Shown here piece after piece: positions 1 through 64,000 of a stretch of 64,000 nt of DNA; within the stretch, counting starts at the first letter, position 1; every line of letters begins with the position of its first letter. The translations under genes were made by a program, and so were the position numbers. The stretch spans positions 1,054,001 to 1,118,000 of the forward strand of contig NZ_CP036532.1 of the NCBI RefSeq assembly GCF_004331955.1, in the 5' to 3' direction. The notes under the pieces are model-generated. The model was not told the DNA's origin and made no database searches. It saw only the letters and a program-made list of their open reading frames with translations. The stretch comes from Roseitalea porphyridii. Lineage in GTDB: Bacteria; Pseudomonadota; Alphaproteobacteria; Rhizobiales; Rhizobiaceae.

Positions 1-26
1 CCGCTTCCATCGATCGCAGACATCAT
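1..26 (-). CDS. Possible 5' end of a divergent gene (carA by synteny?)
   Basis: Reading leftwards, two consecutive ATG codons (26..24 and 23..21) open a frame encoding MMSAIDGS that runs off the window edge. A weak AAAGAG ribosome-site-like stretch lies about seven bases upstream. In many Rhizobiales the gene divergent from yqeY-dnaG-rpoD is carA (carbamoyl-phosphate synthase small subunit), but eight codons cannot show this. The identity is only an inference from gene order; the fragment could be non-coding. Confidence 0.25.
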
Positions 27-316
27 GGTCACACTCTTTGCAGGGCCGTGGCGGGGTCATTCCGGCGGTGGCTTGCCGACATCGCTCGCAAACACCATAT
101 TGAGCGCGAACGCAACCGAACCCCGTCCTCGCCAGTTGGTGACGCGGCGTCAGCGTTCAAGGCCCGCGCGGGCAGCGCGCGAAGAAGATGGCGGTCGCGC
201 AAAATGTGGATCGTCGAGTTTTGTCAATTGAAATCAAGGCTTTGTCAGTTGGATTGGAGGCTTGCATGGCGCAGGCGCCCCGGCTATCCTTCACGAAGCT
301 TTACCGGGAGTTCGAC
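27..316. promoter_or_regulatory. Intergenic region upstream of yqeY, probable divergent promoters
   Basis: This 290-base stretch has no convincing gene; overlapping short frames here look random. On the minus strand a TTGACA (227..222) is followed 15 bases later by CATTTT (206..201), a weak candidate promoter for the leftward gene. On the plus strand TTTGTCA occurs twice about 20 bases apart (near 220 and 241), which could be a repeated binding motif or chance. Confidence 0.35.
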
Positions 317-766
317 ATGCGTGAAGCCATTCATGCTGCGTTGAAGGAAGCTCAGAGTTCACAGGACAAATGCCGGATATCGGTGCTGCGGCTGATCGCG
401 GCAGCGGTCAAGGACCGCGATCTTGCCAATCGCAATGCGGGCAAGGATCCGGTCTCCGACAAGGAAATCCTGAACATCCTCGCCAAGATGATCGAACAGC
501 GCAAGGCGTCGGCCGGCGACTACGAACAGTCCGGCCGGCTCGAACTGGCCGATCAGGAACGCTACGAATCGAAGGTGATCGCCGAATTCCTGCCCGCCCA
601 GTTGGGCGAGGACGAGGTCAAGCAGGCCTGTGCCGCGGTCGTCGAGGACACCGGCGCCGAGGGCCTGCGCGACATGGGCAAGTGCATGAACAAGCTCAAG
701 AAGCAGTTCCCCGGCCAGATGGACTTCACCAAGGCTTCAGGCATCGTGCGCGGCATGCTGCGCTGA
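317..766 (+). CDS. GatB/YqeY domain protein
   Basis: Encodes 149 residues of the YqeY family, a small helical protein related to the tRNA-binding tail of the GatB subunit of Asp/Glu-tRNA amidotransferase. Its exact cellular role is not established. The start MREAIHAALKEAQSSQDK and the conserved interior around VSDKEILNILAKMIEQRKAS are typical. An upstream in-frame ATG (188) would add 43 residues with no family likeness, so the ATG at 317 is chosen. It precedes dnaG by 126 bases, the usual rhizobial order, and may share its transcript. Confidence 0.9.
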   Translation: MREAIHAALKEAQSSQDKCRISVLRLIAAAVKDRDLANRNAGKDPVSDKEILNILAKMIEQRKASAGDYEQSGRLELADQERYESKVIAEFLPAQLGEDEVKQACAAVVEDTGAEGLRDMGKCMNKLKKQFPGQMDFTKASGIVRGMLR

Positions 767-892
767 GGCCGGCCGCGGCTGTGGACAAGTAGAACCCGTT
801 TGCATGCCGGCGCCCGCGCCCCTTAAGTAAACCCTGATTGAAGCCCGGCCCGCTTGGTGGCACGGGCAGAACCCTTGCCGGGGCGGATAGCC

Positions 893-2812
893 GTGCGCTT
901 CTCACAGTCCTTTCTTGATGAAGTCCGCGACCGCGTTCCGATCTCGGACGTGATCGGCCAGCGCGTCACCTGGGACAAGCGCAAGACCAACACGTCTCGT
1001 GGCGACTACTGGGCCTGCTGCCCGTTCCACGGCGAGAAGACGCCGAGCTTTCACTGCGAGGACAGGAAAGGCCGCTACCACTGCTTCGGCTGCGGCGTTT
1101 CCGGAGACCATTTCCGCTTTCTGACCGAACTCGACGGCATGGCCTTTCCGGAGGCCGTCGAGCGGGTCGCGGCGATGGGTGGTGTCGCCCTGCCGGCGCC
1201 CGATCCGGAGGCCGAGAAGCGCGAGCGCCAGCGCGCCACCCTTTATGACGTCATGGAGGAGGCTGCGAAGTTCTTCGAGACCCAGCTTCAGATGCAGGCC
1301 GGCGCCGCCGCCCGCGCCTATCTGCGCGACCGCGGACTGACCCCGCCGACGATCGGCAAGTTCCGCCTTGGTTATGCGCCGGGCAGTCGCAACGCGCTCA
1401 AGAGCCATCTGGCCGAAAAGGGCGCGACGAAAGAGCAGATCGAGCAATGCGGGCTTGTCGTGCACGGCGAGGACATCGCGGTTTCCTATGACCGGTTCCG
1501 CGACCGCATCATGTTCCCGATCGAGGACGCGCAGGGCCGCGTGATCGCCTTCGGCGGCCGTGCCATGTCTGCCGACGTGCCGGCCAAGTACATGAACTCG
1601 CCCGAGGGTCCGCTCTTCCACAAGTCGGATGTGCTCTACAATTTCCGCCGCGCGCGCCAGGCGGCCGCCCGTGGCGGCACGATCGTCGCGGTCGAGGGCT
1701 ATATGGACGTGATCGCCCTTGATCAGGCCGGTTTCGGCAATGCGGTTGCCCCGCTCGGCACGGCGCTGACCGAGAGCCAGCTCGCCAGGATCTGGCGCGT
1801 GACCGGAGAGCCGGTGCTGTGCTTTGACGGCGACCAGGCGGGCCTCCGCGCCGCCTACCGAACGCTTGAACTGGCCTTGCCGGAACTCAAGCCCGGCCGG
1901 ACCGTCCGCTTTGCGCTTCTGCCAGACGGCAAGGACCCCGACGATCTCGTCGGCGAGGGCGGCGGCGAAGCGTTCGAGGCGGTGATGAGCCAGGCGCGCA
2001 CCGCCGCGGACATGCTCTGGCTGCGCGAGACTGGCGGGCGCAGTTTCGACACGCCCGAACGGCGCGCCCAGCTCGAAGCATCGCTGCGCGAGGCGACCGG
2101 CCGTATCGGCGACGAAAGCGTCCGCCGTCACTATGCGCAGGACATGCGCGAGCGCACCGACGCCTTCTTCGGCGTCCCGGACAGGTCTGGCCGTTCCGAC
2201 CGGTCCGGCGCAGGGAGGGGCCAGCCCGGCCGGCCGGCGCGCGGCCGCCTTGCCGTCTCCGAACGGCTTACCCGCTCCCGGTTGCTGGCGCCCAAAGCAT
2301 CCAACGATGCCATTCCGCTGCGCGAGGCCGCGCTCCTCAGCGCGGTGATGTGCCACCCCGACCTGATGGCCGACCATTTCGATGCGTTCACCGGCCTCGT
2401 GTTCGACAGTGCGAACCTTGGTGCCCTGCGCGGCGCCTTGCTGGAGGCGCAGGCCGAAACGGGCGCACGCCAGCGCGCCGAGCTTCTGGCGCATTCCGCA
2501 TGCAGGGCACACGCGTCCACGATCGAGGCCGTCGATGCCGCCGTCCGTCGTGCCCGTCTCTGGGTGTTCACGCAGGAGGCGGCCTACGAGGACGCCCGCC
2601 ATGCGTTCGCGCAGGCCATGCAACTGCACGCACGTTCGCGCGGCCTGTCGCGCGAACTGCGGGCGGCCGAGGCGGCGCTTGCCGACGATCCCACCGAAGT
2701 CAATTACAACCGGCTCGTTTCGGTGCAGCAGAAGCTGCGCCAGGAGCAGGGTCTCGACGCGCTGATCGAAGGTTTCGGCATGCCCTCGGGGCGGCCGGTC
2801 AAGAGTTTCTGA
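893..2812 (+). CDS. dnaG: DNA primase DnaG
   Basis: Primase that lays down RNA primers for replication, recruited by DnaB helicase. The 639-residue product has a CHC2 zinc finger (C43, H46, C64, C67), the catalytic RNA polymerase core with a TOPRIM fold (EGYMDV with E268; FDGDQAG with D312 and D314), then a Gly/Arg/Pro-rich linker near residues 430-460 and a helical C-terminal helicase-binding region. The GTG at 893 gives the family start VRFSQSFLDEVRDRVPIS; a TTG at 854 would add 13 unconserved residues. A G-rich stretch (GGGGCGG) precedes the GTG. It lies between yqeY and rpoD as in the classical macromolecular-synthesis operon. Confidence 0.95.
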   Translation: MRFSQSFLDEVRDRVPISDVIGQRVTWDKRKTNTSRGDYWACCPFHGEKTPSFHCEDRKGRYHCFGCGVSGDHFRFLTELDGMAFPEAVERVAAMGGVALPAPDPEAEKRERQRATLYDVMEEAAKFFETQLQMQAGAAARAYLRDRGLTPPTIGKFRLGYAPGSRNALKSHLAEKGATKEQIEQCGLVVHGEDIAVSYDRFRDRIMFPIEDAQGRVIAFGGRAMSADVPAKYMNSPEGPLFHKSDVLYNFRRARQAAARGGTIVAVEGYMDVIALDQAGFGNAVAPLGTALTESQLARIWRVTGEPVLCFDGDQAGLRAAYRTLELALPELKPGRTVRFALLPDGKDPDDLVGEGGGEAFEAVMSQARTAADMLWLRETGGRSFDTPERRAQLEASLREATGRIGDESVRRHYAQDMRERTDAFFGVPDRSGRSDRSGAGRGQPGRPARGRLAVSERLTRSRLLAPKASNDAIPLREAALLSAVMCHPDLMADHFDAFTGLVFDSANLGALRGALLEAQAETGARQRAELLAHSACRAHASTIEAVDAAVRRARLWVFTQEAAYEDARHAFAQAMQLHARSRGLSRELRAAEAALADDPTEVNYNRLVSVQQKLRQEQGLDALIEGFGMPSGRPVKSF

Positions 2813-2823
2813 CCTTCGCCGGA

Positions 2824-2870
2824 CCGCGTTTTTTTCCGCCCGACTCGCTTGACGGGCGCAAAAAACGCGG
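2824..2870. terminator. Long hairpin after dnaG, possible bidirectional terminator
   Basis: Two arms of about 18 bases, CCGCGTTTTTT...CGCCCG and CGGGCG...AAAAAACGCGG, pair almost perfectly (a one-base bulge and a mismatch in the middle) around a short loop. The T run and A run sit inside the stem, so on either strand a GC-rich inner hairpin is followed by T residues. That fits an intrinsic terminator working in both directions, starting 11 bases after the dnaG stop. Confidence 0.6.
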
Positions 2871-2989
2871 GAATCAGCTCAATTGGGGAAGTTTGCGCGC
2901 ACGGCCGGGATTGGAATCTGGCCCGCGATGACTATCTCACCGGCTAGTCATGGAATTCAGCGGGCTCGGGGACAGCTGAAGCATTACGG

Positions 2990-3004
2990 TTAATCGGCGA
3001 TTAA
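2990..3004. promoter_or_regulatory. CtrA-type box upstream of rpoD
   Basis: TTAA-TCGGCGA-TTAA exactly matches the TTAA-N7-TTAA consensus of the alphaproteobacterial cell-cycle regulator CtrA, 115 bases before the rpoD start. In DNA this GC-rich such a match is unlikely at any one place, but it is a motif match only. Confidence 0.4.
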
Positions 3005-3118
3005 GCACGGCCCGCTAGGTGATGGAATCGGGTCTTCCCGGGCCGCGTTCGAACCGACGGCGCCAAGGGCGCGCAGGATGGCGCAGCACATGCGTCCATC
3101 ATGGAGTAAAGGCAATCA

Positions 3119-5140
<2,022 letters not shown>

Positions 5141-5150
5141 TCGTTCGACG

Positions 5151-5180
5151 AACCCGGCCATCGGCCGGGTTCTTCATTTT
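5151..5180 (+). terminator. Rho-independent terminator after rpoD
   Basis: AACCCGGCC and GGCCGGGTT form a perfect 9-bp stem with a three-base loop (5151-5171), followed by TCTTCATTTT. It begins ten bases after the rpoD stop codon. Confidence 0.85.
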
Positions 5181-5203
5181 GCGGGATGTGGTAGGATCGC
5201 CCC

Positions 5204-5779
5204 ATGAACATCCGCGTCACAGATGCCGCCGAGGGGCTCAAGCGCCGTGCCTTCACGGTCGATGACATCTGGCGCATGGTCGAGACTGGCATCATCGCTC
5301 CCGGCGAACGCTTCGAACTGATCGGCGGGGAGATCGTGCCCATGTCGCCCAAGGGGATCCGCCATGAGCGGTTCAAGGCCTGGTTGAACAGGCAATTGGT
5401 CAAAGGCCTGCCCGATCACCTGATGACGATCCCCGAGACGACCTTCTACCTGTCCGACGACACGTTCATCGAACCGGACTTCGTCGTCTATCCGGCCGAC
5501 AGCGGGCTGGAGAGGCTGTCGCCCGAAACCTGCCTGCTTGCCGTCGAGATCGCCGACTCGTGGCTTGCCTACGATCTCGGCCGCAAAGCGCGCCTTTATG
5601 CCGAGTTCGGCATCGGTGAGTTGTGGGTCTTCGATGTCAACGACATGGCCATCACCATCCATCGCGACCCCGCAAACGAAGCCTTTGCCTCGATCGAACG
5701 GACGGGCTTCGACACCCGCTTGACGCCGGCCCGGCTCGACGGATTCGCGCTCGATCTTTCGGATTATCGCGGCGGCTAA
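5204..5779 (+). CDS. Uma2-family (DUF820) putative endonuclease, copy 1
   Basis: 191-residue member of the Uma2/DUF820 family, which has a PD-(D/E)XK nuclease fold; biological substrates are unknown. Visible features are FELIGGEIVPMSPKG, the PD motif in EPDFVVY, the VEIADS strand carrying the catalytic Glu, and GRKARLYAEFGIGELWVFD with the Lys. All expected active-site residues are present, so it may be active. A closely related copy (7625-8194) lies 1.85 kb downstream in the same orientation. The stop codon overlaps that of the convergent toxin gene by two bases. Starts 24 bases after the rpoD terminator tail. Confidence 0.85.
   Translation: MNIRVTDAAEGLKRRAFTVDDIWRMVETGIIAPGERFELIGGEIVPMSPKGIRHERFKAWLNRQLVKGLPDHLMTIPETTFYLSDDTFIEPDFVVYPADSGLERLSPETCLLAVEIADSWLAYDLGRKARLYAEFGIGELWVFDVNDMAITIHRDPANEAFASIERTGFDTRLTPARLDGFALDLSDYRGG
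5312..5373 (+). repeat. 62-bp near-identical segment shared by the two Uma2 genes (copy A)
   Basis: This segment matches 7733-7794 at 59 of 62 positions. It encodes the FELIGGEIVPMSPKGIRHER stretch in both Uma2 genes. Similarity falls away on either side. Confidence 0.8.
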
Positions 5780-6141
5780 TCGGTCGGCTCGTCCGCTGCG
5801 AGGATCGTGGCCAGGCTTTCCCGGACGCCAACGATTTCATCCCGCCCGAGACGCCCTGCCACGCGGATGATCCGGGAGGCCTCGATCACTGCGATCTTCG
5901 CCGCCCTGATGCGCGAGGGAACGGGCAGGCCGCAGGCGGCATGGTCGGTGATCTCGGTATCACCGGGCCATTGCTGGCTGGTCGAGGTGATCATGACGAC
6001 CCACGTAAGCCCCGTTGCGCGATGAAACGCATCGTTCGACACGACAAGCGCCGGACGGCGTTTCTCGGCGAGGCGATCGGCATAGGGAAACGGCAGGACG
6101 ACGACATCCCATTGCGCCGCGATAACGTCATAGGCCTTCAT
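5776..6141 (-). CDS. PemK/MazF-family toxin
   Basis: 121-residue protein with the PemK/MazF start WDVVVLPFPYADRLAEKRRP followed by ALVVSN and the ITS strand (VVMITS). MazF-type toxins are sequence-specific endoribonucleases that stop growth when the antitoxin is lost. The ATG at 6141 lies inside the end of the AbrB-type gene (14-base overlap), as expected for translational coupling with antitoxin first. A start further upstream (6219) would lie deep in the antitoxin gene and lacks family likeness. The target RNA cannot be inferred. Confidence 0.85.
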   Translation of the reverse strand: MKAYDVIAAQWDVVVLPFPYADRLAEKRRPALVVSNDAFHRATGLTWVVMITSTSQQWPGDTEITDHAACGLPVPSRIRAAKIAVIEASRIIRVAGRLGRDEIVGVRESLATILAADEPTD

Positions 6142-6346
6142 AGGCCTTGTCGTCTTCGGCGCTGGACCACTCGGTGAAGACGGCGAACGGATCGTCCTCG
6201 GCACTGCCGGCCTTCTCAATGACGATGCCGGCTAGCGTCTTTCGGTAGCGAAGGCGGTCGCCGGGCTTGAGCCCGAGCAGGTCACGCACCTGGCGCGGGA
6301 TGACCGTCTGGCTCTTCGACGTGATTTTCGAGAAGACTGAAGTCAT
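6128..6346 (-). CDS. AbrB/MazE-type antitoxin (SpoVT-AbrB domain)
   Basis: 72-residue swapped-hairpin DNA-binding protein: SKITSKSQTVIPRQVRDLLG followed by LKPGDRLRYRK is the standard AbrB fold at residues 6-36. The acidic C-terminal tail (AEDDPFAVFTEWSSAEDD) probably binds and neutralises the toxin encoded by the overlapping downstream gene. Such antitoxins usually repress their own operon. A perfect inverted repeat directly abuts the start codon and leaves no room for a classical ribosome site. Confidence 0.88.
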   Translation of the reverse strand: MTSVFSKITSKSQTVIPRQVRDLLGLKPGDRLRYRKTLAGIVIEKAGSAEDDPFAVFTEWSSAEDDKAYEGL

Positions 6347-6368
6347 GACGGTAAGATAGCTTACCGTC
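6347..6368 (-). promoter_or_regulatory. Palindromic operator of the toxin-antitoxin operon
   Basis: GACGGTAAG and CTTACCGTC are perfect 9-base arms separated by four bases (ATAG), starting immediately upstream of the antitoxin ATG. Position and symmetry fit an autoregulatory AbrB/MazE binding site that overlaps the promoter or the translation start. Confidence 0.7.
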
Positions 6369-6377
6369 TTACTCAGT

Positions 6378-7076
6378 TCAATCGCCCGACACCTGCACGG
6401 GTGGTAACCGCCAATCGATCGGCGTTAGGCCCTGTTGCTCGAGAAACCGGTTCGCCTGCGAGAACGGCCTGGAGCCGAAAAAGCCGTTGTGCGCAGAAAG
6501 CGGCGAGGGATGCGGCGCTTTCAGGACGAGATGCCTGGACCGGTCGACGAACGCCGCTTTCTTCTGCGCGTACGAGCCCCACAGGATGAAGACGGCGGGC
6601 GTCTCGCGTGCGTCGACAAGCCGGATCACCGCATCCGTGAAGCGCTCCCAACCGCGTCCGCGATGGCTGGCTGCCTGATGCGCCTCGACCGTCAGCACTG
6701 CATTGAGCAGCAGAACGCCCTGTCCGGCCCAGTGCTCGAGATTGCCATGGTCCGGCGGCGCGATGCCGAGATCGTCCTGCAATTCCTTGTAGATGTTGAC
6801 GAGCGAGGGCGGGATGCGCACGCCCGGCCGCACCGAAAAGCACAGGCCATGCGCCTGTCCCGGCCCGTGATAGGGGTCCTGGCCCAGGATCACGACGCGC
6901 ACCTTGTCGAGCGGTGTTGCGTCGAGCGCGTGGAACCATTCACCGCCGGGCGGAAAGATGCGTTTGCCCGCAGCCTTCTCGGCAACGAGAAACCGTTTGA
7001 GATCGGCCATGTAGCCGCTTTCGAACTCGTCCCTGAGCGGCTCGCGCCAGCTTTCGTCCAGCTTGATGTCGGCCAT
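6378..7076 (-). CDS. ung: Uracil-DNA glycosylase, family 1
   Basis: Removes uracil from DNA, from cytosine deamination or dUMP misincorporation, starting base-excision repair. The 232-residue product has the water-activating motif [13 protein letters not shown] (D67), the uracil-binding strand [10 protein letters not shown], and the HPSPLS minor-groove loop (H189). The length is normal for UNG. The ATG at 7076 gives [14 protein letters not shown], the usual family start; an upstream ATG (7172) would add 32 unrelated residues and overlap the divergent yjbQ. It runs tail-first towards the toxin-antitoxin operator. Confidence 0.95.
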
Positions 7077-7170
7077 TGTGCGCATCCTGGTCCCCGGGTC
7101 ATAGTGCGACCGAACGTCGATCCAAGCCAACCGGCCCCGCAGCCTGTCGGCCGAATTCCACAGCCAAACC

Positions 7171-7602
7171 ATGCCGCTCGATCAGCTGACCATCCAGACA
7201 ACCGGCCCGGGCCTTTACGAATTCACCGACCGGGTGGAGGATTTCGTGCGCGGCCAGGCCGCAAGCGACGGGCTGCTGACGGTCTTCGTGCGGCATACTT
7301 CGTGCTCGTTGCTGATCCAGGAGAATGCCGACCCGGACGTCCAGCGCGACCTGCAGGCGTTCTTTTGCCGGCTCGCGCCCCCGACCAGCGATCCGGCGAT
7401 GGACTTCATCGTCCACCGGGCCGAGGGGCCTGACGACATGCCCGCCCATATCCGCGCCGCGCTGACCCAGACCTCGCTCGGCATTCCGGTCGCCGACGGC
7501 CGGATGTTGCTTGGGACCTGGCAGGGCCTCTATCTGTTCGAGCATCGCGACCGTCCGCACCGTCGCCAGATCGTGCTGCATCTGGCCGCTGACGCACCGT
7601 GA
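7171..7602 (+). CDS. YjbQ/UPF0047 family protein (secondary thiamine-phosphate synthase type)
   Basis: 143-residue YjbQ family protein. Family features are [20 protein letters not shown] with the conserved His and Asn/Asp residues, the central [20 protein letters not shown] segment, and the end [13 protein letters not shown]. Some members weakly replace ThiE in vivo, hence the database name, but the natural reaction is uncertain. It is divergent from ung with only 94 bases between starts, so both promoters must lie there. The next Uma2 gene follows after 22 bases and may be co-transcribed. Confidence 0.88.
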
Positions 7603-7624
7603 AACCGATGCTATATTCACCTCC

Positions 7625-8194
7625 ATGACCGTGCATGTGACCCAAGCCGCCGAAGGCCTGCCGCGCCGCCCCTTCACCATCGCCGATGTCGAGCGGATGG
7701 TGGAGATCGGCGTGATCGGCCGCGACGAGCGGTTCGAACTGATCGGCGGGGAGATCGTGCCGATGTCGCCCAAGGGTATCCGCCACGAGCGGTTGAAGCA
7801 GTGGCTCGCCACGTGGCTCTACACGAACCTGACGCCCGACTATCAAGTCATCCCGGAGACCACCTTCCGCCTGTCGGACGACACCTATCTGCAGCCCGAT
7901 TTCATCGTCTACGGCAAGGACACCGATCTGGCCGATCTGCGCGGCGACACCTGCCTTCTGGCCATCGAGATCGCCGATTCCAGCCTTGCCTACGATCTCG
8001 GCCACAAGCCGGCGATCTATGCCGGCTTCGGCGTGCGCGAGATGTGGGTGATCGACGTCAGGAGCCTTCAGACCCACGTCCACCGCGACCCGACGCCGAC
8101 CGGCTATCGCACCGTCTTTCAAAGGTCGCCCGAGGATCGCCTGACCGCCCTGGCAATCCCGGGCCATGTATTGATGCTCGCCGGCTACGCCTGA
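7625..8194 (+). CDS. Uma2-family (DUF820) putative endonuclease, copy 2
   Basis: 189-residue paralogue of the gene at 5204-5779. It keeps the same architecture: FELIGGEIVPMSPKG, QPDFIVY (catalytic Asp), LAIEIADS (Glu) and GHKPAIYAGFGVREMWVID (Lys). The ATG at 7625 matches the start of copy 1 (MTVHVTQAAEG against MNIRVTDAAEG); an upstream in-frame start inside yjbQ was rejected. Its stop codon abuts the stop of the convergent DUF5996 gene exactly (TGATCA). Family substrates are unknown. Confidence 0.85.
   Translation: MTVHVTQAAEGLPRRPFTIADVERMVEIGVIGRDERFELIGGEIVPMSPKGIRHERLKQWLATWLYTNLTPDYQVIPETTFRLSDDTYLQPDFIVYGKDTDLADLRGDTCLLAIEIADSSLAYDLGHKPAIYAGFGVREMWVIDVRSLQTHVHRDPTPTGYRTVFQRSPEDRLTALAIPGHVLMLAGYA
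7733..7794 (+). repeat. 62-bp near-identical segment shared by the two Uma2 genes (copy B)
   Basis: Counterpart of 5312-5373, with three mismatches in 62 bases; direct orientation, 2,421 bases apart. Confidence 0.8.
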
Positions 8195-9127
8195 TCAGGC
8201 CGGACGCGGCACCTTCGGCACCCCGTACTGGCATTCGAGCGCCTCGCGGTCCCAGTTGCCGTGGTCGGCAGCGGCGACATAGGTGCTGTCAAGGAAATCA
8301 AGTAGTACGGCGTCGGGATCGGGCGCGGCGCGCACCGCCGCATAGGGCAGCACGAACTCCTGCAACTGGTCGTGCCAGTATCCCTGCTCGGGCGCGATTT
8401 CCGCCCCGGCCATCCCATCGGGTGTCGGGTAGGCGTAGGAGAAGAACATCGCTTCCTCGACGCCGTTGCCGCCCGGCCAGAAGCCGGCGGACGAGACCTC
8501 GTGCGAATAGGCTTCGCGGGTCACGGCGTCCGGCAAGGCGGGAAATCCGCCCGGATGCGGTGGAGCATCGCGGCCCGAAAAACGCGTCACCGCAAGATCG
8601 AAGCTGCCCCAGAAGAAATGCACCGGCGAGACCTTGCCCAGGAAGCCCGACCGGAAGCGGGTGAACACACGCACGATGTCGACCATCGACCGCCAGAAGT
8701 CGGCGGCCTGGTCGGGGTCGTAGGCACCCGGTTCGGTCTGATCGGAGAACGGCACCGGGTCCGGCACCTCGTTCGGGCTTCCGTGAAAGTCCGACGGCGC
8801 GCCGGCCTGCTTAAGCGCCGCAATGAAGGCGGCATGGAACTGCGCGACCGGCATGGGCTCGAGCGGCACGGTCGCCACCGCGCCTTCGGTGCTCGTCACC
8901 GTCAGCCGATGGTCGAGGAAATCGAACCGAACCTCGAACCCGGCCGCCGGTGTCGTCACCAGCGAAGTCGTCAGCCCTCGGGCGTCGACATAGAGCGGCA
9001 CCTGCCAGGAATGGTTCACCCACGGCGTGTTGGCGAGGCGGAACTTGCCGACCATCTGGGTCCACATGTGAAGGCTTTGCCCGGTCGGGGCAAAGGCTGG
9101 ATAGTCGAGGTCGGGCCAGGCTGACAT
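8195..9127 (-). CDS. DUF5996 family protein
   Basis: 310-residue protein recognised as DUF5996 by LHMWTQMVGKFRLA, NHSWQVPLYVDARGLTTS, SPVHFFWGSFDLAVTRFSGR and REAYSHEVSSAGFWPGG. The function is unknown. It has no signal peptide or membrane segment and is rich in aromatic residues. The ATG at 9127 lies six bases after a GGAG ribosome site; the ATG at 9133 directly touches that site and is less likely. It probably stands alone: the dsbA-like gene diverges from it and the Uma2 gene converges on it with abutting stops. Confidence 0.85.
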   Translation of the reverse strand: MSAWPDLDYPAFAPTGQSLHMWTQMVGKFRLANTPWVNHSWQVPLYVDARGLTTSLVTTPAAGFEVRFDFLDHRLTVTSTEGAVATVPLEPMPVAQFHAAFIAALKQAGAPSDFHGSPNEVPDPVPFSDQTEPGAYDPDQAADFWRSMVDIVRVFTRFRSGFLGKVSPVHFFWGSFDLAVTRFSGRDAPPHPGGFPALPDAVTREAYSHEVSSAGFWPGGNGVEEAMFFSYAYPTPDGMAGAEIAPEQGYWHDQLQEFVLPYAAVRAAPDPDAVLLDFLDSTYVAAADHGNWDREALECQYGVPKVPRPA

Positions 9128-9300
9128 GGTCATCTCCAGTGGAACGAGGTTACGCTACGACCGGCGCTGCGCCACGGCAAACTGCCGCGATAACGCAGTT
9201 GTTATCGGCCGCCGTGCGGGATGCGGCGATCTCCGCCATGTTGGCAACAGATTCAGCGCGTTATACGGTCCCGATTGTTCAATCTCAGGAGACTTCGCCG

Positions 9301-9966
9301 ATGGCCGCTGCGCACGTTCTTTCCCGCCGTTCGACCCTCGCCGCCCTTGCCGGTGCGCCGCTCGCCCTTTCGGTGTTCGGCCTTCCGGCATTCGCCCAGT
9401 CGGCTCCTCAGCCGGAAGGCGAGGTCGACATGGAAAAACTGCTCGAGCCCGGCCCGCTTCCCGAGATGGTCAAGGGCGATGCCGATGCGCCCGTGACGAT
9501 CGTCGAATATGCCTCGATGACCTGCGGTCACTGCGCCAACTTCCACAACAATGCCTGGCCAGAACTGAAGGAAAAGTACGTCGACACCGGCAAGGCGCGC
9601 CTCGTGCTGCGCGAATTCCCGTTCGACCCGCGCGCCGCAGCTGCCTTCATGCTCGCTCGCTGCGCCCCCAACGACGGCTATTTCCCGATGATCGACGTGC
9701 TGTTCAAGCAGCAGGCACAGTGGGCGCGTGCCGAAAATGCCCGCCAACCGCTCGAAAACATCGCCAAGCTGGCCGGTTTTACACAAGAGAGCTTCGAGGC
9801 ATGCTTGACCGACCAGCAGCTTCTGAATGATGTCAATGCCATTCGCCAGCGCGGTGCCGAGGAATTCGGCGTCAATGCGACGCCCACATTCTTCATCAAC
9901 GGCAGCAAGTACACCGGAGCGCTCTCGGTTGAAGAGATGTCGGCCATCATCGATCCGCTCCTCTGA
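9301..9966 (+). CDS. Exported DsbA-family thiol:disulfide protein
   Basis: 221 residues: a twin-arginine-like signal (SRRSTLAALAGAPLALS, probable cut after AFA near residue 32), then a thioredoxin/DsbA-like domain with redox motif C75-G-H-C78 and a cis-proline loop (NATPTFFING). It should act in the periplasm as a disulfide oxidase or isomerase; the CGHC motif is shared with DsbA-type oxidases and protein disulfide isomerase. A clear CAGGAG site precedes the ATG. In rhizobia genes of this type commonly lie upstream of smc, as here. Confidence 0.9.
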   Translation: MAAAHVLSRRSTLAALAGAPLALSVFGLPAFAQSAPQPEGEVDMEKLLEPGPLPEMVKGDADAPVTIVEYASMTCGHCANFHNNAWPELKEKYVDTGKARLVLREFPFDPRAAAAFMLARCAPNDGYFPMIDVLFKQQAQWARAENARQPLENIAKLAGFTQESFEACLTDQQLLNDVNAIRQRGAEEFGVNATPTFFINGSKYTGALSVEEMSAIIDPLL

Positions 9967-9976
9967 GGGCCTCTGG

Positions 9977-10005
9977 GCGCCCCCCGGCCTGCATGGCGGG
10001 GGCGC
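9977..10005 (+). other. Hairpin in front of smc covering its probable ribosome site
   Basis: GCGCCCCC (9977-9984) pairs perfectly with GGGGGCGC (9998-10005) around a 13-base loop. The G-rich 3' arm is the only ribosome-site-like sequence before the smc ATG at 10011. It may limit smc translation; the tail has no T run, so it is a poor terminator. Confidence 0.5.
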
Positions 10006-10010
10006 TTGAA

Positions 10011-13000
10011 ATGCGTTTTGAGAAGCTGCGCCTGACGGGCTTCAAGAGCTTCGTCGAACCGACCGAATTCATCATCGAAGGTGGGCTGACCGGCGTTGTC
10101 GGCCCGAACGGCTGCGGCAAGTCGAACCTTGTCGAGGCGCTGCGCTGGGTGATGGGCGAAAGCTCATACAAGAACATGCGTGCCTCGGGGATGGACGACG
10201 TCATCTTCTCGGGCTCGGCCACGCGCCCTTCGCGCAACATGGCCGAGGTCTCGCTGTTCCTCGACAATGCCAGTCGCACCGCGCCCGCCGCCTTCAACGA
10301 AGACGACAAGCTGCAGGTCACCCGCCGCATCGAGCGCGAGGCGGGGTCGGCCTACAAGATCAACGGCCGCGACGCGCGCGCCCGCGACGTCCAGCTTCTG
10401 TTCGCCGACCAGTCGACCGGCGCCCGCTCGCCCTCCATGGTCGGGCAGGGGCGCATCGGCGAACTGATCCAGGCCAAGCCACAGGCCCGCCGGGCGCTGC
10501 TCGAGGAAGCCGCCGGCATCTCCGGGCTGCATTCGCGTCGGCACGAGGCCGAACTGCGCCTGCGTGCCGCCGAGACCAATCTCGAACGGCTCGACGATGT
10601 GGTCGCCGAACTCGAAAGCCAGATTGAAAGCCTCAAGCGTCAGGCCCGCCAGGCCAACCGGTTCCGCACGCTGTCGCGCGACATCCGCGCCGCCGAGGCA
10701 ACGTTGCTGCACCTGAAGTGGGCGCAGGCGAAGACCGTCGAGGCCGATGCCCAGTCGGCCCTGTCGGCCGCCACCGCTCAGGTTGCAGAGCGTGCGCAGC
10801 AGCAGATGGAGGCTGCCCGACTTCAGGCCATCGCCCAGAAGGCCCTGCCACCTCTTCGCGAAGCCGAGGCCGAGACGGCCGCCGCCCTTCAGCGCTTGAC
10901 CATCGCGCGCGACCAGATCGACGCCGAGGTCGAGCGGCTGGCCGCCCGCAGGCGCGAATATGAGCAGCGCCTCGAACAGCTCGGCGCGGACATGGCGCGC
11001 GAACGCCGGCTGACCGAGGAAAATGCCGGCATGGTCGCCGCGCTCGACGCGGAGAACGCCGAACTTGTCACGGCCGAAGAGGGCGAGGAGGCGCGTGAAG
11101 CCGAACTGGCCGGCAAGGTCGAGCAGGCGCGGCAGGCGCTCGAGAAGAGCGAGGCCGAACTGGCGCGGGCGACCGAGGCGCGTGCCGAGACGGCGGCCCT
11201 GCGTACCCAGCTCGAGCGCCGCATCCGCGAGACGACCGAACGCCGCGATCGGCTGACACGCGATCGCGAGCGCGCCAAGGCCGAATTGGAAGCGATCGGA
11301 GCGCGTATCGCCACGCTGGCCGACCCCGCCGAGAAGCAGGCCGCGGTGGAGACGGCGGATGCGGGCGTCGCGACCGCCGAGCGCGGCGTGAGCGAGGCCG
11401 AGCAGGCCGTCCAGACGGCCCGTGCCGCCCAGAGCGCGCTGCAGCCCGACCTTGCGGCCGCACGCGACGCGCTGTCGGCGCTCGAGGCCGAAGCGCGGAC
11501 CATCGCCAGGCTGCTCAATGCCGGTGATGCGGGCCTGTTTCCCGGCGTCATCGAATCGCTTGCGGTCTCCAAGGGCTATGAGACCGCGCTTGGCGCGGCG
11601 CTTGGTGACGATCTCGAAGCGTCGCTGGATGCTTCAGCCAGCGTTCACTGGGCCGGCGCCGAGATCGCCGAGGGCGACCCGCGCCTGCCGGACGGATGCA
11701 CGCCGCTTGCCGACCATGTGCGCGGCGCGCCCGCTCTTGCGCGCCGGCTGGCGCAGATCGGAATCGTCGCCGACGACGAGGAGGGGGCCGCGCTTGCCGA
11801 AGCCCTGCGGCCGGGGCAGCGGCTCGTCACGCGCGAGGGCGCGCTGTGGCGCTGGGACGGCTATCGCGCGGCCACCGATGCGCCGACCGCTGCCGCGCAG
11901 CGGCTCGCCCACAAGAACAGGCTCGCCGAACTTGAAGGCGAAATCGAAAACGCCCGCCAAAGGCTCGATGCCCTGAAGGCCGGCGCATCCACCGCCGAAG
12001 CGGAAACCGCCGCCGCCGTTGCGGCCGAAAAGGCGGCCCGTGAAGCCGTCCGCAAGGCGCAGGGCGACGCCCGTGCCGCCCGCGAGGCGCTCGCCGAAGC
12101 CGAGCGCGCGTCCGGCGAGCTGGCCCGGCGTCGCGCCGTCCTCGACGAGAACCGGCAGCGGCTGGACGCCGACCATGCCGAGGCCGTGGCGGTGCTCGCC
12201 GAAGCCGAATCCGCGCTCGCCGCCGAGCCGGATGTTTCCGGGCTCGACGCGGAGATCGGGCGGATCCAGTCGGTCGTCGCCACGGACCGGGCCGCGCTGG
12301 CCGAGGCCCGCGCCGACCATGGCGGCGTGGCGCGGGAGCGGCAGGCCCGCCGGCAGCGCCTTGCGGCGATCGAACGCGAGCGCGCCAACTGGGTCGCCCG
12401 CGCCGCCGGCGCCGAGCAACAGATCGAGGCGCTGGCAACGCGCGAGACAGAGACGCGCGAGGCGCTCGCCGCGATCGCCGATGCGCCCGACGAGCAGGCC
12501 GCAAGGCGTCGCGAACTGGTCCGGCAAATCGAAAAGGCCGAAAAGGCGCGTGCCGAAGCCGGCGACGCGCTCGCCCGCGCCGAGACCGAGGCGCGCGACG
12601 CCGACAAGGAAGCGACGGATGCGATCACGGCGATGGCCGAGGCGCGCGAGACGCGTGCGCGTGCCGAAGAGCGCCTTTCCGCCGCAAGCGAACGACGCGC
12701 CGATGCCGAAATCCGGATCGCCGAGACGCTCAACTGCGCCCCGCATGAGGCTTTCGCCGCGACGGGACTGGGGCCCGGCGAACCGCTTCCCGACATGGAA
12801 CCGCTGGAGAAGAAGCTCGACCGGCTGAGGGTCGAGCGCGAGCGGCTCGGCGCGGTCAATCTGCGCGCCGAGGAGGAGCAGACGGAACTGACCGAACGCC
12901 ATGCCGCGCTGACCGGCGAACGCGACGATGTCATCGCCGCCATCGCCGAACTGCGCTCGGCCATCTCGGCGCTCAACAAGGAGGGCCGCGAGCGCCTTCT

Positions 13001-13472
13001 GGCTGCTTTCGACGTGGTCCAGGACCACTTCACCCGCCTGTTCACGCATCTGTTCGGCGGCGGCACGGCCGAACTGCAGCTTGTCGAGAGCGACGACCCG
13101 CTCGAGGCGGGCCTCGAAATCATGGCTCGGCCGCCCGGCAAGAAGCCGCAGACGATGACGCTGCTTTCGGGCGGTGAGCAGGCGCTGACCGCGATGGCGC
13201 TGATCTTTGCGGTCTTCCTGACCAACCCGGCCCCGATCTGCGTGCTCGATGAGGTCGACGCGCCCCTCGATGATCACAATGTCGAACGCTTCTGCGACCT
13301 GATGGACCAGATGGTCGCCCAGACCGACACGCGTTTCGTGCTGATCACCCACAATCCGATCACCATGGCGCGGATGAACCGCCTGTTCGGCGTGACCATG
13401 GCCGAACAGGGCGTCAGCCAGCTCGTCTCGGTCGATCTGGGCACGGCCGAGGAGCTGCGCGAGGCCAGCTGA
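10011..13472 (+). CDS. smc: Chromosome segregation protein SMC
   Basis: Ring-forming ATPase that condenses and helps segregate the chromosome with ScpA/ScpB. The 1,153 residues show an N-terminal Walker A (GPNGCGKSN, 31-39), long Ala/Glu/Arg-rich coiled coils, a hinge around 500-620, a second coiled coil, the ABC signature LLSGGEQALTA (near 1052) and Walker B with ICVLDEVDAPLDD (near 1077). The ATG at 10011 gives the family start MRFEKLRLTGFKSF; an ATG six codons earlier falls in the loop of a hairpin. It is downstream of the DsbA-like gene and followed by ppdK. Confidence 0.96.
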   Translation: MRFEKLRLTGFKSFVEPTEFIIEGGLTGVVGPNGCGKSNLVEALRWVMGESSYKNMRASGMDDVIFSGSATRPSRNMAEVSLFLDNASRTAPAAFNEDDKLQVTRRIEREAGSAYKINGRDARARDVQLLFADQSTGARSPSMVGQGRIGELIQAKPQARRALLEEAAGISGLHSRRHEAELRLRAAETNLERLDDVVAELESQIESLKRQARQANRFRTLSRDIRAAEATLLHLKWAQAKTVEADAQSALSAATAQVAERAQQQMEAARLQAIAQKALPPLREAEAETAAALQRLTIARDQIDAEVERLAARRREYEQRLEQLGADMARERRLTEENAGMVAALDAENAELVTAEEGEEAREAELAGKVEQARQALEKSEAELARATEARAETAALRTQLERRIRETTERRDRLTRDRERAKAELEAIGARIATLADPAEKQAAVETADAGVATAERGVSEAEQAVQTARAAQSALQPDLAAARDALSALEAEARTIARLLNAGDAGLFPGVIESLAVSKGYETALGAALGDDLEASLDASASVHWAGAEIAEGDPRLPDGCTPLADHVRGAPALARRLAQIGIVADDEEGAALAEALRPGQRLVTREGALWRWDGYRAATDAPTAAAQRLAHKNRLAELEGEIENARQRLDALKAGASTAEAETAAAVAAEKAAREAVRKAQGDARAAREALAEAERASGELARRRAVLDENRQRLDADHAEAVAVLAEAESALAAEPDVSGLDAEIGRIQSVVATDRAALAEARADHGGVARERQARRQRLAAIERERANWVARAAGAEQQIEALATRETETREALAAIADAPDEQAARRRELVRQIEKAEKARAEAGDALARAETEARDADKEATDAITAMAEARETRARAEERLSAASERRADAEIRIAETLNCAPHEAFAATGLGPGEPLPDMEPLEKKLDRLRVERERLGAVNLRAEEEQTELTERHAALTGERDDVIAAIAELRSAISALNKEGRERLLAAFDVVQDHFTRLFTHLFGGGTAELQLVESDDPLEAGLEIMARPPGKKPQTMTLLSGGEQALTAMALIFAVFLTNPAPICVLDEVDAPLDDHNVERFCDLMDQMVAQTDTRFVLITHNPITMARMNRLFGVTMAEQGVSQLVSVDLGTAEELREAS

Positions 13473-13543
13473 TCGCCTTGTCGAAAAGACCGATGGCGCC
13501 CGATGGTGCAATGCGGTAACAAGGCGCCCTTGAGGAGGGCGGC

Positions 13544-16225
13544 GTGGACAGCAGCGTCACCAACAGGCTGGTCTATCCGTTCGCGCCGGGCATGACGCCC
13601 CAGGCGGCGTGCGACGAGACGCTGCTTGGTGGCAAGGGTGCAAGCCTTGCCGAAATGAGCCGCGTCGGCCTGCCGGTGCCGCCGGGCTTCACCATCACGA
13701 CGCAAGTCTGCCGCGCCTATCTGAGCACCGGCCGCACCTATCCGGAGGGTTTGCGCGAGGAGGTCGAAACGTCCCTTGCCGCCGTTGCCGAAGCCGCCGG
13801 CAAGACCTTCGGCGCCGGCCCCGACCCGTTCCTCGTCTCGGTCCGCTCCGGTGCGCCGGTCTCGATGCCCGGCATGATGGACACCATTCTCAATCTGGGG
13901 CTGAACGACGAAACGGTCGAAGCGCTCGCCGACCGCACCGGCGACGCCCGCTTCGCCTATGACAGCTACAGGCGTTTCATCCAGATGTACGGGACCGTGG
14001 TGATCGGCGTCGAGCATGCCCTGTTCGAGGATATTCTCGACGAGGCGCGCGAGGCGGCCGGTGTCGACCGCGACGACCGGCTCGATGCCGATGCGCTGCG
14101 GGCCGTGGTCGCGCGCTACAAGCAGGCGATCGAGACGGACATGGATGACCCGTTCCCCCAGGACGTCCATGACCAGCTCTGGGGGGCGATCGGCGCGGTG
14201 CTCGAAAGCTGGAACAACCCGCGCGCCGTCACCTTCCGCGCGCTGCACGCCATTCCCGACGAATGGGGCACGGCGGTTACGGTGCAGGCGATGGTCTTCG
14301 GCAATTCGGGCGACAACTCGGCCACCGGCGTCGCCTTCACGCGCCATCCCTCGACCGGCGAGAAGCGCGTGTTCGGCGAATACCTTGTCAACGCCCAGGG
14401 CGAGGACGTGGTCGCCGGGCTCAGAACGCCGGACCCGCTCCTGCCGAACGGCCATCAGGCGGGCCGGTCGATGAGCGAACACATGCCAGAGGCTTTCACC
14501 CAGCTTGTCCAACTGGGCGACAGGCTTGAAGCGCATTTCGGCGACATGCAGGACATCGAGTTCACCGTCGACGACGGCCGCCTGTGGCTGCTGCAGACGC
14601 GCGCCGGCAAGCGCACCGTCGACGCGGCCATCAGGATCGCCGTCGATCTGGCCGGCGAGGGCACGATCGCCCGCGACGATGCGGTGCTGCATGTCGATCC
14701 ATCCTCGCTCGACAAGCTGCTGCACCCGTCCATCGACCCCGACGCCAAGCGCCAGCTTTTCGCGCGCGGTCTGCCGGCGTCGCCCGGCGCTGCGGCCGGC
14801 ACGGTCGTCTTCTCGTCCGCCGCTGCCGAAACCGCGATGGGCGAGGGGCGCCCGGTCATCCTGGTGCGTCCCGAAACGAGCCCCGACGACATCCACGGCA
14901 TGGCCGCCGCCGAAGGCATCGTGACCACGCGCGGCGGCATGACCTCGCATGCCGCGGTCGTCGCGCGCGGCATGGGCAAGCCGGCGATCACCGCCGCCTC
15001 GGCGATCCGCATCGACCCCGACCGCCGCTCGATGCGCGCCGGAACGGTGACGGTGCGCGAGGGGGACTGGCTGACGCTCGACGGGGCCGCCGGCGAGGTG
15101 CTCCTTGGCCAGTTGCCAATGGTGCAGCGGCCGCTGTCGGGCGATTTCGCCACGCTGATGGAATGGGCCGACGGCGCCCGGCGCATGGCCGTTCGCGCCA
15201 ATGCAGACGGGCTCACCGACGCCGAGGCGGCGCTCGGCTTCGGCGCCGAGGGCATCGGCCTGGTGCGCACCGAGAACATCTTCCTTGAAGGCGACGGCCT
15301 GCAGGTCATGCGCGAGATGATCATGGCCCCGGACGAGCGCGCCCGGCGCTTCGTGCTCGAGCGGCTGCTGCCCGTCCACCGCGACAATTTCGTCTCGCTG
15401 TTCGAGAAGATGGCGGGCCTTCCGGTCTGTATCCGCCTGCTCGATCCGCCCCTGCACGAGTTCCTGCCGCGCGAGGCGGCCGAACTCGATCGCGTGGCGG
15501 CCGAAATGGGTCTTCCCGCCGACGAGTTGCGGCGCCGGGCGGACGAACTGCACGAGATAAACCCGATGCTGGGCAACCGGGGCGCCCGGCTTGCGATCTG
15601 CTATCCCGAAATCGCCGAGATGCAGACGCGCGCGGTCATCGAAGCGGCGATCATCGCCGGCCGGCGCAGCGATGCGCCGGTGGTGCCCGAGATCGTCGTG
15701 CCGCTGGTCGCCTACTATGCCGAACTGCGCCATCTGCGCGAACGGATCGACGCCATCGCCGCCGACGTGAAGGCGCGCCACGGCAGCGACATCAAGCATC
15801 TGGTCGGCTGCATCATCGAATTGCCTCGTGCGGCGATCCGCGCCGACCTGATCGCCGGTGCGGCGGACTTCTTCTCGTTCGGCACCAACGATCTGACGCA
15901 GACGACGCTCGGCATCTCGCGCGACGACGCCGCCCATTTCCTGTCGCGCTACCTCACCGAGGGCATCATCGAGCGCGATCCGTTCATCAATCTGGACCGC
16001 GAAGGCGTCGGGGAGGTCATTCGCATGGCGACCGACAAGGGTCGCGGCGCCCATCCGGGCATCGTCACCGCCATCACCGGCGAGCACGGCGGCGATCCCG
16101 AATCGATCGCCTTCTGCGAGCAGATCGGCCTCGATTACGTCTCCTGCTCGCCCTATCGCGTGCCGGTCGCACGGCTGGCGGCCGCCCAGGCGGCGATCCG
16201 CGCGCGACGCGGCGAACTGGCCTGA
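13544..16225 (+). CDS. ppdK: Pyruvate, phosphate dikinase
   Basis: Interconverts pyruvate + ATP + phosphate with PEP + AMP + PPi, usually for gluconeogenesis. The 893 residues cover the ATP-grasp domain (MPGMMDTILNLG, TGVAFTRHPSTGEK), the swivelling phosphohistidine domain (GGMTSHAAVVARGMGKPA, H469) and the PEP/pyruvate TIM barrel ending in DYVSCSPYRVP (C868). The GTG start at 13544 follows GAGGAGGGC. An alternative name is ppsA, but the overall order and the TSHAAVVARGMGKP motif fit PPDK. Encoded 71 bases after smc. Confidence 0.96.
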   Translation: MDSSVTNRLVYPFAPGMTPQAACDETLLGGKGASLAEMSRVGLPVPPGFTITTQVCRAYLSTGRTYPEGLREEVETSLAAVAEAAGKTFGAGPDPFLVSVRSGAPVSMPGMMDTILNLGLNDETVEALADRTGDARFAYDSYRRFIQMYGTVVIGVEHALFEDILDEAREAAGVDRDDRLDADALRAVVARYKQAIETDMDDPFPQDVHDQLWGAIGAVLESWNNPRAVTFRALHAIPDEWGTAVTVQAMVFGNSGDNSATGVAFTRHPSTGEKRVFGEYLVNAQGEDVVAGLRTPDPLLPNGHQAGRSMSEHMPEAFTQLVQLGDRLEAHFGDMQDIEFTVDDGRLWLLQTRAGKRTVDAAIRIAVDLAGEGTIARDDAVLHVDPSSLDKLLHPSIDPDAKRQLFARGLPASPGAAAGTVVFSSAAAETAMGEGRPVILVRPETSPDDIHGMAAAEGIVTTRGGMTSHAAVVARGMGKPAITAASAIRIDPDRRSMRAGTVTVREGDWLTLDGAAGEVLLGQLPMVQRPLSGDFATLMEWADGARRMAVRANADGLTDAEAALGFGAEGIGLVRTENIFLEGDGLQVMREMIMAPDERARRFVLERLLPVHRDNFVSLFEKMAGLPVCIRLLDPPLHEFLPREAAELDRVAAEMGLPADELRRRADELHEINPMLGNRGARLAICYPEIAEMQTRAVIEAAIIAGRRSDAPVVPEIVVPLVAYYAELRHLRERIDAIAADVKARHGSDIKHLVGCIIELPRAAIRADLIAGAADFFSFGTNDLTQTTLGISRDDAAHFLSRYLTEGIIERDPFINLDREGVGEVIRMATDKGRGAHPGIVTAITGEHGGDPESIAFCEQIGLDYVSCSPYRVPVARLAAAQAAIRARRGELA

Positions 16226-16230
16226 TTGGT

Positions 16231-16599
16231 CTACACCGTCATCAGATCGAACCAGGCGCGGGCGACGTCGGCGGCGTGGTCCAGACAATCGCAGCGCCGG
16301 TCGATGGTGATGGTCGACCCGTCCGCGCCGAGCGTGACGAAGGCGAACTCCGGCTCCGCAGCCTTACCCTCGCGCCATCCGGCGGCGGCGACGCGCTGCG
16401 CCTCGTCGGTTCCGAACACGGGCAGGTTGAACAGAAAGGCGACGCCGCAATCGGCGCACGCATTGCGCACGGCCGCTTCGAAGCCCTCGACGCGGATATC
16501 CTGCGCGCCGAGCGCGAGTTCCAGTTCGACATGCTTGAGTGCCGGCCCGCCGGCCTGCGTGCCCGCTTGCGCCGGGCGATCCAGTACGCGCGTATCCAT
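16231..16599 (-). CDS. Hypothetical protein with conserved-looking cysteines
   Basis: 122 residues starting at an ATG after a strong GGAGGAAG site. No family recognised. The product is soluble, with no signal or membrane segment, and contains NACADCGVAFLFNLPVFG and a C-terminal TIDRRCDCLDHAADVARAW. Four cysteines in CADC and CDC pairs might bind metal, but this is not shown. Reading frames on the other strand over the same bases lack ribosome sites. It converges with ppdK with a five-base gap between stops. Confidence 0.6.
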   Translation of the reverse strand: MDTRVLDRPAQAGTQAGGPALKHVELELALGAQDIRVEGFEAAVRNACADCGVAFLFNLPVFGTDEAQRVAAAGWREGKAAEPEFAFVTLGADGSTITIDRRCDCLDHAADVARAWFDLMTV

Positions 16600-16755
16600 C
16601 GTGCTTCCTCCAACGCCGCCCCCGGCAACCCTACACTCGGCGCGCGGCGTGGCGATTTTCTGGCATCGCCCGCTGCATTGTTTAACTTTGCACGACAAGG
16701 CGGTAACGCTGCGTGAGACCGGGGCGCCGACGGCGCCCGCCAACCGGGGAGCCCG

Positions 16756-17529
16756 ATGCTGCTGCTGACCGCCGATCTGCCGAGTCGCCGCGAATCGCGC
16801 AGCGCCCGCGCAGCGCTCTCGCTGGCCGTCTTCCTTCCGGTGCTCGCAGGCCTTTCGATTCTGGCCCATCGCGGCGGCGTGATCGACACCAGAGCCTTCC
16901 TCATTCTGATCGCGCTTTGCGGGCTGATCTGTCTCTCCGGGCTCGGCCTGATCGCGTTCGGCCTGCGAAGCCTTTGGACGCACGGAACGCGTGGCGGCCG
17001 CCGGCTGTCATGGGCGCTGTTCCTGTTCATGCCCTTCATCGTGCTCTACCTCGTCGCCGCCCTTGCCTATCTCGTCCGGCCGACCCTTGCCGATGTGTCG
17101 ACCGATCTGATCAATCCGCCCCTGTTCGCCTCGGAAATGCGCACAAGCGGCGCCAATGCATCGGCGCTGGTCGCCGGCCGGCTGCAAGACGGCTATCCCG
17201 ATATTCTGGGTGTGCGGTTCAAGGCGCCGCTCGACGCGACGCGTGAAGTGATCACGCAGGTCGCCGCCGATATGGGGTGGCGGCGCGTGCGCCAGCGCGG
17301 GCGCATCGGCGCGGACAATGATCTGTTCATCGAGTACGAGCACCGGACGCCGGTTCTCGCCATGCCCGTCGACATCGTCATTCGTGCGACGGACGAGGGC
17401 GAGACCACCTTCGTCGACATCCGCGCACGCATGCCGGACGTGCCGCACGATCTGGGCGTCAGCGCCGGGCTGATCGCACGCTTCATGGCCGATCTGGACT
17501 ATGCGATGATCGGCATCGCCGAGCCGTAG
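16756..17529 (+). CDS. DUF1499 membrane protein
   Basis: 257 residues: three predicted membrane helices (about 20-38, 46-68 and 88-108) followed by a soluble domain recognised as DUF1499 (PDILGVRFKAPLDATREVIT, EYEHRTPVLAMPVDIVIR, DIRARMPDVPHDLG). The family function is unknown. A GGGGAG site lies just before the ATG. The stop codon is seven bases from that of the convergent metallo-hydrolase. Confidence 0.82.
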   Translation: MLLLTADLPSRRESRSARAALSLAVFLPVLAGLSILAHRGGVIDTRAFLILIALCGLICLSGLGLIAFGLRSLWTHGTRGGRRLSWALFLFMPFIVLYLVAALAYLVRPTLADVSTDLINPPLFASEMRTSGANASALVAGRLQDGYPDILGVRFKAPLDATREVITQVAADMGWRRVRQRGRIGADNDLFIEYEHRTPVLAMPVDIVIRATDEGETTFVDIRARMPDVPHDLGVSAGLIARFMADLDYAMIGIAEP

Positions 17530-17536
17530 GCGTCGA

Positions 17537-18454
17537 TCAGGCCGGTCGGAAACGCCCGTTGATCGCCGGCGGTCCGTCGGTTTCGACCAGCCCGCGGGCG
17601 ACCATGTCCTCGAGATGGGCGAGAACCGAAAGCCCGGCGGCGCCGTGCAGGCGCGGATCGGTGTCGCGATAGATGCTCGCCACCATCGCCGGGATTGCCG
17701 CATCGCCGGCCCGGACCCGTTCGAGAATGGCCCGCTCGCGCATCTTCCGGTGCGTCTTCAGCCCGCGCACGAAGGCGATCGGGTTGTCGACCGTTCCGCC
17801 ATGGCCGGGCAGATAGCGCCGGTCGGTGCCGGCGCGGGCAGCCATCGTGTCGAGCGAGGCCATGTAGTCGGTCATCGCCCCGTCGGGCGGGGCGACGATG
17901 GAGGTGGCCCAGCCCATCACGTGGTCTCCGGTGAAGACCAGACCGGTGTCCGAGAGCGCGAACGCAAGGTGATTGGCGGTATGGCCGGGCGTTGCGATCG
18001 TCTCGATTTGCCAGCCATCGCCGTCGACGATGTCGCCATGGCCGAGCACCCGATCGGGTTCATGTGCGCGGTCGGCCGCGGCGTCGAGCGGATTGACCTC
18101 GCCGATATGCAGTTCGCGCGCCGGATGATGGGCGGCGGCGCCGACGATCTGCGCGCCGGTTTCATCGCGCAGCCTGCGGGCAAGCGGCGAATGGTCGGCA
18201 TGGGTGTGCGTGACGAAGATGTGGCTGACCGGTCGCCCGCCGATCGTCGAAACCAGCGCGGCCAGATGCTGTTCGCTCTCCGGGCCCGGATCGATCACCG
18301 CCAGCGTCTGCGAGCCGACGATGTAGCTGTTGGTGCCATGGAAGGTGAATGCCGACGGGTTGTCGGCCGTCACCCGCAAGACACCGTCGGCAACGGCGAC
18401 CGGCTCGCCGTGGCGCGGATCAAAGGCAAGCGAAAAGGAAGGTGTCGGCGTCAC
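17537..18454 (-). CDS. Metallo-beta-lactamase-fold hydrolase (LACTB2/glyoxalase II-like)
   Basis: 305-residue hydrolase with the binuclear metal motif THTHADHSPLARRL (about 82-95), ATPGHTANHLAF, FTGDHVMGW and PGHGGTV, plus a C-terminal winged-helix-like region as in LACTB2-type proteins. The substrate is unknown. The GTG at 18454 begins just before the conserved domain. A longer in-frame version reaching 18598 would overlap the start of bioY and leave no promoter, so it was rejected, but the exact start is uncertain. Confidence 0.85.
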   Translation of the reverse strand: MTPTPSFSLAFDPRHGEPVAVADGVLRVTADNPSAFTFHGTNSYIVGSQTLAVIDPGPESEQHLAALVSTIGGRPVSHIFVTHTHADHSPLARRLRDETGAQIVGAAAHHPARELHIGEVNPLDAAADRAHEPDRVLGHGDIVDGDGWQIETIATPGHTANHLAFALSDTGLVFTGDHVMGWATSIVAPPDGAMTDYMASLDTMAARAGTDRRYLPGHGGTVDNPIAFVRGLKTHRKMRERAILERVRAGDAAIPAMVASIYRDTDPRLHGAAGLSVLAHLEDMVARGLVETDGPPAINGRFRPA

Positions 18455-18576
18455 GATATTGGCCTGGGAAGCACGCGCGGGACTGTCTTGCTGGCGGTTC
18501 GGCCAATCGGTATAGGTGGCATCGGGGCGCGGCGAAAGCCCGTTATCTTCAACCCGACCCTGGGAGAACATCCGAC

Positions 18577-19155
18577 ATGGCAATGCCATCGAACGCACAG
18601 GCGCCGGTCTACGGCGCAGTCCCCACCGAAGGCGTCATGCGCCTCGTCGTCCTCGTCCTGCTGGCGATCGGTGGGTCCCTGCTGATCGCGCTGGCGGGCC
18701 AGATCAAGGTGCCGTTCTACCCCGTGCCGGCAACGCTGCAGACGCTGGCCTGCCTTCTCATCGGCGCCGCGTTCGGTCTTCGACTCGGTGTCGCGACCGT
18801 TGCCTTCTATCTCGCCCAGGGCGCGCTCGGCCTGCCCGTCTTCACCGGCGGCGCCGGCCTTGCCTATATGGCCGGACCGACCGGCGGCTTCCTGATCGGC
18901 TTCATGGCGTGTGCCGCTGCTGCCGGCTGGGCCGCCGACCGTGGCTGGAACGCCCGGCCCATGCTGATGTTCGCCGCCATGCTTGTCGGCAGCATCGTCA
19001 TGATGACGCTCGGTTTTGCCTGGCTCTCGACGCTGATCGGCGCCGACAAGGCCTGGATCGCCGGCGTGCAGCCTTTCCTTTTGTCGGAACTGACCAAGGC
19101 CGTCCTCGCCTCCGGCGTGATGGCCGTCGCCGTCGGCTGGCTTCGCCGCCGCTGA
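18577..19155 (+). CDS. bioY: Biotin transporter BioY
   Basis: 192-residue substrate-binding (S) component of an ECF-type biotin importer. Six hydrophobic segments are visible, with the family segment QIKVPFYPVPATLQTLA and the GPTGGFLIGF helix. No bioM/bioN genes adjoin it, so it either works alone at high biotin or shares an energising module elsewhere. The start follows TGGGAGAAC. It is divergent from the metallo-hydrolase and ends at a strong terminator. Confidence 0.92.
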   Translation: MAMPSNAQAPVYGAVPTEGVMRLVVLVLLAIGGSLLIALAGQIKVPFYPVPATLQTLACLLIGAAFGLRLGVATVAFYLAQGALGLPVFTGGAGLAYMAGPTGGFLIGFMACAAAAGWAADRGWNARPMLMFAAMLVGSIVMMTLGFAWLSTLIGADKAWIAGVQPFLLSELTKAVLASGVMAVAVGWLRRR

Positions 19156-19178
19156 CCGAGCACCAGCGTCAGACGATC

Positions 19179-19207
19179 GGCCGCGGCCCGCGCCGCGGCC
19201 TTTTTCT
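19179..19207 (+). terminator. Rho-independent terminator after bioY
   Basis: GGCCGCGG and CCGCGGCC form a perfect 8-bp stem with a six-base loop, followed by TTTTTCTTTG. Confidence 0.9.
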
Positions 19208-19291
19208 TTGCCCGGCTTGCACTTGCCTGCGACCAAAGTACAAACTGGTTCGCGATCGTCCGGCCCGCCCGGCCGGGACGCAGGAGTGTTC

Positions 19292-20716
19292 ATGACCACG
19301 CACACCAGCTTCACCCTCAACGGCCAGCCGGTCACGACGGCCGCCCGGCCCGACATGACCGTGCTCGATCTGCTGCGCAACGAAATGTCGGCGCGCGGCA
19401 CCAAGGAAGGTTGCGCCGAAGGCGATTGCGGCGCCTGCACGGTGCTGTTCCGCCGCGGCGGGCAAGAGGGCGCGGAACTGCTGGCGGCCAATGCCTGCAT
19501 CATGACCGTCGCGCAGATCGACGGCGGCGAGATCGTCACCGTCGAGGGGCTGGGCGGCACCAAAGGCGTGCTCAACGCGGTTCAGGACGAGATGGCCAGG
19601 AACGGCTCGTCGCAATGCGGTTTCTGCACGCCGGGTATCGCCGTCGCGCTGTCGGGCCTTCTGGCCCGCGATCCCGATCCCGACGAGGCGGCGATCCATG
19701 ACGCGCTTGCCGGCAACCTTTGCCGTTGCACCGGCTACCGGCCGATCGTCGACGCCGCCAGGGCCGCCGCCGCGCGGCTCAAGGCCGTGGACGCCGAGCC
19801 GAACGCCGCAATCGCCGAGCGCACGCTGGTCTCCTCGCACACCGATGCGTCGGGCGTCACCGCGCACCGGCCGCACGATCTGCGCGGCCTGCTCAAGCTG
19901 CGGCGTGATCATCCCGATGCGGTGCTGCTCGCCGGCGGCACCGATCTGGCCGTGCCGCTCGCCGGCTACGAAACCCGCTGGCCGGTGATCATCCATACCG
20001 GCCATGTCGCGGAACTGAGGGCCATCGATACCGCCGACGAGACCTGGACCTTCGGCGCGGCGGTCACCTGGGAAGAAGCGCTCGAGTCCGTGCGCGAGGA
20101 GTATCCGTCGTTCGCCACGCTGATCCGGCGGTTCGGGTCGACCCAGATCCGCTCGATGGGCACGATCGGCGGCAATATCGGCACCGCCAGCCCGATCGGC
20201 GACGGCCCGCCAGCCCTGATCGCGCTCGGCGCGACGATCACGCTCGCCTCGCTCAAGGGCGGCGAGCGCACCATGGCGCTCGAGGATTTCTTTCTCGACT
20301 ATCGCAAGACCGAACTGCGCGCCGATGAGGTGATCGTCTCGGTCACCGTGCCGCGTGCCCGCCAGGGCGAGGTGATGCGCACCTACAAGGTCTCCAAGCG
20401 TTACGATCAGGACATATCGACCGTCTGCGGCGCCTACTGGCTGCGGATGGACGGTGACATCGTCGGCGATGTCCGCATCGCCTATGGCGGCATGGCCGCG
20501 ACCCCGAAACGCGCCCCGCACGCCGAGGCGGCGCTGCGCGGCAGGGCGCTGACCGTCGAAGCCGCGCGCGCGGCGGGCGCGGCGCTGGCCTCGGACTTCG
20601 CGCCGCTGACCGACTGGCGCGGTTCGGACCGCTACCGGGCGCGAGCGGCGGCCGGACTGCTCGAGCGGCTCGCCCGCGAGCTTTCGGGCGAAACGGTGGA
20701 GGTGATGGCGCTGTGA
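19292..20716 (+). CDS. xdhA: Xanthine dehydrogenase small subunit (2Fe-2S and FAD)
   Basis: Carries electrons from the molybdenum centre to NAD during purine catabolism. The 474 residues have a plant-ferredoxin-type cluster (C41, C46, C49, C69), a second 2Fe-2S cluster (C109, C112, C144, C146; CGFCTPG and CRCTGYRPI) and an FAD domain ([10 protein letters not shown] near 210; [14 protein letters not shown] near 290). The ATG at 19292 follows CAGGAG. The last codons overlap the xdhB GTG by four bases, so the two subunits are translationally coupled. Confidence 0.93.
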
Positions 20717-23034
20717 ACGAGCACGTCAAATCGGTCCAGCGCGCGATCGTCGGCAAGGGCATCGCGCATGACAGCGCCGTCAAGCACGTCTCCGGCGAGG
20801 CGGTCTATATCGACGACATGCCGGACCTGCCGGGCACCCTGCATGCCGCGCTGATCCTTTCGCCGGTTGCCGCCGGCACGCTCAATGGCATGGATACGGC
20901 GCGTGCCGCCGCGATGGAAGGCGTCGTCGCCATCGTCACAGCCGCCGACATACCCGGCCACAATGACATCGCGCCGATCCTGTCGGGCGAGCCGCTGTTC
21001 GCCGAGCGCGACCTCGACTATCTCGGCATGCCGGTCGGCGCCGTTGCCGCGACCAGCTACGAGCAGGCCGTACGCGCCGCCCACGCGGTCGTCTTCGACA
21101 TCGCAGAAACCGAACCGGTTCTCGACGTCGAGGAGGCGCATCGGCGCGGCGATTACGTGCTCGACCCGCAGGAACTGATCAGCGGCGACGTCGATGCCGC
21201 GCTTCAAGAAGCCGATCTGATCCTCGAGGGCCGCCTGCAGATCGGCGGGCAGGACCATTTCTATCTGGAAACGCATATCGCCTACGCCGTGCCCGGCGAG
21301 GACGGCGACATGACCGTCCATTCCTCCACCCAGCACCCGACCGAGGTGCAGCACCATGTGGCCCATGTGCTTGGCGGCTATGCCAACGCGGTCGACGTGC
21401 AGGTGCGGCGCATGGGCGGCGGCTTCGGCGGCAAGGAAAGCCAGGCGACGATCATCGCCTGCGCCGCCGCGCTTCTGGCGCGCAGGACCGGCAGGCCGGT
21501 CAAGCTGCGCCTCAAGCGCTCGGCCGACATGGCCGCCACGGGCAAGCGCCACGACATGGTCTCGCGCTGGCGCGTGGGCGTGACGAAGAACGGCCGCATC
21601 GTCGGCGCCGATGTCGAATATCTCGCCCGCGCCGGCAACACGGCCGATCTGACCGGCCCGGTGATCACCCGCGCCATCACCCACACCGACAATGCCTACC
21701 ACATCCCCGCCGCCCGCTTCGTCGGTCATGCCTGCAAGACTAACACGGTCTCCAACACCGCCTTTCGCGGCTTCGGCGGGCCCCAGGGCGTGGTGACGTC
21801 CGAAGCGATGATCGATCAGATCGCCCGCGAGCTGCAGCTCGATCCGAACCATGTCCGCGCGCTCAACTATTACGGGCCCGACACCGGCGAGACGACGCCC
21901 TACGACCAGCCGGTCGAGCACAACCGCCTCGTCGAGGTGACCGAGGCGATCCTGCATTCGGCGCAATGGCAGCAGCGGCGCGCCGAGGTCGACGAACACA
22001 ACAAGGCCGATCCGGTCATCCGGCGCGGCCTTGCCATGATGCCGGTTAAGTTCGGCATTTCCTTCAACCTGCCTTCGCTGAACCAGGCCGGCGCCCTCGT
22101 TCACGTCTATCAGGACGGATCGGTCCATCTGAACCATGGCGGCACCGAGATGGGGCAGGGGCTCTTCGTCAAGGTCGCCCAGGTCGTCGCCGAGGTGTTC
22201 CAGCTCGACATCGACCGCATCAAGATCACCGCCACCCACACCGGCAAGGTGCCCAACACCTCACCGACCGCCGCATCGACCGGCTCGGACCTGAACGGCA
22301 TGGCCGCCTTCAAGGCGGCGACGGCCATTCGCGACCGGATGACCCCGATCGCCGCACAGCATTTCGACGTGCCGCCCGAGGACATCGTCTTCCGCGAGAA
22401 CCGGGTGCATGCGGGCAACCGGTCGATCGCCTTTTCGGAACTTGCGAAGATGAGCTGGGCGGCGCGGGTCTCGCTGTCCGAAGCCGGCCACTATGCCACG
22501 CCCAAGATCCATTGGGACGGAAAGTCGATGAAGGGCCGGCCCTTCTTCTATTTCACCTATGGCGCGGCGGTGGCCGAGGTCGCCATCGACACGCTGACCG
22601 GCGAGAACCGCTGCCTGCGCGCCGACATCCTGCAGGACTGCGGCGCTTCGCTGAACCCGGCGGTCGATCTGGGTCAGATCGAGGGCGCGTTCGTGCAGGG
22701 AATGGGCTGGCTGACCTGCGAGGAACTGTGGTGGGACAAGTCCGGCCGGCTGCGTACCGTCGGTCCGTCCACCTACAAGATTCCCGGCTCGCGCGACGTG
22801 CCGCCCGCCTTCAACGTGTTGATCCTCGACGGCGCCCCGAACGCCGAGGAGACCGTCTTTCGCTCCAAGGCCGTTGGCGAGCCGCCGCTCATGCTGGCCG
22901 TCTCGGTCTGGCTCGCGCTGCGCGACGCCGTCGCCTCGTGCGGCAGGCCGGGCCTGTCTCCGAACCTTCGGACGCCGGCAACGCCCGAAGCCGTGCTCGA
23001 CGCGATCGACGACATCCGGGCGCGCTCGGCATAG
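20713..23034 (+). CDS. xdhB: Xanthine dehydrogenase large subunit (molybdopterin)
   Basis: 773-residue catalytic subunit that hydroxylates hypoxanthine and xanthine to urate at the molybdenum cofactor. Visible family motifs are RRMGGGFGGKESQ, NTAFRGFGGPQG, the GQGLF cofactor loop, and GEPPLMLAVSVW near the C-terminus, whose Glu is the catalytic base. The GTG start overlaps the xdhA stop. The maturation gene xdhC, often third in this operon, is not downstream here. Confidence 0.93.
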   Translation: MNEHVKSVQRAIVGKGIAHDSAVKHVSGEAVYIDDMPDLPGTLHAALILSPVAAGTLNGMDTARAAAMEGVVAIVTAADIPGHNDIAPILSGEPLFAERDLDYLGMPVGAVAATSYEQAVRAAHAVVFDIAETEPVLDVEEAHRRGDYVLDPQELISGDVDAALQEADLILEGRLQIGGQDHFYLETHIAYAVPGEDGDMTVHSSTQHPTEVQHHVAHVLGGYANAVDVQVRRMGGGFGGKESQATIIACAAALLARRTGRPVKLRLKRSADMAATGKRHDMVSRWRVGVTKNGRIVGADVEYLARAGNTADLTGPVITRAITHTDNAYHIPAARFVGHACKTNTVSNTAFRGFGGPQGVVTSEAMIDQIARELQLDPNHVRALNYYGPDTGETTPYDQPVEHNRLVEVTEAILHSAQWQQRRAEVDEHNKADPVIRRGLAMMPVKFGISFNLPSLNQAGALVHVYQDGSVHLNHGGTEMGQGLFVKVAQVVAEVFQLDIDRIKITATHTGKVPNTSPTAASTGSDLNGMAAFKAATAIRDRMTPIAAQHFDVPPEDIVFRENRVHAGNRSIAFSELAKMSWAARVSLSEAGHYATPKIHWDGKSMKGRPFFYFTYGAAVAEVAIDTLTGENRCLRADILQDCGASLNPAVDLGQIEGAFVQGMGWLTCEELWWDKSGRLRTVGPSTYKIPGSRDVPPAFNVLILDGAPNAEETVFRSKAVGEPPLMLAVSVWLALRDAVASCGRPGLSPNLRTPATPEAVLDAIDDIRARSA

Positions 23035-23126
23035 CGGCACCGGTGGGCGCGGCGGAACAAATTTTCCCGCAATCGTGCCCCATTAGGCTTTCACACTTCG
23101 CCAGGCGGTCGCGAACCGTCTACCCA

Positions 23127-23156
23127 TTGCCCATCGTCACGATGAGCGATGGGCAA
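23127..23156 (+). other. Perfect inverted repeat upstream of cysQ
   Basis: TTGCCCATCG (23127-23136) and CGATGGGCAA (23147-23156) are perfect 10-base arms around a 10-base spacer, 17 bases before the chosen cysQ start. There is no T run, so a regulator site or leader hairpin is more likely than a terminator. The right arm also contains an upstream in-frame ATG (23149). Confidence 0.55.
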
Positions 23157-23172
23157 ACCCGTATCAGGACAA

Positions 23173-23982
23173 ATGAGCGCCATCATGCTGACATCGCTGA
23201 TCCCGATCCTGCGCCGCGCCGGCCGCGCCGCGCTCGACATCTATGAGGGCGGCTTCACCGTCAGCCACAAGGCCGACTGCACGCCGGTGACCGAAGCGGA
23301 CGTGGCGGTCGACGAGATCGTCGTCTCGGCGCTGCAGAAGGCCTATCCGGCGATTCCCGTCGTCAGCGAGGAGCGCGTGGCGAGCCTTGCGGCGGCGCGC
23401 GGCGCCCATCGCTTCTTCCTGGTCGACCCGATCGACGGCACCAAGGAGTTCATCCGCAGAACGGGCGAATTCACCATCAATGTCGGCCTGATCGAGGGCG
23501 GCGAACCGGTCGCCGGCATCGTCTACGCCCCCGCGCTTGGGCGGCTGTTTCTGGCCGAGCCGGGCGAGGCGGCGCAGGAGCTGTGCGAGAAGGACACGCG
23601 CACCCCGCTGAAGGTCAGGCCGTGCGCCGACGACAGCGATCTGGTCGCGCTGGCGAGCCGCTTTCACGATTCGCCCGAGACCCGCGACTTCCTGCGTCAG
23701 CACGCCATCGAAAGCTGCGTCACCGCCGGCTCGTCGCTGAAATTCTGCGTGCTCGCCGCCGGCAAGGCCGACATTTATCCGCGCTTCGGCAAGACCATGG
23801 AGTGGGACACCGCCGCCGGCGATGCCGTGCTGCGCGCCGCTGGCGGGGAGGTCGTCACGCTCGACAACGCCCCGCTCGCCTATGGCAAGCCCGGCTACGA
23901 GAACCCCGATTTCATCGCCTCCTCGCCGCAGGCGCGCGCCCGGTGCCTTGGGGCGAGCCGCGCTGCCGATACCGGCCCCTAG
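23173..23982 (+). CDS. cysQ: 3'(2'),5'-bisphosphate nucleotidase CysQ
   Basis: Removes the 3'-phosphate from PAP, the by-product of PAPS use, and so prevents its toxic build-up. The 269 residues belong to the inositol monophosphatase superfamily with metal motifs [10 protein letters not shown] and [16 protein letters not shown], and the early E in VVSEE. The ATG at 23173 is preceded closely by AGGA; alternatives are 23149 (inside a hairpin) and 23185. It is followed after 20 bases by cysD and cysNC, giving a PAPS-making and PAP-clearing operon. Confidence 0.92.
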
Positions 23983-24002
23983 TTCATCCCGGAGCAACCG
24001 CC

Positions 24003-24905
24003 ATGTCCACGCTGTCGCATCTCGACCGTCTCGAAGCCGAAGCTGTCCACATCATGCGCGAAGTGGTGGCCGAGGCCGAGAACCCGGTCATGCTCTATTC
24101 GATCGGCAAGGACTCGGCGGTCATGCTGCATCTGGCGAAGAAGGCGTTCTATCCCTCGTTGCCGCCGTTCCCGCTGATGCACATCGACACCACTTGGAAG
24201 TTCCGCGAAATGATCGCTTTCCGCGACCGTCTGCCGGCCGAGACCGGCATGGAACTGATCGTTCACACCAATCCCGAAGGGCTGGCGCAGGGCGTCAATC
24301 CGTTCACGCACGGCTCGTCGGTCCATACCGACATCATGAAGACCCAGGCGCTGCGTCAGGCGCTTGACAAGCACAGGTTCGACGTCGCCTTCGGCGGCGC
24401 GCGGCGCGACGAGGAGAAATCTCGCGCCAAGGAGCGCGTCTTTTCGTTCCGCACCGCCGATCATCGCTGGGATCCGAAGAACCAGCGGCCCGAACCCTGG
24501 TCGCTCTACAATCCCAGAAAGCGCGCCGGCGAATCGATCCGCGTCTTCCCGCTGTCCAACTGGACCGAGCTCGATATCTGGCTCTACATCCACCGCGAGA
24601 ACATCGAACTGGTGCCGCTGTATTTCGCCGCGCCGCGCCCGGTTGTCAGTCGCGACGGCATGCTGATCATGGTCGATGACGACCGCATCCCGCTGCATCC
24701 GAACGAGGTGCCGCAGACCAGGATGGTGCGCTTCCGCACGCTCGGCTGCTACCCGCTGACCGGCGCGGTGGAGAGCGAGGCGACGAGCTTGCTCGACATC
24801 ATCCAGGAGATGCTGCTGACGACCACGTCCGAACGCCAGGGCCGGGCGATCGACCACGACCAGTCCGCCTCGATGGAAAAGAAGAAGCAGGAAGGCTATT
24901 TCTGA
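24003..24905 (+). CDS. cysD: Sulfate adenylyltransferase subunit 2 (CysD/NodP)
   Basis: With CysN it makes adenosine 5'-phosphosulfate (APS) from ATP and sulfate. The 300 residues show the PP-loop [16 protein letters not shown] (about 30-45), [30 protein letters not shown], and the usual C-terminus [10 protein letters not shown]. It starts after CGGAGCAACC. Its stop codon shares one base with the cysNC start (TGATG), so the subunits are translationally coupled. Confidence 0.96.
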
Positions 24906-26824
24906 TGGCCCATCACGTTTCGGACCTGGCCGCCTCCGACATCGCCGCCTATCTCGCCGCGCACGAGGAGAAGTCGCTGCTGCGCTTCCTGACCTGCGGC
25001 TCGGTGGACGACGGCAAGTCGACGCTGATCGGCCGGCTGCTCTATGAGTCAAAGCTCGTTTTCGAGGACCAGCTCGACGCGCTCTACAACGACTCGCGCC
25101 GGCTCGGCACGCAGGGAAACCGGCCCGATCTGGCGCTTTTGGTCGACGGGCTGGCCTCCGAGCGCGAGCAGGGCATCACCATCGATGTCGCCTACCGCTT
25201 CTTTTCGACCGAAAAGCGCAAGTTCATCGTCGCCGACACACCCGGACACGAACAGTACACGCGCAACATGGCCACCGGCGCCTCGACGGCTGATCTGGCG
25301 ATCATCCTTGTCGATGCGCGCAAGGGCATCCTGACACAGACGCGACGCCATTCGTTCATCGTCTCACGGCTCGGCATCCGCAATATCGTCGTCGCCGTCA
25401 ACAAGATGGATCTGGTCGATTATGACCCGGCCGTCTTCCGCCGCATCGAGCGCGAATATGCGCTTCTCGCCCGTGCGCTGGGCGAAGACCTCGATATCAC
25501 CGCGATCCCGATCTCCGCGCTCGAGGGCGACAATGTCATCGCGCCGAGCGCCGCCATGCCCTGGTATGACGGCCCGACCCTGATGGAGCATCTCGAGCAG
25601 GTCGAGGTCGAGGACGCTCGCGCTGCGGCGCCCTTCCGACTGCCCGTTCAGTGGGTCAACCGACCCGACCTCGATTTCCGCGGCTTTGCCGGCCAGATCG
25701 CCGGCGGCTCTGTGCGCGTCGGCGACCCCGTCACCGTTCTGCCCTCGGGGCTGACCAGCACCGTGACCGGCATCGTCACCATGGACGAGCAGCGCGCCGA
25801 GGCCATCGCCGGCCAATCGGTGACGCTGACCCTCGCCCACGAGATCGACGTCTCGCGCGGCGACATGCTCGTTGCGTCCGAAGCGCCCGCGCAGACCGGC
25901 GACCGGTTCGAGGCGACGATCCTCTGGATGGCCGATGAGAAGATGTTCCCGGGCCGGTCCTACTGGATCAAGACCGCCGGCGGTACGGCGCAGGCGACGA
26001 TCGGCGCGCCCGACCACCGCGTCGACATCAACACGCTCGCCACCGAACCGGCGCGCAACCTGGCGCTCAACGAGATCGGCGTGTGCGCGGTCACGCTCGA
26101 CCGGCCGATCGCGTTCGATGCCTATGCCGACAACCGCGACACGGGCAGCTTCATCCTGATCGACCGGCTGACCAACGCAACCGTCGGCATGGGCATGATC
26201 CACCGCGCGCTCAGCCGGTCCGCCAACATCCACTGGCAGGCGACCGAGATCGACAGGCAGGCTCGCGCCGCGCTGAAGGGCCATCGGCCCGCCGTGGTCT
26301 GGTTCACCGGCCTGTCGGGTTCGGGCAAGTCGACCATCGCCAATCTGGTCGAGGCGCGGCTGGCGGCGGCGCAGGTCCACACCATGCTGCTCGACGGCGA
26401 CAATGTGCGGCACGGGCTGAACAGGGATCTTGGCTTTTCCGACACCGACCGGGTCGAGAACATCCGCCGCATCGCCGAGGTGGCGCGGCTGATGACCGAG
26501 GCCGGACTCGTCACGCTCGTCTCGTTCATCTCGCCCTTCCGGGCCGAACGGCGCATGGCGCGCAGCCTTGTGCCCGATGGCGAGTTCTTCCTGGTTCATG
26601 TCGACACGCCGCTTAAGGTGGCCGAGGCGCGCGACCCCAAGGGTCTCTATGCCAAGGCCCGAGCCGGCGAGATCGCCAACTTCACCGGCATCGGCTCGCC
26701 CTATGAACGGCCCGAACAGCCCGACCTGCGCATCGACACGACGGCTCTCACGGCCCAGGAGGCAGCCGATCTGGTGATCGCCGAACTCGCAAGGCGCGGG
26801 ATCATTGCGGCGGCCGGCATCTAG
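24905..26824 (+). CDS. cysNC: Bifunctional sulfate adenylyltransferase subunit 1 / APS kinase (CysNC, NodQ type)
   Basis: 639 residues in two parts. The N-terminal GTPase (Cys[10 protein letters not shown] at 32-40, [19 protein letters not shown]) drives APS formation by CysD. The C-terminal kinase (Cys[10 protein letters not shown] near 469, [16 protein letters not shown]) phosphorylates APS to PAPS. The fusion is the NodQ arrangement of rhizobia. PAPS serves as sulfate donor for sulfotransferases or, in some bacteria, for reduction. No sulfotransferase or cysH lies in the window. Confidence 0.95.
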
Positions 26825-26887
26825 TCGTTTCGGCCAACTTGCGTTATCGCTCCGGCTTGGCGAACAATGCGCCAAATGGGAGCACGC

Positions 26888-28243
26888 ATGTCATTCTCAC
26901 CGCCGAACGTCGCCCTGACGGGGCTTGCCGCCGAACTGCGCAAGCGTGCGGAAACCGGCAACCCCATCCGTATCGGCCTGGTCGGCACCGGCGAGATGGG
27001 CACGGACATCTTCACCCAGGTCGCCATGATGGACGGCATCGAGGTGGCGACGGTGATGGAGCGCACCCCGGGCCGGGCCGAGCAAGGCTGCCGGATGGCC
27101 TATGGCGAGGCGGGCCGGACCCGGTTCGCCGCCAGCCATGACGCCGCCTCCGCGGCGATCGAAGCCGGCCGGATCGCCGTGACCGACGATCTTGACCTCG
27201 CCCTTTCGCACGATCTGGTGGACGTGGTCGTCGACGCGACCGGCGTGCCCGAAGCCGGCGCCGACATCGGCATGCGGGCGATCTCGTTCGGCAAGCATCT
27301 GATCATGATGAATGTCGAGTGCGACGTGTGCATCGGCCCCTATCTGAAACACGAGGCCGACAGGGCGGGCGTCATCTATACGCTCGGCGCGGGCGACGAG
27401 CCTTCGTCCTGCATGGAGATCATCGAGTTCGTCACCGCCATGGGCCATTCGGTCGTTTCGGCCGGCAAGGGCAAGAACAACCCGCTCGATTTCTTCGCCC
27501 ATCCCGACGACTATCGCGACGAGGCCGACCGCCGGAACATGAACGTCCGCATGCTGGTCGAGTTCGTCGACGGTTCCAAGACGATGGTCGAGATGGCCGC
27601 CATCGCCAACGCGACGGGCCTCGTCCCCGACGTGCCGGGCATGCACGGGCCGCGCGCCACCGTCGACCAGCTTGCCTCGGTGCTGATCCCCGAGGATGAT
27701 GGCGGCGTGCTGTCGAAACCGGGCTGCGTCGACTATTCGATCGGCAAGGGCGTCTCGCCCGGGGTCTTCGTCGTCATCAAGGCCGAGCACCCGCGCATCC
27801 ACGAGCGGATGGCCGATCTGAAGATGGGCGAGGGGCCCTACTTTACCTTCCACCGGCCCTATCACCTGACCTCGCTCGAGGTGCCGCTGACCGCCGCGCG
27901 GATCATGCTGACCGGCAAGCCCGACATGGTGCCGCTGCCGCGTCGGGTCGCGGAAGTCTGCGCCGTCGCCAAGCGCGACATCGCCGCCGGCGAGACGCTC
28001 GGCGCGGTTGGCGAGTTCTGCTACCGGTCCTTCACCATGACCGCCGAGGACGCCGCTTCGGCAAACGCCGTGCCCTGCGGTCTGCTCGAACGCGGCACGG
28101 CGATCGCGCCGATCGGCAAGGGCCAGTTGCTGACCTGGGACAATTCAAGGCCAAGCGCCCGCTCGCGGATCGCAGAACTGCGTGCCCGCCAGGACGCGAT
28201 GATGCCCGCGCCTGCCCCGGCCCGGGCCGTGCCCGCCGAATAG
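26888..28243 (+). CDS. DXP reductoisomerase-like protein (DRL), Rossmann plus SAF domain
   Basis: 451-residue member of the COG4091 group (annotated as homoserine dehydrogenase-like with a SAF domain). An NAD(P)H-binding motif lies at IRIGLVGTGEMGTDI (28-42), a central region has NVECDVCIGPYLKHEADR and TLGAGDEPSS, and the C-terminal SAF-like part contains AVAKRDIAAGETLGAVGEFCYRS. From what is known, the Brucella member DRL converts DXP to MEP and replaces DXR. The dxs gene is immediately downstream, which supports that role here. Paralogues with other substrates exist, so this remains an inference. The ATG at 26888 follows GGGAG by five bases; earlier ATGs lack a site. Confidence 0.8.
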   Translation: MSFSPPNVALTGLAAELRKRAETGNPIRIGLVGTGEMGTDIFTQVAMMDGIEVATVMERTPGRAEQGCRMAYGEAGRTRFAASHDAASAAIEAGRIAVTDDLDLALSHDLVDVVVDATGVPEAGADIGMRAISFGKHLIMMNVECDVCIGPYLKHEADRAGVIYTLGAGDEPSSCMEIIEFVTAMGHSVVSAGKGKNNPLDFFAHPDDYRDEADRRNMNVRMLVEFVDGSKTMVEMAAIANATGLVPDVPGMHGPRATVDQLASVLIPEDDGGVLSKPGCVDYSIGKGVSPGVFVVIKAEHPRIHERMADLKMGEGPYFTFHRPYHLTSLEVPLTAARIMLTGKPDMVPLPRRVAEVCAVAKRDIAAGETLGAVGEFCYRSFTMTAEDAASANAVPCGLLERGTAIAPIGKGQLLTWDNSRPSARSRIAELRARQDAMMPAPAPARAVPAE

Positions 28244-28391
28244 CTGGTTCCTTTCATGCAGGTAGGCCTCTGGTATTACCGGAGCGCGACGAAAAGGCGC
28301 TGGAACCGAACCGCTTTTCGGGCCATTGGGCGTGATCGTCCTCATGATGCCATGTTATGCCATTTCATGGCGAAACCGCTGAAATCCGCAC

Positions 28392-28432
28392 TGTCAATTT
28401 GGATTGACATCGGAAAGCACAGAAGTGACAAT
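28392..28432 (+). promoter_or_regulatory. Probable dxs promoter with inverted repeat
   Basis: TTGACA (28404-28409) and GACAAT (28427-28432) are spaced 17 bases, a good sigma-70 pair for this GC-rich DNA. The -35 box is the right arm of a perfect repeat TGTCAA-N6-TTGACA (28392-28409), so a repressor could cover it. A second TTGACA lies at 28438-28443. This is 72 bases before the dxs start. Confidence 0.6.
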
Positions 28433-28503
28433 CAAACTTGACACATCGGGATGTCGCATCATCGGAACGGCCGGAACACCCTGCGGCACGGGAGGCAACG
28501 ATC

Positions 28504-30432
28504 ATGAGCACCGGACCTGAAACGCCACTTCTCGACACGGTCCGCACGCCCGCCGATCTGCGCGCGCTCAGCGACGACCAGTTGCCGCAGCTTGCCGAGG
28601 AACTGCGCGCCGAACTGGTCGACGCTGTTTCCCAAACCGGCGGACATCTGGGTGCCGGGCTTGGCGTGGTCGAACTGACGATCGCCATCCATCACGTCTT
28701 CAACACGCCCCATGACCGGCTGATCTTCGACGTCGGCCACCAGTGCTATCCGCACAAGATCCTGACCGGTCGCCGCGACCGCATCCGCACGCTGCGCAAG
28801 GAAAACGGCCTGTCCGGCTTCACCAAGCGCGCCGAGAGCGAATATGATCCGTTCGGCGCGGCGCATTCGTCGACCTCGATTTCCGCAGGGCTCGGCATGG
28901 TCGAGGCGGCGCGCCATCAGGGCATCGCGCGCAACGTCATCTCGGTGATCGGCGATGGCGCCATGTCGGCGGGCATGGCCTATGAGGCCATGAACAATGC
29001 CGGCCACATGGATGCCCGCCAGATCGTCATCCTCAACGACAACGACATGTCGATCGCCCCGCCGACCGGGGCGATGAGCGCCTATCTCGCCCGGCTCGTT
29101 TCGGGCCGCACCTATATCGGCCTGAGGGAGGCCGCCAAGCAGTTCTCCAAGCGCATGCCGAAGTTCATTCAGGACAAGGCGCGCAAGACCGAGGAATACA
29201 CCCGCACCTTCTTCTCCGGCGGCACACTGTTCGAGGAGCTGGGCTTCTTCTATGTCGGGCCGATCGACGGGCACAATCTGAACCACCTGCTGCCGATCCT
29301 GCGCAATGCGCGCGACGCCGAGGTCGGGCCGATCCTGATCCATGCCGTCACCCAGAAGGGCAAGGGCTACGCACCGGCCGAACAGGCCGCCGACAAGTAT
29401 CACGGCGTCGCCAAGTTCGACGTGATCACCGGCGCCCAGGCGAAGGCCAAGCCGAACGCCCCGTCCTACACCAAGGTTTTCGGCCAGGCGTTGGTGCAAG
29501 AGGCCGAACATGACGACCGCGTGGTCGCCATCACGGCGGCGATGCCGTCGGGCACCGGCGTCGACATCTTCGAGAAGGCGTTCCCCGACCGCACCTACGA
29601 TGTCGGCATCGCCGAGCAGCACGCGGTGACCTTCGCCGGCGGTCTGGCGGCCGACGGCATGAAGCCGTTCGCGGCGATCTATTCGACCTTCCTGCAGCGC
29701 GCCTACGACCAGGTCGTCCATGACGTGGCCATCCAGAAGCTGCCGGTGCGGTTCCCGATCGACCGGGCGGGCTTTGTCGGAGCGGATGGGCAGACCCATG
29801 CCGGCTCGTTCGACATCGCCTATCTGGGCTGCCTTCCGGGCTTCGTGATCATGGCCGCCGGCGACGAGGCCGAACTCAAGCACATGGTTCGCACCGCGAC
29901 CGAGTATGACGAGGGGCCGCTCGCCTTCCGCTATCCGCGTGGCGAGGGCGTCGGCGTCGAAATGCCCGAGCGCGGCGAGGTCTTGGAGATCGGCAGGGGC
30001 CGGATCATGCGCGAGGGCGGCAAGGTCGCCATCCTGTCGCTTGGCGGCCGGCTCAAGCATGCCCTGCTCGCGGCCGAAAGGCTCGACGGGTTCGGACTGC
30101 CGGCGACGGTTGCCGACGCGCGTTTTGCCAAGCCGCTCGACACGGCTCTGATCGAACAGCTCGCGCGCAACCACGAACTGCTGATCACCGTGGAGGAGGG
30201 CTCGATCGGCGGCTTCGGCTCGTTCGTCGCCCAGCACCTGTTCAACGAGGGCCTGCTCGACAACGGCCTGAAATACCGCTCCCTGTTCCTGCCGGACCGG
30301 TTCATGGACCAGGCTTCGCCCGACCGCATGTACGAGGTTGCGGGTCTCGACGCCGACGGCATCGTCAAGGCCGTCTTCGGCGCGCTCGGGCGCGAGGAAA
30401 TCGCGCAGGAGGGCGGCGCCAGCATCGCCTGA
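28504..30432 (+). CDS. dxs: 1-deoxy-D-xylulose-5-phosphate synthase
   Basis: Condenses pyruvate and glyceraldehyde 3-phosphate into DXP, the first step of isoprenoid (and a branch to thiamine and pyridoxal) synthesis. The 642 residues show the thiamine-diphosphate site [16 protein letters not shown] (near 149), [24 protein letters not shown] and the catalytic Glu in [13 protein letters not shown] (near 370). The ATG at 28504 has a GGGAGG site; the upstream frame start at 28438 has none. It follows the DRL gene, pairing the first two steps of the MEP pathway. Confidence 0.96.
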
Positions 30433-30575
30433 TCGCGTTCGCCACACGCTTGCTGCAGTCGCCGCGCACCTCGGGGCCGGGACCGCGCGAAAAATCCTTG
30501 GCGTGCGCTTTCGGCGTCTCTTGCTCAACCGCATTTGCTGGTCTACATGAGCGCGGTCGCGTCGGCGGCACGGGC

Positions 30576-30652
30576 CGGAGTGTAGCGCAGCCTGGTAGCG
30601 CACCTCGTTCGGGACGAGGGGGTCGCAGGTTCGAATCCTGCCACTCCGACCA
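30576..30652 (+). tRNA. tRNA-Pro (anticodon CGG)
   Basis: The 77-base sequence folds as a tRNA: acceptor arms CGGAGTG and CACTCCG, D-arm GCGCAGCCTGGTAGCGC, anticodon stem CCTCG/CGAGG with loop TTCGGGA (anticodon CGG, reading CCG proline codons), T-arm GCAGG-TTCGAAT-CCTGC, discriminator A and encoded CCA. It lies between dxs and the phosphomannomutase gene, with no integrase or duplicated 3' end nearby. Confidence 0.97.
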
Positions 30653-30808
30653 TCTTCCAGCCCGCCGCCGATGGCCGATCGCAGCCCACCCGGCCGGTCG
30701 ATCTGACCGCGGCGCGGTCCGCCACCGCGGCGATTGCCGGTTGCCGCGCCCGCCCGTTTGCGTCTATCCCCATGGCACTCGCCCGTCCCGTCCGCGCAAG
30801 GAGCCGCC

Positions 30809-32323
30809 ATGAAGCCGGTCGCCGATCTTCAGCCCAACACCTATGCTTTCGAGACGACCGCGCTGGTCAAGCCGACCGGCTTTCGCGAGTATGACGCGCG
30901 CTGGTGGTTCGGCCATCCCGGCTCGGACAAGCCACCCGAGATCAATCTGCTCGGCATCCAGGCGCTCGGCATGGGGCTGGGCACGCTGATCAGGCGGCTC
31001 GGCGCCGGCCCGAAGATCGTTGTCGCTCATGATTTCCGCTCCTATTCGCTGGGCATCAAGCTGGCGCTGACGCAGGGGCTGATGGCGGCGGGCGCCGAGG
31101 TCAAGGATATCGGGCTGGCGGTCACGCCGATGGCCTACTTCGCCCAGTTCGCCCTCGACGTGCCGTCGGTCGCCATGGTCACCGCCTCGCACAATGAAAA
31201 CGGCTGGACCGGCGTGAAGATGGGCTGCGAGCGCCCGCTTACCTTCGGCCCCGACGAGATGGGCAAGCTGCGCGAGATCGTCCTTTCGGGCGATTTCGAC
31301 CTGCCCGGCGGGGGCACCTACGAGCACATCGAAGGCTTCCGCGAGCGTTACCTCGACGATCTGGCCGAGGGCCACCATATCGAACGCAAGCTCAAGGTCG
31401 TCGCCGCCTGCGGCAACGGCACGGCCGGCGCGTTCGCGCCGCAACTGCTCGAGAAGATCGGATGCGAGGTGATCCCGCTCGATGTCGAGCTCGATCACAC
31501 CTTTCCGCGCTACAATCCCAATCCCGAAGACATGACGATGCTGCACGCGATCCGCGACGCGGTGCTCGAACATGGCGCCGATGTCGGGCTCGGCTTCGAC
31601 GGTGACGGCGACCGCTGCGGCGTCGTCGACAGCGCCGGCCGCGAGATCTTCGCCGACAAGGTGGGCGTGATGCTGGCGCGCGACATCTCCGCGCTCAACC
31701 CGGACGCCGTCTTCGTCGCCGACGTCAAGTCGACCGGCCTTTACAAGACCGATCCGGTGCTGACCGGGAACGGCGCGACGACGGACTACTGGAAGACCGG
31801 CCATTCCTACATCAAGCGCCGCGTCACCGAACTGGGCGCCATCGCCGGGTTCGAGAAGTCCGGCCACTTCTTCTTCAATCCGCCGATCGGCCGCGGCTAT
31901 GATGACGGGCTGGTCACCGCGATCGCCATCTGCGAGATGCTCGACCGCAATCCGGGCAAGTCGATGGGCGAACTCTATGACGCACTGCCCATGACCTACG
32001 GCTCGCCGACCATGTCGCCCCATTGCGACGACGAGATCAAGTACGAGGTCGTCGACCGCGTCATCAAGCGGTTCACGGACATGCACGAGAAGGGCGAACA
32101 GGTCGCCGGCCACCCGATCGCCGAACTGGTCACCGTCAACGGCGTGCGCGTCGTCGCCGACGACGGCACCTGGGGTCTGGTGCGGGCGTCCTCCAACAAG
32201 CCCGAACTGGTCGTGGTCGTCGAAAGCCCGGTCTCCGAACAGCGCAAGGTGGAGATGTTCGAGGCGGTCGACGCCGTGCTGCGCGAGAACGACGAGGTCG
32301 GCGCCTACAACCAGACGCTGTGA
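30809..32323 (+). CDS. Phosphomannomutase/phosphoglucomutase (ManB type)
   Basis: 504-residue alpha-D-phosphohexomutase that interconverts hexose 6- and 1-phosphates, supplying GDP-mannose or UDP-glucose precursors for surface polysaccharides. The active phosphoserine is S127 in TASHNENGWTGVKMG, the metal loop is DGDGDRCG (D264), the sugar loop is GFEKSGHFFF, and the phosphate-binding end is RASSNKPELVVVVES. The ATG at 30809 follows AAGGAGCC. It closely resembles rhizobial and Brucella ManB/NoeK proteins. The stop abuts that of the convergent DUF3750 gene (TGATCA). Confidence 0.93.
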   Translation: MKPVADLQPNTYAFETTALVKPTGFREYDARWWFGHPGSDKPPEINLLGIQALGMGLGTLIRRLGAGPKIVVAHDFRSYSLGIKLALTQGLMAAGAEVKDIGLAVTPMAYFAQFALDVPSVAMVTASHNENGWTGVKMGCERPLTFGPDEMGKLREIVLSGDFDLPGGGTYEHIEGFRERYLDDLAEGHHIERKLKVVAACGNGTAGAFAPQLLEKIGCEVIPLDVELDHTFPRYNPNPEDMTMLHAIRDAVLEHGADVGLGFDGDGDRCGVVDSAGREIFADKVGVMLARDISALNPDAVFVADVKSTGLYKTDPVLTGNGATTDYWKTGHSYIKRRVTELGAIAGFEKSGHFFFNPPIGRGYDDGLVTAIAICEMLDRNPGKSMGELYDALPMTYGSPTMSPHCDDEIKYEVVDRVIKRFTDMHEKGEQVAGHPIAELVTVNGVRVVADDGTWGLVRASSNKPELVVVVESPVSEQRKVEMFEAVDAVLRENDEVGAYNQTL

Positions 32324-33058
32324 TCAGCGTGCCATGCCGATGCGGCCGATGCCGGGCAGCTTCAGGGCCGGGCGGGTAAGGTCGATGCCGAGCGCCTGGC
32401 CCAGAAGATGCACCTCGAGCCCCGAGGGCAGGCCCGCCGAAAGCCCTGCAAGGCCATAGAGCGAGAAATGCACGTCGCGGCCGTCGGCGTCGACATGCAC
32501 GCGCGGCCCGTCGCCGAGATAGTCGCGGCCGACCGCGTGCGGCGGCAGCACCGCGTCGAGTTCGGGCACGGCGCGCAGGACATGGGCGACGAAGCTGTTC
32601 GAGTTCGGCCCGGGCCAGATCCGGTAGTCGCCGCGTCCGTCATGCGGATAGGCGGCGATCGCCGCCTCGACGGCCGGCACCAGCGCGGCCGCCTTTGCCC
32701 CATGCACGGCCTTGACCACGAAGGGGGCGTTCGAATACCAGCGCGCGTCGGCGGCATAGGCGTTCACGCGCACCGGCCGGCCCCAGCCGACCTTGTCGTA
32801 GCGGTCATAGCGCCGGGCGCCCGCCGGCTTGACCACCAGCCAGCTGTGAACGGAGACCGCGCCCTTCAGCCCGCCGGTTCGGGCCGCCATCACATAGATG
32901 GCCGCATCCGGGCTCGCTGCCGGATCGGGCAACACGCCGCTGGCCGACCAGTCCGCCTCGCGCCAGCTTGCAGGCCGGTCGACCGACAGCCACCATGCCG
33001 TCGCCGAGCCGAGCGGCAGGAAGAAGACCATGACGATGGCGAGTGCGGCGACGCGCAT
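32324..33058 (-). CDS. DUF3750 family membrane-anchored protein
   Basis: 244 residues with an N-terminal hydrophobic segment (AALAIVMVFFLPLGSATAWW), probably a signal anchor, and a soluble part recognised as DUF3750 (AVSVHSWLVVKPAGA, WGRPVRVNAYAADARWYSN, YRIWPGPNSNSFVAHVLRAV). The NSNSF/H pattern recalls papain-like or amidase folds, but no catalytic function is established. It is divergent from the asparaginase gene with 89 bases between starts. Confidence 0.82.
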   Translation of the reverse strand: MRVAALAIVMVFFLPLGSATAWWLSVDRPASWREADWSASGVLPDPAASPDAAIYVMAARTGGLKGAVSVHSWLVVKPAGARRYDRYDKVGWGRPVRVNAYAADARWYSNAPFVVKAVHGAKAAALVPAVEAAIAAYPHDGRGDYRIWPGPNSNSFVAHVLRAVPELDAVLPPHAVGRDYLGDGPRVHVDADGRDVHFSLYGLAGLSAGLPSGLEVHLLGQALGIDLTRPALKLPGIGRIGMAR

Positions 33059-33147
33059 GCGAACCCTTGCCTGTTGCGGACCCGGAGAATAAGGCCGGCG
33101 ATTGGGGTCAAAATGCGTTCCTGACCCGGTACCGACAAGGAGAGCAG

Positions 33148-34152
33148 ATGGCCAATCCGGTGATCGCCGAAGTCACGCGTGGCGGACGGGTCGAGAGCGT
33201 TCATCGCGGCCGTGTGGTCGCGATCGATGCCGACGGCGCCGTGCTGTTCCATTCAGGCGATGTCGAAGAGCCCGTCTATCCGCGCTCGGCGCTCAAGCTG
33301 ATGCAGGCCTTGCCGCTCATCGAAAGCGGTGCGGCGGACGCGCTGGGCCTGTCTGACCGCGAACTGGCGCTCGCCTGCGCCTCCCATTCGTCGCTGCCGA
33401 TCCATGTGCAGACCGCGCTGGCGATGCTCGGCAAGGCCGGCCTCGATGAAACCGATCTGCAATGCGGGCCACACTGGCCGCTCAACCGGCGCGAGGAACT
33501 GGTCGCCATGGCGCGCGCCGGCGATGAGCCGACCCGGGCACACAACAACTGCTCGGGCAAGCATGCGGGGTTTCTGTGCGCCTGTGTTCATCAGGACCTC
33601 GAGACGGCCGACTATCTCGATCCGGACGCCGACATCCAGCGCCAGGTCCGGTCCGCCATCGACGCGGTCGCCGGAACCACGCTCGGCCCGGACACGTGCG
33701 GCCGCGACGGCTGCTCGGCGCCGACCTATGCGCTGCCACTCGATGCGTTCGCGCGGGGTTTCGCCCGTCTGGCGACCGGGCAGGGCCTGGAGCCGCAGCG
33801 TGCCGACGCGGCGATACGGCTGATGCGCGCCGCGATGGCCGAACCGGAGATGGTGGCGGGGCCGCACCGCCTGTGCACCGAGTTGATGTCCGCGTGCGGC
33901 GGACGCGTCTATGTGAAGACCGGGGCCGAGGGGGTCTACGTCGCGACCGTGCCGGAGGCCGGGCTGGCGCTCGCGCTCAAATGCGATGATGGCGCGACGC
34001 GCGCCGCCGAAGTGGCGGTTGCCGCGGCGCTCATGCGCGCGCTCGCCGCCGGTCACGATCTGGCGCCGGCTCTTGCGCCGTTCGCCCGAGCGCCGGTGCG
34101 CGACTGGAACGGTGTCGAGGTCGGCGCGGTGAGGGCGGTCGAGCCCGCCTGA
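33148..34152 (+). CDS. L-asparaginase, Rhizobium etli (class 3, zinc) type
   Basis: 334-residue asparaginase of the family first described in R. etli, unrelated to E. coli-type enzymes and built on a serine-beta-lactamase-like fold. It hydrolyses asparagine to aspartate and ammonia. Catalytic S47-x-x-K50 is in YPRSALKLMQ, and the zinc-site residues C135, K138 (NNCSGKHAG) and C189 (GRDGCSAPT) keep the spacing known for the R. etli enzyme ReAV. There is no signal peptide, so it is cytoplasmic. The ATG at 33148 follows AAGGAGAGC. The stop abuts the convergent gene (TGATCA). Confidence 0.92.
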   Translation: MANPVIAEVTRGGRVESVHRGRVVAIDADGAVLFHSGDVEEPVYPRSALKLMQALPLIESGAADALGLSDRELALACASHSSLPIHVQTALAMLGKAGLDETDLQCGPHWPLNRREELVAMARAGDEPTRAHNNCSGKHAGFLCACVHQDLETADYLDPDADIQRQVRSAIDAVAGTTLGPDTCGRDGCSAPTYALPLDAFARGFARLATGQGLEPQRADAAIRLMRAAMAEPEMVAGPHRLCTELMSACGGRVYVKTGAEGVYVATVPEAGLALALKCDDGATRAAEVAVAAALMRALAAGHDLAPALAPFARAPVRDWNGVEVGAVRAVEPA

Positions 34153-35526
34153 TCAGGCGATCCGGTTGTTGGCGAGCACGATGTTGCCGGGCACGCCGCG
34201 CCGCGCCCCGACCAGTTCGCCGGACGACAGTTCCGCCCAGCGATGGGCCCGGATGGCGCCGTTGCGGGCCGCGATCACGTTTGCGCTGATCAGCGCCTGA
34301 CCCGCGCCGGGCGCATCGGAAACGCCGATGCCGATCCGGACATCGCGGATGACGTTCGACGAGATCACGCAGTCGCGCAGATAGGGCCCCCAGCCCACAT
34401 TGATGCCGAACAGGGCCGTGCCCTCGATCATGTTGCCGGTCACCGTCGTGTCCGCCTCGATGCCGATGCCTGTGCCGAAGCCGGGTGCGTCGGGCGTGTA
34501 GGGGCCGCTTGCCACGATGTTGCGGATGACATTGCCCGAAACGGTGGCCGCGCGCCCGCCATCGTTGAAATTGGTCACCGAAATGCCGTTGGCCGCGCCG
34601 TCGATCAGGTTGTCGGCAACGACCGCGTTCTCGAAGCCGAACTCGGAGTAGATCGCGGTTTCGCCGAGCGCCCGGCAATTGTTGCCGATCACCTGCAGGC
34701 CGCGCGCCGCATTGCCGCGCACGGCAGAGAACGCCGCGCCCTCGATCCGGTTGCCGGTCACCAGCACATCGTCCGCCCGGAACAGGTTGATCGCGTTGCC
34801 CCACTGGCCGGTGCCGCCATTGGCAGCGCCGATATCGGCGATGCGGTTGTTGGCGATGATCGTGCCGTCATGGGCTTCGGACCAGCGATGCACGATGATC
34901 CCGCCATTGGCGCAGGCCTCGATCCGGTTGTCGCGGATGGTGAGCCCGGTGCTCTCGACCGCGAAAAGCCCAAAGCGCGCCGCGCCGGATATCGCGCAAT
35001 CGGCGACGCGCCCGCCGCAGCGTTCCAGATGGATGCCGTCCTGGCCGGCGCCGCGGATCGTCAGGTCTTCGAGCGTCGCTTCGGTCACGCCGCGCAGATC
35101 GACCAGCCCGTCCGTGCCCGCGCCGGTCCACCGGTTGGCGCCGTCGATCACCAATCCCGACAGGCGGACCTGCTGCAGCGTCTGGCCGGACAGGAAATGG
35201 CCGTCCCCGCCATAGACGAGTTGCGTCCGGCCCGGCACGCCGGCGACGATTGCCCCGTCGGGCAGCTTGATGTTGGAGATCACATAGGTGCCGGCCGGCA
35301 GGAACACGGGAATGCCGCGCCGGGCGGTCTCGTCCAGCATGCGCTGGAAGGCGGTGGACTGGTTGTCGAGCGCGCCGGGCCGCACGTCGAAATCGAGCGC
35401 GCTCGTCGAGCCGCGCAGTTCCGCCAGCGACAAGCCCTGCGGTGCCGACTGTGCCAGAGCGGGACGGCTCGCGGCGAGCGCGGCCAGCCCGGTGCCGAAT
35501 TGGGTCAGAAATGCCCGTCGTTGCAT
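34153..35526 (-). CDS. Tat-exported repetitive beta-helix protein (TIGR03808 type)
   Basis: 457 residues beginning MQRRAFLTQFGTGLAALAAS, a twin-arginine signal with probable cut after ALA. The rest consists of short repeats of the form G-N-x-I/V-x-x-x with many N-R-I and G-N-x-I turns, characteristic of a right-handed parallel beta-helix as in pectate lyases and phage tail spikes. It resembles the TIGR03808 twin-arginine repetitive family of Rhizobiales. No catalytic residues could be assigned; it may bind or cleave a polysaccharide in the periplasm. Confidence 0.82.
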   Translation of the reverse strand: MQRRAFLTQFGTGLAALAASRPALAQSAPQGLSLAELRGSTSALDFDVRPGALDNQSTAFQRMLDETARRGIPVFLPAGTYVISNIKLPDGAIVAGVPGRTQLVYGGDGHFLSGQTLQQVRLSGLVIDGANRWTGAGTDGLVDLRGVTEATLEDLTIRGAGQDGIHLERCGGRVADCAISGAARFGLFAVESTGLTIRDNRIEACANGGIIVHRWSEAHDGTIIANNRIADIGAANGGTGQWGNAINLFRADDVLVTGNRIEGAAFSAVRGNAARGLQVIGNNCRALGETAIYSEFGFENAVVADNLIDGAANGISVTNFNDGGRAATVSGNVIRNIVASGPYTPDAPGFGTGIGIEADTTVTGNMIEGTALFGINVGWGPYLRDCVISSNVIRDVRIGIGVSDAPGAGQALISANVIAARNGAIRAHRWAELSSGELVGARRGVPGNIVLANNRIA

Positions 35527-35581
35527 GCCCGGTCTCCTCTCGGGGAGACCGGTGCAAGCATCGTGCCGTCAGGCCGCCGTC

Positions 35582-35953
35582 TCAGACGAACTGGCTGAGA
35601 CCGGGGATCGAGTTGATCACCTCGTCGACCGGCTCGTCGCCGGCCTGTTCCTTGGCATAGGAGATCGTCTCCTTGGAGATGCCGGAGATCTCGCCCATGC
35701 CCAGCCCGAGACCCATCAGCTTGGAGCCAAGGCCCATCACGCCGCCGCCCATCATGCCGCCGAGCATGCCGCCGCCACCGCCGCCGGCCTTCTCGATCAG
35801 GTCACGCGCGCCCGGCATCGCATCGAGCATTTCGGCGATCTTGTCCTGCGGTCCTTCGCTTTGAAGAAAGCCCAGGATCATGCCGACGGCGTTTTCCGCC
35901 TTGTCGGCGTCGATGCCGACGCTGGTGGTGATGCGGTTGATCAGTTCGTCCAT
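35582..35953 (-). CDS. Small Gly/Met-rich protein, DUF2267-like
   Basis: 123 residues. The N-terminal helical part (MDELINRITTSVGIDADKAE, then AVGMILGFLQSEGPQDKIAE) resembles DUF2267-type proteins. A Gly/Met-rich low-complexity stretch (about 56-86) follows, then a helical end DEVINSIPGLSQFV. Function unknown. It is divergent from the HerA-like ATPase gene with 162 bases between starts. Confidence 0.72.
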   Translation of the reverse strand: MDELINRITTSVGIDADKAENAVGMILGFLQSEGPQDKIAEMLDAMPGARDLIEKAGGGGGGMLGGMMGGGVMGLGSKLMGLGLGMGEISGISKETISYAKEQAGDEPVDEVINSIPGLSQFV

Positions 35954-36115
35954 GAATGCCTCCGGGCGCGAATTTTGACGTTTACGTCATAGGCAGATCG
36001 GCAGGCCCGTTGCAAGGGCGGGTCGAGGACGGCCCGTCAAATTCGCCCGCGCCGGCATTGTCGCGGTCGTGCGCCGTGACTATAGGCGATAGGGGGACGA
36101 TCAGACGGGGCGACG

Positions 36116-37738
36116 ATGAGCGACAACGAAGCAATCTATATCGGCACGAGCCGAAAGCCGGACGACTCGATCCAGCAGAAGGAACACCTGCAGCTCAGAT
36201 ACGCCAACCGGCACGGGCTGGTCACCGGCGCGACGGGTACCGGAAAGACGGTGACGCTGCAGATTCTGGCCGAGGGCTTTTCCAACGCCGGGGTGCCCGT
36301 GTTCTGCGCCGACGTCAAAGGCGATCTGTCGGGCATCGCCGCGATGGGAGAGGCCAAGGATTTTCTCGTCAAGCGGGCAAAGACGATCGGTCTCGATCCC
36401 TACGAGATGCAGGAGTTCCCGGTCATCTTCTGGGACCTGTTCGGCGAGCAGGGCCACCCGATCCGGACCACAATCTCCGAAATGGGACCGCTCCTTCTGT
36501 CGCGCCTGATGGACTGCACCGATGCTCAGGAAGGCGTGATCAACATCGCCTTCAGGATCGCCGACGAGGAGGGCCTGCTCCTGCTCGACCTCAAGGACCT
36601 GCGTTCGCTCCTGTCCAACATGAGCGAGCGCGCCCGCGACCTGTCGCACCGCTACGGCAGCGTCAACCGCCAGTCGATCGGGGCGATCCAGCGCAAGCTT
36701 CTGGTGCTGGAGCAGCAGGGCGCCGAGATGTTCTTCGGCGAGCCGGCGCTGCGCATCGCCGACATCATGCGCACGACGCCGGACGGACGCGGCGCGATCA
36801 ATGTTCTGGCCGCCGACAAGCTGATGATGAACCCGCGCCTTTACGCGACGTTCCTGCTGTGGCTGCTGTCTGAACTGTTCGAGGAACTGCCCGAGGTGGG
36901 CGACCCGGACAAGCCGCGCCTGGTCTTCTTCTTCGACGAGGCGCATCTTCTGTTCGACGAGGCGCCGAAGATCCTGCTCGACCGGGTCGAACAGGTTGTC
37001 CGGCTGATCCGGTCCAAGGGGGTCGGCGTCTTCTTCGTCACCCAGAACCCGCTCGATGTGCCCGACACAGTCCTGTCCCAGCTCGGCAACCGCATCCAGC
37101 ATGCACTCAGGGCCTACACCCCGCGCGAACAGCGGGCGGTCAAGACGGCCGCCGACACGTTCCGTCCCAATCCCGATTTCGATGCGTTCGAGACGATCAC
37201 AAGGCTCGGTGTCGGCGAAGCGCTCGTGTCGACGCTCGAGACCAAGGGCGTGCCCGGTATCGTCCAGCGCACGCTGATCCGTCCACCGTCCTCACGCCTG
37301 GGGCCGCTGGAGGACCATGAGCGTGCCGAGATCGTCAAGCTGAGCCCCGTGATGGGCCAGTATGACGAGGCGGTCGACCGGGATTCGGCGTACGAGATGC
37401 TCGCCCGCCGCGCCGAGGAGGATGCGCGTCGGGAAGAGGAGGCGCGCCGGCGCGAGGAAGAGGAGGAGCGCCGCGAACGCGAGGAAGAGGCCCGCGAGCG
37501 CAATGCCCGTTCCCAATGGCGCCTTCCGGACGACGACGATTATGAACATGGCTATCCGAGCCGGCGTTCGCGCCGCTCGTCGTCGCGCAAGGGGAGCAGC
37601 CCCCGGCGCCGGCGTACCAGCTACAAGCGCCAGACGGTCACCGAAGCGGCACTGAAGTCGCTGGCCCGGTCCGTCTCGACCCAACTCGGCCGCGCGATCG
37701 CACGTGGCATCCTGGGAAGCATCAAGCGCGGCCGCTGA
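36116..37738 (+). CDS. HerA-like P-loop ATPase (DUF853)
   Basis: 540-residue ATPase of the HerA/FtsK-type superfamily labelled DUF853. Walker A is GATGTGKT (38-45), Walker B is LVFFFDEAHLLFDE (near 268), with a sensor-like FFVTQNPLDVPDTVLSQLGN and an arginine finger region RIQHAL. A charged coiled-coil tail rich in Arg/Glu (about 430-465) is followed by an Arg/Ser-rich basic segment. HerA relatives pump or resect DNA with NurA nuclease, but no nurA is adjacent, so the substrate is unknown. The GTG-free ATG start follows GGGGCGACG. Confidence 0.88.
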   Translation: MSDNEAIYIGTSRKPDDSIQQKEHLQLRYANRHGLVTGATGTGKTVTLQILAEGFSNAGVPVFCADVKGDLSGIAAMGEAKDFLVKRAKTIGLDPYEMQEFPVIFWDLFGEQGHPIRTTISEMGPLLLSRLMDCTDAQEGVINIAFRIADEEGLLLLDLKDLRSLLSNMSERARDLSHRYGSVNRQSIGAIQRKLLVLEQQGAEMFFGEPALRIADIMRTTPDGRGAINVLAADKLMMNPRLYATFLLWLLSELFEELPEVGDPDKPRLVFFFDEAHLLFDEAPKILLDRVEQVVRLIRSKGVGVFFVTQNPLDVPDTVLSQLGNRIQHALRAYTPREQRAVKTAADTFRPNPDFDAFETITRLGVGEALVSTLETKGVPGIVQRTLIRPPSSRLGPLEDHERAEIVKLSPVMGQYDEAVDRDSAYEMLARRAEEDARREEEARRREEEEERREREEEARERNARSQWRLPDDDDYEHGYPSRRSRRSSSRKGSSPRRRRTSYKRQTVTEAALKSLARSVSTQLGRAIARGILGSIKRGR

Positions 37739-37760
37739 CGCAGTGACCATTGCGCAATGA

Positions 37761-37786
37761 AAAGGGGACGCCGCAGCGTCCCCTTT
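37761..37786. terminator. Bidirectional terminator between the DUF853 and L,D-transpeptidase genes
   Basis: AAAGGGGACGC and GCGTCCCCTTT form an 11-bp perfect stem with loop CGCA. The convergent genes end at 37738 and 37818. A/T residues at the stem base give short T runs on both strands. Confidence 0.8.
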
Positions 37787-37817
37787 CGCCCGTCCCCGGC
37801 GAAGTCGGTGGTCGTCG

Positions 37818-38546
37818 TCAGCGCACGACGATCGGCGTGCCTTCGGGCACCCGTGAATGCAGGTCGATCGCGTCCTGGTTCATCAGGCGCACGCAGCCCG
37901 ACGAGACGGACTGGCCGATCGAACTCCAGACCGGATTGCCGTGCAGCCGGTAGAGCGTGTCCTTGCCGTCCTGATAGACATAGAGGGCGCGCGCCCCGAG
38001 CGGGTTCATGATGCCCGGCTCCATGCCGCCTTCCCAGATGCCGGTCGAGGCGTTGTAGCTGGCCCGGTATTTTTCCAGATCCGGTTCGCGGTCGATCATT
38101 TCCGCCGGCGGGAACCAGCGCGGCCAGCGCGCCTTGCGGCCCACTTCGGCGCGGCCCGACCATTCAAAGCCCTCGCGGCCGAGGCCGACGCCGTAGCGGA
38201 TGGCGTTGCCGTTGCCGAGAGTCAGGTAGAGGTAGTGATTGCGGGTCTCCACGACGACCGTGCCGGGCTTTTCGCCGGTCGTGTCGCGCACGACCTGGCG
38301 CAGATAGCGCTCGGGCACGCGCTCATAGGGTATGGCCGGAATCGTGAACCCGTCATCGTTCTTCTGGCCGTACATTTCCGAGAACGGCGGAAAGCGCGGC
38401 TCGGGTCCGAACGGCATCGCGCCGGTGATGGTGGGGCGGGGCGTGGTGCCGCCCTCGGGCGGCGCCGTCTGGGTGCATCCGGCCACGGCAGCCAGCGGCG
38501 CGGCGGCGGCGAACCCCAAGAATTGACGGCGCGATGAAAGAATCAT
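37818..38546 (-). CDS. L,D-transpeptidase (YkuD family), lipoprotein or Tat-exported
   Basis: 242 residues. The N-terminus has SSRRQFLGF followed by a hydrophobic stretch and LAAVAGC, compatible with both a Tat signal and a lipobox (Cys about 26), so the enzyme is likely tethered in the periplasm. The YkuD domain shows HGNPVW and SSGCVRLMNQDA, holding the catalytic His and Cys. Such enzymes make 3-3 crosslinks in peptidoglycan or attach proteins to it. An alternative start four codons upstream (38558) is also possible. Confidence 0.9.
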   Translation of the reverse strand: MILSSRRQFLGFAAAAPLAAVAGCTQTAPPEGGTTPRPTITGAMPFGPEPRFPPFSEMYGQKNDDGFTIPAIPYERVPERYLRQVVRDTTGEKPGTVVVETRNHYLYLTLGNGNAIRYGVGLGREGFEWSGRAEVGRKARWPRWFPPAEMIDREPDLEKYRASYNASTGIWEGGMEPGIMNPLGARALYVYQDGKDTLYRLHGNPVWSSIGQSVSSGCVRLMNQDAIDLHSRVPEGTPIVVR

Positions 38547-38725
38547 GACGGACCCCATGATGAAAACCCCAGCCTCTGCTACGCCACGCACCGAACCATT
38601 GGAATATGCGGTCGACGTGAAACACCCCGGTTTCACGTGTCTGTGAGCCCGATTGGCGGGTTTGGAACGAAGCGTTGCAAAGCTGCAACAGGGCGTCCGG
38701 CGTCCGCGATCACGTTTCGAACTGC

Positions 38726-39376
38726 TCAGAGGTCGGCAAGGGTCGCCACAACGCGGCTTGGCGCATAGTTCGAGTACTCGTCGGGAAGGCCGGCCCGGTT
38801 GATCCAGATCGCGTGGAAACCGAACTTGGCGGCACCGGCAACGTCCCACCGGTTGGCCGACACGAACACGACCTTCCTGGGCTTGCAGTCCCAGGCGTCG
38901 GTGACCATCCGATAGGTTTCCGGTGCGGTCTTGAACACCTTGACGGCCTCGATCGAGAACATGTCGTCGACCAGTTCGCCGAGCCGCGCCGACTCGACCG
39001 CCGCGGCGAGCATGTCGGGCGAGCCGTTCGACAGGATCGCGATCCGCGTGCCCTCCTTGCGCAGCCGCTCAAGCGTTTCGTGAACGTCCGGATAGCTGTC
39101 GAGCGTCCAGTATGCGTCGAGCAGCGTGTTGCGCAGGGCCGGATCGTCGATCCGGTGCAGGGCGAGGGCATGGTCGAGCGCTTCTTCGGTCAGTCTCCAG
39201 AAGCTGGTGTAGCTGCCCATAAGGCCGCGCACCCAGGAATATTCGAGCTGCTTGGTGCGCCAGGTCGCCGAGATCGCTTCCCACTTGTCGCCGAGCGCGC
39301 CGGCGTTGGCGCGCATCGCCGCGTGCACGTCGAACAGCGTGCCGTAGGCGTCGAACACATATCCGGTCGGGGTCAT
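38726..39376 (-). CDS. (S)-2-haloacid dehalogenase-like HAD hydrolase, type II
   Basis: 216 residues of the HAD superfamily: nucleophile D9 in YVFDAYGTLFDVH, motif II LSNGSPDML, the Lys in AVKVFKTAPETY, and motif IV FVSANRWDVAGA. The overall length and the FDAYGTLFDVHAA start match type II 2-haloacid dehalogenases, which hydrolyse short 2-haloacids with inversion. Many members have other substrates, so the reaction is probable only. Divergent from the aminotransferase gene. Confidence 0.87.
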   Translation of the reverse strand: MTPTGYVFDAYGTLFDVHAAMRANAGALGDKWEAISATWRTKQLEYSWVRGLMGSYTSFWRLTEEALDHALALHRIDDPALRNTLLDAYWTLDSYPDVHETLERLRKEGTRIAILSNGSPDMLAAAVESARLGELVDDMFSIEAVKVFKTAPETYRMVTDAWDCKPRKVVFVSANRWDVAGAAKFGFHAIWINRAGLPDEYSNYAPSRVVATLADL

Positions 39377-39500
39377 GGAATCCGCTGCGTTGAAGGCGCG
39401 GGCATCATCGGCGAAACGCTCGCCGCGTCAAGCCGTCATCCGCGTTGACCTTGGGGGCAAAACCGGCCAAGTCGGATCGTCCGTATCGAAGGAGCGATGC

Positions 39501-40367
39501 ATGGCCACCATTCCCCCCGCCCAGAGCGCAACCTGGACCTATGTCGACGGCGACTGGCACGAGGGCAACGTGCCGATCATGGGTGCGCGCACGCATGCCG
39601 TATGGCTCGGCTCGTCGGTGTTCGACGGCGCGCGCTGGTTCGAGGGAGTCGCGCCCGATCTCGACCTGCATTGCGAACGGGTGAACGCCTCGGCGCGCGC
39701 GCTCGGGCTCGAGCCCACGATGGAAGCCGACGAGATGGTGTCGCTGACGCTCGAGGGCATCAAGCGCTTCGACGGCGAGACGGCGGTGTACATCCGCCCG
39801 ACCTACTGGGCCGAGCACGGCGGCTACATGTCGGTGCCGGCTGATCCCTCGTCGACGCGCTTCGCCCTGTGCCTGTTCGAAGCGCCGATGATCACGCCCA
39901 AGGGCTTTTCCGTGACCGTTTCCCCGTTCCGCCGGCCGACCGTCGAAACCATGCCGACCGACGCCAAGGCCGGCTGCCTTTATCCCAACAATGGCCGCGC
40001 GATCATGGAAGCAAAGGCGCGCGGCTTCGACAATTGCCTCGTGCGCGACATGCTCGGCAATATCTGCGAGACGGCGACGTCGAACGTGTTCATCGTCAAG
40101 GACGGTCAGGTGATGACGCCGGCGCCGAACCGGACCTTCCTCGCCGGCATCACCCGCGCCCGCATCATCGATCTTCTGTGGCAGTATGGCTTCAAGACGG
40201 TCGAAAAGACCCTGACCATCGACGATTTCATGGACGCCGACGAAATCTTCTCGACCGGGAACCATTCCAAGGTGGTGCCCGTTATCAGGATCAAGGATCG
40301 GGAACTGCAACCCGGTCCGGTCGGGCAGAAGGCGCGCGAACTCTATTGGGAATGGGCGCGCGGCTGA
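39501..40367 (+). CDS. Class IV (branched-chain type) aminotransferase
   Basis: 288-residue PLP enzyme of fold type IV. The Schiff-base Lys is K156 in TDAKAGCLYPN, with ETATSNVFIV (phosphate/cofactor contacts) and FSTGNHSKVVPV near the end. It most resembles IlvE-like branched-chain aminotransferases, which transaminate Leu, Ile and Val; D-amino acid or lyase relatives cannot be excluded. The ATG at 39501 follows GAAGGAGCG. It stands alone between the dehalogenase and sod genes. Confidence 0.88.
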   Translation: MATIPPAQSATWTYVDGDWHEGNVPIMGARTHAVWLGSSVFDGARWFEGVAPDLDLHCERVNASARALGLEPTMEADEMVSLTLEGIKRFDGETAVYIRPTYWAEHGGYMSVPADPSSTRFALCLFEAPMITPKGFSVTVSPFRRPTVETMPTDAKAGCLYPNNGRAIMEAKARGFDNCLVRDMLGNICETATSNVFIVKDGQVMTPAPNRTFLAGITRARIIDLLWQYGFKTVEKTLTIDDFMDADEIFSTGNHSKVVPVIRIKDRELQPGPVGQKARELYWEWARG

Positions 40368-40512
40368 CGATCGCAAGCGGCGATCCGACCCTCAAATCGG
40401 ATCGCCGATGGTTGCCCGGAGCCCGACTTAAGTCTACATCACCGATCAGGATTTGCCCGCCCGCCAGAGGCCCGGCGCATGTCCGACCATCCGACGGAGA
40501 GGACCCCGACAC

Positions 40513-41115
40513 ATGGCTTTCGAACTTCCCGACCTTCCTTACGATTACGACGCGCTCGCTCCGTACATGTCGCGCGAAACGCTCGAATTCCACCACGACA
40601 AGCACCATCAGGCCTATGTCACCAAGGGCAGCGAGCTGGCGGCCGAGGCCGGCATGGACGGTCTGCCGCTCGAGGAGATCGTCAAGCAGTCGCATGGCAA
40701 GAACCCCGGCCTGTTCAACAATGCCGGCCAGCACTACAACCACATTCATTTCTGGAAATGGATGAAGAAGGGCGGCGGCGGCACCTCGCTGCCGGGCAAG
40801 CTGCAGTCCGCCATCGACAGCGACCTTGGCGGTTATGACAAGTTCCGCTCCGATTTCATCGCGGCCGGCGTCGGCCAGTTCGGTTCGGGCTGGGCCTGGA
40901 TCGCGGTCAAGGACGGCAAGCTGGAAATCATGAAGACGCCGAACGGCGAGAACCCGCTGGTGCACGGCGCCGAGCCGATCCTCGGTGTCGATGTGTGGGA
41001 GCACTCCTACTACATCGACTATCGCAACGCCCGTCCCAAATATCTCGAGGCGTTCGTCGACAATCTGATCAACTGGGATTACGTGCTCGAACGCTACGAA
41101 AGCGCCACGGCGTAA
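40513..41115 (+). CDS. sodB: Superoxide dismutase, Fe type
   Basis: Dismutes superoxide to oxygen and peroxide in the cytoplasm. The 200 residues have metal ligands H27, H77, D160 and H164 (DVWEHSYYIDY). Q73 in NNAGQHYNH sits where iron enzymes carry their active-site Gln, which favours iron over manganese. There is no signal peptide. The ATG at 40513 follows GGAGAGGACC. A strong terminator follows 29 bases after the stop. Confidence 0.94.
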   Translation: MAFELPDLPYDYDALAPYMSRETLEFHHDKHHQAYVTKGSELAAEAGMDGLPLEEIVKQSHGKNPGLFNNAGQHYNHIHFWKWMKKGGGGTSLPGKLQSAIDSDLGGYDKFRSDFIAAGVGQFGSGWAWIAVKDGKLEIMKTPNGENPLVHGAEPILGVDVWEHSYYIDYRNARPKYLEAFVDNLINWDYVLERYESATA

Positions 41116-41144
41116 ACACCTGAAAGAAATATACAAATTCGGAG

Positions 41145-41170
41145 AGCCCGGGCACTGCCCGGGCTTTCCT
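41145..41170 (+). terminator. Rho-independent terminator after sodB
   Basis: AGCCCGGGC and GCCCGGGCT form a perfect 9-bp stem with loop ACT (41145-41165), followed by TTCCT. Confidence 0.85.
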
Positions 41171-41275
41171 GTTACAAACTGTTCACGCTTTCGCGACTTG
41201 ATTTTGAAGCGCGGCGACCATTTGCTCTCTTCAGCGGGCCTGTGCGCGCTGCAAGACACGATACCGGAGAGCCAT

Positions 41276-41719
41276 ATGTTTCTAAGAACAGTGACGACCG
41301 CCGCAACCTTGTTGGCGATGGGGGTGACGGCCTCGCTTGCGCAGGACCCGATCGAGGAGCGCCAGCAGATCATGAAGGACAATGGACAGGCGATGCGCGT
41401 CCTGGTTCCGATGGCCCGTGGCCAGGCCGACTATGACGCCGAGGCCGCGCTGGCAGCGTTCGTTTCGATCCGCGACGATGCCGCCCGGTTCGGCGAACTG
41501 TTCCCCGAAGGCACCGAGACCGGCGGCGACACGCGCGCCAAGCCGGAAATCTGGACCGACCGCGAGGGCTTCGATGCCGCCGTGGCGGCGTTCGTCGAGG
41601 ATGCCGAAGCCGCCGTCGCAGCCGCGCCTGCCGACCTGGACGCCTTCCGTCCGGTCTTCGGTGCGATGGCCGAGAATTGCGGCGATTGCCACGAGGTCTA
41701 TCAGGTTCCCGAGAACTGA
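41276..41719 (+). CDS. Cytochrome c556 (cytochrome c-prime family)
   Basis: 147 residues: signal peptide (MFLRTVTTAATLLAMGVTAS, cut after SLA near 22), a four-helix-bundle domain starting IEERQQIMKDNGQAM (M40 is a possible axial ligand) and a single C-terminal haem site C135-GD-C138-H139. This is the cytochrome c-prime/c556 layout; it acts as a periplasmic electron carrier or gas-binding protein. The ATG at 41276 is seven bases after GGAG. A diheme cytochrome gene follows after 90 bases. Confidence 0.9.
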   Translation: MFLRTVTTAATLLAMGVTASLAQDPIEERQQIMKDNGQAMRVLVPMARGQADYDAEAALAAFVSIRDDAARFGELFPEGTETGGDTRAKPEIWTDREGFDAAVAAFVEDAEAAVAAAPADLDAFRPVFGAMAENCGDCHEVYQVPEN

Positions 41720-41809
41720 TCGATCGGAGCGGCCCGTCCGGGTCGCGCTCCATCTTGGCCGGGCGGCATCCGTGCCGCCCGTTCGCTTGCGTGAACAGGG
41801 CAGGGAGCC

Positions 41810-42742
41810 ATGCGCCGAGTTCTGATCGTCTTGAGCCTGCTGGTGATCGCGGGCGTCATCGGCTTCTGGTGGTTGACCATGCCGCAGCCGTTGCCCGCCG
41901 ACCGCCTGGCGGCCGTCGATGGCCATGAGCCCGACCTGACAAATGGCGAAGCGCTTTTCTGGGCCGGTGGATGCGCCTCCTGCCATGCCGGTTCGGATGC
42001 CGAGGGCGACGCACGGCTTGAACTTGGCGGCGGCGCGCCGCTCGAGAGCCGCTATGGCACGTTCGGCGTGCCGAACGTTTCGCCGCATCGCGAGGACGGC
42101 ATCGGCTCTTGGAGCTTCGCCGATTTCGCCAACGCCATGACACGCGGAATCGCGCCGGACGGACGGCACTACTATCCGGCGTTCCCCTATGCGTCCTATG
42201 CGAAGATGCCGCTCGACGATCTGGCCGATCTGTGGACGTTCATGCAGTCATTGCCGCCGGTGGAGAACGGCCCGCAGGTCGCGCGCGCCGAACTGACCTT
42301 TCCCTACAATCTGCGACGCGGGATCGGTCTGTGGAAGCGGGCCTATCTGTCCGACGAGCCGGTGGTCGCCGATGCGGCGCTCGATGACGATGCGCAATTG
42401 CTGCGCGGCCGCTACCTGGTCGAGGGGCCCGGCCATTGCGGCGAATGCCACACGCCGCGCAACTGGGCCGGCGCGATGGACACGGGCCGCTGGCTCGCCG
42501 GCGCGCCCAACCCCGAAGGCGAGGGACGCATTCCGAACATCACCCCGCACGAGGACGGTGTCGCCGGCTGGACCGAGGACGATCTCGTCTACGGGCTTGA
42601 ATCGGGTTTCACGCCCGAGTTCGATTCGATGGGCTCGACCATGGCCGCCGTGGTCAAGAACTTCGCCAATGTCAGCGCCGACGACCGCGCCGCCATCGCG
42701 GCCTATCTCAAGGCGATCCCGGCGCTGCCGGACGCGCCATAG
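41810..42742 (+). CDS. Membrane-anchored diheme cytochrome c
   Basis: 310 residues with an N-terminal membrane anchor (VLIVLSLLVIAGVIGFWWLT) and two class I cytochrome c domains with haem sites C55-AS-C58-H59 and C210-GE-C213-H214. The FPYASYAKMPLDDLADLWTF segment resembles cytochrome subunits of quinoprotein alcohol dehydrogenases and related electron-transfer chains, but no dehydrogenase is encoded nearby, so its partner is unknown. Likely co-transcribed with the cytochrome c556 gene. Confidence 0.9.
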   Translation: MRRVLIVLSLLVIAGVIGFWWLTMPQPLPADRLAAVDGHEPDLTNGEALFWAGGCASCHAGSDAEGDARLELGGGAPLESRYGTFGVPNVSPHREDGIGSWSFADFANAMTRGIAPDGRHYYPAFPYASYAKMPLDDLADLWTFMQSLPPVENGPQVARAELTFPYNLRRGIGLWKRAYLSDEPVVADAALDDDAQLLRGRYLVEGPGHCGECHTPRNWAGAMDTGRWLAGAPNPEGEGRIPNITPHEDGVAGWTEDDLVYGLESGFTPEFDSMGSTMAAVVKNFANVSADDRAAIAAYLKAIPALPDAP

Positions 42743-42750
42743 CCATCGCC

Positions 42751-44856
42751 TCAATCGGCCGTCCCGACCGCCTTCAGCGCGAAGGCATAGACCTCGGCGA
42801 TCTCCTCGAGCCGCGAGAAGCGTCCCGATGCCCCGCCATGGCCCGCGCCCATGTTGGTCTTGAGCATGTATGGCCCGCCCTGCGGCGCCATCGCGCGCAG
42901 TTTCGCCACCCATTTGGCCGGTTCCCAGTAGGTCACCCGCGGGTCGGTCAGCCCGGCGACGGCCAGCACCGGCGGATAGGGCAGGGCCGCGACATTGTCG
43001 TAGGGCGAATAGGCGGCGATGGTCGCATAGTCGGCCTGCGAGGCGATCGGATTGCCCCATTCGGGCCATTCGGGCGGCGTCAGCGGCAGCGTGTCGTCGA
43101 GCATGGTGGTCAGCACGTCGACGAACGGCACCTCGGCGATGATCGCCCCGAACGCCTCGGGTGCCATGTTCATCACCGCGCCCATCAGCATGCCGCCGGC
43201 CGATCCGCCCTGCGCGACGAGCCTGTCCGGCGCCGTGTACCCCTCGGCCGGCAGATGACGCGCCACGGCCACGAAATCCTTGAACGTGTTGGCCTTGTCC
43301 TGCCGTTTGCCGGCCTCGTACCAGGCAAAGCCCTTGTCCTTGCCGCCCCGGATATGGGCGATCGCATAGACGAAGCCGCGATCGACCAGCGACAGGCAGT
43401 TCGTGTTGAACGATGCGGGAATGGCGATGCCGTAGGAGCCGTAACCGTAGAGCAGGCACGGCGCCGATCCGTCGAGCGGCGTGTCCTTCCTCATCACAAG
43501 CGATACCGGTACCAGTTCGCCATCATCGGCCGGCACCTGCAGGCGGCGCGTGACATAGGCGTCGGCATCGTGGCCGGACGGCACTTGCTGCGTCTTCAGC
43601 AGCGTGCGTTCACGGGTGGCCATGTTGTAGTCGAAGACCTGGCTCGGCGTCGTCATCGACGAATAGGACAAGCGGATCACGTCGGTGTCGTATTCGTGGC
43701 TGCCCTGGACACCGAGCGAATAGGCCTCCTCCTCGAAGGCGATGTGATGGATGTCGCCGCTCGCGCGGTCCATGATTGCAATGCGCGGCAACCCGTCCTT
43801 GCGTTCGAGCCAGGCCAGATGCCGCTTGTAGGCCTGGTGCTTGAGGATCAGTCGGCCCGGTTCGTGCGGCACAATCTCGGTCCAGTTGGCCTTCTGCGGC
43901 GCGTCCACCGGCGCGGTCATGATCTTGAAGTCCTTGGCGCCGTCGGCGTTGGTGACGATGAAGAAGACATCGCCGCCTTCCTCGAGTTCGTATTCGACGC
44001 CGGTCACGCGCGGTTCGACGATGACCGGCTCGCTGCCGGGCGCATCGGCCCGGATCAGCCGGAATTCGCTGGTCTCGTGATCGTGGATGTTGACGTAGAT
44101 GAAATCGTTCAGGCGGCTTGATCCGACGCCCATGAAGAAGCCGGCATCGGCCTCCTCGTAGATCAGGCGGTCATCGCTCTGCGGTGTGCCCAGCCTGTGG
44201 TAGTAGAGCTTCGAGGGCCGGTGGTTGTCGTCCATCCTGGTGTAGAAGAAGCCGTCGCCGGCCGCATCGAACACGCCGTTGCCCGACGTGTCCTCGACCA
44301 TGTCGTCGAGATCGGCAAGGGTCGACAGGTCGCGCACGCGCGCGGTGAAATACTCCGAGCCCTTGTCGTCATAGGTCCACAGGAGCCGCGCGTGATCGGC
44401 CGAGTGGTCGGCGCCGGCGAGACGGAAATAGTCCTTGCCCTCGGCTTCCTTGTCGCCATCGAGCAGGATCGTGCGTTCCGCGTCAAGATCATTGCGGGGC
44501 ACGCGGAAGAAGCGCGGCTGCTGGCCGCCGGTTGCGAACGAGGAACCATAGGCCCACGGCCCGTCGGGCGCCGGCACGGTTTCGTCGTCTTCCTTGATGC
44601 GGCCCTTCATTTCGGTGAACAGCGTCTTCTGCAGAGCCTCCGTGTCGGCCATCAGCGCCTTCTGGTAGGCGTTTTCGGCCTCAAGGTGAGCCCGGATGTC
44701 GGCCTCCAGCACGCCGGGGTCCTTGAAGACGGCCTGCCAGTTGTCGGCCCGCAGCCACGCGTACTCGTCCGTGCGCGTGATGCCGTGGCGCGTGTCGGAG
44801 ACCGGGCGCCTTTCGGCCGATGGCGGTGTCTGGTCGGTCGTGAACGGGTGCGGCAT
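42751..44856 (-). CDS. ptrB: Oligopeptidase B-like S9 peptidase
   Basis: 701-residue prolyl-oligopeptidase family serine peptidase. An N-terminal seven-blade propeller limits access to short peptides; the C-terminal alpha/beta-hydrolase domain has S552 in AQGGSAGGMLMG, with the His in NMGAGHGGASGRF. Family members cut after Arg or Lys in peptides shorter than about 30 residues. There is no signal peptide, so it is cytoplasmic. The start MPHPFTTDQTPP at 44856 follows GGAGACC. Converges with the diheme cytochrome gene, eight bases apart. Confidence 0.93.
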   Translation of the reverse strand: MPHPFTTDQTPPSAERRPVSDTRHGITRTDEYAWLRADNWQAVFKDPGVLEADIRAHLEAENAYQKALMADTEALQKTLFTEMKGRIKEDDETVPAPDGPWAYGSSFATGGQQPRFFRVPRNDLDAERTILLDGDKEAEGKDYFRLAGADHSADHARLLWTYDDKGSEYFTARVRDLSTLADLDDMVEDTSGNGVFDAAGDGFFYTRMDDNHRPSKLYYHRLGTPQSDDRLIYEEADAGFFMGVGSSRLNDFIYVNIHDHETSEFRLIRADAPGSEPVIVEPRVTGVEYELEEGGDVFFIVTNADGAKDFKIMTAPVDAPQKANWTEIVPHEPGRLILKHQAYKRHLAWLERKDGLPRIAIMDRASGDIHHIAFEEEAYSLGVQGSHEYDTDVIRLSYSSMTTPSQVFDYNMATRERTLLKTQQVPSGHDADAYVTRRLQVPADDGELVPVSLVMRKDTPLDGSAPCLLYGYGSYGIAIPASFNTNCLSLVDRGFVYAIAHIRGGKDKGFAWYEAGKRQDKANTFKDFVAVARHLPAEGYTAPDRLVAQGGSAGGMLMGAVMNMAPEAFGAIIAEVPFVDVLTTMLDDTLPLTPPEWPEWGNPIASQADYATIAAYSPYDNVAALPYPPVLAVAGLTDPRVTYWEPAKWVAKLRAMAPQGGPYMLKTNMGAGHGGASGRFSRLEEIAEVYAFALKAVGTAD

Positions 44857-45064
44857 GAAGGTCTCCGGCGGGCGTGTGCGTTGGCCGCTTAGGTACGATG
44901 CTGTGACGCAAATGCAATCGCCGTCCGGCGGAAAGTTCGGGGCGCGGCGTAGAGGCGCGTCGATCCCCGCGCGCTGAACGCCGGGTGAACGGTCGGGTCA
45001 CCGCCGGTTCAAGCCGCAAGCCGCATTCTTCGTGCAGATCGACGCAATCGCATGGAGACCGACG

Positions 45065-45439
45065 ATGACCCGCGCAACCACTGCACTCGCCGCCCTGATT
45101 GCCGCGACAGGCCTGGCTTTTTCGAGCCTGCCTGCGCAGGCAGGCGCCTTCTTCGCATGGGAGGTGACCGACGTTCCCTGGGGCGACGTCCTCAATGCAC
45201 GCAAGTGGCCGGCCAGCTACTCGCAGAAGCAGACCGCCTACCCGAACGGCACGGTCCTCTCGATGACCGGCCGCTGCAAGGGCGCACCGGACCTGCTCGG
45301 CCGGATCACCGCACTGGATGATGTCCGGCAGCGCCAGGTCGTGCGGTACCGCTGGTGCGAAATCTGGCACGACCCGGCCCGCAACGGCAGGTACACGACC
45401 GGCTGGGTCTACATGAAATACATGAAGCCGGCCCGCTAG
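45065..45439 (+). CDS. Small secreted two-cysteine protein 1 (SH3-like)
   Basis: 124 residues with a clear signal peptide (TTALAALIAATGLAFSSLPA, cut after AQA). The mature part has VLNARKWPAS, TGRCKG, RYRWCEIWHD and TGWVYMKYMKP, the pattern of a bacterial SH3-like domain with one probable disulfide between two Cys. Role unknown; such domains often bind the cell wall. The ATG at 45065 follows TGGAGACC. The next gene encodes a protein with the same pattern, 30 bases downstream. Confidence 0.75.
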   Translation: MTRATTALAALIAATGLAFSSLPAQAGAFFAWEVTDVPWGDVLNARKWPASYSQKQTAYPNGTVLSMTGRCKGAPDLLGRITALDDVRQRQVVRYRWCEIWHDPARNGRYTTGWVYMKYMKPAR

Positions 45440-45469
45440 GCGGCGGCGCGAAAGACGATGGAGGCGACA

Positions 45470-45883
45470 ATGCATCTCAGGCACGTGGCCCTTGCGGCTC
45501 TCGCGGCCTTCTCGATCACGCCAGCGGCTCATGCGGACGCATCGTGGCCGATCGCGACGCAGATCGTTCCGTCCGCTTCCGTCGCGCCGAGCTACTCGAT
45601 CCGCACGATCGGTTCTGCACCGGGCGCGGCGCCGGCGCCGATCCGCAAGATGCCCTTCCGTGGCTCGCAGCAGATTGGTATCACCCCGGCCGGCGGCGCG
45701 GTGCTGGTCACCGGCCATTGCACCGCCGACTACGGCCACTCGCCGGTGCATCCCTACGCCTGGGGCGGCAAGAGTTTCCCGGCGATATCCTCGTTCTGGT
45801 GCGAGACGTTCACGCGCGCGCCCGAAACGGGCCGAAGGGTCGTTGGCTGGATTCGCCGCGACCGCCTTGTGATTGGCAGATGA
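45470..45883 (+). CDS. Small secreted two-cysteine protein 2 (SH3-like)
   Basis: 137 residues with a signal peptide (HVALAALAAFSITPAAHA). It repeats the arrangement of the preceding gene product: VTGHC, then FWCETFTRAPETG and VVGWIRRDRLVIG. The shared G-x-C ... WCE ... GW order suggests a tandem duplication followed by strong divergence. No catalytic residues are apparent. The ATG at 45470 follows GGAGG. Converges with msrB, seven bases apart. Confidence 0.75.
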   Translation: MHLRHVALAALAAFSITPAAHADASWPIATQIVPSASVAPSYSIRTIGSAPGAAPAPIRKMPFRGSQQIGITPAGGAVLVTGHCTADYGHSPVHPYAWGGKSFPAISSFWCETFTRAPETGRRVVGWIRRDRLVIGR

Positions 45884-45890
45884 GGCGCGG

Positions 45891-46310
45891 CTAGCCCTTT
45901 TCGTCCGGCTCGAACGTCATCGCCACACCGTTCATGCAATAGCGAAGACCGGTCGGTTGCGGACCATCGTTGAAGACGTGACCCAGATGGGCATCGCAAT
46001 CCGCGCAGCGGATTTCCGTGCGCACCATGAAGAACGAGCGGTCCTTGTGCTCGGTGACGGCCTCGTCATCGACGGGCGCGAAAAAGCTCGGCCAGCCGGT
46101 GCCGGAATCGAACTTGGTTTCGGAGCGGAACAGCGGCTTGTCGCAGCACACGCAGCGATAAAGGCCGGCATCCTTGGTGTCCCAGTTCGGTCCGGTGAAG
46201 GCGCGTTCGGTGCCGTGCTTGCGGGTCACCTTGTACTGCTCGGGCGTCAACTGGGCGCGCCATTCGGCGTCCGACTTGACGATCTTCGGCGCGGTCTTGG
46301 TCGTGGTCAT
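45891..46310 (-). CDS. msrB: Peptide methionine (R)-S-oxide reductase MsrB
   Basis: Reduces the R form of methionine sulfoxide in damaged proteins. The 139 residues carry the zinc pairs C53/C56 ([10 protein letters not shown]) and C102/C105 ([11 protein letters not shown]), the substrate motif SGTGWPSF, and catalytic C125 in RYCMNGVAM. There is no signal peptide, so it is cytoplasmic. Start [12 protein letters not shown] at 46310 follows GGAGAGGCC. Confidence 0.95.
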
Positions 46311-46513
46311 TGGGCCTCTCCGTTATCGCCGAGTAGATAGGCGTGCTGGCAATCGGCGGCAAGAGAAGGCAGGGTGGGGCAAAGCAAGCCGTTTCGGCCA
46401 TGAGGGGGCAATTCGTCGCGATTCATGCGGAAATCGGCCAAATCGGAGGTGCGGCGTCTTGCCAGCCCATTTCTTCCCGCCTAAATCCGGCGCAATTTAC
46501 GACAATCACGCCG

Positions 46514-46536
46514 CTTTTTTGTCCCCCGCAAAAAAG
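46514..46536 (+). other. T/A-rich hairpin in the mrpA leader
   Basis: CTTTTTTG (46514-46521) and CAAAAAAG (46529-46536) are perfect 8-base arms around a C-rich 7-base loop, 20 bases before the mrpA start. Role unknown; it could be a leader structure or a weak terminator of upstream transcription. Confidence 0.45.
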
Positions 46537-46556
46537 ACAACCTGCGCCAAGACCCG

Positions 46557-48953
46557 ATGGATCTGACGTTTCTTGCCTTCTTTGCGCCCTTCCTGGCGGC
46601 ACTCTTTGCACCGTTTCTGGTTCAGGTCTTCCGGCACAACGCCGCCTGGGTGCTGGCGCTCGTACCGGCGCTGATCTTCGTCCATTTCACCGGGTTTCTG
46701 CCCGAGATTTCCGACGGTGGCCGCGTAACGGGCGGTTATCAGTGGATCCCGTCCTTCAACGTCAATTTCTCCTGGCTGATCGACGGCCTGTCGTTGACCT
46801 TCGCGCTGCTGATCTCGGGGATCGGCACGCTGATCGTGCTCTATGCCGGCGGCTACATGAAGGGCGACCCGCAGCAGGGGCGGTTCCTGTCCTTCATCCT
46901 GATGTTCATGGGCGCCATGCAAGGGCTGGTCCTCTCCGACAGCTTCTTCATGTTCTTCGTGTTCTGGGAACTGACCTCGATCACCTCGTTCCTTCTGATC
47001 GGTTTCAAGCACAATTACGAACGCTCGCGCCGCGCCGCCATGCAGGCGCTGGTCGTCACCGGCGGCGGCGGGCTGGTCATGCTGGCCGGCCTGATCGTGA
47101 TCTGGAACGTGACGGGCGTCAGCGAGTTCTCGCTGCTTCTGGCGACCGACGGCCTGCTCCGCGAGAGCCCGTTCTACCTGGCCGCGCTGCTGCTGATCCT
47201 CGGCGGCGCCTTCACCAAATCGGCGCAGTTTCCGCTGCATTTCTGGTTGCCCAACGCGATGGAAGCGCCGACGCCAGTGTCGGCCTATCTGCATTCGGCG
47301 ACCATGGTGAAGGCGGGCGTCTATCTGGTCATGCGCCTCAATCCCGTGCTCGGCGAGACGGTCGCATGGGAGACGATCCTGCCGCTGTTCGGCGGCGCCA
47401 CCTTGCTGGTCGGCACGCTGCTCGCCGTGCGCCAGACCGACTTGAAGCTGATGCTCGCCTATACGACCGTCGCTTCGCTCGGCCTTCTGGTCATGCTGAC
47501 CGGTTTCGGCACGGAAAAGGCGATCGAGGGCGCCGTCCTCTATCTGGTCGCTCATTCGCTCTTCAAGGGGGCGCTGTTCATGGTCGCCGGCAATGTCGAC
47601 CATGAGGCCGGCACGCGCGACGTCACCAGGCTCGGCGGGTTGATGGCCGCGATGCCGATCACCTTCGGCGCGGCCATTCTGGCCGCCCTGTCGATGGGCG
47701 GCCTGCCGCCCTTCGTCGGGTTCCTCGCCAAGGAAGAGATCTACTATGGCATCGCCGCATCCGATCCCTGGTCGATCTTCATCACCGCCGTCGCGATCGT
47801 GGGCAACGCGCTGATGCTGGTGATCGGCTTCGCGGTCGCGCTCAAGCCGTTCCTCGGCCAGAAGGTCGAAACGCCCAAACAGGCGCACGAGGCGCCGCTG
47901 CTGATGTTCGCTGGCCCGGTCGTGCTGGCGATCGTCGGTCTTGCCGCGGCGTTGTGGTCGGGGCTCTTCCACGCGCTGATCTCGAGCCCTATGGCCTCGG
48001 CCGTCGCGGGCACCCCGCTCGAGATCACCATCTCGATCATTCCCAAGCCCGGCATCGCGCTGACGCTGTCGGTCGTCACCGTGGCGCTCGGCATCGTGCT
48101 CTATCTCGCGATCGGCCGGCTGCGCGGGGCCATGGCCGCAACGCTCACCGCGATCGGGTGGGGCCCCGATCTTGGCTTCGATCAGTTCATGCGGGGGCTT
48201 GTCCGGCTGTCCGTCTCGATGACGCGGACGCTGCAGAACGGCAAGATGGAATTCTACATGACGGCCACCTTCGTGCTGCTGGCGCTGTGGCTGTTCCGCA
48301 CCATGTTCGCCGCCAACGAGTGGCCGGCCATCCCCGCCTTCCCGGTCCTGACCTTCTATGAATGGGCCGTATTCATTATTGCCGCGATCGGCCTGATCGC
48401 CGTCGTCTATGCCTCCAACCGGCTCACCGCGATCGTCTCGCTGGGCATCCAGGGCTTCGCCGTGGCGATCCTGTTCATGCTGATGGGCGCGCCCGACCTG
48501 TCGTTCACCCAGTTCATGGTGGAGACGCTGACGGTCGTCATTCTGGCGCTGGCGATGACGCGGCTGCGCCTGTCGCCGCAGGACCATCGCTCGCTCGCGC
48601 AGACGATCCTCGACGGCGTCGTCGCGATCGCGTGCGGCGTCGCGCTGACCTTCATCCTGCTGCAGGTGCTAGAAACGCCGTTCGACCGGACGCTGACCGA
48701 ATTCTTCAACCTCTATTCCTATTCGATCGCCCAGGGCCGCAACATCGTCAACGTGATCCTCGTCGACTTCCGTGGCGTGGATACGTTCGGCGAGATCGGC
48801 GTGGTGATGGTCGCCGGCCTGGCGATCCTGGCGCTGTTGCGGATCGTGCCGAAGCGGTCGCTCGGCAGCGCGCCGTCGCCGGCCGCTGCCTCGGCGCCGG
48901 CCCCCGATGCTCCGGCGATGCCGCGCGAGCCGGCCGGCGCGGTGAAGGAGTGA
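46557..48953 (+). CDS. mrpA: Mrp/Pha cation-proton antiporter subunit A
   Basis: Largest subunit of the multi-subunit Na+(K+)/H+ antiporter in the inner membrane. The 798 residues comprise about 20 membrane helices: an N-terminal half related to respiratory complex I NuoL ([21 protein letters not shown] and [15 protein letters not shown], with the key Glu and Lys) and a C-terminal MrpA-specific part ([20 protein letters not shown]). No obvious ribosome site precedes the ATG at 46557. First gene of mrpABCDEFG. Confidence 0.95.
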
Positions 48954-48957
48954 GCCG

Positions 48958-49377
48958 ATGCGTACGCTGATCTTCCGTTCGACCGCGCCCTATCTGACGG
49001 CCCTGATGATGCTCTATTCGGTGTTCGTGCTGCTGCGCGGCCACAACGAGCCCGGCGGCGGCTTCATCGGCGGTCTGATCGCCGCGTCCGCGCTCGCCAT
49101 CTACGGTATCGCCTGCGGCGTCTCGCCCGTGCGGCGGGCGATCCGCTATCATCCCATGGCGATCGCCGGATTCGGCCTGTTCGTCGCGGCGATCGCGGGT
49201 CTGTTCTCGCCGTTCGTCGGCGTGCCCTACATGACGGGCCTGTGGATCTATCCGGTGGTGTTCGGCATGGAACTCAAGCTGTCGACGACGCTCATCTTCG
49301 ACATCGGCGTCTATCTGGTCGTGCTCGGTTCGATCACCTCGATCGCGCTGGCGCTCGAAGAAAGGGAGCGTGACTGA
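48958..49377 (+). CDS. mrpB: Mrp antiporter subunit B
   Basis: 139 residues, four hydrophobic helices, with the MnhB-domain signature [18 protein letters not shown] near residue 27. Required with MrpA for a functional complex. Starts four bases after mrpA ends, with AAGGAG upstream; its stop shares one base with the mrpC ATG. Confidence 0.94.
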
Positions 49378-49754
49378 TGGAAGTCGCCGTCGCGGTCCTC
49401 ACGGGCCTTTACTTTGCCGTCTCGATCTATCTGATGCTGTCCCAGCACATCATCCGCATCCTGCTGGGCACGGTGACGCTGTCGACCGGCGCAAACCTGA
49501 CGATCTTCGCGATGGGACGGATCACCCGCGAGGTGCCGCCGATCATTCCCGATGGCCGGTACCTTCCCGCCGAAGGGGCGGCCAACGCGCTGCCGCAGGC
49601 GCTGGTGCTGACCGCGATCGTCATCGCCTTTTCGCTGTTTGCCTTTCTGCTCGTGCTGGTGATGCGCTCCTATCAGGAGCTCGGCACCGACGACACCGAG
49701 GCCATGCGCGACGCCGAGCCGCGTGGCGAACCGCTGCCGCCGCTGGGCTACTGA
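49377..49754 (+). CDS. mrpC: Mrp antiporter subunit C (NuoK-like)
   Basis: 125 residues with three helices; homologous to complex I NuoK. The GANLTIFAMGRI and DALPQALVLTAIVI-type segment (here NALPQALVLTAIVI) is characteristic. Coupled to mrpB through TGATG; an AAGGGAG site lies just upstream inside mrpB. Confidence 0.93.
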   Translation: MEVAVAVLTGLYFAVSIYLMLSQHIIRILLGTVTLSTGANLTIFAMGRITREVPPIIPDGRYLPAEGAANALPQALVLTAIVIAFSLFAFLLVLVMRSYQELGTDDTEAMRDAEPRGEPLPPLGY

Positions 49755-49775
49755 ACCGCAGGAACCGCTGACCCG

Positions 49776-51380
49776 ATGGCCACCGCCGAAAAGCCGAAGA
49801 TCAATCTTGAGGACGCCTTTGTCATGGAGGCGCCGGCGCTTGCCGACTGGCTGATCGTCGCGCCGCTGGTCGTCGGCTTCATCTTCGCGGCGCTGTGCCT
49901 GATGACGCGCAAGAACACGAAGCTGCAGCCGCTGATCGCGATGTCCGGGCTCGTGCTCATTCTCGCCTGTGTGGCGGGGCTGTTCCTGCACGTGCTCTTC
50001 AACGGCACGGTGATCATGGCGATGGGACGGTGGCTGCCGCCGTTCGGCATCGCTTTCGTCGCCGACATGCTCGGCGCGACGCTGGCGCTGGTGGCGGGCA
50101 TCGTCGGTCTTGCGACCGGCATCTATGCGCTGCGCGAGGCCGACGACACCGAGCGGCGCTACGGTTTCTATCCGTTTCTCCTGATGATGCTTGCCGGGGT
50201 TATCTGCGCGTTTCTGACCGGCGACATCTTCAACCTCTATGTCTGGTTCGAGGTTCTTCTACTGGGCTCGTTCGGCCTTCTGGTGCTCGGCTCGCGGCGC
50301 GAGCAGCTCGACGGCGCGACCAAATACGCCTTCCTGAACCTGGTCGCGACGACGCTGTTCCTGATCGCCGTCGCCTATGTCTACGGCCTGTTCGGAACGC
50401 TCAACATGGCCGACATCGCACGCAAGGCCGCCGCGATGGAGGATGTCGGCCCCCGCCTGACGATCGCCGCGCTGTTCTTCTTCGCCTTCGCGATGAAGGC
50501 GGCCGCCTTTCCGCTCAACTTCTGGCTGCCCGCCTCCTACCACACGCCAAGGCTTGCCGTCGGCGCGGTCTTCGCCGGGCTTCTGACCAAGGTCGGCGTG
50601 TACGCGTTGCTCCGGGTGCTTCTGACCCTCTTCCCGACGGATCGGGACGATCTGGCGATTTCGATCGCCGTGGTCGCGGCGGCGTCCATGCTGCTCGGCG
50701 CACTCGGCGCTCTGGCGCAGACCGACATGCGCCGCCTTCTCGGCTATCTGGTGATTTCCGGCATCGGCATCATGCTGGCCGGCCTGGCACTCGGCAGTGC
50801 CACCGGCCTGTCGGGCACCGCGTTCTACACGGCCCATTCCATGGTGGTGATGACCGCGCTCTATCTGATGGTCGGCGTGATCGGCGCCGCCGGCGGCACC
50901 TTCGATCTCAACCGGGCCGGCGGCCTCTACAAGGCCATGCCCTGGCTTTCGGTGATCGCGCTGATCCTTGCGTTTTCGGCGTCCGGCCTGCCGCCATTCT
51001 CCGGCCTGTGGCCCAAGATCTATCTGGTCAAGGCCTCGATCGATGTCGGCGCCTGGTGGCTGGCCGGCGCGATCCTCGTGTCCGGCTTCCTGACGACGAT
51101 CGCGCTCGTGCGCCTTTTCGCCTATGCTTTCTGGCGTCCGGCCCGCGAGGGCGCGTCGGTCGGTGACGCTGCCGCGCGGCCGATCATCGCCATCGGCTAT
51201 CCGGTGCTCGCCGGGCTTTGCGCGCTGACGGTCATCGCCGGGGTCTATCCCGAGCCCTTCATCCAGGTGGCCGACCGGATCGCTGTCGAACTGATGAACC
51301 CGGCCGGCTATGTCGAGGCCGTCTACGGGCCGGCGCAGGCGGCGGACGCCGCCGTTTCGACAGGGGAGACGACACAATGA
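49776..51380 (+). CDS. mrpD: Mrp antiporter subunit D (NuoN/NuoM-like)
   Basis: 534 residues with about 14 helices; proton-translocating subunit related to complex I NuoM/NuoN. Visible are [21 protein letters not shown] (membrane Glu), [16 protein letters not shown] and [21 protein letters not shown]. Its stop codon overlaps the mrpE start by four bases (ATGA). Confidence 0.95.
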
Positions 51381-51850
51381 ACCTGTTTCTCGCCAACCTG
51401 CTTCTGGCGCTGGTCTGGGCTGCGGTGACCGGCAGCTTCGCGCTGATCAACATCGTCTTCGGCTTCGTTCTCGGCGCGATCGCCCTGACCATCATTCAGG
51501 AGCAGGTCGGCGCGGTCGGCTATCTGTCGCGCCTTTACCGCATCGTCTCGCTGCTGCTGCTGTTCGTCTACGAACTGATCCTGTCGGCAACGCGCGTCGC
51601 CATCCTCGTCCTGTCGCCGCGCATGAACCTCAAGCCCGGCATTCTGGCCTATCCGCTCAAGGTCGACCGGGACCTCGAGATCACCATGCTCGCCAACCTG
51701 ATCACCCTGACGCCGGGCACGCTGTCGGTGGATGTGTCGGCCGATCGCAAGACGCTCTACATCCACGCGCTCGATTGTTCCGATCCCGATTCCATCCGCG
51801 CCGACATCGCCGAAGGGTTCGAGCGCAAGATCCTGGAGGCCTTCCGCTGA
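51377..51850 (+). CDS. mrpE: Mrp antiporter subunit E
   Basis: 157 residues: N-terminal hydrophobic helices ([40 protein letters not shown]) and a soluble C-terminal domain with [15 protein letters not shown] and [14 protein letters not shown]. Starts after GGGGAGACG, overlapping mrpD; its stop shares one base with the mrpF ATG. Confidence 0.94.
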
Positions 51851-52230
51851 TGGACGCCGCCGCCTTCCTCGACGGATCGGTCCGGATCGCGCTGGTCATC
51901 CTGAGCGTCGCGCTGCTTGCGACCGTGTTCAAGGTGATCCGCGGGCCGACCCTGCCGGACCGGATCCTCGCGCTCGACATGCTGGTCGCCACAGCGATCG
52001 GCTTCATCGCGGCGATCGGCATCAAGACCGGCTTCACGCTCTATCTCGACATCGCGATCACGCTCGGCCTCGTCGGGTTCCTCGCCACGGTCGCCTTCGC
52101 GCGCTTCGTGCTCACGCGCGGCCGCAGCGAAAACGATGTGGCGGACCGGAAGGAACTCGCTGACCGCGACGTCGTGATCGTTCCGGACACCAACAAGCTC
52201 GAGCAGACCGAACAGGGACCATCGAGATGA
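51850..52230 (+). CDS. mrpF: Mrp antiporter subunit F
   Basis: 126 residues with three helices and the family core [17 protein letters not shown]. The C-terminal 25 residues are charged and cytoplasmic. Coupled to mrpE by TGATG and to mrpG by a four-base ATGA overlap. Confidence 0.94.
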
Positions 52231-52583
52231 CAGAGATCGCGGCCATCATCGCCGGAGTGCTCGTTCTTACCGGCGCCTTTTTCGCGCTGGTCGCCACGAT
52301 CGGCCTGTGGCGCCTGCCCGATATCTACACCCGCTCGCACGCCGCGTCGAAGACGGGCACGCTCGGCTCCGGCCTCGTCCTGATCGCGCTCGCAGTCCAT
52401 GCGGGGGACGCGAGCACCACCAGCCGCGCGCTGGCCGGTGTCGTCTTCTTCCTGCTCACCGCGCCGATCGCCGCCCATCTTCTCGCCCGCGCGGCCTATG
52501 CGGTCGGATATCCGCTGAGCGAGGAAAGCGTCGCCGACGACCTGGCGAACGGGGACCGAAACGAATCAGTTGGGCCAACTTGA
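52227..52583 (+). CDS. mrpG: Mrp antiporter subunit G
   Basis: 118 residues, three helices, with the MnhG signature [23 protein letters not shown] near residue 25. Last gene of the seven-gene antiporter operon; the tight overlaps from mrpB onward suggest one transcript. No clear intrinsic terminator follows. Confidence 0.94.
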
Positions 52584-52640
52584 ACGCGTCGACGAAAGAT
52601 TTGCCCGTTCAGGTTGTGGCGGTTCATCATGTACCGGGCA

Positions 52641-52756
52641 AATTTTAGCGTATTGAATACATAAGTTGATTGCAGCGCGCGAAGAAACCGTTGCGCAGTC
52701 AGACAAGTTATGACATGAAAACTTAGCGGGTGAGTCTATCATAAAAAAACAAAGAG
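52641..52756 (+). promoter_or_regulatory. AT-rich leader and promoter region of mucR
   Basis: Unusually AT-rich for this genome, with many T-A steps and an inverted repeat GTATT-G-AATAC (52650-52660). A GAGG ribosome site (52753-52756) precedes the TTG start. MucR-family proteins bind AT-rich DNA and repress themselves, so this is the likely autoregulatory region; no exact -10/-35 pair was chosen. Confidence 0.5.
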
Positions 52757-52764
52757 GTTCCCCC

Positions 52765-53205
52765 TTGGACAACGATCAAAGACAATCGACCGATAGCAAC
52801 CTGCTCGTTGAGCTGACGGCGGAAGTCGTGTCCGCATATGTCGGCAACAACCCGGTTGCCGCCACCGATCTTCCTTCGCTGATTTCGCAGGTTCATTCGG
52901 CACTTGGTCGCACGAGCGAGAGCGGCGAGGCGGCCGCTGCCGAGAAGCCGACGCCGGCGGTGAACCCGAAGCGGTCGGTGACGCGCGATTACATCATCTG
53001 CCTTGAAGACGGCAAGAAGTTCAAATCGCTCAAGCGGCACCTGATGAGCCATTACGGCATGACACCGGAAGAGTATCGTGAGAAGTGGGGCCTGGCGCCC
53101 GACTATCCGATGGTCGCTCCGTCCTATGCCGAGCAGCGCTCGCGCCTTGCCCGCGAAATGGGTCTGGGCCGCAAGCCGGGCACCAAGGTCAGAAAGAAGT
53201 CCTAG
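52765..53205 (+). CDS. mucR: MucR/Ros-family zinc-finger transcriptional regulator
   Basis: 146-residue nucleoid-associated-type regulator of exopolysaccharide, motility and virulence or symbiosis genes in Rhizobiales. The N-terminus ([20 protein letters not shown]) is the oligomerisation part; the DNA-binding core is [20 protein letters not shown] followed by [20 protein letters not shown]. The second zinc-finger Cys is replaced by Asp (C-x2-D), as in Brucella MucR and unlike Agrobacterium Ros. The start is a TTG nine bases after a GAGG site, with no better ATG upstream; a weak start may keep expression low. Confidence 0.94.
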
Positions 53206-53216
53206 GTCCGACCGGC

Positions 53217-53558
53217 TTAGCGCTTGACGGCCGCGCGCCTTCGCTCGCGGCCATTCGCGCTTGTCCGGCCTTCGGTGGCCGGCCCTGAGTCTTTCGGTGA
53301 TCCGAGCGCTTCGACAATGACATCGCGCGCCTGCTTCAGCGCGATGTGACGATTGAGATCATAGCTCCAATGGCGGGCGGTCCCCTTGTTGCGCTCGCGC
53401 GCGAGGCGGCGGTCGATTCTGTCAAGATGGCCGCGCAGCTCCGCCTTTGTCGCCCTTTCGACCCGGGCAATGGACGTTCCGCAGAACCGTCCGAGGAGCC
53501 CGTCGAGCCGCCCGCGCTCGGCCGCCTTCGCGCATCCCGTATCCCGCAGATCCATCAT
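53217..53558 (-). CDS. Hypothetical basic protein downstream of mucR
   Basis: 113 residues, strongly Arg-rich, no signal or membrane segment, no family recognised. The core (AELRGHLDRIDRRLARERNK, HWSYDLNRHIALKQARDVIV) looks helical, and the basic tail (EGRTSANGRERRRAAVKR) could bind nucleic acid. Starts at a double ATG after GAGGACAC. It converges with mucR, with 11 bases between stops. Confidence 0.6.
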   Translation of the reverse strand: MMDLRDTGCAKAAERGRLDGLLGRFCGTSIARVERATKAELRGHLDRIDRRLARERNKGTARHWSYDLNRHIALKQARDVIVEALGSPKDSGPATEGRTSANGRERRRAAVKR

Positions 53559-53750
53559 GTGTCCTCGATCGATGCGTTCCGTGCGGCAGGCTAGGCCGGC
53601 GGCACCGACGTTGGATAACTCGCGCTCCCAGGATCAGTGCTTCGGCTGCATTACCCATACGTCTCAGAGACTTAACCCTCGCAGGCAAAAATTCCTATCA
53701 AACCAGACCGCCGTTGATATAAGAAAATATTCCTCAAAACGGAGGTTGCC

Positions 53751-54221
53751 ATGCAGGGTTTGGGTCGTGTCGGCGCATGCGAGTTCAGTCGGTTCGTCAC
53801 CGACGGGGAGACGAGAGATCTCCCCGAGTCCGATGAGCACGCCGACCCGTCGTCGCCGCTCGTGCACGCGATGGGGTTGCCGAGCGAATGCGAGGCGACC
53901 GTGCTCTGTGACGGCGTGATCGACCTGATGGCCGCCCTTTTCTCGGTCAGCGGTCGCCAGTTGCGCTCGCCCAAGCGCCAGGGCCGCGCCGTTTCGCGTG
54001 TACGCCAGATCGGCATGTACATCGCCCACACGACGCTAGGGCTGAGGATGGCGGCGGTCGCCACCGGCTTCGGCCGTGACAAGAGCACGGTGATGTATGC
54101 CTGCCACCTCGTCGAGGACATGCGTGACGATATCGAGTTCGACCGGATCGTCGGACGGGCGGAACGCGTCGTCCGTGTGGCCTTCAACCTGCACGTCCGG
54201 GATGGTGGCGATGGGCAATGA
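53751..54221 (+). CDS. Free-standing DnaA domain-IV-like DNA-binding protein
   Basis: 156 residues. The N-terminal half is not recognised. The C-terminal half (RVRQIGMYIAHTTLGLRMAA to GFGRDKSTVMYACHLVEDMR) matches the helix-turn-helix of DnaA domain IV, which reads DnaA boxes, where DnaA has its GRDHTTV-type signature. There is no AAA+ ATPase domain, so it cannot act as an initiator by itself. It could compete for or mark DnaA-box-like sites; that is inference. The start has a strong GGAGG site and an AT-rich upstream stretch. It overlaps the DUF6456 gene by 11 bases. Confidence 0.85.
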   Translation: MQGLGRVGACEFSRFVTDGETRDLPESDEHADPSSPLVHAMGLPSECEATVLCDGVIDLMAALFSVSGRQLRSPKRQGRAVSRVRQIGMYIAHTTLGLRMAAVATGFGRDKSTVMYACHLVEDMRDDIEFDRIVGRAERVVRVAFNLHVRDGGDGQ

Positions 54222-55017
54222 ACCCGACGCCAAGCGGGCGCTCCGACTCCTCGATGCGCTCGCAGGGGGCCATGCGGCGCGGATGCGGCCGGCTGGTCCT
54301 TCGGCCTGTGTCCTAGAGCTTTGCGATGGTCGTCGGCGCCGCTGTCCGATCGCGCTGATCGAACAGATGGCGGCGCAGGGCTGGATCGTGCGGCAATCCG
54401 ATGCCGGCGGCAAGGGAGACCGGATCATCGCCACCGAGGACGGCCTGTCCTGGCGCAGGCGCATGGCCGCAGGAGGCGGATTTGCCGACCAGCACCGAGA
54501 CATCGGCACGCTCCGCCTCGGCGATCGGGAGCGTGCGACCGCGAACCTTGCCGAGTCGCCGCTCGCCCGGCTGGCGCGATCGCGGGGCAGGGGACAACGG
54601 CCCTGGCTCGACGCGGCCCAGCTTGCCGCCGGTGAACGTCTGCGCGCCGATTTCGAGTTCGGACAGCTCAGGCAGAAGGTGACGGCCTCCTGGAACCCCG
54701 CGCGCACGGTCCGCGATGGAGCCGGCGCCGGTGGCGCGGCCGATCTGTCCGATCGCGCCATCGATGCCCGCGCGCGGTTCAATGCGGCGCTCGATGCGGT
54801 CGGCCCGGAGCTTGCCGGTCTGCTGGTCGACGTGTGCTGTTTTCTGAAGGGGCTCGAGGAGATCGAGTGCGCGCGCGGCTGGCCGCGCAGGTCCGCCAAG
54901 GTCGTCTTGCGCACGGCGCTGTCGGCTCTCGACCGGCACTACAATCCGCCGCGAAACCGGTCGGCGCCCATGCGCCACTGGGGCTCGGACGGCTACCGGC
55001 CTACCCTGTCGACCTAG
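54211..55017 (+). CDS. DUF6456 family protein
   Basis: 268 residues. The C-terminal 140 or so residues (GERLRADFEFGQLRQKVTAS, DARARFNAALDAVGPELAGL, LEEIECARGWPRRSAKVVLR, ALDRHYNP) correspond to DUF6456, a helical family resembling phage-type replication or repressor proteins. The N-terminal part looks like a winged helix (ALIEQMAAQGWIVRQSDAGG). The ATG at 54211 lies inside the end of the DnaA-IV-like gene; 54202 is an alternative. The two are probably translated together. Its stop overlaps the convergent sufE stop (CTAG). Confidence 0.85.
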   Translation: MGNEPDAKRALRLLDALAGGHAARMRPAGPSACVLELCDGRRRRCPIALIEQMAAQGWIVRQSDAGGKGDRIIATEDGLSWRRRMAAGGGFADQHRDIGTLRLGDRERATANLAESPLARLARSRGRGQRPWLDAAQLAAGERLRADFEFGQLRQKVTASWNPARTVRDGAGAGGAADLSDRAIDARARFNAALDAVGPELAGLLVDVCCFLKGLEEIECARGWPRRSAKVVLRTALSALDRHYNPPRNRSAPMRHWGSDGYRPTLST

Positions 55018-55436
55018 GCGGCGATACGACCGCTCGCCTCGGTCTTCATCCGGTCGACCATGGCGCGCAAGCCGTTCGAGCGCTGCGGCGTCAGGTGGCT
55101 GTCGAGGCCGATCTGCCTGAAGAGCCCCTCGGCGTCGTAGCGGACCACCTCCTCGGCGGGCCGGCCGGAAAGCGCGCTGATCATGATGGCGACGAGCCCG
55201 CGCACGATATGGGCGTCCGAATCGCCGCGGAACGTCACGGTCTTGCCGTCGCCGTCTTCAGTTTCGGCAACCAGCCAGACCTGGCTGACGCAGCCATTGA
55301 CCTTGTTGGCGTCGGTCTTTTCGGTCTCGGGCATATCGGGCAGTTCGCGGCCCAGTTCGATGACGTAACGGTACTTGTCTTCCCAGTCGTCAAGAAGCTC
55401 GAAATCCTCGATGATGGACTGAAGGCTGCGTGACAT
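55014..55436 (-). CDS. sufE: Cysteine desulfuration protein SufE
   Basis: Accepts sulfur from SufS and passes it on for iron-sulfur cluster assembly. The 140 residues start MSRSLQSIIEDFELLDDWED and carry the acceptor C49 in KVNGCVSQVWLV, with the conserved FRGDSDAHIVRGLVAI segment. No other suf genes adjoin it. The stop codon overlaps that of the convergent DUF6456 gene. Confidence 0.94.
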   Translation of the reverse strand: MSRSLQSIIEDFELLDDWEDKYRYVIELGRELPDMPETEKTDANKVNGCVSQVWLVAETEDGDGKTVTFRGDSDAHIVRGLVAIMISALSGRPAEEVVRYDAEGLFRQIGLDSHLTPQRSNGLRAMVDRMKTEASGRIAA

Positions 55437-55527
55437 GCGCTTTCCGGTGGCCGATCCTGCTCACGCTTACATATGGAGCGGGCCCGAAATGCTCAACCCC
55501 GGTCATCGCCCGGCGCAACTTCGGTAG

Positions 55528-55857
55528 TCAGACGTCCGTGGGTTCCGGAGCCGGCTCGGCGGTGCGTGCGCGGGCAATCAGGCCCGACGCGACGACAAGG
55601 CCCTCCTGCGCCCGCGCGATGGCCGCGTCCGCCAGTGCCCGGCCGCTTTCGCACAGTGCCGGCTGGCGGCTGCAGATCGATCCCACTTCCTGCGCGACGG
55701 CCCCGGCGACACGCGCTGCATGCACTGTCGTCTCGAGGTTCGCACCGGTCTCGGGGCGAGAAGGCTCGGTCGCGGGCGTTTCGCCGGGCACCAGGCTCGG
55801 CAGGGCGATCAGCCCCAGAAACCCCCAGAATGTCATCTTGATCGCAAGGCGGATCAT
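55528..55857 (-). CDS. DUF5330-like small membrane-anchored protein
   Basis: 109 residues: one N-terminal hydrophobic segment (LAIKMTFWGFLGLIALPSLV), then a soluble stretch with SICSRQPALCESGRALADAA, where two Cys six residues apart could form a disulfide in the periplasm. This matches the DUF5330 pattern of Rhizobiales; function unknown. The ATG at 55857 follows a GGGGAC-type site; the longer frame to 56013 has no site. Confidence 0.75.
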   Translation of the reverse strand: MIRLAIKMTFWGFLGLIALPSLVPGETPATEPSRPETGANLETTVHAARVAGAVAQEVGSICSRQPALCESGRALADAAIARAQEGLVVASGLIARARTAEPAPEPTDV

Positions 55858-56016
55858 GCTCGTGTCCCCGGTGATGAATATCCCCGCCGGAGAAGATGAC
55901 GGAAGGCGCTGAAGCCCCGGTGCGCCGCGGTTCCGGCATTTTCGCCAAAATCGGCTAAAATGCGCGCTATCGCCAAAAACCATGATGCGGAATGCACTTA
56001 GGCGACGCACCAAGCG

Positions 56017-56024
56017 TTAACCAT
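56017..56024 (+). promoter_or_regulatory. CtrA half-site-like TTAACCAT upstream of the histidine kinase gene
   Basis: TTAACCAT is the classical CtrA half-site sequence, here 127 bases before the kinase start, in a 293-base gap between divergent genes (55858-56150) that otherwise shows no clear element. No second TTAA lies at the required spacing. Confidence 0.3.
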
Positions 56025-56150
56025 AGCAGGATTTCGCTCCGTCGAGCCGCCCCAAAGCCGCCCTGCACGGGCGCCGCCGCCGGTGGCGTTTATCCATTCG
56101 TAAACTGCCCCGTGTGAGGGTGGAACCACCGCCGATCCGGCGGAGCGTAC

Positions 56151-57617
56151 GTGAGTGTAGTGTTGCGTCTTCCCGTTCCGATAGTCAGGCTGTTGTCGTC
56201 CGGCACGCCGTCGCAGTCCATGCCGCTCCTGCGCGCCCGATCCGCCGCGTTGTGGGCGACGGCGCTCGCCGCCACGAGCGCGACCGCGGGCGTGCTGCTG
56301 ACGCTCGGCGTTGCGGGACCCGCCGGGGTCCCCGCGGGAATCGCGGCTTCGCTGGCCGCGGCGTTCCTGGCGCTCGGCTCGGTCTTTCTGGGACGCGGCG
56401 CGGCGATCCCTCTTCACTCGCCCGTACCCGTGCCGCGCGACGACCGTGAAGAACCGATCGGCGCCGACAGGGAAGCGCCGCAGGGCCTGTTTGCGATCGA
56501 CGCGGACGGTCGGCTCGGCGATGCGGTCGTGTTCGGCGATCATTCGATCGCGCCACTGGCCGCCGGACAATCGCTGATCGACCGCGTCCATGTCGCCGAT
56601 CGCGTCGGTCTGCTCCGTACCCTGTCCGTGGCGCGCCAGAGTGCAACCGGCCCAATGGCAGTCGCAATCCGCTTCAACCGGCTGCCGCCGGCCGAGGGCC
56701 AGGCCTTCATTGACACCTCGATGATCGTGATGCCCGGCCGCGTCGGCGCGGCGGTCTTCGTCGCCATGGCCGTGGCGCCCACGGTCGAAGCCGAACCGGA
56801 GCCGGCACCGGGTTCCGAGCGTGATGCCGACCGGCTGGCGGTTGTCAGCCACGAACTGCGGACGCCGCTCAACGCCATCATCGGCTTTTCGGACCTGCTG
56901 CGGGGCGAGGCGGGCGGTCTCGTGCCGGTCGCGCGCCGGGGCGAATATGTCGACCTCATCCACGAGGCGGCGACGCACCTTCTGTCCGTCGTCAACACCG
57001 TGCTCGACGTCTCCAAGATTGGTGCCGGACGCTATGCGATCAGTCGCGAGAGCTTCGATCTCGGCGAAACGATACGTTCCGCCGCGACGATGCTGGCCCC
57101 ACGCGCCGCCGCCAAGGGCATCCATATCAACCTGCATCTGGAGAACGTCACGGCTCCGGCGACGGCGGACCGCCGCGCCGTCAAGCAGATCGTCATCAAC
57201 CTGCTTTCGAACGCCATCAAGTTCACGCCCGACGGTGGCTGCGTGACGATCGAGGCGGCATCTCGGCCGGACGGCGTCGTTCTGACTGTCGCCGACACGG
57301 GCATTGGTATCGCCGAGGACGAGATCGCAAAGCTCGGTCAGCCGTTCCGGCAGGTCGACAATTCCTACACCCGCCAGTGCGAGGGGACCGGGCTCGGCCT
57401 GTCGCTCGTCAAGGGTCTTGCGGGGCTGCATGGCGGCGACATGCGGATCGAGAGCGCTCCGTCGATCGGAACCCGCGTGACCATCACGCTGCCCGCCGCC
57501 GACCCGGCCCGCTGCGAGCAATCCGACGGGCGCGTCACCCCGCTGCCGGCACGCCCGGTCGCCGATGCGGACCAGAACTACGAGGAGATGATCCATGCGC
57601 CGCTACGATTTGGCTGA
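56151..57617 (+). CDS. Membrane sensor histidine kinase
   Basis: 488 residues: two or three N-terminal hydrophobic helices (about 30-80), an uncharacterised sensor region (about 105-210, PAS-like in size), then a kinase core with H-box H234 in VVSHELRTPLNAIIGFSDLL, N-box LLSNAIKFTP, G1 DTGIGIAEDE and G2 GTGLGLSLVKG. No response regulator is adjacent, so its partner is unknown. The GTG start follows GGAG. The last 23 bases overlap the peptidoglycan-binding gene, which suggests linked function. Confidence 0.9.
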   Translation: MSVVLRLPVPIVRLLSSGTPSQSMPLLRARSAALWATALAATSATAGVLLTLGVAGPAGVPAGIAASLAAAFLALGSVFLGRGAAIPLHSPVPVPRDDREEPIGADREAPQGLFAIDADGRLGDAVVFGDHSIAPLAAGQSLIDRVHVADRVGLLRTLSVARQSATGPMAVAIRFNRLPPAEGQAFIDTSMIVMPGRVGAAVFVAMAVAPTVEAEPEPAPGSERDADRLAVVSHELRTPLNAIIGFSDLLRGEAGGLVPVARRGEYVDLIHEAATHLLSVVNTVLDVSKIGAGRYAISRESFDLGETIRSAATMLAPRAAAKGIHINLHLENVTAPATADRRAVKQIVINLLSNAIKFTPDGGCVTIEAASRPDGVVLTVADTGIGIAEDEIAKLGQPFRQVDNSYTRQCEGTGLGLSLVKGLAGLHGGDMRIESAPSIGTRVTITLPAADPARCEQSDGRVTPLPARPVADADQNYEEMIHAPLRFG

Positions 57618-58515
57618 TGATGATGTCCATGACAGCGTGATCGCCGAACTGGTCGGCGGCGTATGGCGGCTTGCGCTGCGCAATCGCCGCTTGGTCCTTG
57701 GCGGTCTCGCCGCGTTGGGTGTCGTCACCTACGCCAGCGTCAACGCGCTGTTCCTCCAGGATGGCGCCCATCCCTCGGCCTTCTTCGAAACGCGCGACGT
57801 ATCGCGCGACAGGTTCGCGCTGCGGGCCGACGAGGCCGACGGCCCGGCGGCTCAGCCGTCCACGCAGGTCACCCGGATCGTATTCGACGGACAGGCTGGC
57901 GACACCGATGCGCCGGTGGCGCCGCGTCCGGAGCGCCGGCCGGTCGCCGAGACGTTGCCTGAAGCCGATCCGGTGGCCGAGACCATCATTGCGGCGCCGG
58001 CCCCGGTCGAAGAGAAGACCGACGATCCCGTCACGTCGATCCAGACGATGCTCGCATCGCTCGGTTTTTACGATTCCGAAATCGACGGCATCGTCGGCCC
58101 ACGCACGACTGCGGCGATCGAAGCCTACAAGACAAGCGTCGGCCTGCGCGGCATCGAGCTTTCGACCGACGAACTGCTCACCAGCCTGAACAACAACATG
58201 ATGGTCACGGCGGCCATTCCCCGCCCCCGGCCGGAGACCACCGAACCGGTGCCGATTCCGCAGGTGACCCCCGCACCGCAATCCGAAAGACGCATCGGCG
58301 CGGCGGCCGAAGCGCCCGTCGCCGATCCCACCGTTCTGCGGGTCCAGGCCGGGCTGAAGGCCTTCGGCAACGAGGACATCAGGGTCGACGGTGTCGCCGG
58401 CGAACGCACCCGGCTCGCCGTCCGCGAGTTCCAGTCGCTGTTCCGACTGCCCGTGAACGGCGAGATCGACGACGCGCTGGTCGAGAAGATGGTCGCCGTC
58501 GGGCTCATCGACTGA
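57595..58515 (+). CDS. Membrane-anchored peptidoglycan-binding protein
   Basis: 306 residues: short cytoplasmic start, one membrane helix (LVLGGLAALGVVTYASVNAL), a Pro/Ala-rich periplasmic linker, and two peptidoglycan-binding (PGB1) repeats: SIQTMLASLGFYDSEIDGIV near 143 and RVQAGLKAFGNEDIRVDGVA near 245. No catalytic domain. It probably tethers the membrane to the cell wall or reports on it. A GAGGAG site inside the kinase gene precedes the ATG. Confidence 0.88.
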   Translation: MRRYDLADDDVHDSVIAELVGGVWRLALRNRRLVLGGLAALGVVTYASVNALFLQDGAHPSAFFETRDVSRDRFALRADEADGPAAQPSTQVTRIVFDGQAGDTDAPVAPRPERRPVAETLPEADPVAETIIAAPAPVEEKTDDPVTSIQTMLASLGFYDSEIDGIVGPRTTAAIEAYKTSVGLRGIELSTDELLTSLNNNMMVTAAIPRPRPETTEPVPIPQVTPAPQSERRIGAAAEAPVADPTVLRVQAGLKAFGNEDIRVDGVAGERTRLAVREFQSLFRLPVNGEIDDALVEKMVAVGLID

Positions 58516-58519
58516 CGCG

Positions 58520-58882
58520 ATGGCGCCGCGCGTCACCTCCGAACTGTTCGTCGCGGTTCTGGTCCGCAACGCGCGCGCCGGTGGCGGCTTTGCCTATGTG
58601 GCGCGCCGCGGCAACGCCCAGGCGGGCGCGATCCTCGTCGCGTTTTATGCCGGCGGCGGCAGCGGCTACGATCTCTACCAGGCCGCGCCGCCGGCCCTGA
58701 GCGATGAGGATACGGGCCGGGACACGCGGCGTTTTCATCACGCGCGGACGCTGTCCGATGACGCGGAACTGCGGGCGATGATCGACAGCGAAGCGCGTTT
58801 CGATCCCGACTTCTGGCTCATCGAGATCGAGAACTGGAACGCGGACGTGGGCGAGCTTCTGCCGCTTGTCGAAGGTGACTGA
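58520..58882 (+). CDS. DUF1491 family protein
   Basis: 120 residues recognised as DUF1491 (SELFVAVLVRNARAGGGFAY, KGNAQAG-type turn as RGNAQAGAILV, FDPDFWLIEIEN). Soluble; function unknown. It starts four bases after the peptidoglycan-binding gene and is surely co-transcribed with it and the kinase. Confidence 0.85.
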   Translation: MAPRVTSELFVAVLVRNARAGGGFAYVARRGNAQAGAILVAFYAGGGSGYDLYQAAPPALSDEDTGRDTRRFHHARTLSDDAELRAMIDSEARFDPDFWLIEIENWNADVGELLPLVEGD

Positions 58883-58893
58883 ACGCCGTCGCC

Positions 58894-59763
58894 TCAGGCG
58901 GCGCCGCGTTGCCGTTCTTGCGAAGGCGGCTCGTCCTGGCTGGCGGGTTGCAGGGTCGCCAGCGACCGGATCTCGTCGAGCTGCCAGCCGCGCACCCTTT
59001 GGGCCGCTTCGCTGGACGTGACCAGCCGATAGGCTTCCCGAAAACGTTCCTCCACATCGTCGTCCGTGGCGAGATCGGGTGCGAGCCCCTTGAAGACGGA
59101 CAGGGCCTGCTTGTCGGAAAAGCCCATGAAGCGGAGCGCGAACAGGAAGTTCCGTGAGGTCGGATCGTCGCACAGGATGCGCGCGCTGGTCATCGACAGG
59201 CCCGTGCTGTCGGCGAGCGCGGTCTCAAAGAGCGGACGCGATTCAATGCCGGCAAGCGTTGCGACCTGACCGAGAACCTCGGCGTCGAGGCGCTGGGCGA
59301 TGGTGCCGCGCGGCTGGCCCGGCGTCCCGGCGGGTTCGGATGGCCGTGCCGTCTGGCGCAGTTCGAGCGCCCGGTCGATGGCGGGATCCTCAAGCGTGCG
59401 CAGGCCCGCCCTGACGGGCCCGGACAGCGCTCTGCGCCGCGCGATGGCGCGCGTGCGCGCGCCGGCGCCGTGCCGGGCGATGATGTCGAGAAGGATCTGA
59501 TCGTCGAGCACCGCAGACCGCGCGATGAAGGGTGCGGCGATCGTCTCTTCGACCTCGCAGAGGAAGTGGGCAACCTCGAGCGGCGTCGTTTCGAGCGGCG
59601 CCAGCGTCCCGGCGATCGCGCGCAGATGCTCGTCGGAGACCAGGTCGATGTTCTCGAGAAGCTGTTTCTCGAATCGGGCGCGATCCTCGGGCGAAGGCGC
59701 GCGCAGCCGAGCGAAGCGTTCGGCGTTCTGGTGCAGCATCAGGGCGATACGGTCGTTCGTCAT
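58894..59763 (-). CDS. DUF2336 family protein
   Basis: 289-residue, largely helical cytoplasmic protein of the DUF2336 family (HEAT-like helical repeats; ALMLHQNAERFARLRAPSPE, EVAHFLCEVEETIAAPFIAR, ILLDIIARHGAG). Function unknown; members occur widely in alphaproteobacteria. The ATG at 59763 follows GGAG-type sequence (CCTCCGATC on the plus strand). A CtrA-like box lies 34 bases upstream. Confidence 0.85.
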   Translation of the reverse strand: MTNDRIALMLHQNAERFARLRAPSPEDRARFEKQLLENIDLVSDEHLRAIAGTLAPLETTPLEVAHFLCEVEETIAAPFIARSAVLDDQILLDIIARHGAGARTRAIARRRALSGPVRAGLRTLEDPAIDRALELRQTARPSEPAGTPGQPRGTIAQRLDAEVLGQVATLAGIESRPLFETALADSTGLSMTSARILCDDPTSRNFLFALRFMGFSDKQALSVFKGLAPDLATDDDVEERFREAYRLVTSSEAAQRVRGWQLDEIRSLATLQPASQDEPPSQERQRGAA

Positions 59764-59786
59764 GATCGGAGGCTAGCAGCCAAGCG

Positions 59787-59805
59787 TTAGCGATGCGTTA
59801 ACCAT
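59787..59805. promoter_or_regulatory. CtrA-like box between DUF2336 and a divergent small gene
   Basis: TTAG-CGATGCG-TTAACCAT differs from TTAA-N7-TTAA by one base and contains the complete TTAACCAT half-site. It lies between two divergent starts (59763 and 59854) and could control either. Confidence 0.4.
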
Positions 59806-59853
59806 AAGCGCGCACGCTGGCGTCGTTCGGCGCAGGTCTCGAAGGGGGTGCCC

Positions 59854-60054
59854 ATGGCCGATATCGTTGCAATGTCCGCCTACCGGTCGGTCCATGACCG
59901 CCTCCGGCGCAAGCGTCAGTCCGCGCTACTGCCACTTGCCGGACCGGCGACCCTGCTTCTGTTCACCGGCGTCCGCCGCGAGCCGATCGGCACGCCGTCG
60001 GGCAAGGTTGTGGGCAAGAACCGAAAGGGTGGCGGGGCTGCCAAGGAGCGTTAG
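59854..60054 (+). CDS. Small hypothetical protein
   Basis: 66 residues (MADIVAMSAYRSVHDRLRRK ... GKVVGKNRKGGGAAKER), basic and probably soluble, with a short hydrophobic strand LLPLAGPATLLLFTGV. A GGGGG ribosome-site-like stretch lies about seven bases before the ATG. No family recognised. It converges with the DUF1254 gene, ten bases apart. Coding status is moderately supported. Confidence 0.5.
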   Translation: MADIVAMSAYRSVHDRLRRKRQSALLPLAGPATLLLFTGVRREPIGTPSGKVVGKNRKGGGAAKER

Positions 60055-60064
60055 CTCCGGATCC

Positions 60065-60616
60065 TCAAAAGCCGAGCGGCTCGCAGGCGAGTTCGTCGAC
60101 GAACCGTTCGATCACCGTGTCCCATGTCGGATCAGGCCTGAACGCGCGCACGGTCACAAATCCCGTCGGTCGCGCGGCCGGCGCGATGATCGCGTTGGTA
60201 AGTTCGGGCGGTGCGTTCTGCCGCACGAAGCGAAGCTGGCTCGCATCGACCACCGCGAGATCGAGCCGTCGACCGGCGACGAGCCGGTCGTTGGCCGAAA
60301 AGATCACGGTGCCAAGGCTGTCGTGGACGCCCACCGTCCAGAGCGGCGCCAGTCCCGGTGATCGCACGTGCAGGGCCCCGGCGCGCAGATCGTAGCGGCA
60401 GATCACGGTGACAAAGAACGGATCGGGTCCGTACGCGCCCGCGCCAAGCGCGTTCCGCTCGTCGCCGGGCCGCATCGGCTCGTGTTCCGCGATCTGCGCC
60501 GCGACACGGTTCCAAGCCGTATCGGTCGAAACGAGCGGCAAAAGGAAGATCACCACCAGATGCACGACCGCCGCGCCGACCAGTCCGACCAGGGTCGCGT
60601 AGAAGAGGCGCGTCAT
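60065..60616 (-). CDS. Short DUF1254-type membrane protein
   Basis: 183 residues with an N-terminal helix (LVGLVGAAVVHLVVIFLLP) and a beta-rich soluble domain (FFVTVICRYDLRAGALHVRS, LWTVGVHDSLGTVIFSANDR). It matches the short rhizobial proteins labelled DUF1254. The ATG at 60616 overlaps the stop of the DUF1214 gene (ATGA), so the two are translationally coupled and probably form a complex. Function unknown. Confidence 0.8.
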   Translation of the reverse strand: MTRLFYATLVGLVGAAVVHLVVIFLLPLVSTDTAWNRVAAQIAEHEPMRPGDERNALGAGAYGPDPFFVTVICRYDLRAGALHVRSPGLAPLWTVGVHDSLGTVIFSANDRLVAGRRLDLAVVDASQLRFVRQNAPPELTNAIIAPAARPTGFVTVRAFRPDPTWDTVIERFVDELACEPLGF

Positions 60617-61197
60617 GCCTGGCACTCCACCTCCTCGATCACCGGAAGCGTGACGTCGGCGAGGCCGACATTGGCGGCCACCGTCGTGTCGTAGAGCGTG
60701 AGGATCAGCCGGATGGGCCCGTCATGGCCCGGATGCAGCCAGTTGCCGGGTTGCACGTCCGGGGCGAGCATGATCCGGAAGCTTCCGTCCGGCTCTCGCA
60801 GCACGCTGCGGCTGCTCAGATGGGATGGCAGGTCCGGCCGCCCTTCGATGGTCCCGGCGCCCGGGCGCGCCATGCGAAGGGTCCAGAGCCGCGCCGCCGG
60901 CGCACGCCCGGCGATTCGGTATGCGCACGCTCCGTTCAGGATCGCCCCGTCCGTATCGCGCGTGGCAGTCAGGACGAGCCCTTCCGCCGTTCCGAGCGGA
61001 ACGTCGCTGGTACGGGCAGCGCGCGCCCGTGCGTATGGGTCCGCCCGGCCGGCGCCCGCCTGTGGAGAGCCGGTCCACTGACCGATCGTCAGCGGATCGA
61101 AGCCGGCAAAGCGCTCGGTGACATACCAGGCGCTGGCGCCGCCCAGCCCCAGAGCGAGGGCAAGCACGTAGAGGATCGTCAGGACCGTGCGAAACAT
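60613..61197 (-). CDS. Short DUF1214-type membrane protein
   Basis: 194 residues with an N-terminal helix (VLTILYVLALALGLGGASAW) and a DUF1214 domain (RIAGRAPAARLWTLRMARPG, RSVLREPDGSFRIMLAPDVQ, NWLHPGHDGPIRLILTLYD). The domain is usually C-terminal to DUF1254 in longer proteins; here the two halves are separate but overlapping genes. The ATG at 61197 precedes the membrane helix; an upstream frame to 61257 adds unconserved residues. Confidence 0.8.
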   Translation of the reverse strand: MFRTVLTILYVLALALGLGGASAWYVTERFAGFDPLTIGQWTGSPQAGAGRADPYARARAARTSDVPLGTAEGLVLTATRDTDGAILNGACAYRIAGRAPAARLWTLRMARPGAGTIEGRPDLPSHLSSRSVLREPDGSFRIMLAPDVQPGNWLHPGHDGPIRLILTLYDTTVAANVGLADVTLPVIEEVECQA

Positions 61198-61299
61198 GAT
61201 GGGGATCTTGGGCGGGTTGTCCGATCGAAGGGGCGGCCCGGGCATGAGGCCATGCACCGCACCTGGGGAGGTCGACTTGACGCGCGTTGGCGCGACCTG

Positions 61300-63462
61300 T
61301 CAACGGGTGCGGGACGCAAGCTGCTGCTGGTCGGCTGCAAGCGGTTCGGTGGCCGCCAGCTTCTCTTCGAGCGCGAACAGGAACCGGACGCTCTCCTCGG
61401 ACAGCACCAGCCGGCGCGCAAGTCCGTTCTGTGCCTCTTCCTCGGCGACCTCGACCGCCTCCTCTTCGCTCGCCGCCGGAATCGAGTCCTCGACACCGGC
61501 CAGCGGCACGAGGTCGGCGTTCGCGTGGGCGTATTCCATGATCCTCTGCCACGTCATTGCCGGAAGACGCCCGCCCGTGAGCCGGTTCGTCGGCGTGTAG
61601 TCGTCATTGCCGTACCAGACGGCTGCGGCATAGTTGCCCGTATAGCCGACGAACCAGGCATCGCGGTAAGCCTGCGTGGTGCCCGTCTTGCCGGCGACCT
61701 TGATGCCTTCGAGCGCAGCGCGACGCCCGGTCCCCCACTCGGTCACGTTCACCAGCATGCGGTTGAGCATCTCGACCTTTCCCTGCTCGAGAATGCGAGT
61801 CCCTGTCTCCGGCGCGCGGCGCCGGTCATAGATGATCTCGCCGCTCAGATCGCTGATCTGGGTGAAGGCGTGGCGCAGTCCGGCGATGCCGCCGCTGGCC
61901 AGCGACAGATAGCCGGTCGCCTGATCCATCACCGTCATGCCCGAGGTGCCCAGCACCATCGTGTGGTGGCTGATGATGTTCGACTCGACGCCCATCTTCC
62001 GCGCCATCTCGACGACCGGCGCCGTCCCGCCCAGATGGTCGCGCGTGATCCAGACCGGCACCGTGTTGATCGACCGGGCAAGCGCGGTCGCAAGCGTCAC
62101 CCGTCCTGCGAACGAGCGGTTGTAGTTCTGCGGCGACCAGCCCCGCCACGTGATCGGCCGGTCCGCGATTACCGTCTCGTCGGTCAGCCCGTGATCGATG
62201 GCCGCGGCGTAAACGTAGGTCTTGAAGGACGAACCCGCCTGCCGTTCGGCGGCGGTAGCGCGGTTGAACTGGCTGACGCCGTAGTCGCTGCCGCCCACGA
62301 GCGCGCGGACGGCGCCGTTGCGTTCGAGCACGACCATGGCGGACTGGCCGACATTGTAGTCCTGTCCATGCTTGCGCAGGAAGAACTGCACGGCCTCGTC
62401 CGCCGCCCGCTGCAGATCGGTATCGATCGTGGTGCGAACGACGACGGAGCGGGTCGGAATGCCGTTCTCGACGATGAAGCTTTTGACTTCCTCATAGGCC
62501 CAGTCGAGGAAATAGTCCGGGCTCTCGGTCGAGGCGCGCAGTACGACATCGGCCGGCTCGCGCCGTGCGCCGGTGACCTGACCTTCGGTCATGAAGTCGG
62601 CCTGGACGATGTTGGTCAGCACCTCGTTGGCGCGGCCGCGCGCGGCGGGCAGGTTGATGTGCGGCGCAAAGCGTGCCGGCGCCTTGAACAGGCCCGCCAG
62701 CATCGCCGCCTCGGCGAGCGTGACGTCGCGCACGTCCTTGTCGAAATAGAACTTGGCTGCCGCCCCGACGCCGAAAGTGCCGCCGCCCATGTAGGCGCGG
62801 TCGAGATAGAGCTTGAGGATCTCCTGCTTGCTCAGATTGGCCTCGAGCCAGAGTGCCAGGAACGCTTCCTTGACCTTGCGCTCGATCGTCCGCTCGTTCG
62901 ACAGAAACAGGTTCTTGGCGAGCTGCTGGGTGATCGTCGACCCGCCCTGGACGACCGAATTGGCGCGGACATTCTCGGTCATGGCGCGCACCAGACCCAT
63001 CGCGTCGATACCGAAATGGTCGAAGAAGCGCCGGTCCTCGGTGGCGAGCACCGCCTTGATCAGATGGTCCGGCAGATCCTCGACCGGCACGGCATCGGTG
63101 TGCAGGATCCCGCGCTGGCCGATCTCGCGGCCGTAGCGGTCGAGGAACGTAACGGCGAACTGCTCCTGATCACGCCAGTTCTGGGCGATCTCGCGCGACG
63201 AGGGGATGGCGAGCGCCAGCATGACGATCATGCCGGCCATGACGAGCGTCATCGTCTCTCCGGCGATCTCGAAGATGGCGCGGTTTAGGCCGTAGGGGCG
63301 GAACCGGCGGAAGAATATCGTGATGTCTTCCCAGGTCTGGGCGGCCTGGAAGCTTGAATCGTAGAGCGCCGAATCGATCCAGGCGTCGACTTCCAGAAGG
63401 AAAGACGACTTCTTGTGCGGGCGCTTGCCCTTCTCGTCATCGGGCAGATTCAGATCGTTCAT
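61300..63462 (-). CDS. Class A penicillin-binding protein (PBP1A-like)
   Basis: 720-residue bifunctional peptidoglycan synthase. A cytoplasmic basic start, a membrane helix (about 70-88), a glycosyltransferase 51 domain with E142 in LATEDRRFFDHFG and GGSTITQQLAKNL, and a transpeptidase domain with S411 in GSSFKTYVYA, the SIN box in LARSINTV and KTGTTQAYRDAWF. The Glu-rich C-terminal tail (ASEEEAVEVAEEEAQ) is unstructured. It polymerises and crosslinks cell wall at the inner membrane. Confidence 0.95.
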   Translation of the reverse strand: MNDLNLPDDEKGKRPHKKSSFLLEVDAWIDSALYDSSFQAAQTWEDITIFFRRFRPYGLNRAIFEIAGETMTLVMAGMIVMLALAIPSSREIAQNWRDQEQFAVTFLDRYGREIGQRGILHTDAVPVEDLPDHLIKAVLATEDRRFFDHFGIDAMGLVRAMTENVRANSVVQGGSTITQQLAKNLFLSNERTIERKVKEAFLALWLEANLSKQEILKLYLDRAYMGGGTFGVGAAAKFYFDKDVRDVTLAEAAMLAGLFKAPARFAPHINLPAARGRANEVLTNIVQADFMTEGQVTGARREPADVVLRASTESPDYFLDWAYEEVKSFIVENGIPTRSVVVRTTIDTDLQRAADEAVQFFLRKHGQDYNVGQSAMVVLERNGAVRALVGGSDYGVSQFNRATAAERQAGSSFKTYVYAAAIDHGLTDETVIADRPITWRGWSPQNYNRSFAGRVTLATALARSINTVPVWITRDHLGGTAPVVEMARKMGVESNIISHHTMVLGTSGMTVMDQATGYLSLASGGIAGLRHAFTQISDLSGEIIYDRRRAPETGTRILEQGKVEMLNRMLVNVTEWGTGRRAALEGIKVAGKTGTTQAYRDAWFVGYTGNYAAAVWYGNDDYTPTNRLTGGRLPAMTWQRIMEYAHANADLVPLAGVEDSIPAASEEEAVEVAEEEAQNGLARRLVLSEESVRFLFALEEKLAATEPLAADQQQLASRTR

Positions 63463-63571
63463 CTCGTACCGGACGCGGGCTCTTTCGGGCGCACATGCGG
63501 CGCGCTGTCATGCCGCGCGCTCCTATGTGCCGCATTTCCGGCCGTCGGGCAATCGCCGGCGCGGGTCGGCG

Positions 63572-63988
63572 TTAACGCCGTCCGGGACCATGCCGGTCCT
63601 CCGGGCCTGCGATCGCGCCCTCGTGGGCGTTGTGAATGAACTGCTGGGCGACCAGCAATCCCTTGAGCGGCCGCAGCGGCAGGATGCAGAACAGCACCAG
63701 AAGCGGCAGCGTCAGGAGGGCGTTCAGCCAGTAGGGCGCGCCGATCGCGACCTCCATCCAGACGGCAAAGGCGACCACCGGGATGCAGGCGAACGTGATC
63801 ACGAAAAAAGCCGGTCCGTCGGCCGGATCGGCGAAATCATAGTCGAGACCACAGACCTCGCACCGGTCGGCCATCGCCAGAAAGCCCGAGAAAAGACGGC
63901 CGCGCCCGCATCGCGGGCACTTGCCGACAAGGCCTGTCTGCTGCGGCTTGAGCGGCGGATAATCCTCATATGGATCGGCGTGAGCCAT
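63572..63988 (-). CDS. DUF983 zinc-ribbon membrane protein
   Basis: 138 residues: an N-terminal zinc ribbon (C24/C27 in CPRCGRGRLF and C43/C46 in CEVCGLDYD), then two membrane helices (about 60-80 and 85-105) and a basic end. It matches DUF983, whose role is unknown, though members are often near cytochrome oxidase or envelope genes. Only 12 bases of upstream sequence fall in the window. Confidence 0.87.
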   Translation of the reverse strand: MAHADPYEDYPPLKPQQTGLVGKCPRCGRGRLFSGFLAMADRCEVCGLDYDFADPADGPAFFVITFACIPVVAFAVWMEVAIGAPYWLNALLTLPLLVLFCILPLRPLKGLLVAQQFIHNAHEGAIAGPEDRHGPGRR

Positions 63989-64000
63989 GGGTCACCAAAA

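Follow-up and report, generated by a model that had tools for sequence, protein, structure and literature searches.

Which enzyme converts DXP to MEP in Roseitalea porphyridii, and does the position of its gene directly before dxs have a meaning? The question is raised by a locus in a stretch of 64 000 nucleotides of the genome of this organism (the window). The original prediction was that an oxidoreductase gene at this locus encodes a DXR-like protein (DRL, also DXR type II), that the first two steps of the MEP pathway are encoded together here and that the organism makes isoprenoids without dxr. The genes concerned are the following.

26878..26882, + strand: GGGAG, a Shine–Dalgarno-like motif before the DRL start (direct reading of the sequence)
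26888..28243, + strand: DRL ORF, 451-aa product (68.7 % identity to 3upl/3upy; PF21135, 226 bits; tree)
28504..30432, + strand: dxs, 1-deoxy-D-xylulose-5-phosphate synthase, 642 aa (TIGR00204, 797.6 bits; PF13292)

The DRL start was assigned to the ATG at 26888; an alternative in-frame ATG lies at 26867, but the alignments of close relatives begin at 26888. The gene is the only DRL copy in the genome. The best solved relatives of its product were 3upl and 3upy, both structures of the Brucella abortus DRL (E about 1e-199), with 68.7 % identity over 434 residues and no gaps, and identity to the Roseitalea and Oceaniradius DRLs was 87–89 %. Pfam domains NAD_binding_3 and DRL_cat (PF21135, 226 bits) were identified and the Rossmann motif reads GLVGTGEMG. 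With dxs beginning 260 bp downstream on the same strand, the description of an oxidoreductase with a Rossmann motif directly before dxs was correct. No gap interrupts the alignment of the C-terminus with 3upl, but Pfam gave no SAF match at E≤0.001. A C-terminal SAF domain is reported in most members of the DRL family (PMC3847144), and the 'SAF-like C-terminus' of the window protein would rest on homology to this SAF-carrying family.

A published residue list ties positions to DRL activity or to divergence from the inactive DLO groups (PMC3847144). The Brucella residue was kept at 22 of the 23 positions checked, the exception being I310M. Conserved residues (numbering and roles from PMC3847144) include the substrate/fosmidomycin anchors K191, K193 and T229, the dimer residues E174, F178, R320 and Y322, and G121, H250 and V351. 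In quick maximum-likelihood trees, whose deep long branches are uncertain and whose local placement of the window DRL is not, the protein was placed among dxs-linked DRLs, in a clade close to that of Brucella (28 rows together, support 94). The 26888–28243 frame very probably encodes a true DRL (DXR type II), which would make MEP from Dxs-made DXP in an organism without classical DXR. A recent horizontal origin of the gene was considered and rejected, since its GC and GC3 match those of dxs and cysNC.

Profile searches with PF08436 and TIGR00243, which both give matches in 9 of 14 control genomes, found no match to PF08436 or to full-length TIGR00243 in the single-contig genome (3 539 672 bases, 99.99 % complete). 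The absence of dxr that had been predicted therefore holds for the whole genome. HMG-CoA reductase (HMGR) was searched for in the genome and none was found, and ispF, ispE, ispG and ispH were all detected by profile searches. The 440-aa open frame in which ispF sits is probably an ispDF fusion. This gene content fits class A of PMC3847144 (MEP pathway without DXR-I), with dxs, ispF, ispE, ispG and ispH present, ispD assigned through the putative ispDF fusion, and neither dxr nor HMGR. With the remaining MEP-pathway genes in place and dxr and HMGR absent, the pattern of gene presence and absence indicates an MEP-pathway user that would have to rely on DRL, a step we infer to be essential. DRL almost certainly makes MEP in this organism. 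From sequence we infer a catalysis in which DRL would rearrange and reduce DXP from the neighbouring Dxs to MEP, using NADPH, in the first committed step of isoprenoid synthesis; it would be a dedicated biosynthetic copy and the sole candidate enzyme in place of classical DXR.

The distribution of the two genes was surveyed in 200 genomes of the family of the window organism, with a strong DRL match defined as E≤1e-60. Strong matches were present in 129 genomes, with dxr absent in 121 of these, and dxr was present in 65 of the other 71 genomes (Fisher P about 4e-36 for near-exclusion, kinship ignored). DRL instead of dxr is thus the common state in the family and is not unusual. Isoprenoid synthesis without dxr was borne out by these data, but not as a peculiarity of this organism, given the 121 of 129 DRL genomes without dxr. 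The survey agrees with an earlier report of DRL in place of dxr in the Rhizobiales (PMC3847144), and the window DRL confirms a known alternative to dxr and is nothing new as a type. It provides a clean complete-genome case of DRL-based isoprenoid synthesis, with the gene beside dxs, in a family in which dxr and DRL seldom occur together. Four family members (G044, G096, G191 and G052) had neither dxr nor a strong DRL match; the genome of one of them, G044, is a single contig of 1.5 Mb with a completeness rated at 100 %.

The uppS–cdsA–rseP–bamA cluster of the window organism (L145:3220-5195) contains no dxr, with a gap of 17 bp between cdsA and rseP, and elsewhere in the order dxr lies between these two genes at 47 of 49 loci. 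The empty slot was considered as a scar of replacement by DRL. This was rejected because all dxr loci within the family (69 of 69) lie outside the cdsA–rseP slot and the dxr proteins of the family form one clade in the tree. For the same reasons, the emptying of the slot appears to be separate from DRL replacement, with dxr either having left the slot in the ancestor of the family or having undergone a single loss and regain.

The assignment of the downstream gene is secure, with a TIGR00204 score of 797.6 against a cut-off of 466 bits and a start ATG preceded by GGGAGG. Adjacent DRL and dxs were found in Roseitalea, Oceaniradius, Oricola, Ahrensia and some Nitratireductor-labelled MAGs, and adjacency was not seen at the Brucella, Ochrobactrum, Mesorhizobium and Phyllobacterium loci examined. 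All 12 thinned rows of the dxs-linked clade were linked (support 100). The linked state requires three origins on the tree, comprising the main clade and two isolated loci, one with a gene intervening between DRL and dxs (L047) and one with the two genes convergent (L055). Adjacency is largely a feature of one clade. It is not due to chance, given the 12 of 12 linked rows and the three origins. The main paper on the DRL family does not discuss gene neighbourhood and no earlier description of the conserved pairing was found, making this a new detail. On the other flank, cysNC ends 63 bp upstream of DRL only in the genus of the window organism and is farther away or in another orientation in other clade members, so that transcription from the sulphate-assimilation cluster may extend into DRL (cysNC and DRL, window 24905–28243).

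The lineage has kept DRL beside dxs, and this pairs the first two steps of the MEP pathway. Of the claim that these steps are encoded together, the genomic pairing stands; co-expression is a prediction to be set beside a candidate promoter of dxs in the spacer, which holds the following elements.

28244..28503, + strand: DRL–dxs intergenic region, GC 54 % against 67 % around it
28392..28409, no strand assigned: palindrome TGTCAATTTGGATTGACA, whose right half ATTGACA is conserved in five genus members
28404..28432, + strand: candidate sigma-70-like dxs promoter TTGACA-17-GACAAT, from a consensus scan only, overlapping both repeat elements
28425..28444, no strand assigned: genus-conserved GTGACAATCAAACTTGACAC, candidate operator/promoter of dxs, kept in an otherwise poorly alignable spacer

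Among the five genus members, only ATTGACA-n-AGTGACAATYNAASTTGACAC is conserved in an otherwise poorly conserved spacer, and a match to the 28425–28444 element with at most 3 mismatches is expected by chance 0.03 times per window. The conserved element and the overlapping TTGACA-17-GACAAT suggest a separate, controlled promoter of dxs in the spacer. The protein could be a true DRL whose adjacency to dxs has no regulatory meaning, the two genes being transcribed apart. Such an arrangement would agree with the promoter-like site and genus-conserved repeat in the 260-bp spacer and with the lack of DRL–dxs linkage in Brucella and Mesorhizobium. However, the whole clade retains the adjacency despite changes in the other flanks, the adjacency has arisen about three times, and a search of the spacer for a terminator-like site found none. 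Separate transcription is possible but, on this evidence, somewhat doubtful. The preferred reading is that of a kept pair, in which dxs may also be driven by its own regulated promoter.

TGTCA/TGACA half-sites are repeated at window 28392–28444 and are conserved before dxs in the genus. A PpsR/CrtJ site was also considered and rejected, as TGTN12ACA is present at 28392 and at five further positions in the window, and one genus member does not share the site.

Many other DRL copies, at loci of relatives, head an operon with the order DRL, E1-alpha, E1-beta and E2 (L275:9004-19287, L276, L278, L271, L272, L041 and L043). The transport set of these operons is either a complete glucitol-type PTS with GutM and ptsP or an ABC sugar importer with a PfkB kinase and a sugar-binding regulator, and lpdA and lipA are sometimes present. 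Domain scans confirmed the E1, E2, PfkB and PTS families, and the operon E1-alpha scores just under the pyruvate dehydrogenase (PDH) cut-off. E1-type neighbours were found at 57 of the 192 DRL-family loci examined. These include the second DRL copy of two members of the genus of the window organism, which carry both a dxs-linked and an E1/E2-type DRL.

Where genomes had dxr, a real DRL and enough flanking sequence, DRL was in an E1/E2 operon in five of five cases (G029, G084, G085, G106 and G186), and 73 of 77 dxr-less genomes have a DRL outside such an operon (Fisher P about 5e-6, kinship ignored). In a further genome with dxr and DRL (G087) the contig ends just after DRL, with a kinase upstream, and two genomes were left aside, one with a fragment as its dxr match (G050) and one whose 'DRL' is only 31 % identical (G124). 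Four dxr-less genomes (G018, G067, G151 and G172) have an operon-type DRL only, so this copy would also be biosynthetic there or a gene is missing from the assemblies. DRL homologues of Listeria innocua and Ligilactobacillus salivarius plasmids (L273 and L274; 36–40 % identity) adjoin PTS glucitol genes and a sugar-binding regulator, and the Ligilactobacillus locus also has fructose-6-phosphate aldolase and transketolase.

Because every testable DRL in dxr-containing relatives is of the operon type, a second role may tentatively be proposed, in which DRL runs in reverse in a methylerythritol catabolic operon in many alphaproteobacteria and in Listeria and Ligilactobacillus. In this scheme, 2-C-methyl-D-erythritol would be brought in as MEP by the glucitol-type PTS, or by the ABC importer and PfkB kinase. 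Oxidation of MEP by DRL would give DXP, which a PDH/acetoin-dehydrogenase-like E1/E2 complex would split into acetyl-CoA and glyceraldehyde 3-phosphate. Such cleavage is conceivable: like acetoin, DXP is an acyloin that carries a methyl ketone, and an acetoin-dehydrogenase-like complex could split it into these products. A published account describes the DXR reaction as reversible (PMC13001223), and nothing relevant on methylerythritol catabolism was found in the literature searched. The four dxr-less genomes that have an operon-type DRL only count against the proposal. In copies that replace dxr, such as the dxs-linked window DRL, the same enzyme would have been put to a second use. If true, this proposal would explain DXR-II in bacteria with dxr or without any MEP pathway, define a route of methylerythritol use and answer why DRL is kept beside dxr. 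The wider gene context of DRL is more surprising and more novel than the window DRL itself.

The direction in which the window DRL is used cannot be read from homology alone, because similar paralogues sit in these catabolic-looking operons. A window enzyme working mainly from MEP to DXP, and not in biosynthesis, would be in keeping with the 57 of 192 loci with E1-type neighbours and the second copies in two genus members. It is nevertheless very improbable, as the neighbour is dxs and not E1/E2, the protein is placed outside the E-type clade and the genome offers no other candidate for an essential step. That the window protein is instead a DLO-type paralogue (a DXR-II-like oxidoreductase without DXR activity), with MEP made by another source, is hardly credible: DLO1 and DLO2 groups do exist in the superfamily and tested members did not complement (PMC3847144), but the tree places the window protein with Brucella DRL and the DLO-like plasmid proteins (taken as such at 29–37 % identity) far outside both, every key DRL residue is present and the genome has neither dxr nor a second DRL. 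The identification as DRL, and not as a non-DRL COG4091 paralogue, is upheld by this grouping and by the DRL-diagnostic residues, and the window DRL is best regarded as a biosynthetic enzyme.

A different sensitivity to fosmidomycin had also been expected. The sensitivity of DRL is indeed lower than that of DXR-I (PMC3847144), but DRL is still inhibited by fosmidomycin (PMC3424233). Whole-cell resistance of Brucella has been ascribed to a missing GlpT importer (PMC3424233). Since DRL itself is inhibited and resistance is put down to GlpT loss, little follows on drug sensitivity, and the expectation of a different sensitivity is fair but modest.

Among known systems, the closest is the B. abortus DRL/DXR-II (3upl and 3upy), which shares 69 % identity, the same length and the key residues with the window DRL and belongs to a neighbouring clade; unlike in the window, DRL is unlinked to dxs at the Brucella and Ochrobactrum loci examined. 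The E1/E2-operon DRLs of Mesorhizobium, Nitratireductor and Sinorhizobium are of the same family, at about 65 % identity, but have different neighbours and form a largely separate clade. The DLO1 and DLO2 oxidoreductases share the superfamily and the Rossmann domain, but DRL-diagnostic residues, T229 and H250 among them, are missing from these proteins (PMC3847144), and DLO-like proteins branch outside. Classical DXR (IspC, TIGR00243) carries out the same reaction, with inhibition by fosmidomycin expected for both enzymes, but is analogous to DRL and not homologous beyond the NADPH domain (PMC3847144), and the genome of the window organism gave no match to the DXR profiles.
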